From Phycisphaera sp. (GTDB lineage Bacteria; Planctomycetota; Phycisphaerae; Phycisphaerales; SM1A02), in NCBI GenBank assembly GCA_016124975.1, contig WGMP01000009.1, forward strand, positions 62,001-126,000: a stretch of 64,000 nucleotides of DNA. Direction: 5' to 3'. The notes below the pieces were generated by a model that worked only from the letters and a program-made list of their open reading frames with translations, was not told where the DNA came from and did not search any database. Positions 1 to 64,000 of the stretch are shown in pieces (position 1 is the first letter of the stretch; each line of letters opens with the position of its first letter). The translations under genes and the position numbers were made by a program.

Positions 1-694
1 ACTCCGCGTCGCTCGGTGCCGCACGGTGCGGTGCGAGCCTCGCGACGCGGCCTGCGCAGCGGGAGAGCGCTGAGGAAAGCGCGTCGTCTGTGAAGAGGTC
101 GGGGAGGAGCGCTGTGACAGCAACACCCGCGGCCGCGCCCGCATCGCCGCGTCGGGCCGCGCACTGCGCGAGAGCGCGCGCGGAGGCCGCGCGCAGCGGC
201 TCGCCCTGCGCGAAGAGCCGCACGACGAGCGGATCGCTTGCAAGCGCCGAGTCGAGCGCTTCGTGTGCCGCACGCAGGATCGCGGGCGCGACTGTGGCGC
301 TTGCGTCCGAGTCGCCGCGCGAGCGACAAGACGCGAGGCGACCGAACGCCCAGAGCGCGAGCAGCGCTTCGCCGCCGCGCGCGTCGAATCGAAGCGCGCG
401 CACCGCGGAGTCTGCGATGTCAATGGGAAGCGCCGCGCGCGACTCCGCGAGCACGGCGCGCGCGATCGCCGCTTCGGGCGCCATGTCATGTGCCCTGTCA
501 TGCGACATGTCATGCGGCATGCGCTGCAGGTGCAGGAGACACCCTGCGATCTCGCGCGCGGCCATCCCCGTCGCCCTCGACAGCAGCGCGACATCGATCA
601 CGGGACCCGCGTGCATATCGAACCCCGCGCGCGCGTCGAGCGCGTGGGCGACCAGAACAACCGAAAGCCGCGGACTGTGATTCACCTTCGACAT
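1..694 (-). CDS. Unrecognised protein, 5' part only (runs off left edge)
   Basis: An open frame on the minus strand starts at the ATG at 694 and continues without a stop through position 1, giving at least 231 residues. I do not recognise the family. The N-terminus (SKVNHSPRLSVVLVAHALDA) has no signal peptide; the body is alanine- and arginine-rich and helical-looking, with a stretch around residues 95-125 (LPIDIADSAVRALRF) that faintly resembles HDOD-type proteins, but this is too weak to name. A small in-frame 12-bp array (482-517) encodes three tetrapeptides of His-Asp-Met/Arg-x type. No Shine-Dalgarno is evident. The long open frames on the opposite strand here look like shadows. The next gene (942) is divergent, leaving 695-941 as the shared upstream region, in which I see no clear promoter. 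Confidence 0.55.
   Translation of the reverse strand, partial: MSKVNHSPRLSVVLVAHALDARAGFDMHAGPVIDVALLSRATGMAAREIAGCLLHLQRMPHDMSHDRAHDMAPEAAIARAVLAESRAALPIDIADSAVRALRFDARGGEALLALWAFGRLASCRSRGDSDASATVAPAILRAAHEALDSALASDPLVVRLFAQGEPLRAASARALAQCAARRGDAGAAAGVAVTALLPDLFTDDALSSALSRCAGRVARLAPHRAAPSDAE
482..517 (-). repeat. Three 12-bp units encoding HDMx-type tetrapeptides
   Basis: Three imperfect 12-bp units (482-493, 494-505, 506-517) built around GTCATG lie in frame inside the left-edge gene. On the minus strand each encodes His-Asp-Met/Arg plus one variable residue. The period is a multiple of three, so copy-number change would not disrupt the frame. Confidence 0.6.
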
Positions 695-941
695 CCCAAA
701 CAAGCCGACGAAGATGGGTGGCGTCGACGCCGTTCCGACGCCCGACGCACGGCCCGATGCATGCCGCTTCTATCGGCGCACGGCTGCGTGCACACCGCCG
801 AGACGCCTCCGAAACTTCAGGAAAGTCGCGCGATTTCCCGCTCGGTCACCCCGCCCCGCTTGCGCGCGGCGCGACTGCGCAGATACTGCGCTGGTGGAGC
901 AACCGAAGGCGGCCTTCCCCCCTTCCCGAGCGCATCGGCCG

Positions 942-3143
942 ATGCGCGGCCTCCGCATTCTCGGAGTCGCGGCCTGCGTGGCCGCGGCGGGACTCGTCGC
1001 CGCCGCAAGCTCCGACGACACGCTCCCCCCGCCGCCGAGGCCGCTTCCCGAGAAGACCGCGCGCTATGCCGCGCACTGGGCCTACCAGCCCATCGCACAC
1101 CCAGCACCGCCCGTCGTCGCGGACGCGTCGTGGGCCGAGAACGAGATCGACCTCTTCGTCCTGGCTCGGCTTGAGAAGGCCGGCCTCGCTCCCTCGCCCG
1201 AGGCGGATCGCCGCACGCTTTTGAGGCGCGCATACCTCGACCTGATCGGCGTTCCGCCGACCGCCGCCGAGGTCGAGGAGTTCGAGCGCGACCGCGCGCC
1301 CGACGCCTACGAACGCCGCGTGGAGGCGCTGCTCGCTTCGCCGATGTATGGCGAGCGCTGGGGCCGCCACTGGCTCGATGTCGCGCGCTACGCCGACTCG
1401 AACGGCGTCGACGAGAACATCGCCTACGCGAACGCCTTCCGCTATCGCGACTATGTCATCGGCGCCTTCAACGCCGACATGCCGTTCGACGAGTTCCTCA
1501 TCGAGCAGCTCGCGGGCGACCTGATTCCCGAGCCTGAGAACCCGACCGCCGAGGACGACGCGCGCACGCGCGGGCGCCTTGCGGCGCTTGGCTTCCTTGC
1601 GCTCGGGCCGAAGATGCTCGCGGAGCCCGACAAGGAGAAGGAGCGCGTCGATGTGGTCGACGAGCAGATCGATGTCGTGACGAAGGCGTTCCTCGGGCAG
1701 ACGATCTCGTGCGCGCGCTGCCACGACCATAAGTTCGACCCCGTGTCGCATGCAGACTACTTCGCGATCTCGGGCGTCTTCCGCAGCGTGTCGACCTTCG
1801 ACAACATCGCGACGGTCGGGCGCGTGGCGCAGCGGCCGCTTGCGACAGCCGCGGAGGTGGCGGACGCAGAGAGGGCGCGCGAGGCGTGGAAGGCGCGCGC
1901 GCGCGAACTCGACGCCACGCGCGACGCGGCCGCACGCAGCGACGCGGCCGAGCGCAGCGCCCTCGCGCAGGCGCGCCTCCTCGACCAGCTGGCAGACCCG
2001 CGCGGCGCGGCCGCAAGCCCCGCCCTCTTCGCACGCGCGGCGCGCGAGGCGTCGCTCGAGCGCCCCGCGCGCACAGCACTGGCGGAGGCGAGGCGCGCGC
2101 GCGATTCGCACGAGGCCGCGAAACCCCCAGACCTGCCGCGCGTTCTCGTCGTGAAAGAGGCGAAGGTCGACGAGACGCCGATCCATGATCGCGGCGACCA
2201 CACGCAGCCGACGGGCGAGGTGATCGCACGCGCGGTGCCGGCCGTGCTCGAGCGCGTGCTGCCCGGCCCCGCGTTCCCCGCGACAGAGAGCGGCAGGCTC
2301 GAGCTCGCGCGGTGGATGGCGCACCCCGAGAACCCGCTCACCGCGCGCGTCGCCGTCAACCGCCTCTGGACCTGGCACTTCGGCACGGGCCTCGTCGACA
2401 CGCCGAGCAACTTCGGCGTGCTCGGCTCGACGCCCTCTCACCCCGAGCTCCTCGACTGGCTCGCGCGGCGCTTCGTCGCCGACGGCTGGAGCATGAAGGC
2501 GATGCACCGGCTCGTGATGACGAGCGCGACCTATCGCCAGGCGAGCGCCTCGCGCGAGGCGCTTCCCGCAAGCGACCCCGACAACCGCCTGCTCTCGCGC
2601 TTCCCGCGCCGCCGCGTCGAGGTCGAGGCGATCCGCGACTCGGTGCTCGCGGTCGCAGGCACGCTCGACCGCACGATGGGCGGCTCGCTCCTCACGGTCG
2701 GCGACCACGACTATGTGACCAACGACCAGTCGGGCAACGCCGCGCGCTACGACAGCCCGCGCCGCACGGTCTACCTCCCCGTCATCCGCAACGCCATGTT
2801 CGGCCTCTTCAGCGCGTTCGACTACCCAGACTCGAGCATGCCGATCGACTGCCGCTCGCGCACGGTCGTGGCGCCGCAGGCCCTCTTCTTCATGAACGCG
2901 CCGTTCGTCGAGAGCGCGGCGCAGCAGATCGCGGAGGATCTCTCGACAGAAGAGCCCTCCGCCGAGGCGCGCATCCGCGAGGCGTTCCGCCGCACGCTCG
3001 CGCGCGAGCCCGACCTCCGCGAGCGCGAGCTCTCGCACGACCTTCTCGCGGACCTTGGGCGCAGCGGGCTCTCGCCGAAGGAGTCGCTCGCGCGGCTCTG
3101 CCACGCGCTTCTCTCAAGCAACGAGTTCATCACGATGGAGTAG
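942..3143 (+). CDS. DUF1549/DUF1553 domain protein (secreted, planctomycete type)
   Basis: 733-residue protein with an N-terminal signal-like segment (residues 1-23, ILGVAACVAAAGLVAAASS), then a DUF1549-like region (about 60-270) and a DUF1553-like region (about 440-700). The motif [11 protein letters not shown] (Cys257, Cys260, His261) is a CxxCH haem-c-type signature typical of this family. Unlike the paralogue at 34931-38605 it lacks the N-terminal PSD1 cytochrome-like domain. I chose the ATG at 942 over the in-frame ATG at 714 because it directly precedes the signal peptide. The DUF1501 gene follows 59 nt downstream. Such pairs are abundant in planctomycetes and are thought to act on extracellular substrates, but the reaction is not established. 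Family identity is confident; function is unknown. Confidence 0.9.
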   Translation: MRGLRILGVAACVAAAGLVAAASSDDTLPPPPRPLPEKTARYAAHWAYQPIAHPAPPVVADASWAENEIDLFVLARLEKAGLAPSPEADRRTLLRRAYLDLIGVPPTAAEVEEFERDRAPDAYERRVEALLASPMYGERWGRHWLDVARYADSNGVDENIAYANAFRYRDYVIGAFNADMPFDEFLIEQLAGDLIPEPENPTAEDDARTRGRLAALGFLALGPKMLAEPDKEKERVDVVDEQIDVVTKAFLGQTISCARCHDHKFDPVSHADYFAISGVFRSVSTFDNIATVGRVAQRPLATAAEVADAERAREAWKARARELDATRDAAARSDAAERSALAQARLLDQLADPRGAAASPALFARAAREASLERPARTALAEARRARDSHEAAKPPDLPRVLVVKEAKVDETPIHDRGDHTQPTGEVIARAVPAVLERVLPGPAFPATESGRLELARWMAHPENPLTARVAVNRLWTWHFGTGLVDTPSNFGVLGSTPSHPELLDWLARRFVADGWSMKAMHRLVMTSATYRQASASREALPASDPDNRLLSRFPRRRVEVEAIRDSVLAVAGTLDRTMGGSLLTVGDHDYVTNDQSGNAARYDSPRRTVYLPVIRNAMFGLFSAFDYPDSSMPIDCRSRTVVAPQALFFMNAPFVESAAQQIAEDLSTEEPSAEARIREAFRRTLAREPDLRERELSHDLLADLGRSGLSPKESLARLCHALLSSNEFITME

Positions 3144-3202
3144 CGCGCCGCGCGCCCGACAACGGCGCGAGCCGCACCTCCAGCCACCTCCCCTTCGACC
3201 AC

Positions 3203-4600
3203 ATGCTCTGCAACAACCGCCACAACCCGATGTCGCGCCGCGAGGCGCTCGCGAGCCTCTGCGCGGGCTTCGGCTCGCTTGCATTCGCGGGCATGCTCGC
3301 GCGCGAGGCGCAGGCATCGAAGGGCGTGCTGGCGGCGCCCCACTTCCAGCCGCGCGCCAAGCGCGTGATCTTCCTCTTCATGCATGGCGGCCCGTCGCAG
3401 GTCGACACCTTCGACTACAAGCCGCTCCTCGCGCGCGACCACGGCAAGCCGCTTCCCTTCGCGAAGCCGCGCGTCCAGTTCGCGCAGACGGGAAACCTGC
3501 TCGCAAGCCCGTGGAAGTTCCGCCAGTACGGCCAGTCGGGCGCGTGGGTGAGCGACCTCTTCCCGCATGTCGCGGGCGTGGTCGACGACCTCTGCTTCAT
3601 CAAGAGCCTGCACGGCTCGAACCCCGCGCACGGCGGCGCGCTCCTGAAGATCCACACGGGCACCGACACCTTCATTCGTCCGTCGATGGGCTCGTGGGTG
3701 TCGTACGGCCTCGGTACGGAGAACGCGGATCTGCCTGCGTTCATCACGATCTGCCCCACGCTCGGCCACGGCGGCGTGAACAACTTCTCGAGTTCGTTCC
3801 TTCCCGCGTGGACGCATGGCACGCCGATCGGCCACGCGGGCGTGCCGGCGTCGCAGGCGCAGTTCGAGCACATGCTCGCGGGCCTTCCGCGCGACATCCA
3901 GCGCAAGGAACTCGACTACCTGCAGGAGCTCAACGCGCGCCACATGGACCGCGTCGGCGCGGACGGCATGCTCGAGGGCCGCATCGCGAGCTTCGAGCTC
4001 GCCTACCGCATGCAGGCGACCGCGCCCGCCGTGATGGACCTCTCGAGCGAGAGCAAGGCGACCAAGGACCTCTACGGAATCGACGAGCCGAAGACCGACA
4101 ACTTCGGCCGCCAGTGCCTGCTCGCGCGGCGCTTCGCGCAGGCGGGCGTGCGCTTCATCCAGTGCACGCACAGCTACAAGTGGGACCAGCACGGCGGCCT
4201 CCGCGACGGCCACTCGAACAACGCGGCGGAGGTCGACAAGCCGATCGCGGGCCTGATCCGCGACCTGAAGAGCCACGGCATGCTCGAGGACACGCTCGTC
4301 CTCTGGGGCGGCGAGTTCGGCCGCACGCCGACCGCGCAGGATGGCGACGGCCGCGACCACAACCCGCACGGGTTCACCATGTTCATGGCGGGCGGCGGCG
4401 TGAAGGCGGGCTTCAGCTACGGCGAGACCGACGACTACGGCTACTACGCCGCGGTCGACAAGTGCGATGTGCATGACCTCCATGCCACGATCCTCGCGCT
4501 CATGGGGATCGACCACGAGATGCTGACCTTCCACCATGGCGGCCGCGACCACAGCCTGACCGATGTCCATGGCCGCGTGGTCAAGCAGATCTTCGCGTAG
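3203..4600 (+). CDS. DUF1501 domain protein
   Basis: 465 residues. The N-terminus carries a twin-arginine-like export signal (SRREALASLCAGFGSLAFAG) and the body has DUF1501 hallmarks: RVIFLFMHGGPSQVDTFDYK near the start, [45 protein letters not shown] and a closing HDLHATILALMGIDHEML. DUF1501 proteins belong to the sulfatase/alkaline-phosphatase-like superfamily; the specific substrate is unknown. The start could be the ATG at 3203 or at 3230 (MSRREA), the latter giving a more usual Tat leader; neither has a clear Shine-Dalgarno, and translation may be coupled to the upstream DUF1549/1553 gene. It converges on the ThrE-like gene with only 15 bp between stops. Confidence 0.9.
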   Translation: MLCNNRHNPMSRREALASLCAGFGSLAFAGMLAREAQASKGVLAAPHFQPRAKRVIFLFMHGGPSQVDTFDYKPLLARDHGKPLPFAKPRVQFAQTGNLLASPWKFRQYGQSGAWVSDLFPHVAGVVDDLCFIKSLHGSNPAHGGALLKIHTGTDTFIRPSMGSWVSYGLGTENADLPAFITICPTLGHGGVNNFSSSFLPAWTHGTPIGHAGVPASQAQFEHMLAGLPRDIQRKELDYLQELNARHMDRVGADGMLEGRIASFELAYRMQATAPAVMDLSSESKATKDLYGIDEPKTDNFGRQCLLARRFAQAGVRFIQCTHSYKWDQHGGLRDGHSNNAAEVDKPIAGLIRDLKSHGMLEDTLVLWGGEFGRTPTAQDGDGRDHNPHGFTMFMAGGGVKAGFSYGETDDYGYYAAVDKCDVHDLHATILALMGIDHEMLTFHHGGRDHSLTDVHGRVVKQIFA

Positions 4601-4615
4601 GCCACACAGCAGCCG

Positions 4616-5917
4616 TCAGAGATGCCGCTTCGGCGGGAAGATCGCGTTCGCGACGAGGATTCCCGCTGCGATCGAGGCCGCGACGGTGAGCGCGGAGACG
4701 GTTGTCTCGATGCCGCCCGCCGTGTCGCTTGCGAGGACGCCCTGCACGCCGCGGAAGCCGATCGAGCCAGGGAGCAGGAAACTGAGGCCTGGAAGGAGAA
4801 GCGCGAGCGCAGCCTCGCGGCGCCACCTTGCATAGAGCGCGGCCGCGCCTGCGACGAGGAGCGCGGCGACAAAGGGCGCGAACTGGACGCCCACGACCGA
4901 GCGGCCGAACTGCGCGGCGCTCCAGCCAATGACGCAGGCGACGAGCACCACGGGGGCCCGCGCTGGCCTGCTCTGGAAGAGGAGCGCAAGCCCGCCCGCG
5001 AACGCCACGAGTGCGGCCGCCGTGAGCCCGTCGAGCGCCCCCGACGCCGCCGCCTCGGGGGCGAGCGACTCGGCAGGCACGATGCCCGCGCGCTGCACCA
5101 GCGTCTGGCCCAGCGCCGCGCCGATGCCGACGACGGCGAGCGTCGAGATCGCGCCGATCAGTCGCGCGGAGCCGCACGCGAGGTGGCGCGTCGAGAGCTC
5201 GCTCATCGCGGTCGCCAGCGAAAGCCCCGGAAGAAGCGTGACGAGCCCCGCGAGCGACACGATCGGGAGCGACGCAGCGTGGCCCGACCAGCTTGCGAAC
5301 ATGACCGCCAGCGCGGCGGCCACCGTCGCCACGAGCGCGCCGCCAAACTCCGAGAGGAGCTCGCGTTCGCGTCGCCCGCGCGCCAGCGCCAGCGAGAACG
5401 CGACCAGCGCTCCGACGGGAAACGCGACCAGCATCTCCTCGACGCCGCCGCCGAGAAAGCGTGCGGCGCCCGCACTGAAGAGCGCGTAGCCGAGGACGAG
5501 CGCGCCGACAGGCGGCCGCCGCAGGCTCGCCTCGAGCTTCTCGAGCGCATCGAGCGCCGATCGCGCGTCGAGCGCGCCCGACATGAAGCGGTCGGAAATC
5601 GCGTAGGTCGACTCGAGCACCGCGAGCTTGGGAGAACCCGGATCGACGCGGATGCTGACAGAGCGCTGTCCGTCGCCGCGGTCGACCGCGATGTGGATCC
5701 AGGTCGGAAGCGAGAAGACCGATGCGCGCACGCCGAGCCGCTCGGCGCATGCCGTCACGAGCCCTTCAAGCCTCTGCGCGGGCGCGCCGGCCTCGTGCAG
5801 CGTGCGCGCGAACTGGGCGAGAAGCCTGTCGCCGACGGGCGCACCCGACGCCGCGGGCATCGGCTGCCGCACGAACTCGCCGCTCGATGGTGGGACCTTG
5901 CTGCGCCTCGCGGCCAT
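4616..5917 (-). CDS. Threonine/serine exporter (ThrE family)
   Basis: 433 residues. The soluble N-terminal part (about 30-180) has the ThrE-type sequence LHEAGAPAQRLEGLV and IHIAVD, and is followed by about ten hydrophobic segments (GALVLGYALFSAG, VGALVAFSLALA, LPIVSLAGLVTLLPGLSLAT and others). This is the single-chain, both-domain form of the ThrE/YjjP-YjjB transporter family, which exports threonine and serine with the proton motive force in the inner membrane. The start is the ATG at 5917: a TACATT box ends 6 nt before it and there is no Shine-Dalgarno, suggesting a leaderless transcript. The persulfide dioxygenase-like gene is divergent, its start only 51 bp away. The C-terminus ends FPPKRHL. 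Confidence 0.88.
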   Translation of the reverse strand: MAARRSKVPPSSGEFVRQPMPAASGAPVGDRLLAQFARTLHEAGAPAQRLEGLVTACAERLGVRASVFSLPTWIHIAVDRGDGQRSVSIRVDPGSPKLAVLESTYAISDRFMSGALDARSALDALEKLEASLRRPPVGALVLGYALFSAGAARFLGGGVEEMLVAFPVGALVAFSLALARGRRERELLSEFGGALVATVAAALAVMFASWSGHAASLPIVSLAGLVTLLPGLSLATAMSELSTRHLACGSARLIGAISTLAVVGIGAALGQTLVQRAGIVPAESLAPEAAASGALDGLTAAALVAFAGGLALLFQSRPARAPVVLVACVIGWSAAQFGRSVVGVQFAPFVAALLVAGAAALYARWRREAALALLLPGLSFLLPGSIGFRGVQGVLASDTAGGIETTVSALTVAASIAAGILVANAIFPPKRHL

Positions 5918-5923
5918 CGCGGG

Positions 5924-5929
5924 AATGTA
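5924..5929 (-). promoter_or_regulatory. -10-like box TACATT, 6 nt before the ThrE-like start
   Basis: On the minus strand TACATT is followed by CCCGCG and then the ATG at 5917. The spacing puts the expected transcription start at the start codon itself. No good -35 is visible. Confidence 0.45.
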
Positions 5930-5956
5930 GCCGCGCACACGGTGAGCCGCAGGCGT

Positions 5957-5962
5957 TAGACT
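5957..5962 (+). promoter_or_regulatory. -10-like box TAGACT, 6 nt before a GTG start
   Basis: TAGACT, then CGTCGC, then the GTG at 5969. Same geometry as the divergent gene's box; the two boxes are 27 bp apart, so the divergent promoters must overlap. Confidence 0.45.
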
Positions 5963-5968
5963 CGTCGC

Positions 5969-7393
5969 GTGATTCTCCGCCGGATCTACGATGCCGCCCT
6001 GGCGCAGGCCGCCTACCTCGTCGGTTGCCCCGCGACCCGCGAGGCGATCATCATCGACCCCGCCTGCGACATCGACCGCTACCTCGCGGTCGCCGCCGAG
6101 GAGAACCTGCGCATCGTGGCCGTGGCCGAGACCCATGTGCACGCCGACTTCGTGAGCGGCGTGTGCGGCTTCCTCGCGCATCACCCCGTCACCGCGTTCG
6201 TGTCGGCCGAGGGACCCGCGCAGGAGTGGACGACGAAGGCGACGCTCGCAGCGGGCGCGCGGATCGAGTCCGTGCGCGCGGGCGCGGTCTTCCGCGTCGG
6301 ATCGCTCGAGTTCCACGCGCGCCACACCCCCGGCCACACGCGCGAGAGCCTGTGCTTCGAGCTCGCGCGCCCTGGTTCGCAGACGCGGCTTCTCTTCTCG
6401 GGAGACTTCCTCTTCGCGGGCGATGTCGGCCGGCCCGACCTCGGCGCCTTCGCGACCGACGGCCTCTCGCTCAAGCAGGCGGTCGAGCAGCTGCAGGCGT
6501 CGCTCGCCTCGATCGACGACCTTCCCGCGGAGACGCAGGTGCTGCCAGGCCACGGCGCGGGAAGCGCGTGCGGCAAGTCGATCTGCAACCTCCCCGCGAC
6601 CACGATCGGGATCGAGCGCGTCATCAACCGCGCCATGCGCGCGCAGGCCGCAGGAGGCGACTTCGAGGGCGCTGTCCTCGACGGAAACGCGGCGCCGCCG
6701 CCCTACTTCGCGCGCGTGAAGCGCCTCAACGAGCGCGGCGGGCGCGGGTTCGACACGCTTCCCGAGGTGCACGCCCTCTCGCCCGAGCGGTTTGCGGAGA
6801 TCTGCCAGAAGCCCGAGTTCACGGTGATCGACACGCGCCCGTGGAACGACTATCTCGACACGCGCCTCCCCTACTCGATCAGCGCCCCGTTCGAGCGATC
6901 GTTCGGGCCGACGGTCGCGAACTACCTCGAGGAGGACGACAGGATCGCGATCATCGCGGAGGCCGCGAAGGTGCCTGAGATCGTGCGCGTCCTGCTGCGC
7001 GTGGGCGTCGCGCCCGAGGCGATCGAGGGCTTCGTCGAGCCGCGCGTCGTCTCGGCGCTGGCGACGGGAACCTTCGCCACGGTCGGCGTCGACGAGATCT
7101 CGCCCGTCCGCGCGCACGAGCTCGTCGAGCGCGGCGAGGCCACGGTCCTCGATGTGCGCACCTGCGCCGAGTTCGCTGCGGGACACCTTCCGAACGCCGC
7201 GCACATCCCCTACACGCACCTGCGCGCGCGGGTCGACGAGCTCGACCGTTCGCGACCGGTCGTCTGCTATTGCCGCAGCGGAAACCGCAGCGCGCGCGCG
7301 GCGGCGTTCCTCGCGCGCTCGGGCTTCACGGCGCTCAACATGCGCGGCGGCTACTGGCCCTACGCGGGCCGCGGCTATCGCGTCGAGAGCTGA
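5969..7393 (+). CDS. Persulfide dioxygenase-rhodanese fusion (CstB-like MBL protein)
   Basis: 474 residues. Residues 1-260 are a metallo-beta-lactamase fold of the ETHE1 type with ligands in THVHAD (His56, His58, Asp60), HTPGH (His119, His123), SGDFLF (Asp146) and PGHGAGS (His195). Two rhodanese-like domains follow: the first (about 270-350) has no cysteine at its active-site loop, and the second (about 360-474) has an intact VVCYCRSGNRS loop with catalytic Cys435. The order MBL, dead rhodanese, active rhodanese is that of CstB, which converts low-molecular-weight persulfides to thiosulfate. The start is a GTG with a TAnnnT box 6 nt upstream. The 3' end overlaps the convergent kinase-WD40 gene by 19 bp. 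Confidence 0.88.
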   Translation: MILRRIYDAALAQAAYLVGCPATREAIIIDPACDIDRYLAVAAEENLRIVAVAETHVHADFVSGVCGFLAHHPVTAFVSAEGPAQEWTTKATLAAGARIESVRAGAVFRVGSLEFHARHTPGHTRESLCFELARPGSQTRLLFSGDFLFAGDVGRPDLGAFATDGLSLKQAVEQLQASLASIDDLPAETQVLPGHGAGSACGKSICNLPATTIGIERVINRAMRAQAAGGDFEGAVLDGNAAPPPYFARVKRLNERGGRGFDTLPEVHALSPERFAEICQKPEFTVIDTRPWNDYLDTRLPYSISAPFERSFGPTVANYLEEDDRIAIIAEAAKVPEIVRVLLRVGVAPEAIEGFVEPRVVSALATGTFATVGVDEISPVRAHELVERGEATVLDVRTCAEFAAGHLPNAAHIPYTHLRARVDELDRSRPVVCYCRSGNRSARAAAFLARSGFTALNMRGGYWPYAGRGYRVES

Positions 7394-10300
7394 GCGGGCG
7401 CGGCAGCGGTCGCCGCCGCGAGGCGCGTGCGGCGCGGAACCGAGTCGAGCAGGAACACCTCCCCCGCCGCGTCGACGACAAGCAGCGCGCGGCCGCCGTC
7501 GATCCACTCGAGAAGCCGGACAGGGCGCGTGCAGAGCGGCGCGGTCGCGAGGCGCTCGGCGCGCTCGATGTCCCAGAAACGGATGCGCGTGTCCATGCCT
7601 GCGCTCGCAAGCATGCGGCCATCGGGCGCGAGCGCAAGGGCGTGCGCCGCGTCGGTGTGGCCGACGAGGGCGGCCGCGAAGTCGTCGATCGCGCGGCCAA
7701 GCGTCTGCGCGTCGCCCCGATGCGAGACGAGGATCGTTCCCGACAGCTGCGGGAGGAACCAGCGCCCGTTGATCCGCCAGATCCGCACGGCGCCCGCCGT
7801 ATCGGCCGTCCGCGCAACGATCGCGCCCGAGCCGTCGACCGAGAGGAGCGAGCGCGTCGAGAAGCGCGTAAAGACGAGCGGCGCGCGGCGCGCGGCGTAG
7901 CTCGCGTCGTGGCCGTTCGCGGAGGGCTCGACGCGGCCCGTGGCGCGCACCGTGCCGTCGAGCGCGACGATGTGGATCTCGCCCTCAGAGACGAGCGTGA
8001 GTTCGTCGCCCGCAGGGTCCCACGCAAGCTCGCGGCGCCCGCGCGGGGGAATCGCCGCCGTGACGCGCGTCCCGTCGACGAGCGAGAGGATCTCAAGTCC
8101 CGCGTCGCTCCACGCGGCGACGCGGGCGCCGCCCTCGCTGAAGGCGATGGTTCCCGCGGGCGAGGCGATCGAATGCGCGGTGCGCGTCCACGAGCCTCGC
8201 GTGATCTCGAGATCCCAGATGCCGCCGTCGCCTGCGGCCACCCGCAACGCGGGCGACGCGCCGTCGCGGTCGACCACCGCGAATGCGCGCGGAAGACCGA
8301 GCGGAAACGGCTCGGGCCTCGTGGCCCACGCAGAGCCCGGCCCGAATCGCACGACCTTGAGCCCCATGTTCGCGACAAGCGATCCGTCGGGCCTGAACGC
8401 CGCGAACCACGCGGGGCGTGGTGAAGCGTGCCGTGGCTCTTTCGCCACGGTTCGCCGCCGCCCACGGCGGGAATCCCGAGCTCGAGTACGCGGCCTCCGC
8501 GGGTCGCAGCGGCGACACGCGCACCGTCCGCCGCGAAGTCGATCGACCAGATGTCGTGGCCGAGCTCTGCGACGAGGCGCTGCGCTCCCGTGCGCGCGTC
8601 GAGGACGACGAGGCGACCCGTGGCCTCGCCGACCGCAAGAAGCGAGCCGTCGCGCGAGAGCGCGGTCGCCCCGGCGCGCGCCGCAGTCGACGCAAGCCAC
8701 GGAGGATCCGCGCGCTGCGGCGGGCCGCTCTCGGGCACCTCGAACGCAGCGAGGGCGAATGCGCCGCCGACGACATAGGCGCGGCCCTCGCCCGTCCAGG
8801 CGAGCGAGCGGGCCATGCCGTTCGAAACGATGCTTGGTGCGGACGCGACCGCGCCATCGGCGAGGGTGATGCTCGAGAGCACCCCTGGCGAAGAGAGTGC
8901 GAGAAGCCGTGCGCCGTCGCGCGAGACGGCGAGCCCGCGCACGAGCCCGCCGATCGCGGCGATCCTGCGCGCCTCGAGCGTGCGCGGCCACGCGGCGGGG
9001 TCGTCGCCGAGCGCACCGACATCGATCTCGACGATCTCTCCCGCATGGCTGCCCGCGTAGACGCGCGCGCCGTCCCGCGAGAACGCCGTCGCCCAGAAGC
9101 TCTTCTCGCCGCTCCGCGCCAGGGCGAAGACGCCCGTTGCGAGATCGACGACCGCGATCTGTCCGCCGTCGCCACCGACCGCGACGCGCGTCCCGTCGGG
9201 CGAGAGCGCGCCGCCGACGAGATGCCCGATGTCGGGCGCGACGGGCTCCGCCGCGGCGTCGTCGAGGAGCCGCGCGACCATGCCTGCAAGGACAGGATGC
9301 GGCGACGGGTCCATCCGCTCGAGCGCCGCCGTCGCCTCGCGGACATCGCCTTCGCTCGCCGCCGCCATGGCCGTCACCATCTCCGCGGCGACCGAGCGGC
9401 GACGCGCGGCGTCGAGCGCGACGACCGACACGGCAAGCGACGCCGCGAGCGAAAGGACGGCGACCGCGACCGCGCCCAGCGCGAGCGGATGGCGCCGCGT
9501 CGTGCGCGCGAGGCGCTCGAGGGGCGAGTCCGTGCGCGCGCCCACCGCACGGCCATCGGCGAAGGCGCGCAGGTCGTCGGCCAGCGCGCCCATGCTCGAG
9601 TAGCGGCGCTCGCGGTCGATGGCCATGGCCTTCATGACGATCGCCGAGAGATCCGCGCCGATGCGCGAGTCGACCGCGCGTGGCGCGGGCGGCGCGCGGC
9701 CTGCAAGCGCCGGATGCGCCGCGAGGGCGCGTGGGCCCGCAAGGTCGCGCGGAAGCTCGTAGGCTCGACGGCCGACGAGCGCTTCGTAGAGGATCAGGCC
9801 GATCGCGTGGATGTCGACGCGTGCGTCGAGGTCCTCGTCGGGCGCGCGCGCGCCGTCGCCCGCACCATTCCCGCGGCCATCGGCGGCGCCCAGCTGCTCG
9901 GGCGCCATGTAGGCGGGCGTGCCGATGAGCACGGCGCGCGGCGCGTCGTGCACGCCCTCCTCGGGCGACGAAGCGAGCCTCGCGATGCCGAAGTCGATGA
10001 CCCGCGGCCGCCCCTCGCCGTCGACAAGGATGTTCGACGGCTTGAGGTCGCGGCGCACGATGCCGCGGTTGTGCCTGTGCTGGAGCGCGTCGCAGACGAG
10101 CGCGAACTGCAGCGCGATCGCTCGCGCATCGGCGTGCGTCTCGCGCGACCACGCGATGACATCGCGCGCGTCGGGCACGCGCTCCATCACGATGAAGGGA
10201 AGCGCCCGCGCGCCGCGCGGTTCGATTCCCGAGGCGTAGAGGCGGGCGATCGCGGGGTGCTCGAGGCGGGCGAGCGCCGCTGCCTCGGCGCGGAAGCGCA

Positions 10301-10688
10301 CGAGGTCGCGTGGCCGCGCGCGCTCGGAGCGAAGGATCTTCACGGCCACGGCGCGCGGAGGCTCGAGCTGGCGCGCCGCGAACACGGTGCCGATTCCGCC
10401 GCGCCCGAGCACGGACTCGAGCACGCAGCCGCCGATCGATTCGCCGAGGGCGGGCTCCTCGCGCGCGGCCTGCGTCTCGCGTGCGCCGTGCAGCTCGCGT
10501 GCATCCTGCACATCGGCCCCGTCGATCAACTCAGGGTCGGGAAGTGCAGCGAGCAGCGACCGCAGCTCCGCGGCGCGCGCGGGTTCCCGCGCGGCGATGT
10601 CGGCAAGCATCTCCGCGCGGCGACCGGCCTCCGCGCGAAGAAGGCGGTCGAGCGTGTCCGCAAGCTCCTCTTCGCCGCCCGCGCTCAC
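7375..10688 (-). CDS. Serine/threonine protein kinase with C-terminal WD40 propeller, interrupted by a frameshift
   Basis: Read through one frameshift this is about 1104 residues. Kinase domain about 88-390: glycine loop LGRGGIGTVF, AVKIL (Lys117), catalytic loop VRRDLKPSN (Asp214; Arg212 replaces the usual HRD His), VIDFG (Asp232) and YMAPEQ. One membrane segment lies at about 401-425, followed by WD40-type repeats to the C-terminus. The frame is lost at a four-G run (plus strand 8413-8416): adding one G restores HHAPAWFAAFRPDGS and links both halves perfectly. A gene caller could instead report an unbroken frame ending at 7335, whose last roughly 350 residues would be nonsense. The GTG start at 10688 overlaps the sigma-factor stop (GTGA), so the two are translationally coupled. 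Whether the shift is a sequencing error or a real mutation cannot be told here. Confidence 0.8.
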
Positions 10689-11314
10689 GCGCCTTCTCCG
10701 TCGGCGAGCGCGCGCCTGAGCCACGCCCGCCCGAGGTTCCAGTGCTTCGACACCGTGCGGGGGGCGATGCCGAGGATCTCGGCGGTCTGTTCGAGCGAGA
10801 GGCCGACCATGTACCGCATCCATACGACATGCGCGGTCTGGGGCGCATCGCGCTCGAGGGCCTCCATCGCGGCCGCGAGGCGCGGCGTCCACTCCGCGAG
10901 CGCGCGGCCGGGGTCGTCGAGCGGTTCAAACGAGGGAAGGTCGCCGCCGAGCCTCGCGAGGTCGTCGAGAGAATGCGCGCCGCGCGCGCCGCCGCGCTTG
11001 AGGCGCGTGGTCGAGCGGCGCCAGTCGATGAGGAACTGCCCCATCGCGCGCGCGGCGGAACCGAAGAAGTGGGCGCGGTTCTCCCTCGCGGGGGTGCGCC
11101 CGCCTTTGTCGCACTTCAGGAAGGCCTCGTGGACGATCGTCGTCGCCCCTGGAATCGCGGGTGCCGTGCCGCCGCGCCCCTCCGCACGCAGGGCGCGCGC
11201 GATTCCGTGCAGTTCGTCGTAGACCCGCTCCCACAGCAACTCGCGCGCCTCGTCGTCCCCCGACGAGGCGCGGCGCAGGACCTCCGTGAGATCGCCCGCG
11301 GTCCGACCGTTCAT
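10685..11314 (-). CDS. ECF-type RNA polymerase sigma factor
   Basis: 209 residues with sigma-70 region 2 (about 10-90, including TTIVHEAFLK, NRAHFFGSAARAM and FLIDWRR) and region 4 (about 135-195, including VWMRYMVGLSLEQTAEILGI and a recognition helix around TVSKHW). The pattern VHEA...ENRAHFF...ARAM matches the planctomycete-expanded ECF group often encoded next to protein kinases. The ATG at 11314 is preferred over the GTG at 11320 because TACCGT sits exactly 6 nt upstream of it. It forms an operon with the kinase (4-nt overlap); the kinase probably controls its activity, by inference from context. Confidence 0.88.
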   Translation of the reverse strand: MNGRTAGDLTEVLRRASSGDDEARELLWERVYDELHGIARALRAEGRGGTAPAIPGATTIVHEAFLKCDKGGRTPARENRAHFFGSAARAMGQFLIDWRRSTTRLKRGGARGAHSLDDLARLGGDLPSFEPLDDPGRALAEWTPRLAAAMEALERDAPQTAHVVWMRYMVGLSLEQTAEILGIAPRTVSKHWNLGRAWLRRALADGEGA

Positions 11315-11320
11315 GGCCAC

Positions 11321-11326
11321 ACGGTA
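11321..11326 (-). promoter_or_regulatory. -10-like box TACCGT, 6 nt before the sigma-factor ATG
   Basis: TACCGT followed by GTGGCC and the ATG at 11314. The spacing supports the ATG rather than the GTG at 11320 as start and suggests a leaderless sigma-kinase transcript. Confidence 0.45.
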
Positions 11327-11365
11327 CCACGCGAGGAGGGCGACGAGTTTCGCGCGGGAAGCCCG

Positions 11366-12166
11366 CTACTCGACCGAGTAGTCGAGCGTCACCACCACGC
11401 GCGCGGTCTTCTCGATCGTGGAGGTGTCGTACTCGCCGCTCCACTCGCTCGAACTCGTCGAGCCGCGCGCGAGGATGTGGAAGACGCCCTGCGAGGCGCT
11501 CGCGAGCTTGCCGATCGAGTTGCCAGAGCCGCGCGCGAGGGTCTGCGCGCGCTCGAAGGCATTCGCGGTGGCCTTCTCGAGGAGCTCCATCTTCGACTCC
11601 TCGAGCGTGCTGACCTTGAAGACAGGATCGCCACTTTCGACCTCGACGCCTTGCTTGATGAGTGCGGTGGCATCGTTGGCGATTTGCCGGACAACATGCA
11701 CATCGGGCGATGTGAACACCAAGCCTTGGGTGAGCACATAGGCCTCGACATCGTTCGTCGCGTTTCCTTGTGCATCACGCCTCATATTGCGCGACATCGA
11801 GACGCTTCCAATCGTGATGCGATCGTTGCTGATACCGGCGCTGATGACGAACGCCCGCAGCGCGTCCATCGATCGCTCAAGCGCCGCGTACGACTCTGGC
11901 AGCGTCGACGCCCGCGCGCGCACGGTGCCTTGCCACGTACCGCGATCGCTGGTGAGATCCATCTCCGCAACACCCTTCACACGAATCGAGTTGTCCTGGC
12001 GCATGGTGCGCAGCGCGCTTCCAAGCCGCTCGCTGGCACCGAGCACCCCGAACGCCAGCGCCGCGCCGAGAAGGAAGAGGCCTGCACCAGGCTTTCCCAT
12101 CCACGCGGCGACGCGCGCGACCAGACCACCATCCATGCCATTCTCTGAAGAAACTTTTTCCGACAT
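11366..12166 (-). CDS. SIMPL (DUF541) domain protein, membrane-anchored
   Basis: 266 residues. A short cytoplasmic N-terminus is followed by one hydrophobic anchor (about 27-47, GAGLFLLGAALAFGVLG). The rest is a SIMPL/DUF541 domain beginning IRVKGVAEMDLTSDRGTW and containing the usual DRITIGSVS segment and a C-terminal TARVVVTLDYSVE. Members are periplasmic or outer-surface proteins of uncertain function. The start is the ATG at 12166, with a good Shine-Dalgarno (GGAGG, 4 nt spacing). It lies on the same strand as the sigma/kinase operon but has its own candidate promoter (12269-12296). Confidence 0.87.
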   Translation of the reverse strand: MSEKVSSENGMDGGLVARVAAWMGKPGAGLFLLGAALAFGVLGASERLGSALRTMRQDNSIRVKGVAEMDLTSDRGTWQGTVRARASTLPESYAALERSMDALRAFVISAGISNDRITIGSVSMSRNMRRDAQGNATNDVEAYVLTQGLVFTSPDVHVVRQIANDATALIKQGVEVESGDPVFKVSTLEESKMELLEKATANAFERAQTLARGSGNSIGKLASASQGVFHILARGSTSSSEWSGEYDTSTIEKTARVVVTLDYSVE

Positions 12167-12268
12167 GACGCCTCCCTGCCGCCGATGGCACGACGCAACG
12201 CGAAGCCCGCGCAACCGTGCGCGTGCGTTTCCCACCGCGTGCGTGTGTGTAAGCCAACCGACGGCGAA

Positions 12269-12296
12269 AGGGTACGCTTTATGCGGTGACTGTCAA
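12269..12296 (-). promoter_or_regulatory. Candidate sigma-70 promoter for the SIMPL gene
   Basis: On the minus strand a perfect TTGACA (12296-12291) is followed after 16 nt by TACCCT (12274-12269). It lies about 103 nt before the ATG, consistent with a conventional leader carrying the gene's Shine-Dalgarno. Confidence 0.4.
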
Positions 12297-12340
12297 TCCC
12301 GGGCCAGCCCGATTTGGTGGTGCCTCGCACCGTTTCCGCC

Positions 12341-12973
12341 TCACGCGCGCCGTCGAGGCCGCCGCGCGCCCGCCAGCAGCCAAATCACGCACAGCCCACC
12401 CGCAGGCGCGGGCACGATCTGGGTGAACATGATCTGCGTGCCGTAATGTGGAAGGCTCCAGTTGAAGCTGTACACCTGATCGAACGCCACCGTGCTCATG
12501 AAGCCGTAGAACTTGGTTGCCGGCCACGGATCCGGTGGATCGGGAAACCACTGGAACGAACCTACGATCGCGCCCTGGTTCAGCAGGATGAGCGTCTGCG
12601 GCTGGTAGTACAGCCACTGCTGCGCGAAGGCGTTGATCGGCGTCGAGAAGGTGTAGATCGAGTCGGCGGTGCTGGCAAACACCGTCGTGCCCAAGGGGAC
12701 GCCCAGCGCGTAGGCGACATCCTCGTACCCGAGCCCGAGCGAAAGGCCACCGAGGACGACCGACTGCAGGCCACTTCCGGCAAACGCGCCTTGCGGGAAC
12801 GCCGGCGGAATGTCGGGGACGCCGATCGTGGTGGTCGCGCCCGCGGCTGCGCGCCACGAAGCCTCGTCGGTGAACTGCGTGATCGACGCCGATGCGCCGG
12901 CGGACCACACGCCTGCCGCGGCCAGCCCGACGGCAGAGTGACGACTCAGTGCGCTGCAGATGGCTCCCATCAT
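12341..12973 (-). CDS. Secreted protein with PEP-CTERM-like C-terminal tag
   Basis: 210 residues with an N-terminal signal region (about 8-32, ending in AGASASI) and a C-terminal tripartite tag: VPAP, a hydrophobic stretch (AGGLCVIWLLAGA) and an arginine cluster (RRPRRRA). This architecture matches PEP-CTERM/VPxP sorting signals processed by exosortase-like systems; none is in this window. The middle (SITQFTDEASWRAAAG) is typical of PEP-CTERM proteins and has no assignable enzymatic role. The ATG at 12973 overlaps the upstream gene's TGA (ATGA) and has an AAGGAGG Shine-Dalgarno 9 nt upstream, so the two secreted proteins form an operon. Confidence 0.7.
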   Translation of the reverse strand: MMGAICSALSRHSAVGLAAAGVWSAGASASITQFTDEASWRAAAGATTTIGVPDIPPAFPQGAFAGSGLQSVVLGGLSLGLGYEDVAYALGVPLGTTVFASTADSIYTFSTPINAFAQQWLYYQPQTLILLNQGAIVGSFQWFPDPPDPWPATKFYGFMSTVAFDQVYSFNWSLPHYGTQIMFTQIVPAPAGGLCVIWLLAGARRPRRRA

Positions 12974-14727
12974 TGGTCGATGCCTCCTTCGTTTGCGACA
13001 CTCCAGATGACCCGGTCGAAGAGTTCGCGAAGCTCCTGCGGGACTTGCGCCGCCCACTCTCTGTAGGTCGCGACGTCTACGAGACCGACATACTGAATCG
13101 AGAAGTCAAGGGATGCCCTCGCGCCAACCGCCAGGGCCTCGGGCACCTCAGAAGCATCGCCCAAGTTCGCGCAACTGCAAGTCGAATCCCAGTTGTTCAG
13201 AATCTCAGCAAGATCTTGTGAGTCGACCACGCCATCAATGTTGAGATCGGCCAGCGGCTCACAGCCGGTGCCACCGGTCGGGCACCAGTTGCCAAGAAGA
13301 ATCGCAAGATCCGGCGCACCAATGGTCCCGTCGTGATTGAGGTCGCCAACGCACCGCATTGGCACCGCCCTCAGAACGACCGGCACGGTTCGCGAACCCG
13401 CCGGAGTGGTGACCGTGGCTGCCCCGGCCATGTCGCCTCTCCGATTGACTCCGAACAGTTCGGTCACAACGATCGACCCGACGGTGGACTGAATGGGCGA
13501 GACCAGATCGTTCACGTCGCGGTAGGTCCATGAATCCGTCGACCAGTTCGATCCCATCGAGTCGGGCCGAAACCAGACTCGACCCCGCGCCGCCACCTCG
13601 GGTCGGTAACGGCCGACTGCGAACCGGCCGGACTCGAGGCCGCAGTCCCATTCAGCCGTAGACGCGACGGCGTACGCGCGCGACCCCTTGAGTCCATGAC
13701 CGCCGATGTCTTCCGGCGGAAGCAGGCCTCCGTCGGCATCCGCGTTCGGACGCCAGAACAACGCGAGCTCATGCCCGGAACTCCAGGAATCGAGCCCGGA
13801 TCCAACGGCGGTCCCATCGCCGAGCACGGCGTCGATGAGAGTTTCCCCGATCGTCGCGGACGACGGATCCGGATCGAAGTGCCGCGCAAACCCGATGAGG
13901 CTGCTCGCGTCACCGATCATCCAACCCCGTGCCGACCGAATCCATGTGGGACAGTTCTCAAGCACGCCAGCGAGCGCGGTGGCGGAAGCAGAAATCGCGC
14001 GCACCTCGGCGCGTGCAGAGTCTGCAAGCTCCCATCGATAGTCGGCCGCACCGGGATCTGAAGGCTGCAATCGAACCGCCGACGCGGCGGTGCGCTGGGG
14101 AGTGAACGGCGACGAGCCGCAGTTGATGGAAGACCGGAACGCGCCCCCAGCCCATGGAGACGCGCCAGCGGCAACCGATCGAAACCGACCATAGCCCCCT
14201 TGGGCGTACGAGACGAAATCGGGCAGGGACGGCGGCGCCACGACAGCAACCGACGCGCCCGTCGACTGGACCAGCCGCCAGACGGCGGCACGCTCGCCCG
14301 GTCTTACAAAGTCGAACTCCGAAAAGTCATCTGCCCCAGCCGCGCCGACGATGACGCCCGCGTCGTTCGCTGCATAGGCCACGGTGCCGCCCGATCCGCT
14401 CGTCGGAAGAAGCTGAAACGACCCAAGCCCGAGGCCAAGGTCAGTCGTCCGATCCCGGAGCGCGTACACGAAGGCTCGCGGCACTCCGCCATCCTTGACT
14501 CGCCCCACAACGACTCCGTGATCCGTGATCGCGTAGGCGGCGTTCGCCTCATGGTCCTGCTGGTCGAGGCCAAGCACCGTCACCTCAAAGTGATGCACGC
14601 CGCCAACTGGGCCTTCCGGAGGGGACTGCGCTTCGGCCACGCCTCCTCCGACGAGGGCGGCCATCACGACGAACGCCCAGACCCGATCAACTCCGTTTGC
14701 CGATTTGCCGATTTGCCGATTTGCCAT
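12970..14727 (-). CDS. Secreted HAF-repeat/dockerin-like protein
   Basis: 585 residues. A signal segment (about 17-35, WAFVVMAALVGGGVAEA) is followed by repeats of the HAF type (AYAITDHGVVVGRV, AYAANDAGVIVGAA), then a dockerin-like module with two calcium-loop halves (DLNHDGTIGAPDLAILLGNW and DLNIDGVVDSQDLAEILNNW) and about 80 residues with no recognised domain. No enzymatic motif is seen; a surface structural or attachment role is likely. The first codons are made of an 8-bp tandem repeat (14701-14724). A Shine-Dalgarno (GGAG) precedes the ATG at 14727, and a TACATT box lies upstream at 14750-14755. Codon third positions look less GC-rich than in neighbouring genes, by eye only. Confidence 0.75.
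   Translation of the reverse strand: MANRQIGKSANGVDRVWAFVVMAALVGGGVAEAQSPPEGPVGGVHHFEVTVLGLDQQDHEANAAYAITDHGVVVGRVKDGGVPRAFVYALRDRTTDLGLGLGSFQLLPTSGSGGTVAYAANDAGVIVGAAGADDFSEFDFVRPGERAAVWRLVQSTGASVAVVAPPSLPDFVSYAQGGYGRFRSVAAGASPWAGGAFRSSINCGSSPFTPQRTAASAVRLQPSDPGAADYRWELADSARAEVRAISASATALAGVLENCPTWIRSARGWMIGDASSLIGFARHFDPDPSSATIGETLIDAVLGDGTAVGSGLDSWSSGHELALFWRPNADADGGLLPPEDIGGHGLKGSRAYAVASTAEWDCGLESGRFAVGRYRPEVAARGRVWFRPDSMGSNWSTDSWTYRDVNDLVSPIQSTVGSIVVTELFGVNRRGDMAGAATVTTPAGSRTVPVVLRAVPMRCVGDLNHDGTIGAPDLAILLGNWCPTGGTGCEPLADLNIDGVVDSQDLAEILNNWDSTCSCANLGDASEVPEALAVGARASLDFSIQYVGLVDVATYREWAAQVPQELRELFDRVIWSVANEGGIDQ
14701..14724 (-). repeat. 8-bp tandem repeat (three perfect copies) directly after a start codon
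   Basis: CGATTTGC occurs three times in a row, with a degenerate fourth copy at 14695-14700. It encodes residues 2-10 of the HAF/dockerin-like protein. Eight is not a multiple of three, so gain or loss of a unit would shift the frame just after the ATG. Confidence 0.8.
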
Positions 14728-14749
14728 TACTCCAACCCTTTCGGCAACG

Positions 14750-14755
14750 AATGTA
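14750..14755 (-). promoter_or_regulatory. -10-like box TACATT upstream of the HAF/dockerin gene
   Basis: TACATT lies 22 nt before the ATG at 14727. This gene has a Shine-Dalgarno, so here the box would give a short leader instead of a leaderless message. Confidence 0.3.
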
Positions 14756-14885
14756 TCCCGCCTCGGAATGGCCTGCAACTGCGACACCGACTTTTTGGCG
14801 AAATGCCTGCGCGTGAGGTTCGGACGAGCTTCACCGCACGGCCGCAAGGGGCTTCACCATCCGTGCCAGACGCAGCCCCTCGTCA

Positions 14886-17558
14886 TCAATCCGAAGCGCG
14901 ACGCTGTCCGTCGATCCTCGCCAGCTCGCGGAACAGGAACCGCGCGCGACGCAGGTTGCCGTACTCGCTCTCTGCGATGCCATGGCCGCCGTCGGGAACG
15001 ACGAGCAGCTCGAAGTCTTTCCCCGCGTCGATGAGCTTCTGCACCACCTGCATTGTGCTCGCAGGGTCGACATTGTCATCGAGCGCGCCGACCACGAGCA
15101 TCAGTGCGCCGCCAAGCCTTGCGGCGTCTTCGGTGTTCGAGCTCCGCGCATAGCTCTCGTCGACCGGCCAGCCCATCCACTGCTCGTTCCACCAGATCTT
15201 GTCCATGCGGTTGTCGTGGCAGCCGCAGTCGGCCACGGCGGCCTTGTAGAAGTCGGCGTGGTCGAGCACCGCGCGCATCGCGTTCTGCCCGCCCGCGCTG
15301 CCGCCGAAGATGCCGACGCGCGCGATGTCGAGCCCGGGCTGCGACGCCGCGAGCGCGCGGATCCACGCGATGCGGTCAGGGAACCCAGCATCGGCGAGGT
15401 TCTTCGCTGCGAAATCGTGGAACGCCTTCGAACGCCAGTTGGTGCCCATGCCGTCGATCTGCACGACCACCGCGCCGAGCTCGGCATACTCGCGGCTGCG
15501 GCCGCCGAGTTCGAACCACTTCGGCACATGCTGCCCGTGCGGACCCGCGTAGATGTGCTCGATGACCGGATACGCCTTCGTGGGATCGAAGTCGCTCGGG
15601 AAGAACGCGAGCCCCCAGATGTCGGTCGCGCCGTCGCGGCCCTTGGCGTGGAAGCGCTTCGGCGCGCGCCAGCCCTTCGCGCGCATCGCGCTGTCGTCTG
15701 CACGGCCGAGTTCCGCGACGAGCGCCCCGTCCGACGCGCGGCGCACCTCGTAGACGGGCGGCATGTCGGCGCGCGCGCGCACCGAGACGAGTGCCTCGCG
15801 CGAGGGCGAGAAGTCGACGCGACAGGTGCCGTCGCCGTCGGCGAGCATCGTGAGGCGCCCGTCGTCGATCGAGACGCGCGCATGGTGGATGTGATAGGGA
15901 TCCTGCGCGGCGTCGCGCCCCATCAGCGCGAGGTCGACCGTGCGCGCCTCTTCGTCAACCGCGTGCACGCGCCGCACGAGCCACTCGCCCTCTGTGACGG
16001 CGCGCTTCACCGCGCCCGTCGCGATATCCACGAGCACGATGTGGTTCCAGCCGCTGCGCTCCGTCATCCAGAGCAGTTCGCCCGTCGCATCGAGCCAGTG
16101 CATCCAGATCTTGTTCGTGTAGTCGACGAAGGTCGGGAACGACTCTTCGGCAATCGTGCGCGCGGCGCCCGTCTCGAGATCGACCGCGACGAGCCGCACC
16201 GCGCGGTGGCCACGCTCGTTGTAGAGGAACGCGATCTCGCGGCCACCGGGGAGGACGCGCACGCGGTCGATCGACCAGGGGTTCGCGAAGAGCGCGTCGT
16301 CAAGCGCGACCTCGCGCATCGCGGCGCCCGCTGGCCCACCGCCATCGCGCGCGAGGCGGAAGAGCCGCGGCGACGCGCGTTCGACTAGGTCGCCGGGCTT
16401 CAAGTAGTCAAGCGTGCGCAGCTTCGGCTGCAGCTGGTCGCGCGGGGCGCTCTCGACGAGATGCACCGCGCGGCGCTGGCCATCCTTGACCTTGAGGGCG
16501 AAGACCGCGTCCTGGCGCGGGGAGATCCAGTGCGCGCGATAGCCGTCGCCCGCGGCGCCGTCGTTGGTGCGGAAGATCTCGACACCCTCGCGCGCGACGA
16601 CGAGGTTCGGCCCATCCTGCTCGACGCGCAGCGCGGGCGGCTCGGCCCTGCCCGCGTCCGCGCCACCCGGCGCCTCGGTGTGATCCTCGCCGCCCTGCGT
16701 CTCGTTCTGCCCATCCATCGCGTCGACCGCCTCTGGCTCTGCGGGCGGCGCGTCTCCGATCGCAACCGTGCGCTCGACCTCGCCCGCGACCACATGCCCG
16801 AGCTCGCGCCCCTCGACGGTGCGCACGAGCCACGCGTGGCCGCCGAAGGTCTGCTGCCGCCGCGAGCCACCCGCCTCGATCACGCCGTACGAACGCTCGT
16901 TCATCGCACGATCGACCCAGAGGATCTCGACCGCCTCGTCGAGCCTGTTCTCGAAGACGAGATGCGTTGACGCGCCCTGGCCGCGGCTACGGCGCTTGCC
17001 TGGCTTGAGCGATGTCTCGAGCAGCGCGCGCGCCGCGGGGTCGTCGGCGAGTCGCCCGCCGCCGAGCGCGAAGACAAGCGGCGCGTCGAGTCCCTCGAGC
17101 GCGACAGCGACGCGCGCAGGCGCCCCGCCGCGCACGGGTTCGACGGCCACGCCGCGCACGGGCAGCCGATCGGGCGGCGCCTCACGGCCCGCGCCCGCAA
17201 GCGCAGCGGCCGCAGCAGCGTGATCAAAGAGCGGCGCCTTCGCGGCATCGCCCGTCTGCGAGGCATCGACGAGCCACCAGCGCCGCGCACCATCGCGCGC
17301 CGTCTCCGCATACCAGAGCCGCTCGCCGTCGATCCATGTCCGCGGCCCCACGGGGTCGTGGAACTCAGCGGCCTGCGCCCCGATCCGCGTCCGCGCAGCG
17401 TCGATCGCGGCGCGCATCGCCTCAAGGTCTCCCGATGCACTCGCGCCCAGACCCGATGCGGCCGACGGTGCCGCAACCGCCCGCGATGCGTGGCAGGCAA
17501 ACGCGTGGACGATGAACGCGAGTACGACGAGGGACACAGGACGAGAGTGCGGTCGCAT
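14886..17558 (-). CDS. S9 family prolyl oligopeptidase (DPP IV-like) with a VHL-like beta domain
   Basis: 890 residues with a signal peptide (about 1-30). The C-terminal alpha/beta-hydrolase has the S9 triad: nucleophile in GIFGGSAGG (Ser754), acid in GALDDNV (about Asp827) and His859 in PDGGHG. Before it lies a beta-propeller-like region with DPP IV N-terminal features (WSIDRVRVLPGGREIAFLYN, TERSGWNHI). Between about 197 and 260 is a segment (THLVFENRLDEAVEILWVD, YGVIEAGGSRRQQTF, GHAWLVR) that matches the VHL beta-domain pattern. It probably removes N-terminal dipeptides from peptides in the periplasm. The start at 17558 has TAGCAT 6 nt upstream and no Shine-Dalgarno. Confidence 0.88.
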   Translation of the reverse strand: MRPHSRPVSLVVLAFIVHAFACHASRAVAAPSAASGLGASASGDLEAMRAAIDAARTRIGAQAAEFHDPVGPRTWIDGERLWYAETARDGARRWWLVDASQTGDAAKAPLFDHAAAAAALAGAGREAPPDRLPVRGVAVEPVRGGAPARVAVALEGLDAPLVFALGGGRLADDPAARALLETSLKPGKRRSRGQGASTHLVFENRLDEAVEILWVDRAMNERSYGVIEAGGSRRQQTFGGHAWLVRTVEGRELGHVVAGEVERTVAIGDAPPAEPEAVDAMDGQNETQGGEDHTEAPGGADAGRAEPPALRVEQDGPNLVVAREGVEIFRTNDGAAGDGYRAHWISPRQDAVFALKVKDGQRRAVHLVESAPRDQLQPKLRTLDYLKPGDLVERASPRLFRLARDGGGPAGAAMREVALDDALFANPWSIDRVRVLPGGREIAFLYNERGHRAVRLVAVDLETGAARTIAEESFPTFVDYTNKIWMHWLDATGELLWMTERSGWNHIVLVDIATGAVKRAVTEGEWLVRRVHAVDEEARTVDLALMGRDAAQDPYHIHHARVSIDDGRLTMLADGDGTCRVDFSPSREALVSVRARADMPPVYEVRRASDGALVAELGRADDSAMRAKGWRAPKRFHAKGRDGATDIWGLAFFPSDFDPTKAYPVIEHIYAGPHGQHVPKWFELGGRSREYAELGAVVVQIDGMGTNWRSKAFHDFAAKNLADAGFPDRIAWIRALAASQPGLDIARVGIFGGSAGGQNAMRAVLDHADFYKAAVADCGCHDNRMDKIWWNEQWMGWPVDESYARSSNTEDAARLGGALMLVVGALDDNVDPASTMQVVQKLIDAGKDFELLVVPDGGHGIAESEYGNLRRARFLFRELARIDGQRRASD

Positions 17559-17564
17559 CCTTGC

Positions 17565-17570
17565 ATGCTA
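17565..17570 (-). promoter_or_regulatory. -10-like box TAGCAT, 6 nt before the S9 peptidase start
   Basis: TAGCAT, then GCAAGG, then the ATG at 17558 on the minus strand; the predicted transcript starts at or next to the start codon. Confidence 0.45.
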
Positions 17571-17750
17571 CCCCGCGCGGCGTCGCGCCCTGACGCGCTC
17601 TTCGCACGACCTTCGCGCGGGTGTCGCATCACCCTCGTCCAAACCGCACGAGCCCCTCACCTTCCCCTGAGGATCCACCTGCCACGCTTCGCCCAACGCC
17701 GTCCCGTCCATCGTGCGCGGGATGTCCCGCACCCAACGCAGGAGCAAGTC

Positions 17751-19616
17751 ATGTCGCCGAAGTTCCGTCCGCCCACGCTCACGGTCGCCGCAGGCATCTT
17801 CGCCTCGGGCCTCCTCGCCGCGCCCGCAGTCGCCCAGTCTCCCGAGGCACTTCCCCGACTCGGCGTCGGTGACGCAATCGGCGGAAACGCCGTCGTCCTC
17901 GCTCGTCCCGCTGCCGGTACGGGCCAGATCACCATCGATGTCGCGCGCGATCCCACCTTCACGACGATCGACTTCTCGCAGTCGCTGCAGGTCTCGAACC
18001 CGCTGGTGCCCGGGAAGATCTACCTCTCGAGCCTCGAGGCCAACCGCCGTCACTTCGTCCGCGTCACCGATGGCGCGCTCACGCGCGTCGCCACCTTCTT
18101 CACAGGCGCCGCCCCCATCGGCGCAAGCTCGGCTCCCGAAGGCCTCCGCTTCGGAGTCACGGGCGACTGGCGCGGCGACGTCGGGATCTACAACGCCATC
18201 CTCAACGCCGACGAGCGCGAGCTCGACTTCTTCGTCAAGCTCGGCGACACCATCTACGCCGATGTCGCGAGCCCCGCCGTGCCCGTTCCGCAGGCGACCA
18301 CGCTCGACGAATACCGTGCGAAGCACATCGAGAACTACCAGCCGACCCATGGCATCGATCCGTGGGGCGAGCTCGCGGCGAGCACGCAGACCTTCTCCAT
18401 GATCGACGACCACGAGGTCACGAACGACTTCGATGGCGGCGCGTTCAGCCCGAAGACGGGCTGGTACAACCAAGGCACGCTCTATGTGAACGGCCTGCAG
18501 GCGTTCGTCGAGCACAACCCGATCTTCCCGACCACCTGGCCCGCGCTCGGCGACGCACGCACGGACGGGCGCCCTCTGCTCTATCGCTCGTTCGAGTGGG
18601 GCCGCGACGCCGCGGTGATCATGGTCGACGCGCGCAGCTTCCGCGACGCGAGCCTCCCGCCCGTCTCGAACCCGTTCGATCCCGTCGAAGTCGGAGCGTT
18701 CATCCAGGCGAGCTTCAACCCGAACCGCACGATGCTCGGCATGCCGCAGCTCGGGAAGCTCCTGCAGGACCTCGCCGCCGCCGAGGCAGCGGGCGTCACC
18801 TGGAAGTTCGTGATGACCTCGATGCCCATGCAGAGCTTCGGACCGCTCGCGGCCGAGGACCGCTGGGAGGGCTACGCCGCGGAGCGCGCCTTCATCCTCT
18901 CGCAGATCGCGGCGCTCGGCATCCGCAATGTCGTCTTCGTGACCGCCGACTTCCACGGCACGATCGTCAACGACATCACGGTGCCGAACCCGCTCAATCC
19001 CACGCAGCAGCTCTTCACAGGCGCGTTCGAGATCATCACGGGATCGGTCGCCTACTCCGCGCCCGCGGGGCCGACCTTCGCGCAGCTCGGACTTGCGACC
19101 GGCGCGATCACCGCCCAGCAATTCGCGTTCTACCAGTCGCTCCCGAACGCGGGTAAGGACCAGTTCATCACGGGCGTGCTCGACGGCGTCGTCACGGGAT
19201 ACGGCCTGAGCCCGATGGGCATCCAGGATCCGTCGATCGACGCGCAGCTCACGGTGGGCGGCCCGGTCGCGGTGCACCACTACGGCTGGAGCGACTTCGA
19301 GGTCGACGCCCAGTCGAAGGCCCTCACCATCACGACCTACGGCGTCGACTGGTACACGCCCGCCGAGGCGGCCGCCGATCCGCAGGGAATCATCGCGCGT
19401 CCGATCACGGTGCGCCAGCAGCTCGTGGTGCAGCCGCGCGCCGGTCTCTGCGCCGAGGATCTGAACGGAGACGGCACCGTGAACGGCGCGGACTTCGCTG
19501 AGTTCCTCGGCGCCTGGGGCGCGTGCCCCTCGCCTTGCGCCGCCGACCTGAACGCAGACGGCGTGGTCGATGGAAGCGACCTCGGGCTTTTGCTCGGCAA
19601 GTGGGGCGACTGCTGA
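17751..19616 (+). CDS. PhoD-like alkaline phosphatase with C-terminal dockerin-like module
   Basis: 621 residues. A signal peptide (about 1-29, ending AAPAVAQ) is followed by a fibronectin-like N-terminal part and a PhoD metallophosphatase domain with GVTGDWRGD, KLGDTIYAD, MIDDHEVTNDF, VDARSFRD and VFVTADFHG. PhoD enzymes hydrolyse phosphomonoesters or diesters outside the cytoplasm, usually with calcium and iron. The C-terminus has two calcium-loop halves (DLNGDGTVNGADFAEFLGAW and DLNADGVVDGSDLGLLLGKW), the dockerin-like module of planctomycetes. The ATG at 17751 is preceded by GGAG (6 nt spacing). A 12-bp perfect hairpin follows the stop (19655-19684). Confidence 0.87.
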   Translation: MSPKFRPPTLTVAAGIFASGLLAAPAVAQSPEALPRLGVGDAIGGNAVVLARPAAGTGQITIDVARDPTFTTIDFSQSLQVSNPLVPGKIYLSSLEANRRHFVRVTDGALTRVATFFTGAAPIGASSAPEGLRFGVTGDWRGDVGIYNAILNADERELDFFVKLGDTIYADVASPAVPVPQATTLDEYRAKHIENYQPTHGIDPWGELAASTQTFSMIDDHEVTNDFDGGAFSPKTGWYNQGTLYVNGLQAFVEHNPIFPTTWPALGDARTDGRPLLYRSFEWGRDAAVIMVDARSFRDASLPPVSNPFDPVEVGAFIQASFNPNRTMLGMPQLGKLLQDLAAAEAAGVTWKFVMTSMPMQSFGPLAAEDRWEGYAAERAFILSQIAALGIRNVVFVTADFHGTIVNDITVPNPLNPTQQLFTGAFEIITGSVAYSAPAGPTFAQLGLATGAITAQQFAFYQSLPNAGKDQFITGVLDGVVTGYGLSPMGIQDPSIDAQLTVGGPVAVHHYGWSDFEVDAQSKALTITTYGVDWYTPAEAAADPQGIIARPITVRQQLVVQPRAGLCAEDLNGDGTVNGADFAEFLGAWGACPSPCAADLNADGVVDGSDLGLLLGKWGDC

Positions 19617-19654
19617 TCGCTGCCGAGCCTGAGGACATCCACTGGAGTCGACGC

Positions 19655-19684
19655 ATGGCCCCGAGGCGCAGCCCTCGGGGCCAT
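19655..19684 (+). terminator. Hairpin terminator after the PhoD-like gene
   Basis: A perfect 12-bp inverted repeat (ATGGCCCCGAGG / CCTCGGGGCCAT) with a 6-nt loop, 39 nt after the stop. There is no T-run, so the exact termination mode is uncertain. Confidence 0.6.
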
Positions 19685-19839
19685 CGTCATCCCAGGCCGG
19701 CCGTCGCGGCGTGCTCGCGGTGTCCGCACGCCGTGGCGCGCCGTGTCGCGCCGTGACGGCATGCGCACGGCTCCGACCCTTGCGCAAATCACATCGAACG
19801 CAAGGCGGGCGTTCGCACCGCTCCCGTGCCGTACTCGAC

Positions 19840-20494
19840 ATGTCGGGGACCCCAACGCTCGCCCTCGCGCGGAATCTCTTGGCCGCCACCGCGCTCGCCA
19901 CCACCCTCACCGCCCTCGCGTCTGCCGCCGCGACCGCGCAGATCGTCGCCTTCGACGAGGCCCGCGACGGAGACGCCTCGGACGACCGATTCGCGCCGAC
20001 GACCGTCGCACTGACGGAGGGCGTGAACACGCTGCGCGGATTCTCGGGGCAGTCGCCGACGCCCGATGTGCACGACCTCGACTACATCACCTTCACGGTG
20101 CCGATGGGCTTCCAGCTCGAGAGCTTCGTGCTGCAGTCGGCGAGCGTCGGTGGCGCGTTCAGCTTCGTCGGGCTCGAGGCGGGTCCGTTCATCACGATTC
20201 CGGCGGACTGGACCTCCGTCGAGTCGCCGCTCCTCGGTTGGTCGCACTTCGGTTCGGCGGAGATCGGTCTCGATCTCCTGCCCACCATGGCGAACTCTCC
20301 CGGATCCGTCGGGTTCAGCGGTCCGTTGCAGGCGGGCACCTATGCGCTGTGGATCATGGAGCTCGACACGAGCGAGCCGCACACCTACGCGTTCGGCCTC
20401 GGCGTGACGGCGGTACCCGCGCCATCGGCGCTGCTGGTTTCCGCGCTGTTCGGCGCAGCGACGCGACGCCGCTCGCGCACACGCACGCGCTCGG

Positions 20495-20508
<14 letters not shown>
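19840..20508 (+). CDS. Secreted protein with PEP-CTERM-like C-terminal tag
   Basis: 222 residues. A signal region (about 8-33, LLAATALATTLTALASAAATA) leads into a beta-rich domain resembling bacterial pre-peptidase C-terminal or DVUA-type secreted domains (LDYITFTVPMGFQLESFVL, GTYALWIMELDTSEPHTYAF). It ends VPAPSALLVSALFGAATRRR, a proline motif plus hydrophobic stretch plus arginine cluster like PEP-CTERM signals. No catalytic motif is seen. The start is the ATG at 19840, chosen because the signal peptide follows at once; there is no clear Shine-Dalgarno. Its 3' end overlaps the convergent di-haem protein gene by 14 bp. Confidence 0.65.
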
Positions 20509-21861
<1,353 letters not shown>

Positions 21862-21865
<4 letters not shown>

Positions 21866-23061
21866 CCCGTCGGCTCCGTCGGCAGCGACCACCCGAGCGC
21901 GCGGCCCGCGCGCGCGATCTCCTCGCCGAGCGTCTCGAGGGCCTCGAGCGCAGCCTCCATCCTGGCGCGCTGCTCCGAGCCGTCGGCCGCGCGGATCGCG
22001 TTGTCGAAGGGAACAGGCATCTCGTGCACGGCCTTGTAGGCGACGCGCAGCGCCGCCTCGAGCGACGAGGCGCGGGCGGCGTCGACCGTGCGCACCACCT
22101 CGATCACGCCGGGGCCCCCTCGCCCGCGCAGCACCGCGTCGACGCCCTTGATGTTCGCCGTGAAGTCGATGTGCGTGGTGTCGCTGAAGCAGCTGTGCTC
22201 CTCCTCCTGGTCGCGCGTCTCGAGCGGCACGGCGAGCCGCTCGCCCGTCATCTCGAAGCCGACGAGGAGCGACGGCCCCGTGATGATCGAGCGCATGGAG
22301 CGGTCGGGCTCGGCGAGGAAGCGCATGCGGTGGTTTTCCGCGTCGGGCGCCCACGCCTTCTCGAGCCGCACGAGGTCCTCGCACAGCATGTCGGTGATCT
22401 CGAGGAGGTACTCGCGGCGCCGCGCGGCATGCGGCGAGGATGCGTCGAGGAAGTCGCTCGCCGGCCGCGCGCCCGGGCCCGTCTCGCTGAGATCCTGGCC
22501 CCACAGCATGAACGCGATCGGGTGCCAGCCCGTGCACACATGCGTCTCGCCTCCGCGCTGGTTGTGAAGCCGCAGCACGGCGCGACCGAGCGAGGGGTAC
22601 TTGACGGGGTCGCGGATGATGCCCGTCTTCGCGGCGGGATCCGCGGGCTCGATGTACTCCTCGTCGACGGGCCACGCGTTGATGAGCGTCTCTGTGCCGC
22701 CGCGCGTCGTGTCGATCGGGCCGTTTCCGAAGCGGAAGACCTCGGTGCGGCCATAGATCACGCGCGCAGCGACCCAGGTCTCGCGGGCGCGCGCGAGCGC
22801 CTCTTCGCTCGGCGCGTCGCAGAACGCGCGCACGGCCGCGCGCATCCGCTCGGCGGCCTCGCGCGACGCCGCATACTCGGCGTGCACATGCGCGGAGTAG
22901 GCCGCGACGACGGCCTTCGTCACCATCTCCCGCGCGATCGGAGGCGCGGCGGACACAGGCGCGGCGGGAGGCACGGCAGACGACCGGGGATCGACCCCGG
23001 CGCTCGGCGAGGCGAGCGCGAGCAGCGCAGAGACGGGGCCGACGAGAACGAGCGGAGACAT
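21862..23061 (-). CDS. Imelysin family protein (M75-like), GxHxxE motif altered
   Basis: 399 residues with a signal-like N-terminus. Family features are TWVAARVIYGRTEVFRFGNGPID, a long helical body and LHNQRGGETHVCTGWHPIAF followed by MLWGQD. In imelysins the last motif is GxHxxE; here it reads G178-W-H180-P-I-A183, so the glutamate is replaced by alanine (codon GCG). Imelysins are periplasmic or surface proteins linked to iron uptake, and the proposed metal site uses this motif. The gene is first in an operon with the di-haem protein. TACCTT lies exactly 6 nt before the ATG at 23061, with no Shine-Dalgarno. Confidence 0.85.
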
Positions 23062-23067
23062 GCCGCG

Positions 23068-23073
23068 AAGGTA
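23068..23073 (-). promoter_or_regulatory. -10-like box TACCTT, 6 nt before the imelysin start
   Basis: TACCTT, then CGCGGC, then the ATG at 23061; predicted leaderless transcript. No Fur-like palindrome was recognised nearby. Confidence 0.45.
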
Positions 23074-23172
23074 CGCCGCCGCGTGGCGCTTCCGAGCGGG
23101 TCGCGCGCGAACGAATCGAATCCGTACACGGCGCTTGCACGGCGCGAACGCGCGATCGTGAGCGTTCGCAGC

Positions 23173-24357
23173 ATGTCGATCCAGATCATCGCCCTCGCCG
23201 CAGCGCTCACGGCGCAGTCGGCGGAGTCGCCCTCCGCGCCCGCCTCCTCAGCCTCCGCCTCCGCCTCCGCCGCGCCCACGCCGTGGTACGCGGAGGTCCT
23301 TTCCGCGCAAGACGCCGCGCGGAAGGCGCTCTATGAGAAGGTCGCGCCATCGATCGTGACGGTGACCTCCTACATCAAGGTGCCCGACGGCGTGCTCGTC
23401 GAGGGCCGCTGGAAGATCGCCGACGAGTCGCCGTACATGGGCTACGCGCGAGAGCAGGTCGCAAGCGGCATCCTCCTCGACGACTCGGGCCTCGTTCTCT
23501 GCTGCCGCTCGCCGCTCGCGCTTGAAGACGGAACCTTCGCGCCGATCGTCGACATCGAGACCTCGAGCGGCTACCGCTTCGACGCGGAGCTGATCGCGAG
23601 CGAGCCGACCATCAACCTCGCGCTCGTGCAGATCAAGCTCGGCGAGGGCCAGACGCTCGGCGACCTCGTTCCCGCCACGATCGGCAAGGGCGACACGGTC
23701 GAGCTCGGAGACACCGTGATCGCGGCCGCCGATCCGTTCGGCGCCACCCGCACCTTCGCGCCCGGCGTCGTCATGGCACTGCCGACGGCCGCGTGCTACC
23801 AGTCGGATCTCACGGGCAGCTTCATCCACGCCAGCATGTCGATCGCGCCCGGATCGGTCGGCGGAGCGCTCGTCAACACGCGCGGCGAAGTCGTCGGCAT
23901 GCTCGTCCCGACGCCGTCGCTCGACCTCATCGAGCGGACGAAGCCCGAGACCCACACCACCTTCGCCATGCAGATCGAGACGGCGCTCGGCGTCGGCGAG
24001 GCGCTGAAGGCCAAGCGCACCAACGACTCGCCTTGGCTCGGGCTCTCCGTGCTGTCCTTCGAGGAAAAGCGGCGAAAGCTCAACGACGACGCCAGGTTCG
24101 AGTCGCTCGCGAAGCCCGACCACGGCCTCTTCATCGACGATGTGTTCGACCCAAGCCCCGCCTCTCAGGCAGGGATCCAGCCAGGCGACGTGATCCTCTC
24201 GATCAGCGACACCAAGATCGTGTCGGTCGTCGACTTCCAGCAGGCGCTCTACTACTTCAGCGGCACGAAGGTGCCGATCCGGTTCTTCCGCGACGGCAAG
24301 GAGATGCTGAAGATCATGCAGATCGAGAAGCGTCCCGCCGCCGCAAACAGGAAGTGA
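23173..24357 (+). CDS. HtrA/DegP-like PDZ protein lacking all three catalytic residues
   Basis: 394 residues. A short hydrophobic N-terminus and a Ser/Ala/Pro linker (about 15-37) precede a trypsin-like HtrA fold (about 55-250) and a C-terminal PDZ domain (about 300-390, PASQAGIQPGDVILSISD). The fold is recognisable (APSIVTVTSY, VASGILLDDSGLVL, ALVQIKL, GDTVIAAADPFG, APGSVGGALVNTRGEVVGML), but the triad is not. The His position in the NNHVV block aligns with Ser113, the Asp position with Asn148 (INLAL) and the Ser of GNSGG with Val229 (GSVGG). It is therefore probably a non-proteolytic chaperone or scaffold. The ATG at 23173 was chosen; the in-frame GTG at 23158 is an alternative. It is divergent from the imelysin operon. 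Confidence 0.85.
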   Translation: MSIQIIALAAALTAQSAESPSAPASSASASASAAPTPWYAEVLSAQDAARKALYEKVAPSIVTVTSYIKVPDGVLVEGRWKIADESPYMGYAREQVASGILLDDSGLVLCCRSPLALEDGTFAPIVDIETSSGYRFDAELIASEPTINLALVQIKLGEGQTLGDLVPATIGKGDTVELGDTVIAAADPFGATRTFAPGVVMALPTAACYQSDLTGSFIHASMSIAPGSVGGALVNTRGEVVGMLVPTPSLDLIERTKPETHTTFAMQIETALGVGEALKAKRTNDSPWLGLSVLSFEEKRRKLNDDARFESLAKPDHGLFIDDVFDPSPASQAGIQPGDVILSISDTKIVSVVDFQQALYYFSGTKVPIRFFRDGKEMLKIMQIEKRPAAANRK

Positions 24358-24402
24358 ACCACTTCTTGATGACCGCGCGTCTGAACGCGTGGCTCACGCG
24401 GC

Positions 24403-24431
24403 TTGCACAGAGAGCTCAAGCACGATTTATG
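24403..24431 (+). promoter_or_regulatory. Weak candidate promoter upstream of the PhoX-like gene
   Basis: TTGCAC (24403-24408), 17-nt spacer, TTTATG (24426-24431), about 130 nt before the ATG at 24564 in an otherwise empty 206-bp gap. The -10 match is poor. Confidence 0.25.
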
Positions 24432-24563
24432 CGCCGCTTCACTGCGCTTTGCACGCGGGCGCGACGGTGCCGTCGTCAGGTTGCGTTCTCGCCCGACGAC
24501 CTCGTCTGCGCCTTCTCGCCTGGGAAGGCGTTCCCAATCCGCCAAGCAGGAGTCTCGAATCAC

Positions 24564-26210
24564 ATGACACGCGTCACGCTCGCACTCGGCGCCACCGCCG
24601 CCTTCATGGCCTCGGCCGTCGCCCTCGCCCAGACCTCGATCGTCACGGGCCCTTCGTCCTCGGCCGATCCCTATGTCCGTCCTGTCGGCGGCAAGGTCAC
24701 CGACATCCACTCGATCCTCACCGTCGGCGATGAGATCGGCGGCTATCTCTTCGTCGGCATCCCCGACGGCATGGGCGGCTTCATGGCGGGCAAGGGCGCG
24801 ATGGACGTGTTCATCTGCCACGAGTTCGGCTCGACGCAAGGCGACCTGATCCGCCGCGCACACCAGCCCGAGGGCATCTCGAACCCGGGCGGCGCCTTCA
24901 TCAGCCAGTGGAACATCACCACGACGCAGGGCACTGACTTCCTCCGCGTGAACTCGGGCCGCGACTCGATGCTGTCGGTCGCGACCACCACCAACGGCAG
25001 CGGCACGCTCTACAACTTCGCGCGCTTCTGCTCGGGCGATGTCCCTGAGGTCAGCGCGTTCTTCAACGCGAAGACGGGCAAGGGCACCGAGAACCGCTTC
25101 TTCGTCTGCGGCGAGGAGTCGGGCTCGACGGGCCGCATGATGGCGACCGACCTCGTGACGGGCGTCTCGTATCAGATGCCCGCCTTCGACGCGTCGCAGG
25201 GCTCGTGGGAGAACGGCGTCGCGCGCCCCTACGCGGGCGACCAGACCGTGATGATCGGCCTCTCCGACGGCGCTGCGAACCGCGTGTTCGTCTACGTCGG
25301 CACCAAGCAGGACACGGGCAATCCCGCCGAGAAGGCAGGCCTCCTGAACGGCGTCTCCTACGGCATCCAGGTGCAGGTCAACGGCGTCAACATCTCGAAC
25401 GAGTCGCGTGACTTCGGCTTCAGCTCGGCCGGCAAGCCCCTCTACAACGCGACCTTCACGCTCGCCCCCGGCGGCACCGCGGCGGGCACCTCGTTCCTCC
25501 GTCCCGAGGACGGCGCGTGGGATCCCGCGAATCCGACCGACTTCTACTTCGTCACGACCGATCGCATGAGCACGAGCTCGTCGGGCAACCCGCAGACCCA
25601 CGCAAGCCGTCTCTACCGGCTCCGCTTCAGCGATGTCAACGACGTCCTCGCGGGCGGCACGATCGAGGCCCTGCTTGACGGCACCGATGTGATGGAGATG
25701 GCGGACCAGGTCGCCGTGTTCAACGACCTGCAGGGCGGCACGCGCGTCATGATCCAGGAAGACCCGGGCAACCACCCGCACTCCGCGAAGACGCTCCTCT
25801 ACACCGTCGCGACCGATACGGTCGAGGTCATCATGAGGTCCGACTCGGCGCGCTTCGGCGACATCGGCATCGCGGCCACCGCCCCGTTCAACCGCGATGA
25901 AGAGAACTCGGGCGTGTTCGACGCGCGCGACACCCTCGGCCTCGGCTGGTTCATCGGCAACATACAGGCCCACTACGCGATCGCGAACCCGATCGTCCAG
26001 GGTGGCCAGCTCTACGCGTTCTTCTGCCCTGAGTGCGTGGGCAGCGTCCGCGAGGATCTCTCCGAGACCTTGGACGGCGTGATCGACGGCGACGACCTCG
26101 CCGTGCTCCTCAACAACTGGGGCGGTTCGGGCCGCAGCGACATCAACCGCGACGGCACGACGAACGGCGACGACCTCGCGATGCTCCTGAGCGCGTGGAA
26201 CTCGAAGTGA
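24564..26210 (+). CDS. PhoX-like (DUF839) secreted protein with dockerin-like module
   Basis: 548 residues. A signal peptide (about 1-22, ending ASAVALAQ) is followed by a DUF839/PhoX-type beta-propeller region with FICHEFGSTQGD, TGTENRFFVCGEESG, SFLRPEDGAWDPANPTDFYF and a late WFIGNIQAHYAI segment. PhoX enzymes are calcium/iron alkaline phosphatases, but the fit is partial, so phosphatase activity is only a suggestion. The C-terminus carries two calcium loops (VIDGDDLAVLLNNW, INRDGTTNGDDLAMLLSAW). The ATG at 24564 has AGGAG upstream. After the stop come a 14/15-bp tandem repeat (26221-26277) and a GC-rich terminator (26292-26309). Confidence 0.8.
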   Translation: MTRVTLALGATAAFMASAVALAQTSIVTGPSSSADPYVRPVGGKVTDIHSILTVGDEIGGYLFVGIPDGMGGFMAGKGAMDVFICHEFGSTQGDLIRRAHQPEGISNPGGAFISQWNITTTQGTDFLRVNSGRDSMLSVATTTNGSGTLYNFARFCSGDVPEVSAFFNAKTGKGTENRFFVCGEESGSTGRMMATDLVTGVSYQMPAFDASQGSWENGVARPYAGDQTVMIGLSDGAANRVFVYVGTKQDTGNPAEKAGLLNGVSYGIQVQVNGVNISNESRDFGFSSAGKPLYNATFTLAPGGTAAGTSFLRPEDGAWDPANPTDFYFVTTDRMSTSSSGNPQTHASRLYRLRFSDVNDVLAGGTIEALLDGTDVMEMADQVAVFNDLQGGTRVMIQEDPGNHPHSAKTLLYTVATDTVEVIMRSDSARFGDIGIAATAPFNRDEENSGVFDARDTLGLGWFIGNIQAHYAIANPIVQGGQLYAFFCPECVGSVREDLSETLDGVIDGDDLAVLLNNWGGSGRSDINRDGTTNGDDLAMLLSAWNSK

Positions 26211-26220
26211 GTCGCCGACA

Positions 26221-26277
26221 CCCGGTGCTCAGCCCCCGGGTGCTCAGCCCCGGTGCTCTGCCCCCGGGTGCTCAGCC
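26221..26277. repeat. Tandem repeat of a 13-16-bp CCCGGTGCTCAGC-type unit
   Basis: About four alternating copies of CCCGGTGCTCAGC and CCCCGGGTGCTCAGC just after the PhoX-like stop. The units contain the palindrome CCCGGG. No function is evident. Confidence 0.7.
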
Positions 26278-26291
26278 AATGACACGACGCT

Positions 26292-26309
26292 GCCCCGGGA
26301 AACCGGGGC
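26292..26309 (+). terminator. Terminator hairpin with GAAA tetraloop
   Basis: A 7-bp GC stem (GCCCCGG / CCGGGGC) closed by GAAA and followed shortly by TTCTTT. It is placed to end the PhoX-like transcript and may also block read-through into the convergent lipoprotein gene. Confidence 0.65.
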
Positions 26310-26358
26310 GGCGTTCTTTCCATCACCTTGACGCGGGCGGGCGCCTCACAGCGGGAAC

Positions 26359-27042
26359 TCACTCCGGCGGCACGAACAGGATCCACCCCATCGCCGCGCG
26401 GTCCTCTTCGGTCCAGCGGTCGTCCCAGAGGTAGGCGTTCAGCGGGCGGAACTCCTGCGCCATCGCTTCCTCGATGCGGTTGTGGCGCGCGCGCTCCTCG
26501 GGAGTGGCGGTGCCGTCGGCAAGCTTCTTCCCGAGCGGAAGGAGCTGGCGCTTCAGCTGGATGTACCGCCCCGCCTTGCGGCGGAACTCCTCGAACTTCG
26601 GGTGCTGCGCGTGCTGCTTGTAGGGTTCCTCGCCACCGACGACCACCGCAGGCGGCGGCGGCGGAAGCTTGAGTTCCTCGACGATCGCGGCGGTCGTGGC
26701 GCGGCGCACGGCTTCGAAGGAGTCGGCCTCGGTCGGCTGCTCGGACGCTGATCCCGACGCTGCGTCGGCGATCGTCGCGTCGGTGGCCGCGTATCCGCCG
26801 TCCTCTCCGCCGCCAGCGGGTGCGCCTCCGCCCGAAAGCGAAGGCCCGCGCGGAGCAGCGGCTGCGGGCGCGGACGCCTCTCCGAACGCCGACTCGTCGC
26901 GCGCGGCCTGCGCCTCGAAGCCCTCGGGGAAGTCGCGGTCGCTGCAGCCCGACAGCGCGATCGCCCCGCAGAGCGAGGCCGCAAGCCATCGCGCCGCGGA
27001 GACGCCGCGCGCGCGCCAGCCGAAGATCAGCGAGTCGATCAC
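26359..27042 (-). CDS. Lipoprotein of unknown function downstream of a prepilin
   Basis: 227 residues. A lipobox (ALSGC, Cys33) predicts a lipid-anchored protein. A low-complexity Gly/Ala/Ser linker (about 45-115) separates the anchor from a charged helical C-terminal domain (PKFEEFRRKAGRYIQLKRQL, EERARHNRIEEAMAQEFRPL). No family is recognised. The GTG start at 27042 overlaps the prepilin stop (GTGA), so it is probably co-translated with the prepilin and may be an accessory of the same secretion or pilus-like machinery, though that rests on context alone. Confidence 0.7.
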   Translation of the reverse strand: MIDSLIFGWRARGVSAARWLAASLCGAIALSGCSDRDFPEGFEAQAARDESAFGEASAPAAAAPRGPSLSGGGAPAGGGEDGGYAATDATIADAASGSASEQPTEADSFEAVRRATTAAIVEELKLPPPPPAVVVGGEEPYKQHAQHPKFEEFRRKAGRYIQLKRQLLPLGKKLADGTATPEERARHNRIEEAMAQEFRPLNAYLWDDRWTEEDRAAMGWILFVPPE

Positions 27043-27821
27043 TGGAACATCCCCGGGACCATCGCACGCCGCAGCCATTCGTAGTCGGGCCCGGGCCAGA
27101 AGACATCGTTCTGCGGCAAGGTCATGTAGTAGTCGACGTCCTTCTGCTTCGCGGCGTGCTCGTAGGTGAACACAGAGCCGTCCGCCATCGAGAAGTTCCA
27201 GCGCCCCGGGTGCCATGCGGCGATCTTGTCGACCCAGATGCCGTTGCCCGTGACGCTGATGCCGAAGCCGTTGATGTTGTAGCCGCGGTGGTCGTACTCG
27301 AGGCTCGTCACGATCGTCTTCGACGGCACGGGGATGCGGCCCATGGTGTTGACCTGCCAGTTCGGCGGGCCGCCCCACATCGGGCCCTCGCCCGTCGAGA
27401 TGAACGCGTTGAACGAATAGGTGCGGAGGCGCTGGAAGCTCGAGAACGGATCGAACGGGCTCTTGTAGACCGCCTCGTTCTGCCCGATGTACGACCACAT
27501 GCGCCCGCGCTTGAGCGCGTTGATCGTCTCGAAGCCGTTTCCGTTGAGGTTGCCCTGCCCCTGCACCCAGTCCCACTGCGTGAGGCCCGTGTCGACGCCC
27601 ATGAAGCGCCCCGAGTTGTCGCCGTAGTACTGCGTGAACCCGACATTGAGCTGCCGCTGGTTCGAGAGGCACTGCACGCTGCGCGACTGCCGCTGCACCT
27701 GCGGGATCGAGATCGCGATGAGGGCCACGATCAGGGAGATGATCGCGATCACGACGAGGAGCTCGACGAGCGTGAAGCCGCGTCGAAGCGCCGTCGCAGA
27801 CGGACGGGTCGGGAAAGGCAT
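27039..27821 (-). CDS. Prepilin-type protein with H-X9-DG motif
   Basis: 260 residues. The type IV prepilin/pseudopilin N-terminus RRGFTLVELL has cleavage expected after Gly15 and Glu20 as the conserved E5, followed by a hydrophobic helix. The C-terminal half has WHPGRWNFSMADGSV, the H-X9-DG motif typical of the large planctomycete family of processed pilin-like proteins. These are exported, cleaved by a prepilin peptidase and methylated; their cellular role is not known. The start is the ATG at 27821. It overlaps the lipoprotein gene downstream. Confidence 0.88.
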   Translation of the reverse strand: MPFPTRPSATALRRGFTLVELLVVIAIISLIVALIAISIPQVQRQSRSVQCLSNQRQLNVGFTQYYGDNSGRFMGVDTGLTQWDWVQGQGNLNGNGFETINALKRGRMWSYIGQNEAVYKSPFDPFSSFQRLRTYSFNAFISTGEGPMWGGPPNWQVNTMGRIPVPSKTIVTSLEYDHRGYNINGFGISVTGNGIWVDKIAAWHPGRWNFSMADGSVFTYEHAAKQKDVDYYMTLPQNDVFWPGPDYEWLRRAMVPGMFQ

Positions 27822-27860
27822 GGGGATAGCATGACCCAGCCTGAGGGCCGTGTCAACGAA

Positions 27861-27888
27861 GACGCCCGGGCTGCGACACCCGGGCGTC
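27861..27888. terminator. Perfect 10-bp hairpin between prepilin and TlpA genes
   Basis: GACGCCCGGG / CCCGGGCGTC with an 8-nt loop, 41 nt after the TlpA stop on the minus strand. Likely terminator of the upstream TlpA transcript; no T-run. Confidence 0.6.
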
Positions 27889-27928
27889 GATCTCGGACTT
27901 GGAGCGGGCGATTCGAGCCCGCGGCGGC

Positions 27929-29332
27929 TCACTTCGCGAGCGCCGCGTCGATCGCAGCGCGGATCTTGCCGTCGCCGCCCATGCCGACCTCGAGGAACTC
28001 GACGCTTCCATCCTTGCCGAGCACGACGATGGTCGGGATCCCCGGCACGCCGTAGGCCTCCGCCAGCGGGTCGCCAGCGAGGAGGCACGGGTAGGTGAAC
28101 TTCTTGTCCTCCATGTACTTCCTCGCGGCGTCGGGCGAGTTCTCCCAGGTGTTGATGCCGAGGACGACGACGCCCTTGTCCTTGTAGTCGTCGGCGATCT
28201 TCTGGATCGCGGGCATGGCGGCCTTGCACGGACCGCACCAGGTCGCCCAGAAGTCAAGGAGAACGACCTTCCCCTTCAGCGACGCGAGCGTGACTTCGGC
28301 GCCCGCGAGGTCCTTGAGCGCGAAGTCGGGCGCCGCGTCGCCGACCTTGACCTTCAGCGCCGGGGTCTCGGGTTCGCCGCCTTCGTCGCCACCCATCATG
28401 AAGTCGGGCTTGGGCGGCTCGACCTTGGCGAAACCCTCTGGCGCGGTCGTTGCGAAGAGCGCAGCGTCCATCTCGCCATCGACCTTCACGCCCGTGAGGA
28501 CCGTCACAGGCACGGGGAAGTCCGCACCCTCGGGCATGTCGTCCATCTCGGGCATCATGGTGATGCGGCGCGGGAGCCCGTCGGTGCGCGCGAAGGCGAT
28601 CGTCTCCTTCATGCGGATGGTCGGGATCGCGCCCGCCTCCTCCATGCCTTCCATTCCCTCGCCCGAGCCCATGGCCAGCTCACGCACCACCTTGACGACA
28701 TCGCACTCGACGCCGTCGAGCGTCTCCACGCCTTCGATCGCGGCGGACTTGATCGTGGACGCGCCGAACCCGTAGTTCGCCTGCGCATCGTCGCGGCCGC
28801 GTATGCGCTGCTCTAAGAACCAGTTCGGCACCGCGATCATCTTGACGCCGACCACCATGGGCCAGTCCTCGCCAGCGAGCGCCGAGTAGGTCTTCGCGCG
28901 GGGATCGGCGAGCATCGCCTTTGCCTCCGCAAGCTCGTCGATCACCGCGTAGTTCGCGACACCCGTGTCGTCGAGCTGCTCGATGCGCAGCGCGCCGCCG
29001 ATCTGCGTCGGGACTGCGTCGGCCGCGTTCGTGCGGAAGAGGACGCGGTGCTTCGCGTCGAAGCCTGCGGGAAGCATGCCCGCCATGTCGTCCATGCCCT
29101 CGATCTTGGTCTGACTCGTCATCTCGATCGTGCGGTAGGCGCGCACTGCCTGCACGCCGCGCTCGTAGATCGCGGATGCCTTCGCATCGATCGGCCCGGC
29201 CTGCGTGGCCTCGACGGCGGGCGGCTTCGGCGCGTCCTTCGCGGCGTCCTGCGAATGGCCGAGCGAGGGCGATGCGGCGAGCGCCGCGGCTGCGAGCGAG
29301 AGGACGATCGTGCTGCGTCGGAGCAGATTCAT
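27929..29332 (-). CDS. DUF2092-like domain fused to a TlpA/AhpC-TSA thioredoxin domain
   Basis: 467 residues. A signal peptide (about 1-27) is followed by a LolA/DUF2092-like domain (about 50-310) and a thioredoxin domain (about 330-467) beginning GDAAPDFALKDLAGAEVTL and containing the redox motif in DFWATWCGPCKAAMP. TlpA-like proteins act as periplasmic thiol reductants. The N-terminal domain is homologous by eye to the neighbouring gene at 29499-30737 (shared KTY...DW..VVG....PRWYF/PNWFL and ETI.FAR.DG.PRR patterns). The ATG at 29332 has an AAGGA Shine-Dalgarno; a TACCGT box lies about 60 nt upstream (29392-29397). Confidence 0.85.
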   Translation of the reverse strand: MNLLRRSTIVLSLAAAALAASPSLGHSQDAAKDAPKPPAVEATQAGPIDAKASAIYERGVQAVRAYRTIEMTSQTKIEGMDDMAGMLPAGFDAKHRVLFRTNAADAVPTQIGGALRIEQLDDTGVANYAVIDELAEAKAMLADPRAKTYSALAGEDWPMVVGVKMIAVPNWFLEQRIRGRDDAQANYGFGASTIKSAAIEGVETLDGVECDVVKVVRELAMGSGEGMEGMEEAGAIPTIRMKETIAFARTDGLPRRITMMPEMDDMPEGADFPVPVTVLTGVKVDGEMDAALFATTAPEGFAKVEPPKPDFMMGGDEGGEPETPALKVKVGDAAPDFALKDLAGAEVTLASLKGKVVLLDFWATWCGPCKAAMPAIQKIADDYKDKGVVVLGINTWENSPDAARKYMEDKKFTYPCLLAGDPLAEAYGVPGIPTIVVLGKDGSVEFLEVGMGGDGKIRAAIDAALAK

Positions 29333-29498
29333 GGAATTCCTTCGGTGGAGGTGGCGCGCGGCACGGCCGCGCTCGGTCGCGAATGCGACGGACGGTACCA
29401 CGCCGCGTGCGGCGCGTCGATGAAGATCGTGCTGAAAACGCGCGACGCCGCGGCGCCGCTCCGCGGGAACCTTCCCCAAGATCGCGCACGGCGATCGA

Positions 29499-30737
29499 TC
29501 AGTTTGCGCTGACGGCCGTGTAGCCCTCGGGCGGCTCCGCGCGGAAGAAGGACGGCGCGAACTCAGGGTTCATGACCACGCCCCAGTAGTGCATGGTTGT
29601 GGTCTCGCCAGGGGTGACCGCGCCATCCGGCCCGCTCAGCATGCGGATCTCGACGCGTCGCGGCATGCCGTCCGAGCGGGCGTAGTGGATCGTCTCGATG
29701 TAGCGGATCTCGTCGACGACCTCGTTGTTGCCTGCCGCAGCGCCGTCCGCCTCTGCGACGACATTCTGGCTCTTGAAGACCTCGACCACATCGCAGACCT
29801 GTCCGTCGAGCTCCTCGGCGCGGAGGATGCGCGCGCCGATGGTGTCGGGCAGGAGGATCTCAGCGGCCTGCACCTCGTCGGGCATGCGGCTGGCGGCTGC
29901 GCGCTCGACGAAGTACCAGCGCGGGATCGCGGGCAGGTGCGGGCCGACCACCTTGAGCCAGTCGCTGCCCGGGTCGAAGTAGGTCTTGGACCGGTCGTCG
30001 ATGAGGATGGCGCGCTTCCCGTCGAAGAGCGCCACGGCCCCAGGCACATCGCCTTCGGGCCCCGGGTCGAGGTGCGTGATGCGGAAGTTCGGCATCGAAA
30101 TCGAGTCGAGCTGCACGAAGCGCAGCTGGACGCGGCGCTTGAGCCCGAGCCCCGACATGCGCATGTGCTCGGGCACGCCCACCGACTCGGTGAGCGTGAT
30201 GCAGTCGAGGCTGCGAAGATCCTTCACATTCGCGAGGGCGCGGTTCACGATCGCCATGGCATCGTCCTGGACGATCATCGGAGGCATTGCGACCGCAGGG
30301 GCGGCGCCCGCACCGTCGGCGGGCGCGGGAGCGGGCGTACCGCGAGGCGCCACGCGCTGGATCACGGGCTCCGTGGCCGCCTCAAAGCTGAGATTTGGAT
30401 CCTGCGGCGCGGGTGCGGGCTTCGACGCGGGCGGGGTGGTCGGGGTCTTTGTGGACGCCTTTGTGGACGCCGCGGTGGACTCGTCCGCGCGCGCCGCAGT
30501 GTCGTTGCGCGAAAGCACCTGGATTGGCTCGTTCTGCGCGGGTGCCGCCACGGCCTCCGAGCCCTGCTTCTCGTTCGAGGCCGCCTGTTCCGGAGCCGCG
30601 GCGCTCTCCGCGGATCCGCCAGCGTTGCGGGAGGCGCAGCCCGTGCCGACCCCGAGGGCGATCACCGCCCCGAGCAAGGAGGCGATGGCAAGTTGCGAGG
30701 CGCCGACGACGCGGTTCGATGGGGTTTCGGAGGGCAT
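29499..30737 (-). CDS. DUF2092-like secreted protein, paralogue of the TlpA fusion's N-terminal domain
   Basis: 412 residues. A hydrophobic export segment ends in GVGTGCAS, possibly a poor lipobox (Gly at -3). A long Ala/Pro/Thr-rich linker (about 35-150) precedes a LolA/DUF2092-like domain with LRSLDCITLTESVG, KTYFDPGSDWLKVVG, PAIPRWYFVER, ETIHYARSDGMPRRVEIRML and FFRAEPPEGY. It has no thioredoxin domain. It is likely a tandem paralogue of the gene downstream, with separate transcription: TATAGT ends 7 nt before the ATG at 30737 and there is no Shine-Dalgarno. Function is unknown; a lipid- or protein-carrying envelope role is a guess from the fold. Confidence 0.72.
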   Translation of the reverse strand: MPSETPSNRVVGASQLAIASLLGAVIALGVGTGCASRNAGGSAESAAAPEQAASNEKQGSEAVAAPAQNEPIQVLSRNDTAARADESTAASTKASTKTPTTPPASKPAPAPQDPNLSFEAATEPVIQRVAPRGTPAPAPADGAGAAPAVAMPPMIVQDDAMAIVNRALANVKDLRSLDCITLTESVGVPEHMRMSGLGLKRRVQLRFVQLDSISMPNFRITHLDPGPEGDVPGAVALFDGKRAILIDDRSKTYFDPGSDWLKVVGPHLPAIPRWYFVERAAASRMPDEVQAAEILLPDTIGARILRAEELDGQVCDVVEVFKSQNVVAEADGAAAGNNEVVDEIRYIETIHYARSDGMPRRVEIRMLSGPDGAVTPGETTTMHYWGVVMNPEFAPSFFRAEPPEGYTAVSAN

Positions 30738-30744
30738 AGGTGCG

Positions 30745-30750
30745 ACTATA
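30745..30750 (-). promoter_or_regulatory. -10-like box TATAGT, 7 nt before the start
   Basis: TATAGT then CGCACCT then the ATG at 30737. This is the best -10 match among the start-proximal boxes in the window. Confidence 0.5.
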
Positions 30751-30864
30751 CCGATCGGCGTTCCGCGGGTCGCACTTCGGGGTTTCTCGGCGTGGCACGG
30801 GCCGCGCACGGTTCGACACCATCGGGTTCGTGGTCTGAGAAGCCTGCCGCCAAGCCTCGCGGGC

Positions 30865-32763
30865 TCAGTAGAGCACGCGGAAGCGGACCGTGCCCGGGAC
30901 CGAGCGAAGCTCGTCGATCGCGGCGTCGTCGTAGGTCTTGTTGACGTCCGTGACGACGTAGCCGACCGCCTCGTCTGTGCGCAGCGACTGCCCGAGGATG
31001 TTGATCTTGCGCCGCGCGAGGATCGAGTTGATCTCGGCGAGGACGCCGGGCTGGTTTCGATGCAGATGCAGGAAGCGGTGCGCGCGCGGCGTGGGCGGCA
31101 GCGCGATGTTCGGGAGGTTCACGCTGCCCGCCGTGGCGCCCGCGTTCACATGCTCGATGAGGCGGTTCGCCACGAAGGCGCCGATTCCCTGCTGCGCCTC
31201 GCCCGTCGAGCCACCGATGTGGGCGGTGAGGATCACGTTCGGGATCCCGCGCAGCGGCGTGTCGAACGCCTCCTTGTTCGAGTTCGGCTCTGCGGGGAAC
31301 ACATCGACCGCGGCGCCCGCGAGGTGGCCCGCCTTCAGGCTCGCGGCGAGCGCGTCGAGGTCGACGATGTGGCCGCGCGCGAGGTTCAGGAGATAGGCCC
31401 CCTGCTTCATCTTGCGCAGCTCGCGCTCGCCGATGAGATGCGTGTTCTCGCGGCGCCCGTCGACATGAAGGCTCACGACATCGGCCTTCGCGAGGAGCTC
31501 GCCGAGGCTCTTCGCGCGGCGCGCGTTCCCGAGCGGCATGACCTCGGCGGTGTCGTGGTAGACGACATGCATGCCCATCGCCTCCGCGAGTACAGAGAGC
31601 TGCGAGCCGATGTGGCCGTATCCGACGATGCCGAGCGTCTTTCCGCGGATCTCGCTGCAGCCCTGCGCGCTCTTGCGCCAGCCGCCCCCGTGGAGAACGC
31701 GGTCGCTCTCGACCACGCGGCGCATGAGCATGACGATCTCTCCGATCGCAAGCTCGACCACGCTGCGGGTGTTCGAATAGGGCGCGTTGAAGACGGCCAC
31801 GCCGCGCGCGGCCGCGGCCCCGAGGTCGACCTGCTCGGTGCCGATGCAGAAGCAGCCGATCGCAAGCAGCCGGTCGGCCGAGTCGAGCGCCGCGGCGGTC
31901 GCGCGCGTCTTCGAGCGGATGCCGAGGAGCGACACGCCCTTCAGCGCGCGCCTCAGTTCCGCCTCGGGAAGCGCGTCGGAGAGCGCCTCGACCTTGTAGC
32001 CCTCGTCGCGCAGCATGTCCGCGGCGTCGGCGTGGATGTTCTCGAGGAGAAGCGCGACCATGCGCGACTTCGGAAAGCTCGGGGCCCCCGGCAGCGCGTA
32101 GATCCAGAGCAGTTCATCGACGCTGCGCACCACGCGGTCCGCGCGCGCGATGACGTTCTCGCGGGCGATGTTCTCGCAGTAGGCGACGAACTCGTGCGCC
32201 GCGCCCGCGTCGCGGATCTCGCAGTCGGTGGCGCCGTCGCCGACCGCGATGACGGTGCCCGCGAGCTTGAGGGCGCGCACCGCCGAGGGCTTTCCCTTCG
32301 GCCGCGCGAGCGGAGAGTCCGTGTCGTATCCGATGACGGTCTTTCCGTCCTTCGACCAGTGCAGCTCGTTCGCGACGACATGGTCGGCGGGAATCCCGAG
32401 CTCCGCGCACACGGGAACGACATAGTCGCGGAAGCCCGAGCTGACGACATAGATGTGCGCGGCGTTGCGGCGGATCGCGGCCTTGTGGCGACGGAAGCTC
32501 GGAGCGAGCTTCTTGCGCAGGAGCTTGATCACCGCATCGACATGGGCGCGGGTGATGGCGAGTTGCGAGAGTCGGCGACGGAGCGACTCGTCGATCCCGA
32601 TGCGGCCCTCCATCCCGTCTCGCGTGATGCCCTCGATGGCGAGGACCTTGGCGTCGCGGTCTGGGTCGTCCGCGAGCGCGAGGCGCGCGATCTCGTCGAG
32701 ACCCTCCACCGACACGATGGTCGAGTCGAAGTCGAGGATGAGGGTCGTTGCAGACGCGGCCAT
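30865..32763 (-). CDS. Bifunctional phosphoserine phosphatase / D-3-phosphoglycerate dehydrogenase fusion
   Basis: 632 residues. Residues 1-220 are a HAD phosphoserine-phosphatase-like domain: DFDST (Asp11, Asp13), VVSSGF (about 107-111) and VGDGATD (174-180). Residues 231-632 are a SerA-type dehydrogenase: Rossmann motif GIVGYGHIG, NLARGHIVD (catalytic Arg), FPAEP (catalytic Glu), TAHIGGST (catalytic His) and a C-terminal ACT domain (about 555-632, HRNQPGVLAEINSILARRKI). One chain would thus catalyse the first and last steps of serine synthesis from 3-phosphoglycerate; the SerC step is not encoded nearby. The ACT domain suggests serine feedback. TATCTT lies 6 nt before the ATG. The phosphatase specificity is inferred. 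Confidence 0.88.
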   Translation of the reverse strand: MAASATTLILDFDSTIVSVEGLDEIARLALADDPDRDAKVLAIEGITRDGMEGRIGIDESLRRRLSQLAITRAHVDAVIKLLRKKLAPSFRRHKAAIRRNAAHIYVVSSGFRDYVVPVCAELGIPADHVVANELHWSKDGKTVIGYDTDSPLARPKGKPSAVRALKLAGTVIAVGDGATDCEIRDAGAAHEFVAYCENIARENVIARADRVVRSVDELLWIYALPGAPSFPKSRMVALLLENIHADAADMLRDEGYKVEALSDALPEAELRRALKGVSLLGIRSKTRATAAALDSADRLLAIGCFCIGTEQVDLGAAAARGVAVFNAPYSNTRSVVELAIGEIVMLMRRVVESDRVLHGGGWRKSAQGCSEIRGKTLGIVGYGHIGSQLSVLAEAMGMHVVYHDTAEVMPLGNARRAKSLGELLAKADVVSLHVDGRRENTHLIGERELRKMKQGAYLLNLARGHIVDLDALAASLKAGHLAGAAVDVFPAEPNSNKEAFDTPLRGIPNVILTAHIGGSTGEAQQGIGAFVANRLIEHVNAGATAGSVNLPNIALPPTPRAHRFLHLHRNQPGVLAEINSILARRKINILGQSLRTDEAVGYVVTDVNKTYDDAAIDELRSVPGTVRFRVLY

Positions 32764-32769
32764 GGAGCG

Positions 32770-32775
32770 AAGATA
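32770..32775 (-). promoter_or_regulatory. -10-like box TATCTT, 6 nt before the SerB-SerA start
   Basis: TATCTT then CGCTCC then the ATG at 32763; predicted leaderless transcript. Confidence 0.45.
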
Positions 32776-32914
32776 TCGGCGCTCCGAGCGCGCGGGATGA
32801 GGGATTTACGCGGCAGAAGCGCGCGCGAGTTGAGCGGTCGCCGCCGCGGCGGCTTCCTTTGGCGTGGATGACGCGTGTCGGAGTCCCCACACTTGATCGT
32901 CGTGTCGGACGATT

Positions 32915-33047
32915 CACGCGTCGGAGTCCCCAAGCCAGGGGTGTCCGCATGCTTCAGCATGCGGAACGACAACCGTCGGAGTCGACGGATGGCGTCATCC
33001 GTTCCGCGGACTGAAGTCCACGGGCACCCCTGATTGTCGTGTCGCAC
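32915..33047. repeat. Long hairpin repeat, copy A
   Basis: About 133 bp from CACGCGTCGG to GTCGCAC. The third hairpin is GGAC-TGAA-GTCC with an imperfect outer extension (one C/A mismatch). About 90% identical to copy B by eye. Confidence 0.75.
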
Positions 33048-33183
33048 GATTCAGATCGTCGGAGTCCCCACACATGATCGTCGTGTCGGACGATTCAGAT
33101 CGTCGGAGTCCCCACACTTGATTGTCGTGTCGCACGATTCAGATCGTCGGAGTCCCCACACTTGATCGTCGTGTCGGACGATC

Positions 33184-33314
33184 CACGCGTCGGAGTCCCC
33201 AGCCGGGGGTGCCCGCATGCTTCAGCATGCGGAACGACACGCGTCGGAGTCGACGGATGGCGTCATCCGTTCCTTGGACTTCGTCCAAGGGCACCCGTGA
33301 TTGTCGTGTCGCAC
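33184..33314. repeat. Long hairpin repeat, copy B
   Basis: About 131 bp, same ends as copy A. The third hairpin is CCTTGGAC-TTC-GTCCAAGG, a perfect 8-bp stem. It ends 15 bp from the DUF1501 stop, so it may serve as that gene's 3' structure. Confidence 0.75.
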
Positions 33315-33329
33315 GCCTTCGCGTCTCCG

Positions 33330-34856
33330 TCACGCCATGATCCCGCGCACCAGCTCGCCCTTCACGTCGGTGAGGCGGTAGTCGCGGCCCTGCGCGCGAT
33401 AGACGAGCTTCTTGTGGTCGAGACCGAGAAGATGCAGCATGGTCGCATGGAGGTCGTGCACCTCGACGGGCTTGTCGACGATGTTGTAGGAGTACTCGTC
33501 GGTCTCGCCGTAGGTGATGCCCGGCTTGATGCCGCCGCCCGCGAGCCACACGGAGAAGGCGCGCGGGTGATGGTCGCGGCCGTAGTTGTCGCGCGAGAGC
33601 TGCCCCTGCGAGTAGACCGTGCGGCCGAACTCGCCGCCCCAGAGGACGAGGGTCTCGTCGAGCAGTCCGCGGCGCTTGAGGTCCTTCACGAGCGCGGCCT
33701 GCGCCTGGTCGACCGCCTTCGCCTGCGCGCTGAGCTCGCCGGGGAGATTGCCGTGCTGGTCCCATCCGCGCATGTAGAGCTGGATGAAGCGCACATCCCT
33801 CTCAGCGAGGCGTCGGGCGAGCAGGCAGTTCGCCGCGAAGGAGCCTGGCTTGTGGACATCGGGGCCGTACATCTCGAGCGTGGCGGGATCCTCGTCGGAG
33901 AAATCGGTGAGCTCGGGCACCGACATCTGCATGCGGTAGGCCATCTCGTGCTGCGCGAGGCGCGCACGCACCTCGGGGTCGAGGCTCTCCGTGAACTCCG
34001 TCTCGTTCAGCTCGCCGACGAGATCGAGCATGCGGCGGCGGTCCTCGCGCGTGACGCCGTCAGGGTCGCGGAGGTAGAGGACAGGGTCGCGCCCCGAGCG
34101 GAGGCGACAGCCCTGGTGTTCGCTCGGAAGGAACCCGCTGCCCCAGAAGCGCGCGCTCAGGGCCTGCATGTTGCCGACGCCCTGCGTGATCATCACGACG
34201 AACGCGGGCAGGTTCGCGTTCATGCTGCCGAGGCCATAGCTCATCCACGAGCCGAAGCTCGGGCGGCCCGGCTGCTCGGAGCCCGTCTGGAAGAAGGTGA
34301 TGCCGGGCTCGTGGTTGATCGCCTGCGTGTGCATCGAGCGGATCAGGCACATCTCCTTGGCGATCCCGCCCGTATGGGGCAGGAGCTCGGAGAGATGGAC
34401 GCCGTCCTCGTTGTTCTCGTAGCGGTCGAAGCGGAACTTCGAGGGCGCCACGGGGAGGCGGTCCTGGCCGCTTGTCATCGTGGTGATGCGCTGGCCCTTG
34501 CGGATCGAGTCGGGGAGGTCCTCGTTGAAGCGCGCGGCGAGCCCGGGCTTGTAGTCGTAGAGGTCGAGCTGGCTGGGTGCCCCCTCCATGTGCATGTAGA
34601 TCACGCGCTTCGCCTTCGGGGCGAAGTGCGGCGCAGGCGACCCGCCCGCGAGGGGCGCGGCGGGAAGGCCGTTCGGAGCGAGGATCGTGGCGCCCGAGGC
34701 CTGCTGCGTGCCGAAGAGCGACGCGAGCGCGGCGCCTCCGAGGCCCGCCCCGATCGAGCCCGCCATCGCGCCGAAGAAGCGGCGGCGGGTCATGTTGAGG
34801 AGGTACTCCTCGAGTCCGTCCGCGGGCGTCGCGCTGATCCTCGGTTGCTTCGACAT
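33330..34856 (-). CDS. DUF1501 domain protein (second locus)
   Basis: 508 residues with a long twin-arginine-type leader ([20 protein letters not shown], about 22-41) and DUF1501 motifs: [89 protein letters not shown] and [18 protein letters not shown]. It lies 74 nt downstream of the DUF1549/1553 partner and is surely in its operon. The start is the ATG at 34856 (MSKQPRIS); a start at the later MTRRRFF would give a shorter leader. The partner order (DUF1549/1553 first) is the same as at 942-4600. Confidence 0.9.
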
Positions 34857-34930
34857 GGTTCGGGTCCTGATGGCTGGAGTGCGGGCGGGCGTGGGCAGGT
34901 GCTTCGAGGCGCGCGGTGCGGCGTCGTCCG

Positions 34931-37900
34931 TCAGTCTTTCACGATGGTCGCGTCGCTCGACAGGATGGCGTTGGCGACGAGCGTCCAGGCGGCGAGCTCC
35001 TCGGGGGGCAGGTCGTGGCCGATCGTGGATGCGCCGACCGAGACGAACAGACGGGCGTCTTCGGGCGCCTCGTGGTAGCGCGCGCGGAACTCCGCGAGCG
35101 TCCCGAGGAGCCGCTCGAGCGACGCGGCCGATGGCTGCGTGCCCGTCGCGCGGCGGAAGAGGAGCGCGGCGCGCGCGCGGTCGTCGGACGCATCGGCAAG
35201 CACGCGCGACGCCGCGGCGCGCGCGGCCTCGACGAACTGCGGGTCGTTCCAGAGCGCGAGCGACTGGAGCGGCGTGTTCGTGACGAGCCGCTTCGTCGAG
35301 CAGAACTCGCGCGTGGGCGCGTCGAAGGTGAGCATCGTCGGCGGCGGCGCCGCGCGCTTCCAGTAGGTGTAGAGGCTGCGGCGCCAGAGGTCGTCGCCCG
35401 AACCCTGCTCGTAGACGCGGGTGTTCGACTGCGGCATCGCGACTTCCTGCCAGAGCCCCTCGGGCTGGTAGGGCTTCACGCTCGGCCCGCCGAGACGCTC
35501 CTTGAGGAGGCCGCCGACGAAGAGCGCCTGGTCGCGGATCGCCTCTGCGCTGAGGCGCTGCCGCGGGAACGACGCAAGCATGCGGTTGCCCGGGTCGCGC
35601 GCCGCGATCTCGGGGCGCACGCGCGAGGCCTGGCGGTAGGTCGCGCTCGTGACGATGTCGCGCACGAGGGCGTGCATGTCCCATCCGCCCTCGCGGAAGC
35701 GCACGGCGAGGTGGTCGAGAAGCTCGGGGTGCGTGGGCCACTCGCCCTGGAGGCCGAAGTCGTCGCTCGTGCGGACGAGGCCGTTCCCGAAGAAGAGCTC
35801 CCACACGCGGTTGACGGTCACGCGCGCGGTGAGCGGGTTCTCGTCGGAGACGAGCCACTCCGCGAGGCCGAGACGGTTCCTCGGCGCGTCGTCGGGCATC
35901 GCGCCGAGCACCGTCGGCACGCGCCGCGACACGGGGCGGTTGCGGTCGGCCTGGTCGTAGAGCCCGCGCGCGTGGACGAAGGTCTCGCGCGGCGTCGCCA
36001 TCTCGCGCATCACCATCGTGCGCGGCGTCGAGGCGAGGAGCGTGGCGCGCTCGGACTCGATGCGCGCGATCTCCTTCGCGGCCGCGACATAGGTCGGCGA
36101 GAAGCGCTCGCGCCAGACATCGCGCGCGCGCTCGACGACTTCGCCCCGAACGGTGCCCTCGGGCAGGCCAAGCGCGACCATGCGCTGGTCCCAGACGCCC
36201 TCGCTCGGCAGCGCGCGGTGGTAGAAACCAGCCGCGCCGCCGGTGTTGACGACCTTGGCGACGAGGAAGTTCTGCCCTGGCGAAAGGTCGATCGAGACAC
36301 GGTCCTGGTCGGGCGCGACCCCGCGCTGGGCTTGGTTCTCATAGACCTTGCGGCCGTTCACGAAGAGGACGAGGCCGTCGTCCGAGCCGAACGAGAGATC
36401 GATCTTGCGCGCGTCGGGCGAGAAGATCTGCCGCGCCACGAACTCGGCGCCGATCGACTCCGCGAGGCGCACGGGGGTCGCCTCGAGGACGCCCGGCGCG
36501 TACCGCCACGAGCCGGGGTTTCCCTCGGGGCCGAAGGTCTTGCCGAGCGCAAGGCCTGCTTCCTTCTCGGGGCCGTAGTCGATGCGGTAGGCGTCGCCGG
36601 GGGCGCCGTAGAACGGGCCCGCGATGTACCACGCGCTCGAGGCCTCGGGAAGCGCTGCGACCGCGGCGTCGTCGGCCGCGATCGGCGTGAGGCGCACGCG
36701 GCCGAAGACATGCTGCGCGTAGGGCGAGTCGTAGTCGAGGCGGATGCGGAGCTCCGTGCCGCCTGCGAAGCCGAAGGGCCGCGCGGCCGCGAAGAGCGCG
36801 CCGCGGGCGCCGTCCGACTGGTGGGCGCCGACGGCCCAGTGGCGGCCGTCGTCGGAGGCGAGCGCGTTGACCGCGCGATAGTCGCCGTCCGCCTGCTCGG
36901 CGTCGGCCCAGGCCCAGGCGAGTTCGACCGTCTCGCGGCGCGATGGATCGGAGACCGAGACGGCCTCCACGGAGATCCCGTCGAGGACTGCGTTCCCGTT
37001 CGGCGCGCGCCCGACGCGCGCGCCACCGCCGAACGACGGATCGACGAGCGCCTCGAGCAGCACGAATCGGAGTCCTTCCGCGTCGGTGCGGAGGACGATC
37101 GTATGCTCGTCGACGGCGGGGTTCGCGCCGCGCGCGACGACCGAGCGGTCGGATTCGATCGAGAGTTCGGCGCCGTCGCGGCTTGTCGCGGAAACGACGC
37201 GGGACTCGGCCGCGTGGAACCGGCCGCGCACCGACTGCGTGAACGCGGCGAGTTCGGCGGCTTCGCTCTCGCCCGAGGCGCGCTGCGCCTCGCGGGCGCG
37301 CGCTTCCGCCTCGGCGAGGATCGAGAGCCGGCCCGCATCCTCTGCGCGCGGCACCTCGATGTAGGGCTCGAGCGCGCGGTTCGCATCGGGCACCTGCGAG
37401 TAGATGCCTGGCTCCTCGTTCGAGTTGAAGAACGCGACGAGCGAGTAGAAGTCGTCGATCGTGATCGGATCGAACTTGTGGTCGTGGCAGCGGGCGCAGC
37501 CGACCGAGAGGCCGAGGAACGCGGTTCCCACGGTGTTCACGCGGTCGACGGCGTACTCGAGGAGGTATTCCTCGTTGATGGCGCCGCCCTCGTCGGTCGT
37601 CACATGGGCGCGATTGAAGCCGCTCGCGACGATCTGGTCGATCGTGGCCGAGGGGATGAGGTCGCCCGCGACCTGCTCGACGATGAAGCGGTCGTAGGGC
37701 TTGTTGGTGCGGAAGGCCTCGAGCACCCAGTCGCGCCAGAGCCACATCTGGCGGCCGGCGTCCATGTGGATGCCGCTCGTGTCGGCGTAGCGCGCGATGT
37801 CGAGCCACGGCACCGCGAGACGCTCCGCGGTGCGTGATGCGTAGGGCTCCTCGGTGAGAAGCCGCGCCACGAGCCGCTCGTAGCGGTCGGCGCGGGCGTC

Positions 37901-38605
37901 GGCGAGATACGCGTCGGTCTCCGCGGGCGTCGGCGGGAGCCCCGTGAGGTCGAGGTAGATGCGGCGGACGAGATCCTCGGGCTCGGCCTCTGGCGAGGGC
38001 GCCGTGCCTGCGCGCTCGAGTTCGGACTGGATGAAGCGGTCGATGTCGCCGCGCGCCCAAGATGGATCGGCGACGCTCGGCACGGCGGGCGCCGCGGGCG
38101 CCTCAAAGGCCCAGTGCGCCTCGTAGGGGGCGCCCATCTCGATCCAGCGGCGGATGAGCTCGCGCTCGGCGGGAGAGAGCGTCGACTTGCCGCTCTCGGG
38201 CGTGGGCATCACCTCGTCGGGGTCGTGCGAGTTGATGCGCTTCCAGATCTCGCTTGCCTCTGGGTCGCCTGGGACGATCGCGGCGCCGTCCTCGCGCGCG
38301 GCGATCGCCTCCTCGCGGATATCGAGACGGAGCCCCGCCTTCTGATGGTCGCGGTCGGGGCCGTGGCAAAGGAAGCAGCGGTCGGACAGGATCGGGCGGA
38401 TGTCGCGGCCGTAGCGGATCGGCGCGGGCTCGAGCGCGTGCGGGCCGTCGGCGGGCGATGGCTGCGAGCCCGACGCCGGCGACACGGTGGACGCGAAGGA
38501 CGCGGGCGATGCGGTCGCCCCCCTCCCGATCGCTGGAGCGAGTGCGCTGGCAGCCGCAAGGCTGGCAAGCGCGACCGTGACGACGACCGGGCTTCGCGGA
38601 ATCTT
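34931..38605 (-). CDS. PSD1/DUF1549/DUF1553 protein with large central insertion
   Basis: 1224 residues. A signal segment (about 8-33) is followed by a PSD1-type cytochrome-like domain with CFLCHGPD (Cys78, Cys81, His82), a DUF1549 region (about 185-400) containing [11 protein letters not shown] (Cys371, Cys374, His375), a central insertion of about 450 residues with beta-rich segments (including [20 protein letters not shown], resembling a PA14 or galactose-binding fold), and a DUF1553 region (about 930-1200). Two CxxCH motifs suggest c-type haem; the substrate is unknown, possibly a glycan given the insertion (inference). The start is a GTG at 38605 with TACACT 7 nt upstream and no Shine-Dalgarno. 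Operon with the DUF1501 gene. Confidence 0.9.
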
Positions 38606-38612
38606 CACGCTC

Positions 38613-38618
38613 CGCAGT
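38613..38618 (-). promoter_or_regulatory. -10-like box TACACT, 7 nt before the GTG start
   Basis: TACACT then GCGGAGC then the GTG at 38605 on the minus strand; predicted leaderless or near-leaderless transcript of the DUF1549/1553-DUF1501 operon. Confidence 0.45.
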
Positions 38619-38699
38619 GTACAGGGCGACCACCCGCGGCCAACCCGCTTGGGCACGAGGCGGCGCAGTTGGACAGAAGTTTCGGGGATCCCGCCGTGG

Positions 38700-41600
38700 T
38701 CAGTCGGTGGGGCCGAGCCGCACGACCTCGCGGCGGTCGACGAAGAGAAGCTCGAGCCGAACGGCCTCGCGCGGGAGCGAGAACATCTCGGCCACCGCGT
38801 CGCCGTACGACGCGAGCTGGGCGCGATATCCCTCGATCTTGGCCTCGAGCGCCGCATGCGACGAGTCGACCGCGCCCGTCTTGAAGTCGATGATCGTGGC
38901 GCCGACGACGACGCCGCCACGGTCGGAGAGGACGAGACGGTCGATGCGGCCGTTCACGACCGCGCCGTCGATCTCCCGAGCGAACGCGAGCTCGGTGAGG
39001 ACGCTCACGCGGTCGACGCCGGATGCAGCGGGCCGCGCACGCACATCGAGCGCATGCCCGACCGAACCGACGATCCCGCGATCGGCGGCGATCTTTGCCA
39101 GCATCTCGCGGACTCCGCGCGCGAGCGCGTCGGAGATAGGCTCGCCCTTCTCGACCGCGGCGCGCCGCCGCGCAGAGGCGACGATCGCATCGAGCCGCGC
39201 GGGGTCTTCGAGCTCCTCGATCGACTCGACCTCGCGGAAGCACTCGTGGACAAGCACGCCGCGCAGCGCGATGTCGTCGTCGGTGAACGGGTCGAGGCCC
39301 CACACGGCGTTCGTCTCGTGCGACGAAGGCGGTGCGGCGCGGCCGCGTCGACGCGGCGTCACGATCACGAGAGGCGCATCGGCGGACGGCGACTGCGCGG
39401 ACTCCTGCCCTGCGGCCTGCGCGGACTCCGCGTCGGAGTGGTGCCCTTCGCGCTGGCGAGGCTCGGCGCCTGCGCCCGCGCCAGCACGCTCGCCTACCTC
39501 CTCGCCCGCGTAGATCGACTCCCAGAAAGGCTCGGCCTTCGCCGCTTCCGAGGCATCAGCCACCGTGTCGAGCCACTTGGGTGTCAGCTCGTCGGCGCAG
39601 ACGAGCGCATCGGGTCGGGCGGGCGGACGGTCGAGCGCGCGGCGGATGAGCTTGGCGGCGGTCGGGTAGTCGCCCTTGTCATCGTGGTTCATGACGAGAT
39701 GCAGCCCTCGCCGCGCGCGCGTCACAGCGACATAGAAGGTCGAGAGGTCGTCGAGGATGCCACGGCGCCGCTCGTCGCGCTCGATGACGGCGAGCTCGGG
39801 CACCCACGCGCGGACCTCCTCCGCGAAGAGCGGCGCGACGAGCCGCGGCGGCTCGCTCGGGGTCGGGCGATAGACGCCCCAGCCCTTCGGCGTCTCGCCC
39901 CAGTTCTCGTCGAGGGTGAGGCAGATCACCTCGTCGAACTCGAGACCCTTCGAGCGATGGACGGTCATCACGCGCACGCGGTCGGCGGAACTCGAGTCGG
40001 CTGTGTCGGCCTCGACCGCGTCGATGAAGTCGAGGAGCCGCGCGGGCGGCGCGTCTGCGAAGTCCTCGGCGATCGCGACGACGCGCGCGAGGCGGCCCGC
40101 GTCGATCGGGGAGAGGCCGAGGCCCTTCAGCGCGTCGAGCGCCGAGCGGACGACTCCCGCAAGCCCCTCGTCTGCGATGCGCGCGCGCATGGTCGATGCG
40201 AACTCGACCGCCCGCGCGTGGGCGACGCGCGTCGAGGCGTGGCTCTCGAGCGGCGGAAGGGCCGTGACCACGGCCATCGGTCCGCGCGAGACGAGGAAGT
40301 GCGAGATGCGGTCGTCGGGCATGTCGACGAGACGCAGCATCGCCAGGACGCCCACGACCGCTGGCGAGTCGAGCAGCATCGCTCGCCCCTCGTCGCTCGC
40401 GGCGACGCCGCGCCGCTTGAGCTCGGCGATCGTCTCGGCGATGCCCTTGTTGGTGCGGATCAGGATGCCAACCGAGCGCTCGGGGTGCTCGCGCGCGATG
40501 CGCGCCGCGATGTCGGCTGCGACCGCGTAAGGCGAGACCTCGATGTCGTCGGCGTTCGGGTCGCCGCGGTCGTCGCCCGTCACCGTGCCGTAGGCGTAGG
40601 CGGCGATACGGCCGCCGAGCGAGCGCTTCGCGGACTCGTGCCGCTCGAACCGCCACTCGCGGAGCGCGCGGGAATAGGCGCTTGCGGTGCAGTCGGCGGG
40701 AAGCCCCGTGCGCGCAACCCAGCCCTCGAGATCGACCTTGTCGCTGGTGAGCGCCCCCTTCGCGTCGTCCTTCGCGAGGGCGAGCACATCGGACTCGTAG
40801 TCGGCGAAGACGCGGTTCACGAAGTCCATGAGGATCGGCGACGAGCGGAAGCTCTTGCGGAGCGGTTCGCTTGGCCCGAGTTGCGCGGCGTAGTTGGCGG
40901 CGATCTCGGCGATGAGGCCGGGCGTTCCGCCGCGCCAGCCGTAGATCGACTGCTTCGGGTCGCCGACGAGCAGGAACCCGCCCGCGCGCTCGGGGGCCTT
41001 GACCCCGAGCACATCCTCGAGGAGCGGCCGCAGGGAGAGGAACTGCTCGACGGATGTGTCCTGCGCCTCGTCGATGGCGAGGTCGCGCAGGTCGACCCCA
41101 AGCGCGGCGCGCAGCTCGGTCGGATCGGACACGCGCGAGTCCTCGCGTCCGGCCGCCGCAGCGACGCCGCGCGTGATGTCGGCGAAGCCGAAGAGCCCGC
41201 GCTCGGCCTGGAGCCGCCTGAGCACGGCGTCGGCCTTCGGCAGGAGCTCGCGGGCCGCGCGCATCTGGTCGCGCAGCTGCTTGACGAGCGCGGCGCGGAG
41301 ATGGGGCGCGAGCTGGACGGCGAGCTCCTGGAACTCCTCGGGGATCCTGTTGCGACCGAAGGTGCTCCCCTCGACCATCCGCGGGAAGAGCGTGCTCTTC
41401 GCGATCTTGCGGAAGTCGCGGTTCCGCAGCTCGTCCTGCAGCTTCGTCCATGCGCGCTGGAAGTCCTGGTACGGCGTGCCGTCCTTCTTCCTCGGCGGCA
41501 CAAGCGCGTCGCAGCGAGCGAGAAGTGCGTCCCATCCCTCGCGGGTGAGCCGCGCGTCCGCCTCGAGCTCCTCGGCCCAGCCGAAGACGCGGTCGACGGC

Positions 41601-42251
41601 TTCCACGCCCTTCACGGCGACCGCGCGGTACATGTCGAGCGGCGTGACGCTTGCGCCGCCGAGCCGCGACTCGATCGCACTCGAGACGCTCGGCTTCGGT
41701 TCACCCTGCTCGAGAAGGTCGAGCAGCGCGTCGGCGCTTTCGTCGGTGAGGATCTCGGCTGCGGCAAGTGCGCGCAGTTCCTCGAGCTCGTGCTCCTCGG
41801 CGAGCGTCCACTCGGCGGGAAGCCCGACCTCCTCGGGCATGGCGGTCGCGATGCGGTGGAAGAAGCCGTCGATCGTTCCGATCGACAGGCGATGGAGGTC
41901 GGCCGCGAGCGCCTTGAGCGCTGCGGTGTATTCGGCCTGTGTGGCGTCTCCGACGACGGCGCGGAACTCCTTGCGCGCCTTTGCGCCATCATCGCCCGCG
42001 CGGGCGCCCTGCGCCGCGTGCGAGAGGACGCGCGCGAGGATCTCTCCCGCCGCCTTGCGCGTGAAGGTGACCGCGAGCGCGCGCGCGGGCTGCGGAGCGC
42101 GGCCTGCGCGGACCTCGTCGATCGACCATCGAAGGATGCGGTTTGCGAGCGTCCAGGTCTTTCCCGAGCCCGCGTTGGCGATCACGATCGACCGCGGAGC
42201 GGGCCCCGACGACGAAGCGGCTTCGCCCACGGCACTTTCCAGAGCGCTCAT
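38700..42251 (-). CDS. addA: AddA-type UvrD helicase / PD-(D/E)XK nuclease
   Basis: 1183 residues. A superfamily-1A helicase: Walker A IANAGSGKT (Lys31), ALAVTFTRKAAGEI, IDEAQDTSVEQ, VGDPKQSIYGWRGG, VMTVHRSKGLEFDEV and FYVAVTRARRGLHLV. A C-terminal PD-(D/E)XK nuclease (about 1010-1180) has VHECF, NGRIDRL and IDFKTG followed by the Gln/Tyr helix (YRAQLASY). This is the AddA subunit of the double-strand-break resection complex of the RecBCD class. The ATG overlaps the AddB stop (ATGA). Names follow from paired context; a stand-alone UvrD-like nuclease is less likely. Confidence 0.88.
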   Translation of the reverse strand: MSALESAVGEAASSSGPAPRSIVIANAGSGKTWTLANRILRWSIDEVRAGRAPQPARALAVTFTRKAAGEILARVLSHAAQGARAGDDGAKARKEFRAVVGDATQAEYTAALKALAADLHRLSIGTIDGFFHRIATAMPEEVGLPAEWTLAEEHELEELRALAAAEILTDESADALLDLLEQGEPKPSVSSAIESRLGGASVTPLDMYRAVAVKGVEAVDRVFGWAEELEADARLTREGWDALLARCDALVPPRKKDGTPYQDFQRAWTKLQDELRNRDFRKIAKSTLFPRMVEGSTFGRNRIPEEFQELAVQLAPHLRAALVKQLRDQMRAARELLPKADAVLRRLQAERGLFGFADITRGVAAAAGREDSRVSDPTELRAALGVDLRDLAIDEAQDTSVEQFLSLRPLLEDVLGVKAPERAGGFLLVGDPKQSIYGWRGGTPGLIAEIAANYAAQLGPSEPLRKSFRSSPILMDFVNRVFADYESDVLALAKDDAKGALTSDKVDLEGWVARTGLPADCTASAYSRALREWRFERHESAKRSLGGRIAAYAYGTVTGDDRGDPNADDIEVSPYAVAADIAARIAREHPERSVGILIRTNKGIAETIAELKRRGVAASDEGRAMLLDSPAVVGVLAMLRLVDMPDDRISHFLVSRGPMAVVTALPPLESHASTRVAHARAVEFASTMRARIADEGLAGVVRSALDALKGLGLSPIDAGRLARVVAIAEDFADAPPARLLDFIDAVEADTADSSSADRVRVMTVHRSKGLEFDEVICLTLDENWGETPKGWGVYRPTPSEPPRLVAPLFAEEVRAWVPELAVIERDERRRGILDDLSTFYVAVTRARRGLHLVMNHDDKGDYPTAAKLIRRALDRPPARPDALVCADELTPKWLDTVADASEAAKAEPFWESIYAGEEVGERAGAGAGAEPRQREGHHSDAESAQAAGQESAQSPSADAPLVIVTPRRRGRAAPPSSHETNAVWGLDPFTDDDIALRGVLVHECFREVESIEELEDPARLDAIVASARRRAAVEKGEPISDALARGVREMLAKIAADRGIVGSVGHALDVRARPAASGVDRVSVLTELAFAREIDGAVVNGRIDRLVLSDRGGVVVGATIIDFKTGAVDSSHAALEAKIEGYRAQLASYGDAVAEMFSLPREAVRLELLFVDRREVVRLGPTD

Positions 42252-45200
42252 TCCCCGCCCCCTTCCGATGCATCGCCTGCGGAAGGCCCGTCGCCGCCGC
42301 CCGCGTCGCCGAGCCCACGCTGGCCGCGCCCCCAGATCGGCGCAAACGCGTCGCCGTCGCGGACGGGAACCCGATCGTTCGGCTTGAACTCGCCGCGCTG
42401 GATGCGGCCGACGAGCTCGACCGCGAGCGCCTCGGCCGCATCGAGGTCCGCGTCGGTCACGACCGCAGGGCCGAGCATGGCGATCTCGCTCTTCTCGGCG
42501 CTCGGCGCGAGGTTGAAGTAGCCGAGGTCAGCCGACCCGACCATGATCGGCTTGGGCATCGACCTGAGGAGCACGCGGTAGAGCGGAAGCTGCAGGTCCT
42601 TCCACTCGATCGCGTTCGTCGACTTCTTGCGCTTTCCGCCGTGGACATGGGTCTTGAGCGGCGGGTCGGCGCTCGACGAGGACTTGTAGTCGAGCGCGCG
42701 GAAGCGCCCGCTCGGAAGGTGCAGGTCGACGCGGTCGATGCGCCCCGTGAGGAAGAGCCCGTCGTTGGCGGGCAGCCGCGGCGACTGAATCTCGCCGGGC
42801 TTCGCATCCTTCGTGAACGCGAGCTCGGCGTGGTGCACCTTCCAGCCCTGCTTGGCCTCCTCGGACTGGATCTCTGCGAACCGCCGGAGGCGCCTGCGCG
42901 CGAGCTCGATCTGGATGCGCAGCGCGGGCGCGCGCGACTTCGGGAAGTGCATCGCCACGAGCGCGTCAAGATGCGCGCACACGCTGCGCTCGATCGCCTC
43001 CGCGTCGTCGGTCGGGTTCGCCGCGGCCGCCTCCTCGCGCCCCCACTGCTCGAGGGCGGCGTGGACGAGGTTGCCGAACCCGCGGGCGTCGAGCTCGACG
43101 GCGCGTTCATCGAGGTCGTCGAGCCTGAGCCGCGGGTCGTGCCTGAGCTGGAAGAGGTACGGGCACTCGATGAACGACTTGAACCCCGTGACGCTCACGG
43201 CCTCGATCACGGTGCCCGACACGGGCGGCGTCTTCACGAAAATCAGCGCGGCCGCGGCGTCGGCCACGGCACTCGGCCGTTCGTCGCCTGCGTCGGACGC
43301 GAAGAGTTGCGTGACGCGCTCGGCGAGCGCGGCCTCCTCGACCCGCAGCAGGAAGCGCGACGGCTTGAGCGGATCGCCTTCCTCCGTCTGTCGTGCGACG
43401 ACGAAGCCGACGCTCGCCCCGCGGCCGCTCGACGCGCGCGCGGCCGTGCGCGTGAGGATCCCGTCGAGAATCCACGCGTCGCGTGCAGCGTGCCGTCGCG
43501 ACGACGGCATGCCGAGCGCGATGCGGAGTTCGTCGGGGAAGAGGGAATCGCCAGCGCCTCCGCTCGGGACGACGCCGTCCGCGAAGCCAGAGAGCACGAT
43601 GTGCGGCTCATCGGCCATGCCCGCGTCGAGCCAGCCAGCGACCGTCACGCCATCGACCTCGACCGTGCCGCGGATCTCCTGCCGCGCCGCCTGTTCGAGC
43701 AGAAGCGCGATGGCTTCGTCGCAGGAAACCGGCGCTGCGAACTCCTTCGGAATCTCCGCGAGTTCCGCGAGCGCGCGGTCGAGCTGACGCACCGATCCGA
43801 CGCGCTCGCCCGCAAACGACCCGCGCGAATCGTCGCCGACGACGGCGCGCAGCGCCTCTCGCAGCGGGCGCGCCCACGCGGAGACGGGCTTCGAACCCGA
43901 CAGCGGCCCACAGAGCGCGATCACCGCTCCGCGCACGGCCGCGTAGCCGCTGGCGACAGCCTCACCGCGCCACCCGCCACCTTCGACGGACCCGACGGGC
44001 TCGTCGCGCCACGCGCCCACGAAGGTCTTGGCGCGGTAGGCCGAGACGCGGTCGGCCGCGTCGGGAATCTCCTTCGAGCGCGCCAGCCAGCATGCGACAT
44101 CGTCATGGCGCACGAAGGCCGCGAGCGACTCCGCGGAACCCTCGCCCAGCAGTTCGGCAAGCCTCGCGAGAAGCGTGCCGAGACGCGTGGCGCCGAACGG
44201 GCGTGCCTCGCCCGACGCCGCGGGCGTGCCCGCGAGCGCCAACGCGCGCTCGATCGCGCGGCGCGTCTCGTCGTCGGGCGCCATCACGAAGAGTTCGTCG
44301 CTCGTCGGGCGACGGGGTCCGTCTGGCCCGACGGGAAGCGCGCGAATCGCAGCAACCACATCCTCCGCCGCGCCGTTCGGACGGTCGGCGACCCGAATCG
44401 CAGCGTGCGCGATGCGATCGGTCGGGAACGCGCGCGACTCCCAGCGCGCCGCGATTGGGAACCCGTCCTCGTCGACATCGTCGGCGCCATGGACGCATAC
44501 CTCGACGCAGACGCCGTGTTCCCGCAGCCGTCGGAGCAGCGCCCTCTGCACGGGATCGGGGTCTGCGAAGAGGACGACGACGCGATCGATGCCGTCGGCG
44601 ACGACCCCGCCTGCAGTACGGCGCTCGACTCGGCCCGCATCGGCGCGCACCGCCTCGCGCAGCGATTCGTCGCGGTCGGCCACCCCGCACTCGTCGAGGA
44701 GCGCCGCCCGCCGCCGCGCGAACTCCGCGAGAACCTCGAGTCGACCAGCGAGTTCACTGCGCGCGCGCACGATTTCGCGTGCGGCGGCGCTGGAGACGAT
44801 CTCGTCGAGCGCCCACATCGACGCCGCAACCTCGCTCGAGAGCCGATGGACGCGCCGCGCGATACGCATGCGCGCGGCTGCGTCGGGCTCCGCCGCCACG
44901 CCGAAGAGCGACGCCACCCGCACCGCGAAGCCATCGCCCACCGCGACCGAGCGGTCGAGCACCTCACGCCACGAGAACATGGCCGCCATCTCGCCGAGGA
45001 TCGGCCGCACGGGCTCGACGAGGTTCGGCCCGAAGCGCTTCGGCGTGACGATCATCGGGGCAAACAGCGGGCGCGATTCGGCTCGCGCCCGCGCGAGCAA
45101 CCCACGCGACAGCGCAGACGCGAGCCGTCCGCCGGGCACCAGCACCATCGTTCGGGACAGGTCAAGCGGGCCGCGGTCGGCCCGCTCGTCCTGCGAACTG

Positions 45201-45466
45201 CCCGCCGCGCCAAAGCCGCCATTCCGGCCCGCCTCACACGACGCCTCGCACGACGCCACGCACGATGCCTCGCACGACACCTCGCACAACACCTCACACA
45301 GCGCATCCGAGATCGCACGCCGCGCGTCGAGCACGCGCACGCGAGCCGCAGCGGGCGACGCCTGCGTTGAGGTTGACTCACCGCTGCCGTCGATCGATCG
45401 TTCCGTGGCTTGTTTCGTGGATTGTTTCGTGGCTTGGTCCTTGGCTTGGTCCTTGGCTCGTTCCAT
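42248..45466 (-). CDS. addB: AddB-like nuclease/helicase subunit with N-terminal 12-bp repeat arrays
   Basis: 1072 residues from the ATG at 45466. An AddB-like helicase-dead N-terminal half (VRVLDARRAISDALCEVL, MVLVPGGRLASALSRGLL, PMIVTPKRF, ELFVMAPDDETRRAIE) leads to a C-terminal PD-(D/E)XK nuclease: FIECPYLFQL, NLVHAALEQWG, GRIDRV, LDYKSSS and the Gln motif LQLPLYRVL. It pairs with AddA (4-nt overlap). The N-terminus is unusual: 13 tetrapeptide repeats (RLGK to QATE types) and, after VRVLDARRAISDAL, six Cys-Glu-x-x repeats. The frame stays open to an ATG at 45709, so translation may start there and include the whole array; a TATACT box lies at 45778-45783. The start is therefore uncertain. 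Confidence 0.8.
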   Translation of the reverse strand: MERAKDQAKDQATKQSTKQATERSIDGSGESTSTQASPAAARVRVLDARRAISDALCEVLCEVSCEASCVASCEASCEAGRNGGFGAAGSSQDERADRGPLDLSRTMVLVPGGRLASALSRGLLARARAESRPLFAPMIVTPKRFGPNLVEPVRPILGEMAAMFSWREVLDRSVAVGDGFAVRVASLFGVAAEPDAAARMRIARRVHRLSSEVAASMWALDEIVSSAAAREIVRARSELAGRLEVLAEFARRRAALLDECGVADRDESLREAVRADAGRVERRTAGGVVADGIDRVVVLFADPDPVQRALLRRLREHGVCVEVCVHGADDVDEDGFPIAARWESRAFPTDRIAHAAIRVADRPNGAAEDVVAAIRALPVGPDGPRRPTSDELFVMAPDDETRRAIERALALAGTPAASGEARPFGATRLGTLLARLAELLGEGSAESLAAFVRHDDVACWLARSKEIPDAADRVSAYRAKTFVGAWRDEPVGSVEGGGWRGEAVASGYAAVRGAVIALCGPLSGSKPVSAWARPLREALRAVVGDDSRGSFAGERVGSVRQLDRALAELAEIPKEFAAPVSCDEAIALLLEQAARQEIRGTVEVDGVTVAGWLDAGMADEPHIVLSGFADGVVPSGGAGDSLFPDELRIALGMPSSRRHAARDAWILDGILTRTAARASSGRGASVGFVVARQTEEGDPLKPSRFLLRVEEAALAERVTQLFASDAGDERPSAVADAAAALIFVKTPPVSGTVIEAVSVTGFKSFIECPYLFQLRHDPRLRLDDLDERAVELDARGFGNLVHAALEQWGREEAAAANPTDDAEAIERSVCAHLDALVAMHFPKSRAPALRIQIELARRRLRRFAEIQSEEAKQGWKVHHAELAFTKDAKPGEIQSPRLPANDGLFLTGRIDRVDLHLPSGRFRALDYKSSSSADPPLKTHVHGGKRKKSTNAIEWKDLQLPLYRVLLRSMPKPIMVGSADLGYFNLAPSAEKSEIAMLGPAVVTDADLDAAEALAVELVGRIQRGEFKPNDRVPVRDGDAFAPIWGRGQRGLGDAGGGDGPSAGDASEGGGE
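45231..45302 (-). repeat. Six 12-bp units encoding Cys-Glu-x-x tetrapeptides in AddB
   Basis: Contiguous 12-bp units from 45231 to 45302 around GCCTCGCACGAC. On the minus strand they encode CEVx/CEAx/CVAx, placing cysteines four residues apart in an AddB N-terminal loop. Confidence 0.75.
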
Positions 45467-45556
45467 CAATCGTCCCCTCAATCGTCCCCTCAATCGTTCC
45501 CCCAGTCGCTTCCCCAGTCGCTTCCCCAGTCGCTTCCCCAGTCGCTTCCCCAGTCG
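45401..45556 (-). repeat. Thirteen-unit degenerate 12-bp array at the AddB N-terminus
   Basis: Units run 45401-45412 to 45545-45556, drifting from TTCCGTGGCTTG through GTCCTTGGCTTG and TCCCCTCAATCG to CTTCCCCAGTCG. The downstream-most copies (45509-45556) are identical. Each encodes a basic or acidic tetrapeptide (RLGK, RLRG, QAKD, QATK and similar). The candidate start ATG at 45466 lies inside unit 6. Confidence 0.8.
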
Positions 45557-45777
45557 CTCCACGCCTCCCGCCTCTCTTCCCTTCTTCGAGCCGGCGACCG
45601 GCCTCCTGCGAGCTCCGCGTCCGGCCCGCGCGCCGCACGAGGCCGTCAGCCCTCGCCGAAACTCGCCTGATCGGTGAATGCGGCCACACCGAATGCAACC
45701 ACACCGCACGCGCGATCCCGCTCATGCGCGTTCCGTTCCCTGTTGCACAGCCATTCGCAGCCCCTCGAAGAGAGCGC

Positions 45778-45783
45778 AGTATA
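45778..45783 (-). promoter_or_regulatory. Candidate -10 box TATACT for the AddB-AddA operon
   Basis: TATACT on the minus strand, about 70 nt before the ATG at 45709. The only weak -35 candidate (TTGGCG) is 19 nt upstream. The rest of 45557-45911 holds no other clear feature. Confidence 0.35.
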
Positions 45784-45911
45784 TCGCGCCGCACACGGCG
45801 ACCGCCAAGTACCACACATTTACGACCACATTTTCGCGGCAGAAGCTCCGCGAGCACGCGTCGCATCGCGCGGCGACCGACGCCGACCGCCCCGTCGCGA
45901 GAGACGCGCGC

Positions 45912-48452
45912 CTACGGCGCGCACGCCCCCCACGCCCCGAGCAGCACCGCCAGATCCTGACTGCTCGTCGTGCCGTCGTCGTTCAGGTCGCCTGCCGGAC
46001 CGCCCCACGCTGCGAGCAGCGCCGCGAGGTCCTGCGCGCCGACCATGCCGTCGCTGTTCAGGTCTGCCGGGCACGATCCGCCCTGCGAGAGGACAAACGC
46101 GCCGACACCCTGGCCGTAGATCGACTCCTCGATCGGATTCGAGCCAATGCCGATCAGGTATGTCGTTCCGCCCTGCGGCGTAAAGGTGACCTTCGCGCCG
46201 ACGGTGGGTTCGCCGCAGTCGTCCTCGCTGCACGCGACGAGCTGGCCGCCGCAGAACTCGAAGACGGCGATCCTCGTGTCGAGCGGCCCATAGTCGCCGC
46301 TGCTGATGAGCGCCCAGCCGCCGTCCGCCTCGCAGAACGAGATCGTCACGGGCTCGTCGCTCGGCGACTCATAGGTGTACCAGACATCGAATCGAAGCGC
46401 TCCGCATGGCGTCGGCGTCGAGCCTTCGGCGCCATTGTTGCGGAACGCATTGACACCAGCTTCCGCGGCACGCGGGCTGGTGCAGTCGTCGTTCGTCGGG
46501 CGCTCTCCGCAGAGGAGCGCCGCCGTCGCCGCGCACATCCTGTCCCACGATTCTGCACAGCAGGTCGGATCGAACGCGCAGACGAAGTTGCAGCAGACGA
46601 GGTCTTCGCAGAAGGGCGCACTCCGCTCCTCGAAGCAGTCGCCCGCAGCGGGGTCGCCGCACACGGCCTGCGCTCCGAAGTACTCGACGATCAGCTCGCC
46701 ATCGCCAGCAGGCCAGAAGGTGGGGCCGAGCGCGGGCTCGTTCCCGATCCGGATGCGAACCGTCTGTCCTGCTGCCAGCGAGACCAGGACGGCGGGATTG
46801 CGCGAGTTGGTGGGGCACAGGAACCCGTCGGTGCCGCAGTCGACGACCACTCCACCGTCGGCGGGGCAGTCGGTCCAGATCTCGATTCCGCCGTCCTCGA
46901 GCCCGCCTTGGCCAACCGGGGAACCGCCGCAGACCGAGATGCGGTGGTTGCCGCCCTCAGCGGCGGTGAAGGTGAACCAGATGTCGCGGTTGAGCGGACC
47001 GCAGTCGGATGGATCGATCACCTCGGTATCTGCAAAGAAGTTGTCGAACGGCGTCGATCCGAGCGTTGCCGCCACTGCGTCGGCGCAGCGGTCGTTCGGC
47101 GGAGGCGTCGCATCGCAAGGCGTGCCCGTCACCGTGAACGAGTAGATGTTGCCTCCGTCGTAGCCGCAAGGAAGCCCGAACGGCGACAGTGGTGCGACCG
47201 TGATCGGGTGCCGACCTGCGGGAAGGCACACGGTGACGGGAACACCCGGGCACGCGCTGGCCAGGCTGATCGCAGTCGGCGGGAGAAGCTCGAAGCTGCA
47301 GCCGGGGTTCGCGATCTGCACCGCCACGGGAATGTCAGACCGAAGTTCGAGCGTGATCTCTGTGCCCTCGGCGAGGTCGAGCAGGTACCAGTCGCGGTCG
47401 AAGCTGCCGCCGTCCGCCCAGATCGTGCCGCGAACCGTGTCACCGAGCCCGAACACCTGCAACGAACCCGCCTCGTCCGCGCAATCTCCATTGAGGCCGA
47501 CGCCGCACGGCTCGTTCTCGAGAACGGTCGGCTTCGGTAACGGACATGGCGAGAGGGGCGTGATCGAGAGGATTCCGTCGCCGCTCGCCTCGGGGAGGTA
47601 GCCACCCACGAGCACCTTGTACTCGACACCTTCCTGAAGCTCCACGCCGATGATCTGTGCGCCGACTTCTGCAGCGCAGCCGAACTCAGAGCATGCCACG
47701 ACCGTGCCGACGCCGAGACAGTCGGTGAGCACGGCGAGTCGCGCGGTGAAATCGCCGCCGCAGGTCGAGATGTTGTAGACCGCCGATGCGGGCGGGGTGA
47801 AGTCGAAGTACTGGACGGAGTAGATGCGATCATCGAGCCCGCCGCCCTGCGGCCACGGGTTGCACTCGCCCGCGAGGTCGATCGTCTCGGTGCGCTCTGA
47901 GGTATCGAACGGGTTGGAGCCGACCGTGGCCACGGTCGCGCTCCGGCATCCCGCGCCCGGCGGATCGACCGCCACGATGTCGAGCACGCCGCTCTCGATG
48001 AACCCCTCGCTCGATGAACTGCCGATGCCGATGAAGTAGGTGAGCCCCCCGATCAGCTCGAGACCGTCGAGGCGCGCGCCCGACGCCTGGCCGTCAGGGC
48101 AGCCGAACACCGCGCAGGCGAGGGCCGAGCCCGTCAGCCCGCACCCGTCGCGCACGGAGAGGAGCGTCCACTCGGGGCCGAGCTCGCCTGTGCAGATCGA
48201 GATGCGGTAGGCGCCGCTCTCTGGCGGCGTGAACGCGAAGAAGTTCGTGTTGTAGGAAGTGAAGATGCAGGCGCTCTCGAGGCCCGCCTCGAGATGACAG
48301 CCAGTCAGCTCGCCCGTGATGGGATTGCCGCCGACCACGACCGTCGGCACGCCCTTGCAGCCTGCACACTCGTCGGCGTGCGCGTGCCCGAAGGCAAGGG
48401 TGATTGCGGCCACACACGAAGCGGCGCGGAGGAAATCGAATCGAGACGGCAT
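45912..48452 (-). CDS. Large secreted Cys-rich repeat protein with dockerin-like module
   Basis: 846 residues. A signal peptide (about 1-26, AASCVAAITLAFGHAHA) is followed by four or five related beta-sandwich repeats, each with an opening such as FFAFTPPESGAYRISICTG, YFDFTPPASAVYNISTCGG or IWFTFTAAEGGNHRISVCGG and a closing TYFIGIGS-type strand. These resemble bacterial pre-peptidase/PPC-like domains. Disulfide-type cysteines are frequent. The C-terminus is a duplicated calcium loop (DLNSDGMVGAQDLAALLAAW, DLNDDGTTSSQDLAVLLGAW). No catalytic motif is seen; a surface adhesive or structural role is likely. The ATG at 48452 has AGAGG upstream, and a TATCTT box occurs further upstream near 48528-48533. 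Confidence 0.78.
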   Translation of the reverse strand: MPSRFDFLRAASCVAAITLAFGHAHADECAGCKGVPTVVVGGNPITGELTGCHLEAGLESACIFTSYNTNFFAFTPPESGAYRISICTGELGPEWTLLSVRDGCGLTGSALACAVFGCPDGQASGARLDGLELIGGLTYFIGIGSSSSEGFIESGVLDIVAVDPPGAGCRSATVATVGSNPFDTSERTETIDLAGECNPWPQGGGLDDRIYSVQYFDFTPPASAVYNISTCGGDFTARLAVLTDCLGVGTVVACSEFGCAAEVGAQIIGVELQEGVEYKVLVGGYLPEASGDGILSITPLSPCPLPKPTVLENEPCGVGLNGDCADEAGSLQVFGLGDTVRGTIWADGGSFDRDWYLLDLAEGTEITLELRSDIPVAVQIANPGCSFELLPPTAISLASACPGVPVTVCLPAGRHPITVAPLSPFGLPCGYDGGNIYSFTVTGTPCDATPPPNDRCADAVAATLGSTPFDNFFADTEVIDPSDCGPLNRDIWFTFTAAEGGNHRISVCGGSPVGQGGLEDGGIEIWTDCPADGGVVVDCGTDGFLCPTNSRNPAVLVSLAAGQTVRIRIGNEPALGPTFWPAGDGELIVEYFGAQAVCGDPAAGDCFEERSAPFCEDLVCCNFVCAFDPTCCAESWDRMCAATAALLCGERPTNDDCTSPRAAEAGVNAFRNNGAEGSTPTPCGALRFDVWYTYESPSDEPVTISFCEADGGWALISSGDYGPLDTRIAVFEFCGGQLVACSEDDCGEPTVGAKVTFTPQGGTTYLIGIGSNPIEESIYGQGVGAFVLSQGGSCPADLNSDGMVGAQDLAALLAAWGGPAGDLNDDGTTSSQDLAVLLGAWGACAP

Positions 48453-49049
48453 ACTGGACCTCTGGGGTTCACTGCGGGCGAAGCTCTGTTGTTTCGTGCA
48501 CCACGCCCGAAGACAGCAATCTTTCAAAGATACGACCAGCCCCGCGTGGGTGCGCTCGCCGACCGGAGAGATTGCGGCAATTCCAAGCGCCAGCCTCCCT
48601 GTTCGGGGGGGGCTGGGTAGCCGATCGAGCGTCTTGCCACCGGACCCCGCTTTCATCGAGCAGGTTCCCGGCTCCACCGAAGCGCGCTGGGCTCTGAGGG
48701 CCTACCACGCACACGCGTGGCACGCGCGGTCAAGCACGACGCGTGCCCACCGGGTGCTTCGAGGTCCGCCCGCGCGATCCCCGCATGTCTGGAACGACTG
48801 GGCCGATTGCGCGGGCTTCAGCGCGCAGAATTCGCCCTGTAGCGGCTGCGCAAGACGCGCGGCCGCGGCGCGCACGACCTCGCGAATCCCGCGTCGAAGC
48901 GCTGCATGCGGCGGCGGCGCCGCACGATGACAGCGAGGTGGTGCGGCCCCGAGCCAATCGAGGCCATCCGAAGTCAAGCGTGGACGAGAGCCGGCAGGAG
49001 GAAGCCGACCGCCGCACGCGCGGGCACCCTGAATGGAGTGAGGTACGCC
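48453..49049. other. Gene-poor interval of about 600 bp
   Basis: Between the divergent large secreted protein and the zinc-ribbon gene. It contains a run of eight G at 48605-48612 and several short open frames with shadow-like composition, none with a credible start, family or Shine-Dalgarno. Apart from a TATCTT box near 48530 (minus strand) I see nothing functional. Confidence 0.5.
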
Positions 49050-49451
49050 ATGATCGGGATCAACGAACACACCGGCTACGACATGGAGGCCGCCGCCTTC
49101 AAGGAACAGGAGATCGCGCAACTGCGCGCGCTGCGTGAACGCCTCGAGGCGGAGCGTCGCGCGTCGGAGCAGGCCACGCACTGGATGCACTGCCCGAAGT
49201 GCGGCGGCGAGATGGAGGAGGCGGACTTCGAGAACGTGGTGGCCGACCGCTGCACGGCCTGCGGCGGCGTCCACTTCGATCCGCACGCGGTCGAGGAACT
49301 CGTCCGCTACGAGCGCGACCAGGGAACCTTCTGGCGACGCCTGTTCCACCCCGCGCTTCCTGTGCATGCGACGCCGAACGGGCACGGTCACGCACACGGC
49401 CATGCGCACGGCCACGCGCACGGGAATCACACCGTGCGACGCGCCGCGTAG
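49050..49451 (+). CDS. TFIIB-type zinc-ribbon protein with His-rich tail
   Basis: 133 residues. An N-terminal helix (IGINEHTGYDMEAAAFKEQE) and a coiled, charged stretch precede a zf-TFIIB zinc ribbon: CPKCGGEM...DRCTACGG (four zinc Cys at about 51-79), then HFDPHAVEELVRYE. The C-terminus is a 12-bp-repeat-encoded histidine tail (GHAHGHAHGHAHG), a likely metal-binding or sensing tail absent from the paralogue. The start is the ATG at 49050. The downstream gene (49590) is a clear paralogue. Function of the family is not established; a small cytosolic zinc protein. Confidence 0.82.
   Translation: MIGINEHTGYDMEAAAFKEQEIAQLRALRERLEAERRASEQATHWMHCPKCGGEMEEADFENVVADRCTACGGVHFDPHAVEELVRYERDQGTFWRRLFHPALPVHATPNGHGHAHGHAHGHAHGNHTVRRAA
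49386..49421 (+). repeat. Three 12-bp units encoding the Gly-His-Ala-His tail
   Basis: Units 49386-49397, 49398-49409 and 49410-49421 encode GHAH repeats at the C-terminus of the first zinc-ribbon protein. Confidence 0.65.
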
Positions 49452-49521
49452 CGGGCCCACCCGCCTCGACGCGGGGAACCCGCCCCGTCCGCAGCGGCCT
49501 GTTGACGCTACGATTGACGAT

Positions 49522-49553
49522 GCCGCGCCGTTGGCCCGAGCCGACGGCGCGGC
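49522..49553 (+). terminator. 14-bp hairpin between the two zinc-ribbon genes (terminator or 5' leader structure)
   Basis: The left arm begins GCCGCGCCG and the right arm ends CGGCGCGGC; 14 pairs including one G-U, loop CCGA. It lies 70 nt after the first gene and 36 nt before the second ATG. A TACGAT box at 49509-49514 would place a transcription start at the base of the hairpin, making it a 5' leader stem-loop for the second gene. Confidence 0.55.
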
Positions 49554-49589
49554 TTCGCCATTCCACCAACCCCAGCAGGGATCGACGTC

Positions 49590-49907
49590 ATGAGCGGCAT
49601 CAACGACCACAAGGGCTACGACATGGAAGACGCTGCGTTCAGGGAAGTCGAGCAGCGGCAGCTGAAGGAGCTCCGCGCGAAGCTTGACAGCCAGCGCGCG
49701 AGCACCGCGCAGACCGCGGCGAAGGAGGCCCACTGGATGCGCTGCCCGAAGTGCGGCGGGCAGATGGCCGAGCAGTCGCTCGAGGGCGTCATGATCGACA
49801 AGTGCACAGCGTGCGGCGGCATCTACTTCGACGCGGGCGAGGTCGAGCTCCTGCTCAAGGCGGACCGCGGCCACGCGGGAATCCTCGGCAAGCTGTTCGG
49901 GCGCTGA
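49590..49907 (+). CDS. TFIIB-type zinc-ribbon protein, paralogue
   Basis: 105 residues. It matches the neighbour almost throughout: SGINDHKGYDMEDAAFREVE, a charged helix, then the zinc ribbon CPKCGGQM...DKCTACGG, YFDAGEVELLLKAD, and a short basic end (GILGKLFGR) in place of the His tail. The pair looks like a tandem duplication followed by tail divergence. The ATG at 49590 follows AGGGATCGACGTC, a weak Shine-Dalgarno. It converges on the Gfo/Idh/MocA gene with a 9-bp gap. Confidence 0.82.
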   Translation: MSGINDHKGYDMEDAAFREVEQRQLKELRAKLDSQRASTAQTAAKEAHWMRCPKCGGQMAEQSLEGVMIDKCTACGGIYFDAGEVELLLKADRGHAGILGKLFGR

Positions 49908-49916
49908 GCGCGCCTG

Positions 49917-51377
49917 TTACGAGAGATTCGCGACTTCCCAGCCCTTGCGATAGGTGCGGCGCAGCGCAGCGCTCGCGGCGGTGCTGTTCTTGAAGACGCA
50001 CTTCGCCGCGTCGTACTCGAGGACCGTGCCAGGCTCGACCGCGCTCATGGCGCCGATCGAGAGGCTCTCGCACATCCGTCCCGCGCGCTCGAAGCGCGAC
50101 ACGCACGAGGCCTTCTTGCCGTTGAGACAGGCGTCGACCCAGTTGTGCCAGTGGTTCGTCTCGCTGAACTCGCCAGGCGACAGCTCGATCGCCTTTCCAT
50201 CGACGAAGACGCGGCTCCACGCGCCCTCGATCGGGAACCACATCGTGCCCTTCTCGCCGACGAGGATCACGCCGCCGTCGCCGCGCACGACATTCTTGCC
50301 CTGCTCGCCGCCTTCCCAGCCATCGGGAAGCCCGATCGCCTTGAAGTCGGGGAACTGGCCGCCGTCGAACCACTTGAGCGTGAGGCCGTCCTTCGAGGTG
50401 CGCGCGTTCGGCGCGTACTTCAGCACCACCGACTCGCTCTCGGGGAACTGGTCCTTCGAAGGCTTGACGGGGTGGCAGATCGCGGAGAGCGGCGACCCGA
50501 GGCCGAGCTCGTAGAACGGGACATCGAGCATGTGGCAGCCCATGTCGCCGAACGCGCCCGTGCCCCAGTCGATCGTGCCGCGCCACGCGAAGGGCGTGTA
50601 GCCGTTCTTGTAGGGCCGCGCCGCGGAGGTTCCGAGGAAGAGGTCCCACGAGAGGCCTTCGGGGATCGGGTCCTCGCCCTCGGGGCGCGGATTCCCCTGC
50701 GGCCACCAGCCCGCGGGACGGTTGGTCCACGCGTAGACCTCCTTCACGGGGCCGACGATTCCCTCGCGGATCAGCTGGCCGCCCCACTGGCGCCACTTGG
50801 TGGCGATGCGCTGCGTGCCCATCTGCGTCACGACCGAGGGGAGCCGCTCGGCCACCTCGGCGAGCGCGCGGTTCTCGAAGCCGCCCTGCGCGAGCGGCTT
50901 CTGGCAATAGACATGCTTGCCGAGGTTCATGGCGCTCATCGCGATCGGCGCGTGCATGTGGTCGGCGGTCGAGCAGACGACGGCGTCGAAGCCCTTGTCG
51001 AGCTTGGCGTAGGCCTCGCGCCAGTCGCGGAAGGTCGGCACATTCGGGAAGCGCGCGGGGCGGGTGTTGCCCTTGTCGTCCTTCGAGTCCTTGGTCCAGC
51101 CGTCGAGCTGCACCTGGCTGATGTCGCAGAGGCCGACGATCTCGACCATCGGGTGCGACGCCACCTGGCGGAGGTCCGATCCGCCCATTCCACCGACGCC
51201 GACCTGCAGGACGCGCAGCTTCGAGTTCTGGTTGAGACCGCGGCGAAGAACTGCAGGCGCTGCGCCCGCCGCGATCTGCGAGGCGAGTCCCGCGGCGATC
51301 GGCGCGGCGGCCACGGTGAGGACGAATCGACGGCGCGACAGGGTCTGGTCGGAGGTGTGCTCGCTCATGCGGCGCAT
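49917..51377 (-). CDS. Gfo/Idh/MocA family oxidoreductase, Tat-exported
   Basis: 486 residues. The twin-arginine leader SRRRFVLTVAAAPIAAG is followed by an NAD(P)-binding Rossmann fold (RVLQVGVGGMGGSDLR, VGLCDIS, DAVVCSTADHMHAPIA, GKHVYCQKPL, the last with the conserved EKP-like segment as QKP) and a planctomycete-type C-terminal domain (WGTGAFGDMGCHMLD, ETNHWHNWVDACLNGKK). Members act on sugars or inositol-like substrates; Tat export implies a pre-folded, cofactor-loaded periplasmic enzyme. The start could be the ATG at 51377 or 51368 (MSEHTS); no Shine-Dalgarno distinguishes them. The specific substrate is not predictable. Confidence 0.87.
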   Translation of the reverse strand: MRRMSEHTSDQTLSRRRFVLTVAAAPIAAGLASQIAAGAAPAVLRRGLNQNSKLRVLQVGVGGMGGSDLRQVASHPMVEIVGLCDISQVQLDGWTKDSKDDKGNTRPARFPNVPTFRDWREAYAKLDKGFDAVVCSTADHMHAPIAMSAMNLGKHVYCQKPLAQGGFENRALAEVAERLPSVVTQMGTQRIATKWRQWGGQLIREGIVGPVKEVYAWTNRPAGWWPQGNPRPEGEDPIPEGLSWDLFLGTSAARPYKNGYTPFAWRGTIDWGTGAFGDMGCHMLDVPFYELGLGSPLSAICHPVKPSKDQFPESESVVLKYAPNARTSKDGLTLKWFDGGQFPDFKAIGLPDGWEGGEQGKNVVRGDGGVILVGEKGTMWFPIEGAWSRVFVDGKAIELSPGEFSETNHWHNWVDACLNGKKASCVSRFERAGRMCESLSIGAMSAVEPGTVLEYDAAKCVFKNSTAASAALRRTYRKGWEVANLS

Positions 51378-51460
51378 TCAACCACAAAGGACGCGCGAGG
51401 GAAACGCCCAAGCGTGCGCTTCCGACAAATCTCCCGAGGCCACGCTTCGCTCGGCGACCC

Positions 51461-51466
51461 TACATT
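51461..51466 (+). promoter_or_regulatory. -10-like box TACATT, 6 nt before the ureohydrolase start
   Basis: TACATT then GCCGCG then the ATG at 51473; predicted leaderless transcript. Confidence 0.45.
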
Positions 51467-51472
51467 GCCGCG

Positions 51473-52600
51473 ATGCTCTCTCGAACGAACTCCGCCGCTT
51501 CTCCCGCCCGCTTGCGCGCCGCACGAGCCGCCGAAACGCGAGTCGACAGGAACATCGACCCGTCGTTCGACCCCGACGCAGCCGCGACGGGCGACGGACT
51601 CTTCGGCCTCACGACCACGCCCGCCGATGCGCGGATCGTGGTGATTCCAGTGCCGTTCGACGCGACCACAAGCTACCGCCCGGGAACGGCGCGCGGGCCC
51701 GAGGCCGTTCTCGAGGCGAGCAAGCAGGTCGATCTCGAGGACCTCCAGTACGGCGCGATCTGGAAGGCAGGCATCGCGATGCTGCCGATCTCGCGCGAGA
51801 TCGCCGCGCTCTCGCGGCGCGCGCGCAGGGCGGCCGAGCCCGTCATCGCCGCGGGCGGCGCGGAGTCGGGCAACCGCGCGCACGCGAAGGCGCTCGCGGC
51901 CGTGAACGCAGCGAGCGCGCGCGTGAACGCGTTCGTCGCGGCGGAGGCGCGCAAGATCCTCGACCGCGGCGCGATTCCCGCGATTCTCGGCGGCGACCAC
52001 GCGAGCCCGTTCGGCCTCGTCGAGGAGCTCGCGAAGCGCCATCGCGGCATGGGCGTCCTCCAGATCGACGCGCACATGGACCTGCGCGAGGCGTTCGAGG
52101 GCTTCGCCTTCTCGCATGCGAGCATCTACCACAATGTGATGACGCGTATCGATGGCGTCGCCAAGCTGGTGCAGGTCGGGATCCGCGACTTCGGCGCGCG
52201 CGAGCGCGCGTTCGCCGAGGGTTCGCGCGGCCGGGTGAAGGTCTTCTACGACCAGGCGATCCGCGACAGGCAGTTCGCGGGCGGCGCGAAGGCGAGCTGG
52301 AGCGCGATCGCGAAGGACATCGTGGCGGCGCTCCCGAAGGATGTCTACATCTCCTTCGACATCGACGGCCTCTCGCCTGACCTCTGCCCGAACACGGGCA
52401 CGCCCGTCCCCGGCGGACTGTCGTTCCCCGAGGTCGCGCACCTCCTCGAGACGCTCGCGAAGAGCGGCCGCCGCATCGTGGGCTTCGACCTCGTCGAGGT
52501 GGCGCCAGGCCCGAACGGCGAAGACTGGAACGCGAACGTTGGCGCGCGGGTTCTCTACAAGATGCTCGGGGCGACGGCGCGGAGCAGGCGAATCCTGTAA
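51473..52600 (+). CDS. Agmatinase/arginase-family ureohydrolase
   Basis: 375 residues. The binuclear manganese ligands are present: GGDHAS (His), DAHMDLR (Asp-Ala-His-x-Asp) and SFDIDGLSP (Asp-x-Asp). PFDATTSYRPGTARGP is the family's N-terminal loop. An insertion of about 50 helical residues (ALSRRARRAAEPVIAAGG to NAFVAAEARK) lengthens the protein beyond the typical 300-320. Substrate could be agmatine, arginine, guanidinobutyrate or formiminoglutamate; the sequence alone does not decide. It starts with an ATG 6 nt after a TACATT box. A small membrane protein follows 57 nt downstream on the same strand. Confidence 0.85.
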   Translation: MLSRTNSAASPARLRAARAAETRVDRNIDPSFDPDAAATGDGLFGLTTTPADARIVVIPVPFDATTSYRPGTARGPEAVLEASKQVDLEDLQYGAIWKAGIAMLPISREIAALSRRARRAAEPVIAAGGAESGNRAHAKALAAVNAASARVNAFVAAEARKILDRGAIPAILGGDHASPFGLVEELAKRHRGMGVLQIDAHMDLREAFEGFAFSHASIYHNVMTRIDGVAKLVQVGIRDFGARERAFAEGSRGRVKVFYDQAIRDRQFAGGAKASWSAIAKDIVAALPKDVYISFDIDGLSPDLCPNTGTPVPGGLSFPEVAHLLETLAKSGRRIVGFDLVEVAPGPNGEDWNANVGARVLYKMLGATARSRRIL

Positions 52601-52657
52601 ACTTTTCGCGTCTGCGCGCACAAGCCCTGGACGCACCGCGCGCAAAGGAGAAGAAGA

Positions 52658-53281
52658 ATGACGGAATCGGCGAATCACGATCGTGACGACGCTGCTGCTC
52701 CCGCGTCTGCGGCTTCCGCCCTTTGGACGATGTTCCTCGACGACGGCACCGCGAAGGGCGTGCGCGTCGAGTGCACCGCTGAGAAGATCGGCGAATTCAT
52801 CCTTGCGCGACGCGCGGGCCCGATGACGAACGCGATCGCCCCCGGCTCGACCGCGCGCGTACCGCTCGCGACGCTCCCGCTCTTTGCGCCCTTCTTCAGC
52901 GCGGACGCCAGGCGCCACGCGCTCGAGATGTCGGGGCTCCCCGAGTCTCCGCCTGATCCGCGCCTACACGAGCGGTTCGAGGCGATCGCCGCCAACCGCC
53001 GCGGCGCGCACCGTCCGAGGGCGCTGCGCACGCTCGCGGTGCTCTGCAAGGTATGCGCGTGGCTCTTCGTCGCAATCGGGACGCTCTGGCTCCTCGCGGC
53101 CTTCTCCGCACCTGTCCGCGTGCAAGGATTGAACGCGATGGCGGGCCTGATGGTGGCGATCCTGCTTGCGCTGGTGCCGCTCGTGGCGATTCCCGTCCTG
53201 TTCTTCACGCTTGCGGGGCTCGCCAATGGACTCGCGGATCTGCTTGAAGACAGGCTCGTCGCGCGTCTCCGCCAGCACTGA
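52658..53281 (+). CDS. Hypothetical membrane protein with two transmembrane segments
   Basis: 207 residues. A soluble N-terminal part (1-125) has no known domain; two hydrophobic segments follow (about 126-148, LAVLCKVCAWLFVAIGTLWL, and about 160-185, AGLMVAILLALVPLVAIPVL). It has a strong Shine-Dalgarno (AAAGGAG, 8 nt spacing). It is on the same strand as the ureohydrolase but has its own ribosome site, so co-transcription is possible. It converges with the PPK2 gene, 6 bp apart. I do not recognise the family. Confidence 0.72.
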   Translation: MTESANHDRDDAAAPASAASALWTMFLDDGTAKGVRVECTAEKIGEFILARRAGPMTNAIAPGSTARVPLATLPLFAPFFSADARRHALEMSGLPESPPDPRLHERFEAIAANRRGAHRPRALRTLAVLCKVCAWLFVAIGTLWLLAAFSAPVRVQGLNAMAGLMVAILLALVPLVAIPVLFFTLAGLANGLADLLEDRLVARLRQH

Positions 53282-53287
53282 AGCGGC

Positions 53288-54271
53288 TCACTCCGCCATA
53301 AGCCGCGCGCGCGCGTCGGCGAGCTTCGCGCGGCCCGCCTCGTCGAGCGCGGGGTAGTGCAGGTCGACCGACGCCAGCGCATCGACGATCGTCGCCGCGA
53401 CCACGAGCCGCGTGTACCACTTGTTGTCCGCAGGCACCACGCTCCACGGCGCGAAGTCGGTCGCGGTGCCGCGGATCATGTCCTGGTACGCGCGCATGTA
53501 CTCGTCCCAGTGCGCGCGCTCTGCGACATCGGCTGCGCTGAACTTCCAGTTCTTCGTGGGATCGTCGATCCGCTCGAGGAAGCGCTTCTTCTGCTCCTCG
53601 CGCGAGACATTGAGGAAGAACTTGCGCACGATCGTCCCGTTCCTCGCCATGTAGCGCTCGTAGGAACGGATGTCCTTGAAGCGCTCGTCCCAGATGCCGT
53701 TCGTCACGAGTTCGGGCGGAAGCTGCTGCTTCGCGAGGTATTCGCGGTGGACGCGCACCACGAGCACCTCCTCGTAGTAGGAGCGGTTGAAGATCCCGAT
53801 CATGCCCCGCCGCGGCGCCAGGCGCGTGCACCGCCACATGAAGTCGTGGTCGAGCTCCTCCGCGCTCGGCGCCTTGAACGAGTGCACCGCGCATCCCTGC
53901 GGGTTGATGCCGCTCATCACATGCTTGATCGCGCCGTCCTTGCCCGCCGCGTCCATCGCCTGGAACACGAGAAGCAGCGACCAGCGGTTCTGCGCGTAGA
54001 GCATGTCCTGCAGGCGCGACACGATGCGCACGCCTTCGGCGAGAAGGTCCTTCGTCGCCTCCTTGCGCGAACCGGCGGCCGCGTCGGGAATGAGCGGATG
54101 ATCGCCGTTCTCAAAGGCTCCGATGTCTGCCGGGTCGTGCTGCGACAGCTTGAAGCCGTCGCCATCGCGCACCATGTGCCGCGCGGCGAGCTTGCGCGCT
54201 GCCTTGATCAGCGCGAGGTCGCGGTCCGACCACTCCTGCACATGCCCTGATGCGTCGCCAGGATTCGACAT
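53288..54271 (-). CDS. ppk2: Polyphosphate kinase 2 family protein
   Basis: 327 residues with the PPK2 signature: Walker A AMDAAGKDGAIKHVMSGINP, the lid region, GIFNRSYYEEVLVVRVH (Walker-B-like) and KFFLNVSREEQKKRFLERIDDPTKNWKFS. PPK2 enzymes transfer phosphate between polyphosphate and nucleotides. The one-domain length and the sequence favour the class that phosphorylates nucleoside mono- or diphosphates from polyphosphate, but the class cannot be fixed here. The ATG at 54271 has GGAGG, 4 nt spacing. Monocistronic, in the cytosol. Confidence 0.9.
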   Translation of the reverse strand: MSNPGDASGHVQEWSDRDLALIKAARKLAARHMVRDGDGFKLSQHDPADIGAFENGDHPLIPDAAAGSRKEATKDLLAEGVRIVSRLQDMLYAQNRWSLLLVFQAMDAAGKDGAIKHVMSGINPQGCAVHSFKAPSAEELDHDFMWRCTRLAPRRGMIGIFNRSYYEEVLVVRVHREYLAKQQLPPELVTNGIWDERFKDIRSYERYMARNGTIVRKFFLNVSREEQKKRFLERIDDPTKNWKFSAADVAERAHWDEYMRAYQDMIRGTATDFAPWSVVPADNKWYTRLVVAATIVDALASVDLHYPALDEAGRAKLADARARLMAE

Positions 54272-54346
54272 CGATCCTCCGTGCGGCGCGGAAGATCGCG
54301 GCGCGTGGGTGGATCATCGCCGCGCGGAGCGCCCGATGCAACGCAG

Positions 54347-54748
54347 TCACCCCGTTCTCGTCGCCCTTTCAAGCAGAATCGCGTCGACGAGTTCCACCAG
54401 CTTCGAGCCCTCGAAGGGCTTCTCCAGCACGATCGCGTCGGAAATCGAACGGATGCGGCGCTTGAAGTCCTCGCGGAAGCCCGTGATGAAGACGATCGGA
54501 ACCTGCTCGGAGCGCTGCAGGGCGTCCGCGAGCGCGATGCCGTCGCCGCCCGGCATGTTCAGGTCGGTGACCACCACGTCGAAGGTGTGGCGATGCCACT
54601 CCGCGAGCGCCTGCGCGCCGCTCGCGGCGGTGACGCAGAAATACCCGGCGTCCGAGAGACGCCGCGCCAGCACGCGGCAGATCTCGGGATCGTTGTCGAC
54701 CACGAGCACCGTGGCGTGCGTGCGTCCGTCTTCGCGTGCTGCTGTCAT
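54347..54748 (-). CDS. Response regulator (receiver domain only)
   Basis: 133 residues, one CheY-like receiver: acidic pocket VVDNDPEI, phospho-acceptor in VVVTDLNMPGG (Asp62), switch Thr in VFITGFRE and Lys in LEKPFEG. No output domain. The ATG at 54748 has a GGGAGG Shine-Dalgarno. It follows the second regulator and the histidine kinase on the same strand (order kinase, regulator, regulator), so the three probably form one phosphorelay unit. It may act as a phosphate relay or bind a partner. Confidence 0.88.
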   Translation of the reverse strand: MTAAREDGRTHATVLVVDNDPEICRVLARRLSDAGYFCVTAASGAQALAEWHRHTFDVVVTDLNMPGGDGIALADALQRSEQVPIVFITGFREDFKRRIRSISDAIVLEKPFEGSKLVELVDAILLERATRTG

Positions 54749-54797
54749 CGGTCACCTCCCTTTCCTTCCGCGCCCGTTCGTGCGCGGACTCCCTCGA

Positions 54798-55178
54798 TCA
54801 GGCGCGGCGGCGCTCCTCGATTGCCGCGCGCACCGTCGCAACGATCTCCTTTGCGTCGTAGGGCTTCGTGAGATACGCCCACGCCCCCCCTGCAAGCGCG
54901 CGCTGCCGCTCGGAATCCTGGACATTCGCGCTGACGAACACCACGGGCACCTCCGCGAGCGCGGGCTCGCGCTTCATCCGCGCATGGACCTCGAACCCGT
55001 CGAGCTCGGGCATGCGCACATCGAGCACGACCGCGTCGGGCCGCCGCTCCCGCGCGCACGCGAGGCCGCGCGCACCGCTTGCGGCGGTCGTCGCATCGAG
55101 CCCCGCCGCACGCAGCCGGATGGCGAGCGCCTCGGCGATTCCGCGGTCGTCGTCGATCACCAGAACGCTATCGCGCAT
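54798..55178 (-). CDS. Response regulator (receiver domain only)
   Basis: 126 residues, CheY-like: VLVIDDDRG, AVVLDVRMPE (Asp53), VFVSANVQD and LTKPYD. No output domain. The ATG at 55178 overlaps the end of the histidine-kinase gene (stop at 55168) by 11 nt, so the two are coupled; an in-frame start at 55217 is possible but lies further inside the kinase gene. Its receiver is close to that of single-domain regulators downstream of hybrid or multi-PAS kinases. Confidence 0.87.
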   Translation of the reverse strand: MRDSVLVIDDDRGIAEALAIRLRAAGLDATTAASGARGLACARERRPDAVVLDVRMPELDGFEVHARMKREPALAEVPVVFVSANVQDSERQRALAGGAWAYLTKPYDAKEIVATVRAAIEERRRA

Positions 55179-58100
55179 CGACGGTCTCCGCGCCGAGGAC
55201 GCTTTCCCTGATCGCATCGCGCGCAGCCTCCGTGTCCGCCGGCGTCATCCAGAAGCCCGCGACCGAGATCGAGGGCGCGTGCGCTCCGTCGATGTCGTGG
55301 CGGCGGAAGGAATCCTCGATGCGCATGGTCCACACGGCGGTCGACTCGGTCGGGCCCACCACGACGAGCCCTCGGCCTCCGCGCGCGGGAAGAACGATGT
55401 CGGACGGGCGCGTCGCTCCGACGACCACGCGGCGCAACTGCTCGGCGTCGATCGGCGCCCCGCCTGCCTCGGCGTCGCCAGGGTCGATGCGAAGCATGGC
55501 AATGGCGCCGCCCGCGTCCTCGCGTTCGGCGAGCCGCTCGAAGAAGCGCTCGATCACGACGCGCATGTCGGCGGGCGGCACCGTGAACGAGAAGGTCGCC
55601 CCGCGCCCGGGCTCGCTCTCGACCCAGATCCGCCCGAGATTGAGCCAGACGAGCTGCCGCGCGATGTTGAGCCCGAGGCCGAAGCCCTTCACGCTCGGCG
55701 CGAGCGCGTTCGGCAGCTGGCGGAACCGCTCGAAGAGCCGCGACTGGTCCTCGGGCGAGAGGCCTGGCCCTTGGTCGGACACCGAGAAGCAGATGTCTCC
55801 CGCAGGGAGCGCCCGCGCCGAGAGTTCGACCGTCCCGCCATCGGGCGAGAACTTGATCGCGTTCGACACGAGGTTCATGACCACGCGGCGCACCTTCTCC
55901 TCGTCGGCGAAGACGGGCACGAGCCCTTCCTCGACGCGCTCGACGACGCGGATGCCGCGCGAGGCCGCCTTGCGCGCAACCATGCCGCGCACGCCTGCGA
56001 CGATGAGCTCGGCCGACGACGGCCTGCGGTCGACGCGCAGCCGCCCGACGCGCAGCTTGCTCGAGTCGAGGAAGTCCTCGACCATCTGGTTGAGGTCCGC
56101 GGCCGCGACATCGACGATCTGCAGCCACTCCGCCTGCTGCGCCGTCACGGGGCCGCCGAGCCCGTCCGCCACGATCGCGGTGTATTCCTTGATGACCGTG
56201 AGCGGCGTGCGGAACTCGTGCGACACATCGTCGACGAAGCGATGCGCGCGCGCGGTCATCTCCTCGAGCGAGCGGTTCTGCCTGCCGAGGAGCGCCGCGA
56301 GCTTCTCGAGCTCGAGCTTCTCGCGCCGCTCTGTGATGTCGCGCACGATCTTGCTCGCGCCGACGAGCGCGCCCGCGCCATCGCGAACGGGCGAGAGCGA
56401 CACGGACACCTCGATCTCCGCGCCGTCGGCCCTCACGCGGCGCGACTCGTACTGCGCCGCGCGGTCGCCCGCCGCGATCCGTGCGAGCGCGGCGTGCTCG
56501 AAGGCTCGCTCGGCGGCGGGAATTGAACGCGCCTCGGTGGCTCCGACGATCTCCTCACGGGGAATCCCGAGGAGCCTCGCCACCGCTGCATTCGCCGACG
56601 ACACCGTGCCGTCGAGCGCGACGCCGAGGATGGCGTCCTCGGAACCCTCGACGATCTCCGCGAGGCGCGCCCGCGCGTCCTCGACGACGCGCCCCTCTGT
56701 GACGTCGAGATGGATCCCCGACATCCGCAGCGGCTTCCCCGACTCGTCGCGCTCGTACACCTTGCCTGCGTCGAGGATCCACACGGTCGAGCCGTCGCGG
56801 TGGCGGAGCCGATGCTCGCAGCGGTAGAAGTCGGTGCGCCCCGCGAAGTGTTCGTCGAGCGCCGCCTGCACCGCCTGCCGATCGTCGGGATGGATGAGCC
56901 TCTCCCACGACTCGACGGAGGGCTCGACCTCGCCGGGCGCATAGCCGAGCATCGTGCACCAGCGTTCGTTGAAGCGAACCTCGCGCGTGGCGATGTTCCA
57001 CTCCCAGGTGCCGAGGTTCGCGCCCTCGACGATCAGCCGCTGCCTGCGCTCGCTTGCGGCGATCGCCTCGCGCGCCTCGACCGCCGCGGTCACATCGGCC
57101 TCGATCGCCATGAACCCCGTCACGGCGCCTCTGTCGTCGCGCAAGGGCTGGATCTCGATGTCGAGCCAGTACTCGTGTCCGTCCTTCGCGCGGTTGAGGA
57201 CCTCGACGCGGCAGGGCTCGTGCGCATCGAGCGCGCGCCGCATGCGCGCGATGGTCGCGGGATCCGTGCGCTCGCTCTGCAGGAGCTCGCCGGGCACGCG
57301 CCCGACGGCCTCCGCCGCCGAGTAGCCCGTGAGCCGCGTGAAGCCCTCGTTTACCCACGCAATCCGCCGCGCAAGGTCGGTGATGATGACCGCGTTCGTC
57401 GTGTGGCGCGCCACCAGGGCGAGGCGCTCGATCTCCGCATAGTCGCGGGCCTCGCGCTCGCGCGCCTCGGCGACAGCGCGCGCAAGGGCCGTGATCTCGT
57501 CGTCGCCGCGCGCGCTCCTGAACTCGACGGGGTTCGGCGGATCCGCGCCCGCCGCGAAGGCGCGCGCGAGCCGCGCGAGCCGTAGCGTGGTGGTCCGGCG
57601 CACCGCGAGCACGACCGTCGCCGCGAACGCGACGATCGCGATGGTCGCCACCACGCCGAGCAAGAGCGTCGAGCGCAGCGCAGCCGCCTCGAAGGTCGAA
57701 GAGTCGAGATGGACGACGACGGCCCCTTCGCCGTCGAGCGGTGTCGCACATGCGAAGACACCGTCCTCAGGGCGAAGCCGCATCGCGTCTCCGCGCGTGC
57801 GCATCGTCGTCGCAAGCTCGGCGCCGATCTCATGCGGCGGCAGCGTCGAGAGCTCCCGGCCGATCCAACCGCGGCGCGTGCTTGCGAAGACATAGGGCGG
57901 ATCGCCCGTGACGGCCACGACGAGATTGACGCGCTGGTCCTCGCCGAGCTTCTCGATGAATCCCTGCAGCGCCTCGGGGTCGCGCACCTCCGCATCCGCG
58001 ATCGCGTGGGCGAGAAGCTGCGACTCGCTCGCCAGCTGCCGCTCCCGCTGTGCGTCGTGGATCATCCAGGTTGCGACGGCGACCAGCGCGATCGCCGCGA

Positions 58101-58212
58101 CGGCCGCCGCGAGGACGGGCAGCAGCACCTTGCGCTCGAGCGGACCGAGCGCGCCGACGAGGCCGATGCGCGGCCGGCGCCGCTCCTGCTCGCACTTCGG
58201 ATGGATGTCCAT
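55168..58212 (-). CDS. Membrane histidine kinase with three PAS domains and a degenerate GGDEF-like C-terminus
   Basis: 1014 residues. Membrane segments at about 29-51 and 181-204 flank a periplasmic sensor. Three PAS domains follow (about 262-380, 390-505, 515-628), with PAC-type ends (MAIEADVTA, MSGIHLDVTE, SKIVRDITE). The HisKA has VSHEFRTPL (His665); the HATPase has NLVSNAIKFSP, DQGPGLS and KGFGLGLNIARQ. Residues about 870-1014 are an extra domain: MLRIDPGDAEAGGAPI and SDIVLPARGGRGLVVVG read like a GGDEF domain in which GGDEF is GGRGL, so diguanylate cyclase activity is unlikely. Weak Shine-Dalgarno (GGAGCC). Operon with the two response regulators. Confidence 0.87.
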   Translation of the reverse strand: MDIHPKCEQERRRPRIGLVGALGPLERKVLLPVLAAAVAAIALVAVATWMIHDAQRERQLASESQLLAHAIADAEVRDPEALQGFIEKLGEDQRVNLVVAVTGDPPYVFASTRRGWIGRELSTLPPHEIGAELATTMRTRGDAMRLRPEDGVFACATPLDGEGAVVVHLDSSTFEAAALRSTLLLGVVATIAIVAFAATVVLAVRRTTTLRLARLARAFAAGADPPNPVEFRSARGDDEITALARAVAEAREREARDYAEIERLALVARHTTNAVIITDLARRIAWVNEGFTRLTGYSAAEAVGRVPGELLQSERTDPATIARMRRALDAHEPCRVEVLNRAKDGHEYWLDIEIQPLRDDRGAVTGFMAIEADVTAAVEAREAIAASERRQRLIVEGANLGTWEWNIATREVRFNERWCTMLGYAPGEVEPSVESWERLIHPDDRQAVQAALDEHFAGRTDFYRCEHRLRHRDGSTVWILDAGKVYERDESGKPLRMSGIHLDVTEGRVVEDARARLAEIVEGSEDAILGVALDGTVSSANAAVARLLGIPREEIVGATEARSIPAAERAFEHAALARIAAGDRAAQYESRRVRADGAEIEVSVSLSPVRDGAGALVGASKIVRDITERREKLELEKLAALLGRQNRSLEEMTARAHRFVDDVSHEFRTPLTVIKEYTAIVADGLGGPVTAQQAEWLQIVDVAAADLNQMVEDFLDSSKLRVGRLRVDRRPSSAELIVAGVRGMVARKAASRGIRVVERVEEGLVPVFADEEKVRRVVMNLVSNAIKFSPDGGTVELSARALPAGDICFSVSDQGPGLSPEDQSRLFERFRQLPNALAPSVKGFGLGLNIARQLVWLNLGRIWVESEPGRGATFSFTVPPADMRVVIERFFERLAEREDAGGAIAMLRIDPGDAEAGGAPIDAEQLRRVVVGATRPSDIVLPARGGRGLVVVGPTESTAVWTMRIEDSFRRHDIDGAHAPSISVAGFWMTPADTEAARDAIRESVLGAETVDAR

Positions 58213-58402
58213 GGGAACAGGCTCCTCGCGCCCCTCGCGGGAGCCGCGGCATCGTGCTCTTCGAATCGTCGTCGTCGGCGCGGGGCTCGTCCGCCCCGCC
58301 GCTCTCCGCGTCCGTCGCTCCCCCCACGGAAGAAGAGCCGAGGCGGGCCCTCCCTCGGTCAGGGGAACTTCCCTGATTCAGCGGGTGTAGTCTGCCGACC
58401 GA

Positions 58403-59626
58403 ATGCCCGCGCCCATCCGCCCAAGCGCCGACGCACCCGAGACCGTGCCGATCGAGTCGGCGCGGGCGCTCCTCCTCGCTGGCTGCGCCCTCGACCGCGC
58501 GCCTGCGCGCGCGACGAAGCCCCGCGTGATCGCGCTCGTCCGCGAGCTCGGGTTCGTGCAGGTCGACAGCATCAGCTCTGTCGAGCGCGCGCACCACCTC
58601 GTCCTGCATGCGCGGCTCGACGGCTACGACCCCGCGCATCTCGCGCACCACGCCGAGTCGACGCGCGCCGCGTTCGAGCACTGGACGCACGACGCGAGCC
58701 TGATCCGCAGCGACTGGCTGCCGTGGTGGACGCACCGCTTCGAGCGAAGCCGCGCGCGGCTTCGGCAGAGCGCGTGGATGCGCGAGCGGCTCGGGCGCAA
58801 CTGGCGCCGCACGCTCGACGAGGTGCGCGGCGCGCTCGCCGCGCGCGGACCGCTTGCGACACGCGACTTCCCTCGGCCCGCGGGGGCACGCAAGAGCGAA
58901 GGCTGGTGGGACTGGTCGCCGCACAAGGCCGCGCTCGAGTTCCTGTGGAGGACGGGCGAGGTCGCCGTCCACTCGCGCCGCGGCTTCGAGAAGGTCTACG
59001 ACCTCGCGGAGCGCGTCTACGGCGAGATGCCGCCGCAACCGCCGCACGACGAGCTGATCCGGTTCGCCTGTCTCGCCGCGCTCGAGCGACTCGGCGCCGC
59101 GACCCCGCGCGAGATCGCGCGCTTCCTCCACGCGATCTCCCCCGCCGAGGCGACGCGCTGGTGCACAGACGCCGCAAAACGCGGGGAAATCGCAGCGGTC
59201 GCGCTCGAGCGGGACGGGCGGGCGCCGCGCGCGGGCTTCGCGCGCCTCGACTGGAGACGCGCGGCCGCGCGCATCGAGCCCGACGCGACGCCTCGGCTCC
59301 TGACGCCGTTCGACCCGCTCGTCCGAGAGCGCGAGCGCCTCGCGGAGCTCTTCCGATTCAACTATCGCTTCGAGGCCTTCGTGCCCGCTGCGAAGCGCGT
59401 CCACGGCTACTACACCATGCCCGTCCTCGCGGGCGAGCGCTTCGTCGCCCGCGTCGACCTCGCGAGCGACCGTGCGAAGGGCGTCCTCCGCGTCGACCGC
59501 ATCTGGCTCGAGGACGGCGCGCCCGCAAAGGCCGCTCGCGCCGCCACCGGCTCCGCGTGCGAGCGACTCGCGGCGCAGCTCGGGCTCTCGCTCGAGCTGT
59601 CCGCCGTGCGCCCCGCACGCGGCTGA
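58403..59626 (+). CDS. ycaQ: YcaQ-like winged-helix DNA glycosylase family protein
   Basis: 407 residues. HTH_42/YcaQ-family pattern: IESARALLLAGCAL, LGFVQVDSISSVERAHHLVLHAR (with the catalytic-type QVD), FEHWTHDASLI, RRGFEKVYDLAERV, LTPFDPLVRERERLAELFRF NYRFEAFVPAAKRVHGYYTM and WLEDGAPAKA. YcaQ-family enzymes unhook interstrand crosslinks and remove bulky alkyl bases from DNA. The start is the ATG at 58403; a TAGTCT box ends 9 nt upstream, and there is no Shine-Dalgarno. It is divergent from the histidine-kinase operon and lies in the same direction as the next gene, about 100 bp downstream. Confidence 0.83.
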   Translation: MPAPIRPSADAPETVPIESARALLLAGCALDRAPARATKPRVIALVRELGFVQVDSISSVERAHHLVLHARLDGYDPAHLAHHAESTRAAFEHWTHDASLIRSDWLPWWTHRFERSRARLRQSAWMRERLGRNWRRTLDEVRGALAARGPLATRDFPRPAGARKSEGWWDWSPHKAALEFLWRTGEVAVHSRRGFEKVYDLAERVYGEMPPQPPHDELIRFACLAALERLGAATPREIARFLHAISPAEATRWCTDAAKRGEIAAVALERDGRAPRAGFARLDWRRAAARIEPDATPRLLTPFDPLVRERERLAELFRFNYRFEAFVPAAKRVHGYYTMPVLAGERFVARVDLASDRAKGVLRVDRIWLEDGAPAKAARAATGSACERLAAQLGLSLELSAVRPARG

Positions 59627-59723
59627 AATCAGGCAAAGGCGCCCGCCAAACCCGTCGCCGACGCTCACGCCGCGCGGAAGCGGCTACGCTTCGGTCCACG
59701 CCGCGCGGAGAACGCCAACCACC

Positions 59724-60221
59724 ATGGACGAGCCAAGGCCATCGACCAATCCTGACGGCGCGACCGCACGCGCAGGCGATGGCGCGGGCGATGGCGGAGC
59801 CCGCAACCTCCCCACCGTCACCGAGGTCGAGGTCCGCCGCATCCCGCGCGCCGACGAGGAAGCCGCGGCGCCCGCACGCCCGAAGCAGACGACGAAGCTT
59901 CGCTACGCGCTTGCCCTCTGCGTGGCGCTCTTCGCGGACACCATCGGTTCCCCGTTCGGCGAGGGCTTCGCCGTCGCCTTCGACCTCGGCATCGCGCTTG
60001 CGATCGTGTTCCTGCTTGGGTTCCGCATCGAGCTTCTCTTCGCGCTGCTCCTCGAGGCCGTCCCGGGGCTCGGGCTCTTCCCGAGCTGGCTCGTCGCCGT
60101 GCCCATGATCTGGGTGCGCACGGGCGGCGCGTCGACTGGGTTCGGCGCGTCGCCGCCGACGATTCCGCCGCGCGGCGCGCAGCCGACGGCGCAGGGCGAC
60201 GCGGGCGAGCGCACCCGCTGA
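59724..60221 (+). CDS. Hypothetical membrane protein
   Basis: 165 residues. A disordered Ala/Gly/Glu-rich N-terminus (1-50) is followed by a basic stretch and two or three hydrophobic segments (YALALCVALFADTIG, VAFDLGIALAIVFLLGF, LLFALLLEAVPGLGLFPSWL). The C-terminus is disordered. No recognised family. The start is the ATG at 59724. A TACGCT box lies at about 59685-59690. The gap to the next gene (60222-60459) shows no clear feature. Confidence 0.65.
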   Translation: MDEPRPSTNPDGATARAGDGAGDGGARNLPTVTEVEVRRIPRADEEAAAPARPKQTTKLRYALALCVALFADTIGSPFGEGFAVAFDLGIALAIVFLLGFRIELLFALLLEAVPGLGLFPSWLVAVPMIWVRTGGASTGFGASPPTIPPRGAQPTAQGDAGERTR

Positions 60222-60459
60222 CCCTCTGGTCAACTGGTCCGACGAAACTTCCGGGTCGGCGCGCGAACGACCGCCTCGGGCGGCGTTGAGACTTCAACCG
60301 CAGCGCTCAATCCGCAGAGAAGTGCCCACCCGATGGTGCGGGCGCAACCATCGCGGAGGTACAGTGCGCGTCACGCCCTCAACGCCCTCGGCGCCCGCGT
60401 CCTGCGTGTCCCGAGAGCAGCGCCCGACAGTCTCCTCACCTTCCTAGGCCCGTCTCTCC

Positions 60460-61614
60460 ATGATGAAGTCGATCCTCGCACCGCTCGTCGCCGCGGCCAT
60501 GTTCGTGCACGGTTCCGCCACGGCCGCCACGCAGGCGCCCCCGATTCCAGACGAGTGGTTCTTCGGCGGCGCCGCGCGCCCCGCGGAGCTCCGCGCGCTC
60601 GAGGGGAAGCCCGCGCCCGAGATCGCGGCCGAGTCGTGGATCGGCGAGGCCGTGACGCTCGCCGCTTCGAAGGGCAAGGTCGTCGTCCTCGACTTCTGGG
60701 CGACCTGGTGCGGGCCATGCATGGCGGCGATTCCAGAGAATGTCGCGCTCGTCAAGAAGCACGAGGCCTCGGGCGACCTCGTCTTCATCGGCATGCACGA
60801 CGCGAACTCGGGCTGGGACCGCGCCGACGCGGTCGCGCGAGAGAAGAAGATCAACTACCGGATCGCGAAAGACGGCTCTGGCGGCGCGTCTGCGAAGGCC
60901 TACGGCGTTCCGTTCTGGCCGACCTACATCGTGATCGACCGCGCGGGCGTCGTGCGCGCTGCGGGACTCATTCCGACCGAGGTCGAGAAGGTGGTCGAGA
61001 TGCTGCTCGCGGAGGCGGCGCCCGCAGGCGCAGGCGCGGGCGGCGGCTTCGCGGACGAGTTCTTCGCAGGCGGCGCCAAGCGCCCCGCCGCGCTCCGCGA
61101 GGCGGAAGGCCGCGCGGCGCCCGCGCTCGAGGTCGCGTCGTGGAACGGCGACGCGATCCCTGCGAACGCGATGAAGCGCTCGGTCGTTCTCGTGCACTTC
61201 ACGCGCACTGGACCGCTCGGCGAACGCGCGCTCGCGGAGTTCGCCGCGCTCGAGAAGGAGTTCGCCGCACAGGGTGTCGCATGCGTTGCGATCTGCGCGT
61301 CCTCCGCCGATCCCGCCGCCACGCGCGCGGCACTCACGGCGCTCGAGTCGAAGGCGTTCGTCGCGCAGGACGCCGCAGCGGCGCCTGCAGAGGCCGCGGC
61401 GGCTTCGGCGGCTTCGGCGGCACCGCCTGCCGCGACGGACGGCCGCGTGCGCGCGCCTGCGTCGGGCGCCACCGCGCGCGCCTTCGGCATCGACCACTTG
61501 CCCGCCACGGTCCTCGTCGACCGCGCGGGCGTCGTGCGCGCCGCGGGAGTCAAGCCAGGCCGCACGAAGGAACTGCTCGAGAAGCTGCTCGCCGAGGAGG
61601 CGCCCAACCCATGA
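60460..61614 (+). CDS. TlpA-like protein with duplicated thioredoxin fold, second copy inactive
   Basis: 384 residues. Signal peptide about 1-23. The first thioredoxin domain has KVVVLDFWATWCGPCMAAIP (Cys84, Cys87) and the cis-Pro region GVPFWPTYIV. From about 198 the same pattern repeats (DEFFAGGAKRPAALREAEGR, VVLVHFTRTGPLGERAL), but the CxxC is absent (TGPLG), and an Ala-rich loop is inserted. The first part matches DEWFFGGAARPAELRALEGK, so this is an internal duplication. Periplasmic thiol-disulfide exchange is likely for domain 1; domain 2 is non-redox. The stop overlaps the MoxR start (ATGA). Confidence 0.85.
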   Translation: MMKSILAPLVAAAMFVHGSATAATQAPPIPDEWFFGGAARPAELRALEGKPAPEIAAESWIGEAVTLAASKGKVVVLDFWATWCGPCMAAIPENVALVKKHEASGDLVFIGMHDANSGWDRADAVAREKKINYRIAKDGSGGASAKAYGVPFWPTYIVIDRAGVVRAAGLIPTEVEKVVEMLLAEAAPAGAGAGGGFADEFFAGGAKRPAALREAEGRAAPALEVASWNGDAIPANAMKRSVVLVHFTRTGPLGERALAEFAALEKEFAAQGVACVAICASSADPAATRAALTALESKAFVAQDAAAAPAEAAAASAASAAPPAATDGRVRAPASGATARAFGIDHLPATVLVDRAGVVRAAGVKPGRTKELLEKLLAEEAPNP

Positions 61615-62621
61615 CCGCCATCGACTCGAACGCCCGCACGAACACGGGCGCGCCGTTCGGACACTCGCCCTTCGTCGACCATGTGCGCACCGAGGTCGCG
61701 CGCACGGTCGTCGGCCAGGACACGGTCGTCGAGCGGGTGCTCATCGCGCTCCTGACAGGCGGACATCTCCTTCTCGAGGGCGTGCCGGGCATCGCAAAGA
61801 CGCTCCTCGTCCAGTCGGTCGCGAAGGCGATCGACCTTCGCTTCGCGCGCGTCCAGTTCACGATCGACCTCCTGCCGAGCGACATCGTGGGCAGCGAGAT
61901 CCTCGAGCAGAAGACGAGCGAGTTCCGCATCCACAAGGGTCCGATCTTCACGAACCTGCTCCTCGCAGACGAGATCAACCGCGCGAGCCCGAAGGTGCAG
62001 TCGGCGCTCCTCGAGGCGATGCAGGAGCGCCGCGTCTCGATCGGCGACGCCACGCACGACCTGCCCGCGCCGTTCCTCGTGATCGCCACGCAGAACCCCG
62101 TCGAGCAGGCGGGAACCTTCGAGCTTCCCGAGGCGCAGCTCGACCGCTTCATGCTGCGCCACAGGCTCTCCTATCCGACGCCCGCCGACGAGGCCGAGGT
62201 CGTGCGCAGGAGCCTCGGCCTGCGCCTCAAGCGCCAGGGCGACGGCGCCGTCCCGATGAGCGCGTTCGACGCGATCGACGGCAGCCGCCGCATGCATGTG
62301 GCCGATCTCACCGCCGCGATGGCCGCCGTGCAGGCCGTCCATGTGAGCGATGTCTTCGTGCGCGATGTCGTCGAGCTCGTCAACCTCACGCGCCGCCACA
62401 AGGATATCGAGCTCGGATGCAGCCCCCGCGCCGCGCTCGCCCTCGTCCACGCCTCGCGAGCGCGCGCCTTCATCCACGGCCGCGGCTACACGATTCCCGA
62501 GGACATCTTCGCGCTCGCCGACGATGTGATCCTTCACCGCATGCGCCTCTCCTACGAGGCGCTCGCGAAGGGCCGCACCGCGGAAGCCGTGCTGCGCGAA
62601 CTCCTCGACACGATGGCGTAA
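61611..62621 (+). CDS. MoxR family AAA+ ATPase
   Basis: 336 residues. Walker A EGVPGIAKT, sensor/ATPase loop FTIDLLPSDIVGSEI, Walker B LLLADEINRASPKVQSALLEAM, MQERRVSI and IATQNPVEQAGTFELPEAQLDRFM all fit MoxR. MoxR ATPases act as chaperones for metal-cofactor or secreted-enzyme assembly and typically precede a DUF58 gene, as here. The ATG at 61611 overlaps the TlpA-like stop. It is followed by the DUF58 gene after 10 bp, then a signal-peptide protein; together a Bat-like aerotolerance-type operon. Confidence 0.9.
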   Translation: MTAIDSNARTNTGAPFGHSPFVDHVRTEVARTVVGQDTVVERVLIALLTGGHLLLEGVPGIAKTLLVQSVAKAIDLRFARVQFTIDLLPSDIVGSEILEQKTSEFRIHKGPIFTNLLLADEINRASPKVQSALLEAMQERRVSIGDATHDLPAPFLVIATQNPVEQAGTFELPEAQLDRFMLRHRLSYPTPADEAEVVRRSLGLRLKRQGDGAVPMSAFDAIDGSRRMHVADLTAAMAAVQAVHVSDVFVRDVVELVNLTRRHKDIELGCSPRAALALVHASRARAFIHGRGYTIPEDIFALADDVILHRMRLSYEALAKGRTAEAVLRELLDTMA

Positions 62622-62631
62622 GCCCCCCGCA

Positions 62632-63513
62632 ATGACCACGCAAGCGGCCAGCACCGACCTCGATCTTCCCGCGCCCGAGTCGCTCGCGCGCGGCGATTTC
62701 GACCTCGTCGTGCGGCGGCTCGCCGACGACCTCGCCTTCGGAAGCGACGCCTCGCGGCTCGTGGGAAGCGGCCTCGAGTACGCAAGCTCGCGGCCCTATG
62801 TCCCGGGCGACTCCGTGCGGCTCCTCAACTGGCGCCTCACCGCGCGCACGGGGAAGCCCTTCGTGCGCGAATACGAGGCGCTGAAGCGGACGGCCGTCTA
62901 CATCGTCGTCGACACCTCGGCGTCGATGGCGGTCGCGTCGACCGCGCGCTCGAAGCATGACCTCGCCGTGTGGATCGCCGCCGCGCTCGGGCTCGTGGCG
63001 CATCGGCGCATGAGCCCCGTCGCGCTCGTCGCGGGCGGCACGCGCGAGGTACCGCTTGTCGCAAGTCTTTCGCGCAACGACCTCTGGCGCGCGCTCGAGC
63101 CACTGCGCGCGCACGGCTTCGCGGAGTCGACCGAGGTCGGCGCGCGCGTCCGCCGCGTTGCGGAGCAGGCCGAGCGCGCGAGCGTCATCGTCGTCCTCAG
63201 CGACCTCCACGACCCAGCCGCCGTGCCCGCGATCCGCCACGCGTCGCAGCGCCACGACACGCTCGCCATCCATCTCGGCGACCCCGCGGAATCGCGGCCG
63301 CTGCGTGCGGGCTTTCTCCGCGCGCGCGAGGCGGAGACGGGCCGCACCTGGTTCACGGGCTCGCGGCGCGCGCTCCTCGATCCGTCGCTCGTGCAGGACG
63401 AACTGATCCGCGCAGGCGCCGACTACCTGCGCATCGAGACAGACGAACCCTTCATTCCCGCGCTGCGCCAGCATCTCGCCGCGCGCGGCCTCTTCGCACG
63501 GGGGCGCGGATGA
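62632..63513 (+). CDS. DUF58 domain protein
   Basis: 293 residues. DUF58 pattern: RPYVPGDSVRLLNWRLTARTGKPFVREYEALKRTAVYIVV (broken for length: motif RPYVPGD...NWRLTARTG...REYE), then a von Willebrand A-like fold with VVDTSASM as the metal-site DxSxS, and VIVVLSDLHD. It partners MoxR. The MIDAS-like DTSAS is intact. Start at the ATG 62632. The next gene starts on its stop codon (ATGA). Confidence 0.9.
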   Translation: MTTQAASTDLDLPAPESLARGDFDLVVRRLADDLAFGSDASRLVGSGLEYASSRPYVPGDSVRLLNWRLTARTGKPFVREYEALKRTAVYIVVDTSASMAVASTARSKHDLAVWIAAALGLVAHRRMSPVALVAGGTREVPLVASLSRNDLWRALEPLRAHGFAESTEVGARVRRVAEQAERASVIVVLSDLHDPAAVPAIRHASQRHDTLAIHLGDPAESRPLRAGFLRAREAETGRTWFTGSRRALLDPSLVQDELIRAGADYLRIETDEPFIPALRQHLAARGLFARGRG

Positions 63514-64000
63514 CGCGGCGTTCCCCGCGAGCCACGCTCGCTGCGATCACGCGAGCCACGCTCGCATCGGCGTGCGCATGCATGCTCGCGGCGGGCGCAG
63601 CGCCCGCGCACGGCCTCGCGCAGCAGGCCGACGCAGCGGTCGTGCGCGCGCCACGCGGCGCGGCCGGCTCGATCGAGGTCGTCCACGAGTCGATCGAGCT
63701 GCGCGCGAAGGCCACGCGCGACCTCGCGAGCCCGATGCTCGTCCGCGTCACGCCGCTCGGCGAAGGCCGCCACCGCATCGACTTCATCGGCTCGGTGGAG
63801 GGCGCGTTCGATCTCCTCCCCTACCTCGAGCAGGTCGACGGTCGCCCCGTCGCAAGCGTCGTCGTCGCGGGCGAGGCGCGCACCGCGCTCGCTGCGGAGG
63901 TCTTCACGCAGCTTCCTCCAGGCCACGGAACCGATGTCTTCGCTGCGCCGCCCGCAGGAATCGGCTTGCGCGAGCACTACACCACGCTCCTCTGGCTTGC
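63510..64000 (+). CDS. Secreted protein of the MoxR/DUF58 operon, 5' part only
   Basis: At least 163 residues, open to the right edge. It has a signal peptide (about 1-38, cleavage likely after HGLAQ) and then a beta-rich region (SIEVVHESIELRAKATRDLA, RIDFIGSVEGAFDLLPYLEQ). No family is recognised from this fragment. The start ATG at 63510 overlaps the DUF58 stop by 4 nt, so it is translated with that gene. It is likely an envelope partner of the MoxR/DUF58 system, by context only. Confidence 0.65.
   Translation, partial: MTRRSPRATLAAITRATLASACACMLAAGAAPAHGLAQQADAAVVRAPRGAAGSIEVVHESIELRAKATRDLASPMLVRVTPLGEGRHRIDFIGSVEGAFDLLPYLEQVDGRPVASVVVAGEARTALAAEVFTQLPPGHGTDVFAAPPAGIGLREHYTTLLWL

Follow-up and report, generated by a model that had tools for sequence, protein, structure and literature searches.

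A tandem REPIN array in a Phycisphaera genome belongs to a dispersed REP family with covarying stems, unlike arms and a putative RAYT partner

The closest known system to the repeat island described here is REPIN/RAYT (PMC3116915; PMC8266576; PMC3733652); its kind is a known one. In Pseudomonas fluorescens SBW25, REPINs occur with RAYTs (PMC3116915), and they resemble the elements described here: both are doublets of oppositely oriented REPs, conserved at the ends and in spacer length, which fold as clovers or long hairpins, carry compensatory changes, and form tandem clusters together with flanking sequence, including a cluster beside a RAYT gene. The BIME-2 and GTAG-3 REPs of E. coli, which occur with TnpAREP (PMC8266576; PMC3733652), alternate in opposite orientations, form arrays at the 3′ ends of genes and make dimers between unlike REPs only, as is also true here. 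The GTAG and CGTC superfamilies of REPs (PMC3733652) share with the present family their short palindromes, opposite dimers, intergenic location, bias toward 3′ ends, alternative complementary stem types and preference for heterodimers, and GTAG REPs have been reported in the PVC group (PMC3733652).

The differences are equally specific. The feet are GTGCC and GAACG here, whereas those of SBW25 REPINs are GTAG; unlike in SBW25, about ten stem types occur in one genome, the two arms of a unit are never identical, and most islands are tandem arrays. In contrast to BIME-2 and GTAG-3 REPs, the REPs have neither GTAG nor a mid-stem bulge, but perfect 8-bp stems closed by TTCA or GAA loops. A search directly 5′ of the stem found no GTAG tag, nor its variants GYAG, GTRG or GTMG, the feet being GGTGCC and GAACG, and the window REP family does not show the CGTC tag with A-T first stem pairs by which the CGTC superfamily is recognised.

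The window, by which we mean the whole stretch of 64,000 nucleotides analysed (Phycisphaera sp., contig WGMP01000009.1), contains one island of this family. A sequence-only reading had described three contiguous 44-bp units and a separate fourth one, interleaved with two copies of about 132 bp that each hold three hairpins. The island is real, and all of these parts are present. Each "132-bp copy" is a REPIN, that is, two oppositely oriented REP hairpins 31 nt apart, with a spacer that holds small hairpins of its own, and the 44-bp units are tandem duplicates of the linker that normally parts successive REPINs. The features, in order, are these.

30865..32763, minus strand: left neighbour, a 632-aa fusion of HAD phosphatase, phosphoglycerate dehydrogenase and ACT, start codon towards the island
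32831..32854, plus strand: second palindrome (TGAGCGGTCGCCGC-C-GCGGCGGCT), a distinct repeat flanking many islands
32867-33314: the island as first delimited, four REP hairpins in two pairs with tandem linker units
32881..32939, plus strand: linker copy (the separate 44-bp unit), left of REPIN 1
32940..32968, plus strand: REP 1, forward, stem type A (GCATGCTTCAGCATGC), foot mutated to GTGTC instead of GTGCC
32969..32999, no strand: spacer of REPIN 1, 31 nt, structured
33000..33028, minus strand: REP 2, reverse, stem type B (TGGACTTCAGTCCG, read on the reverse strand)
33031..33201, plus strand: 44-bp units in tandem, 3.9 copies; duplicates of the linker that parts REPIN 1 from REPIN 2, on the basis of genome-wide linker lengths
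33208..33236, plus strand: REP 3, forward, stem type A
33237..33267, no strand: spacer of REPIN 2, 31 nt, structured
33268..33295, minus strand: REP 4, reverse, stem type F (CTTGGACGAAGTCCAAG)
33296..33315, plus strand: right linker, truncated; end of the island
33330..34688, minus strand: right neighbour, a DUF1501 protein, stop codon towards the island

The long copies (32940-33028 and 33208-33295) are 92% identical over 84 nt and also have a conserved tail in common. Tandem-repeat analysis of the window gives 91% matches across the 44-bp array, with three full units at 33031-33162 and a fourth that runs on into REPIN 2. The third hairpins are as the earlier reading gave them, CCGCGGACTGAAGTCCACGG with one C/A mismatch in copy A and CCTTGGACTTCGTCCAAGG in copy B; the mismatch, which lies on the plus strand of REP 2, is a G-T wobble on the reverse strand. 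REP 1 had been missed by the foot-pattern search and was spotted by eye. The left neighbour combines two serine-synthesis steps in a single polypeptide, its phosphatase part being SerB-like. Elsewhere in the window, at 45230-45626, several different 12-bp tandem repeats lie side by side, one of them with 4.9 perfect copies.

The left boundary of the island should be moved to about 32831, taking in the further palindrome, which is a repeat separate from the REPIN family and genus-wide. It occurs at 168 sites in this genome (G000) and in all 16 genus members, with dozens of copies in most, whereas the family's other genera have no copy. The element (TGAGCGGTCGCNGCTGCGGCN'GCT) often starts with the TGA stop codon of a gene and has a T/C-rich tail, and the two bases of its central pair change together (C-G, G-C, A-T, T-A); it is possibly a gene-end hairpin or terminator.

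Searched against the 3.6-Mb genome with BLASTN, the island gave 115 matches. About 195 REPs in 50 islands were fetched and parsed, the window island being one of roughly 50. A REP spans about 29 nt and reads GGTGCC-stem-loop-stem-GAACG, and the order within the 50 islands is nearly uniform: forward REP, 31 nt, reverse REP, 48 (+44n) nt, forward REP. The spacer is 31 nt in almost all of the 70 REPINs, while linkers measure 48, 92, 136 or 179 nt, a basic length of 48 extended in steps of about 44; the tandem periods are 137 bp (REPIN and linker) and 44 bp (linker alone). The exact foot-only pattern occurs at 193 genome sites, against 0 for a reversed control pattern. These are short palindromes present in tens to hundreds of copies and extragenic, with islands overlapping none of the genes called by a simple codon-based caller. 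Of 118 contig ends, at least 31 lie inside REPIN arrays, so the figures for copy number and array length are underestimates. Absence from other places was one of two outcomes that the sequence-only reading had named as counting against it, the other being arm changes no more compensatory than random (see the stem comparison below); instead, the element matches across the genome, and REPINs are found in congeners of the genus too. Among the named genomes, the foot pattern with the TTCA loop was found in only two related MAGs, other scattered single matches being at about chance level.

Folded as single-stranded DNA, copy B reaches -32.8 kcal/mol against -18.0 in shuffles (z = -5.8), and its fold is a clover in which the feet are paired and both REPs stand out as side arms. 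The structure of the island is therefore not a matter of chance, given this z score and the 115 genome matches. More generally, the REPIN feet are complementary (GGGTGCC/GGCACCC) and close the unit, so that one strand can fold as a clover-leaf; with their spacer of fixed length, the opposite doublets are able to form either a clover or one larger hairpin. A stable fold is also what the earlier suggestion of a structured RNA made at this one locus would call for, but we regard that suggestion as very improbable. No promoter-like site was found at the island, the same element is present at about 50 unrelated sites, and the island is absent from this site in congeners: in a same-site comparison of four of them (G007, G008, G013 and G015), both flanking genes are close neighbours and the island is missing. 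An Rfam scan of the window gave no match at gathering score. At the window site the intergenic flanks are too diverged among congeners to define a target-site duplication, and at the RAYT1 locus (see below) and at island C2 the congener assemblies split the two flanks between contigs, which leaves no clean empty site. We think it very likely that the island consists of REPINs arrayed in tandem and belonging to a dispersed family of miniature, nonautonomous elements, probably mobilised by a RAYT and amplified in tandem.

About ten stem types recur in the family, with few exceptions as near-perfect palindromes whose loop is TTCA or GAA. An alignment of 43 distinct REP sequences, drawn from this genome and its congeners, has 95.9% of its stem cells paired (77% in shuffles), a covariation score of 0.554 (0.188 in shuffles) and two-sided changes in 62 cells (15 when shuffled), and 7 of the 8 stem pairs covary; when partner columns are slid by one to three positions, pairing falls to 26-38%. 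The feet in this alignment (A1) are conserved partly by construction, the extraction pattern having required them, whereas the stem was no selection criterion within the pattern; unpaired matches outside islands were left out. Comparison of all copies by covariance thus strongly supports structure-preserving variation across the family. The earlier reading of the difference between copies A and B as compensatory mutations in one hairpin does not hold, however: the copies carry the standing types B and F, and the loop differs too. They are two of about ten pre-existing stem types, and not one mutated lineage.

Templated correction can produce two-sided changes in the absence of selection. A tandem repeat spread by recombination, its palindromes maintained as perfect ones during replication by quasipalindrome-templated correction with neither transposase nor selection, would account for the 137-bp and 44-bp periods and for stems that change as whole palindromes. 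We nevertheless consider a passive satellite of this kind distinctly unlikely, since some 50 dispersed sites with unrelated flanks require a dispersal mechanism, the unpaired feet are conserved, the 31-nt spacer is fixed, and a REP-associated transposase has the same REPs adjacent to it. Under the mobile-element reading, stems would turn over as entire palindromes because pairing is required.

The arrays are not placed evenly with respect to genes. Gene sides that face an island are 3′ ends in 59 of 69 cases and 5′ ends in 10, and among the 19 fully flanked islands 12 lie between convergent genes and none between divergent ones. Together with stable RNA folds on the antisense strand, this distribution is in keeping with a transcription boundary adopted by the host, the arrays being kept as hairpins that terminate transcription or protect mRNA 3′ ends where neighbouring genes converge or run in one direction, with mobility secondary or extinct. 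We judge this possible but on the whole unlikely. The same bias would follow if insertions near promoters were harmful, no T-tract intrinsic terminator was found at the REPs themselves, and congeners that share the gene order lack the window island. Moreover, each REPIN contains both orientations, yet G-T wobbles sit almost exclusively on the REP strand. On the GGTGCC strand there are 14 G-T wobbles against 2 A-C cells among distinct sequences, and 61 against 0 among genome copies, part of this coming from one type (B) that is present in many copies. Such an asymmetry is expected if the GGTGCC strand is the strand that folds. With both REP orientations in each REPIN, RNA made from either side would not yield it, while strand-specific recognition of single-stranded DNA would. 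Recognition of single-stranded DNA by a RAYT, or correction templated by the palindrome, is a more likely source of the constraint than an RNA specific to this locus.

The genome encodes three RAYT-like genes, two of which reach Pfam Y1_Tnp, the third having been found with RAYT1 as query. RAYT1 (P0001; G000:C15:38529-39065, intact) scores 89.3 bits against NF047646, the NCBIfam REP-associated tyrosine transposase (cut-off 80), and retains HVH as well as the Y of VRYIHLNPVRAGL; like TnpAREP of E. coli, it is a Y1 transposase of the same family, and it aligns to the solved TnpArep 4er8 (E 0.004), though as only a weak match in sequence. An array of three family REPs begins 124 nt upstream of the RAYT1 ATG, which places the same REPs beside a RAYT gene in one case and on one side only; by our own rough estimate, chance would give this adjacency with a probability of 0.4-9%, depending on counting, which is not negligible. 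The statement that the window island sits alone, with no transposase, is correct for its neighbourhood but not for the genome, which encodes a matching RAYT beside another array. REPs of this type lie beside one of the three RAYT-like genes; the second and third have none adjacent, and some have other palindromes. None of the congener RAYTs checked is flanked by this REP type, other palindromes or none lying beside them, and in G003 and G008 (both about 82% complete) there are REPs with the same feet and no close RAYT1 homologue was found.

The 3′ side of the acs-regulator gene pair is a repeated landing site: in G000:C15 (L068 2914-4204) it holds RAYT1 and REPs, in G004:C94 a different RAYT in opposite orientation, and in G003:C76 REPs with no RAYT. 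Other RAYT-like genes of the genus (L139, L140, L138; G004, G002, G006) lie near palindromes of their own (TGGCATCACCTCTGGTGATGGC type), which suggests that the genus holds several RAYT-REP pairs.

We propose that a RAYT-type Y1 transposase, encoded beside one array and presumably RAYT1, recognises the REP hairpin, GTGCC foot included, as single-stranded DNA. REPINs would thereby be copied or moved into intergenic DNA, and their retention mostly at gene 3′ ends may reflect the places of least harm. Recombination or slippage could then multiply the REPIN with its linker, giving the 137-bp period, or the linker alone, giving the 44-bp one.

The arms of a REPIN are never alike. Identical stem types on both arms occur in none of the 70 REPINs, with 12 expected by shuffling, and across the linker in none of the 66 neighbour pairs, with 11 expected; when one REPIN is kept per island the count is 0 of 44 (8.9 expected). 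REPIN copies are related, so that the effective sample is smaller, and at the level of the 17 observed pair types our own estimate of chance is about 0.01. By DNA energies, a single long hairpin beats the clover by about 16 kcal/mol on average when the arms are identical, and the clover is preferred by 3 kcal/mol on average when they are unlike. In congener G006 the arms differ in the outermost pair only, and the rule may be weaker there. A model with two stem classes, like Y and Z in E. coli, was rejected; A, B and C are each found paired with both of the others.

When two facing REPs share a stem type, they may be lost, or fail to be mobilised, through collapse into the long hairpin. As a tentative and rather doubtful extension, we speculate that REPINs are self-incompatible, viable or mobile only with unlike arms, the transposase needing the two hairpins of the clover and identical arms locking into one long hairpin.

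The preference of REPs for heterodimers was reported in 2013 with "no obvious explanation" (PMC3733652) and is in itself already known; what is added here is a planctomycete, RAYT-linked REP family with a non-GTAG foot. Unlike stems on facing hairpins may help to explain that preference, and one genome with about ten stem types, 70 two-armed units, no identical pairs, and conserved feet and spacer is a clean data set for the purpose. The two causes proposed, cleavage of hairpins by an SbcCD-like nuclease and a transposase that needs two hairpins, differ in testable predictions. If self-incompatibility is real, many stem types would stay in circulation, much like a balanced polymorphism of DNA structure within one genome.
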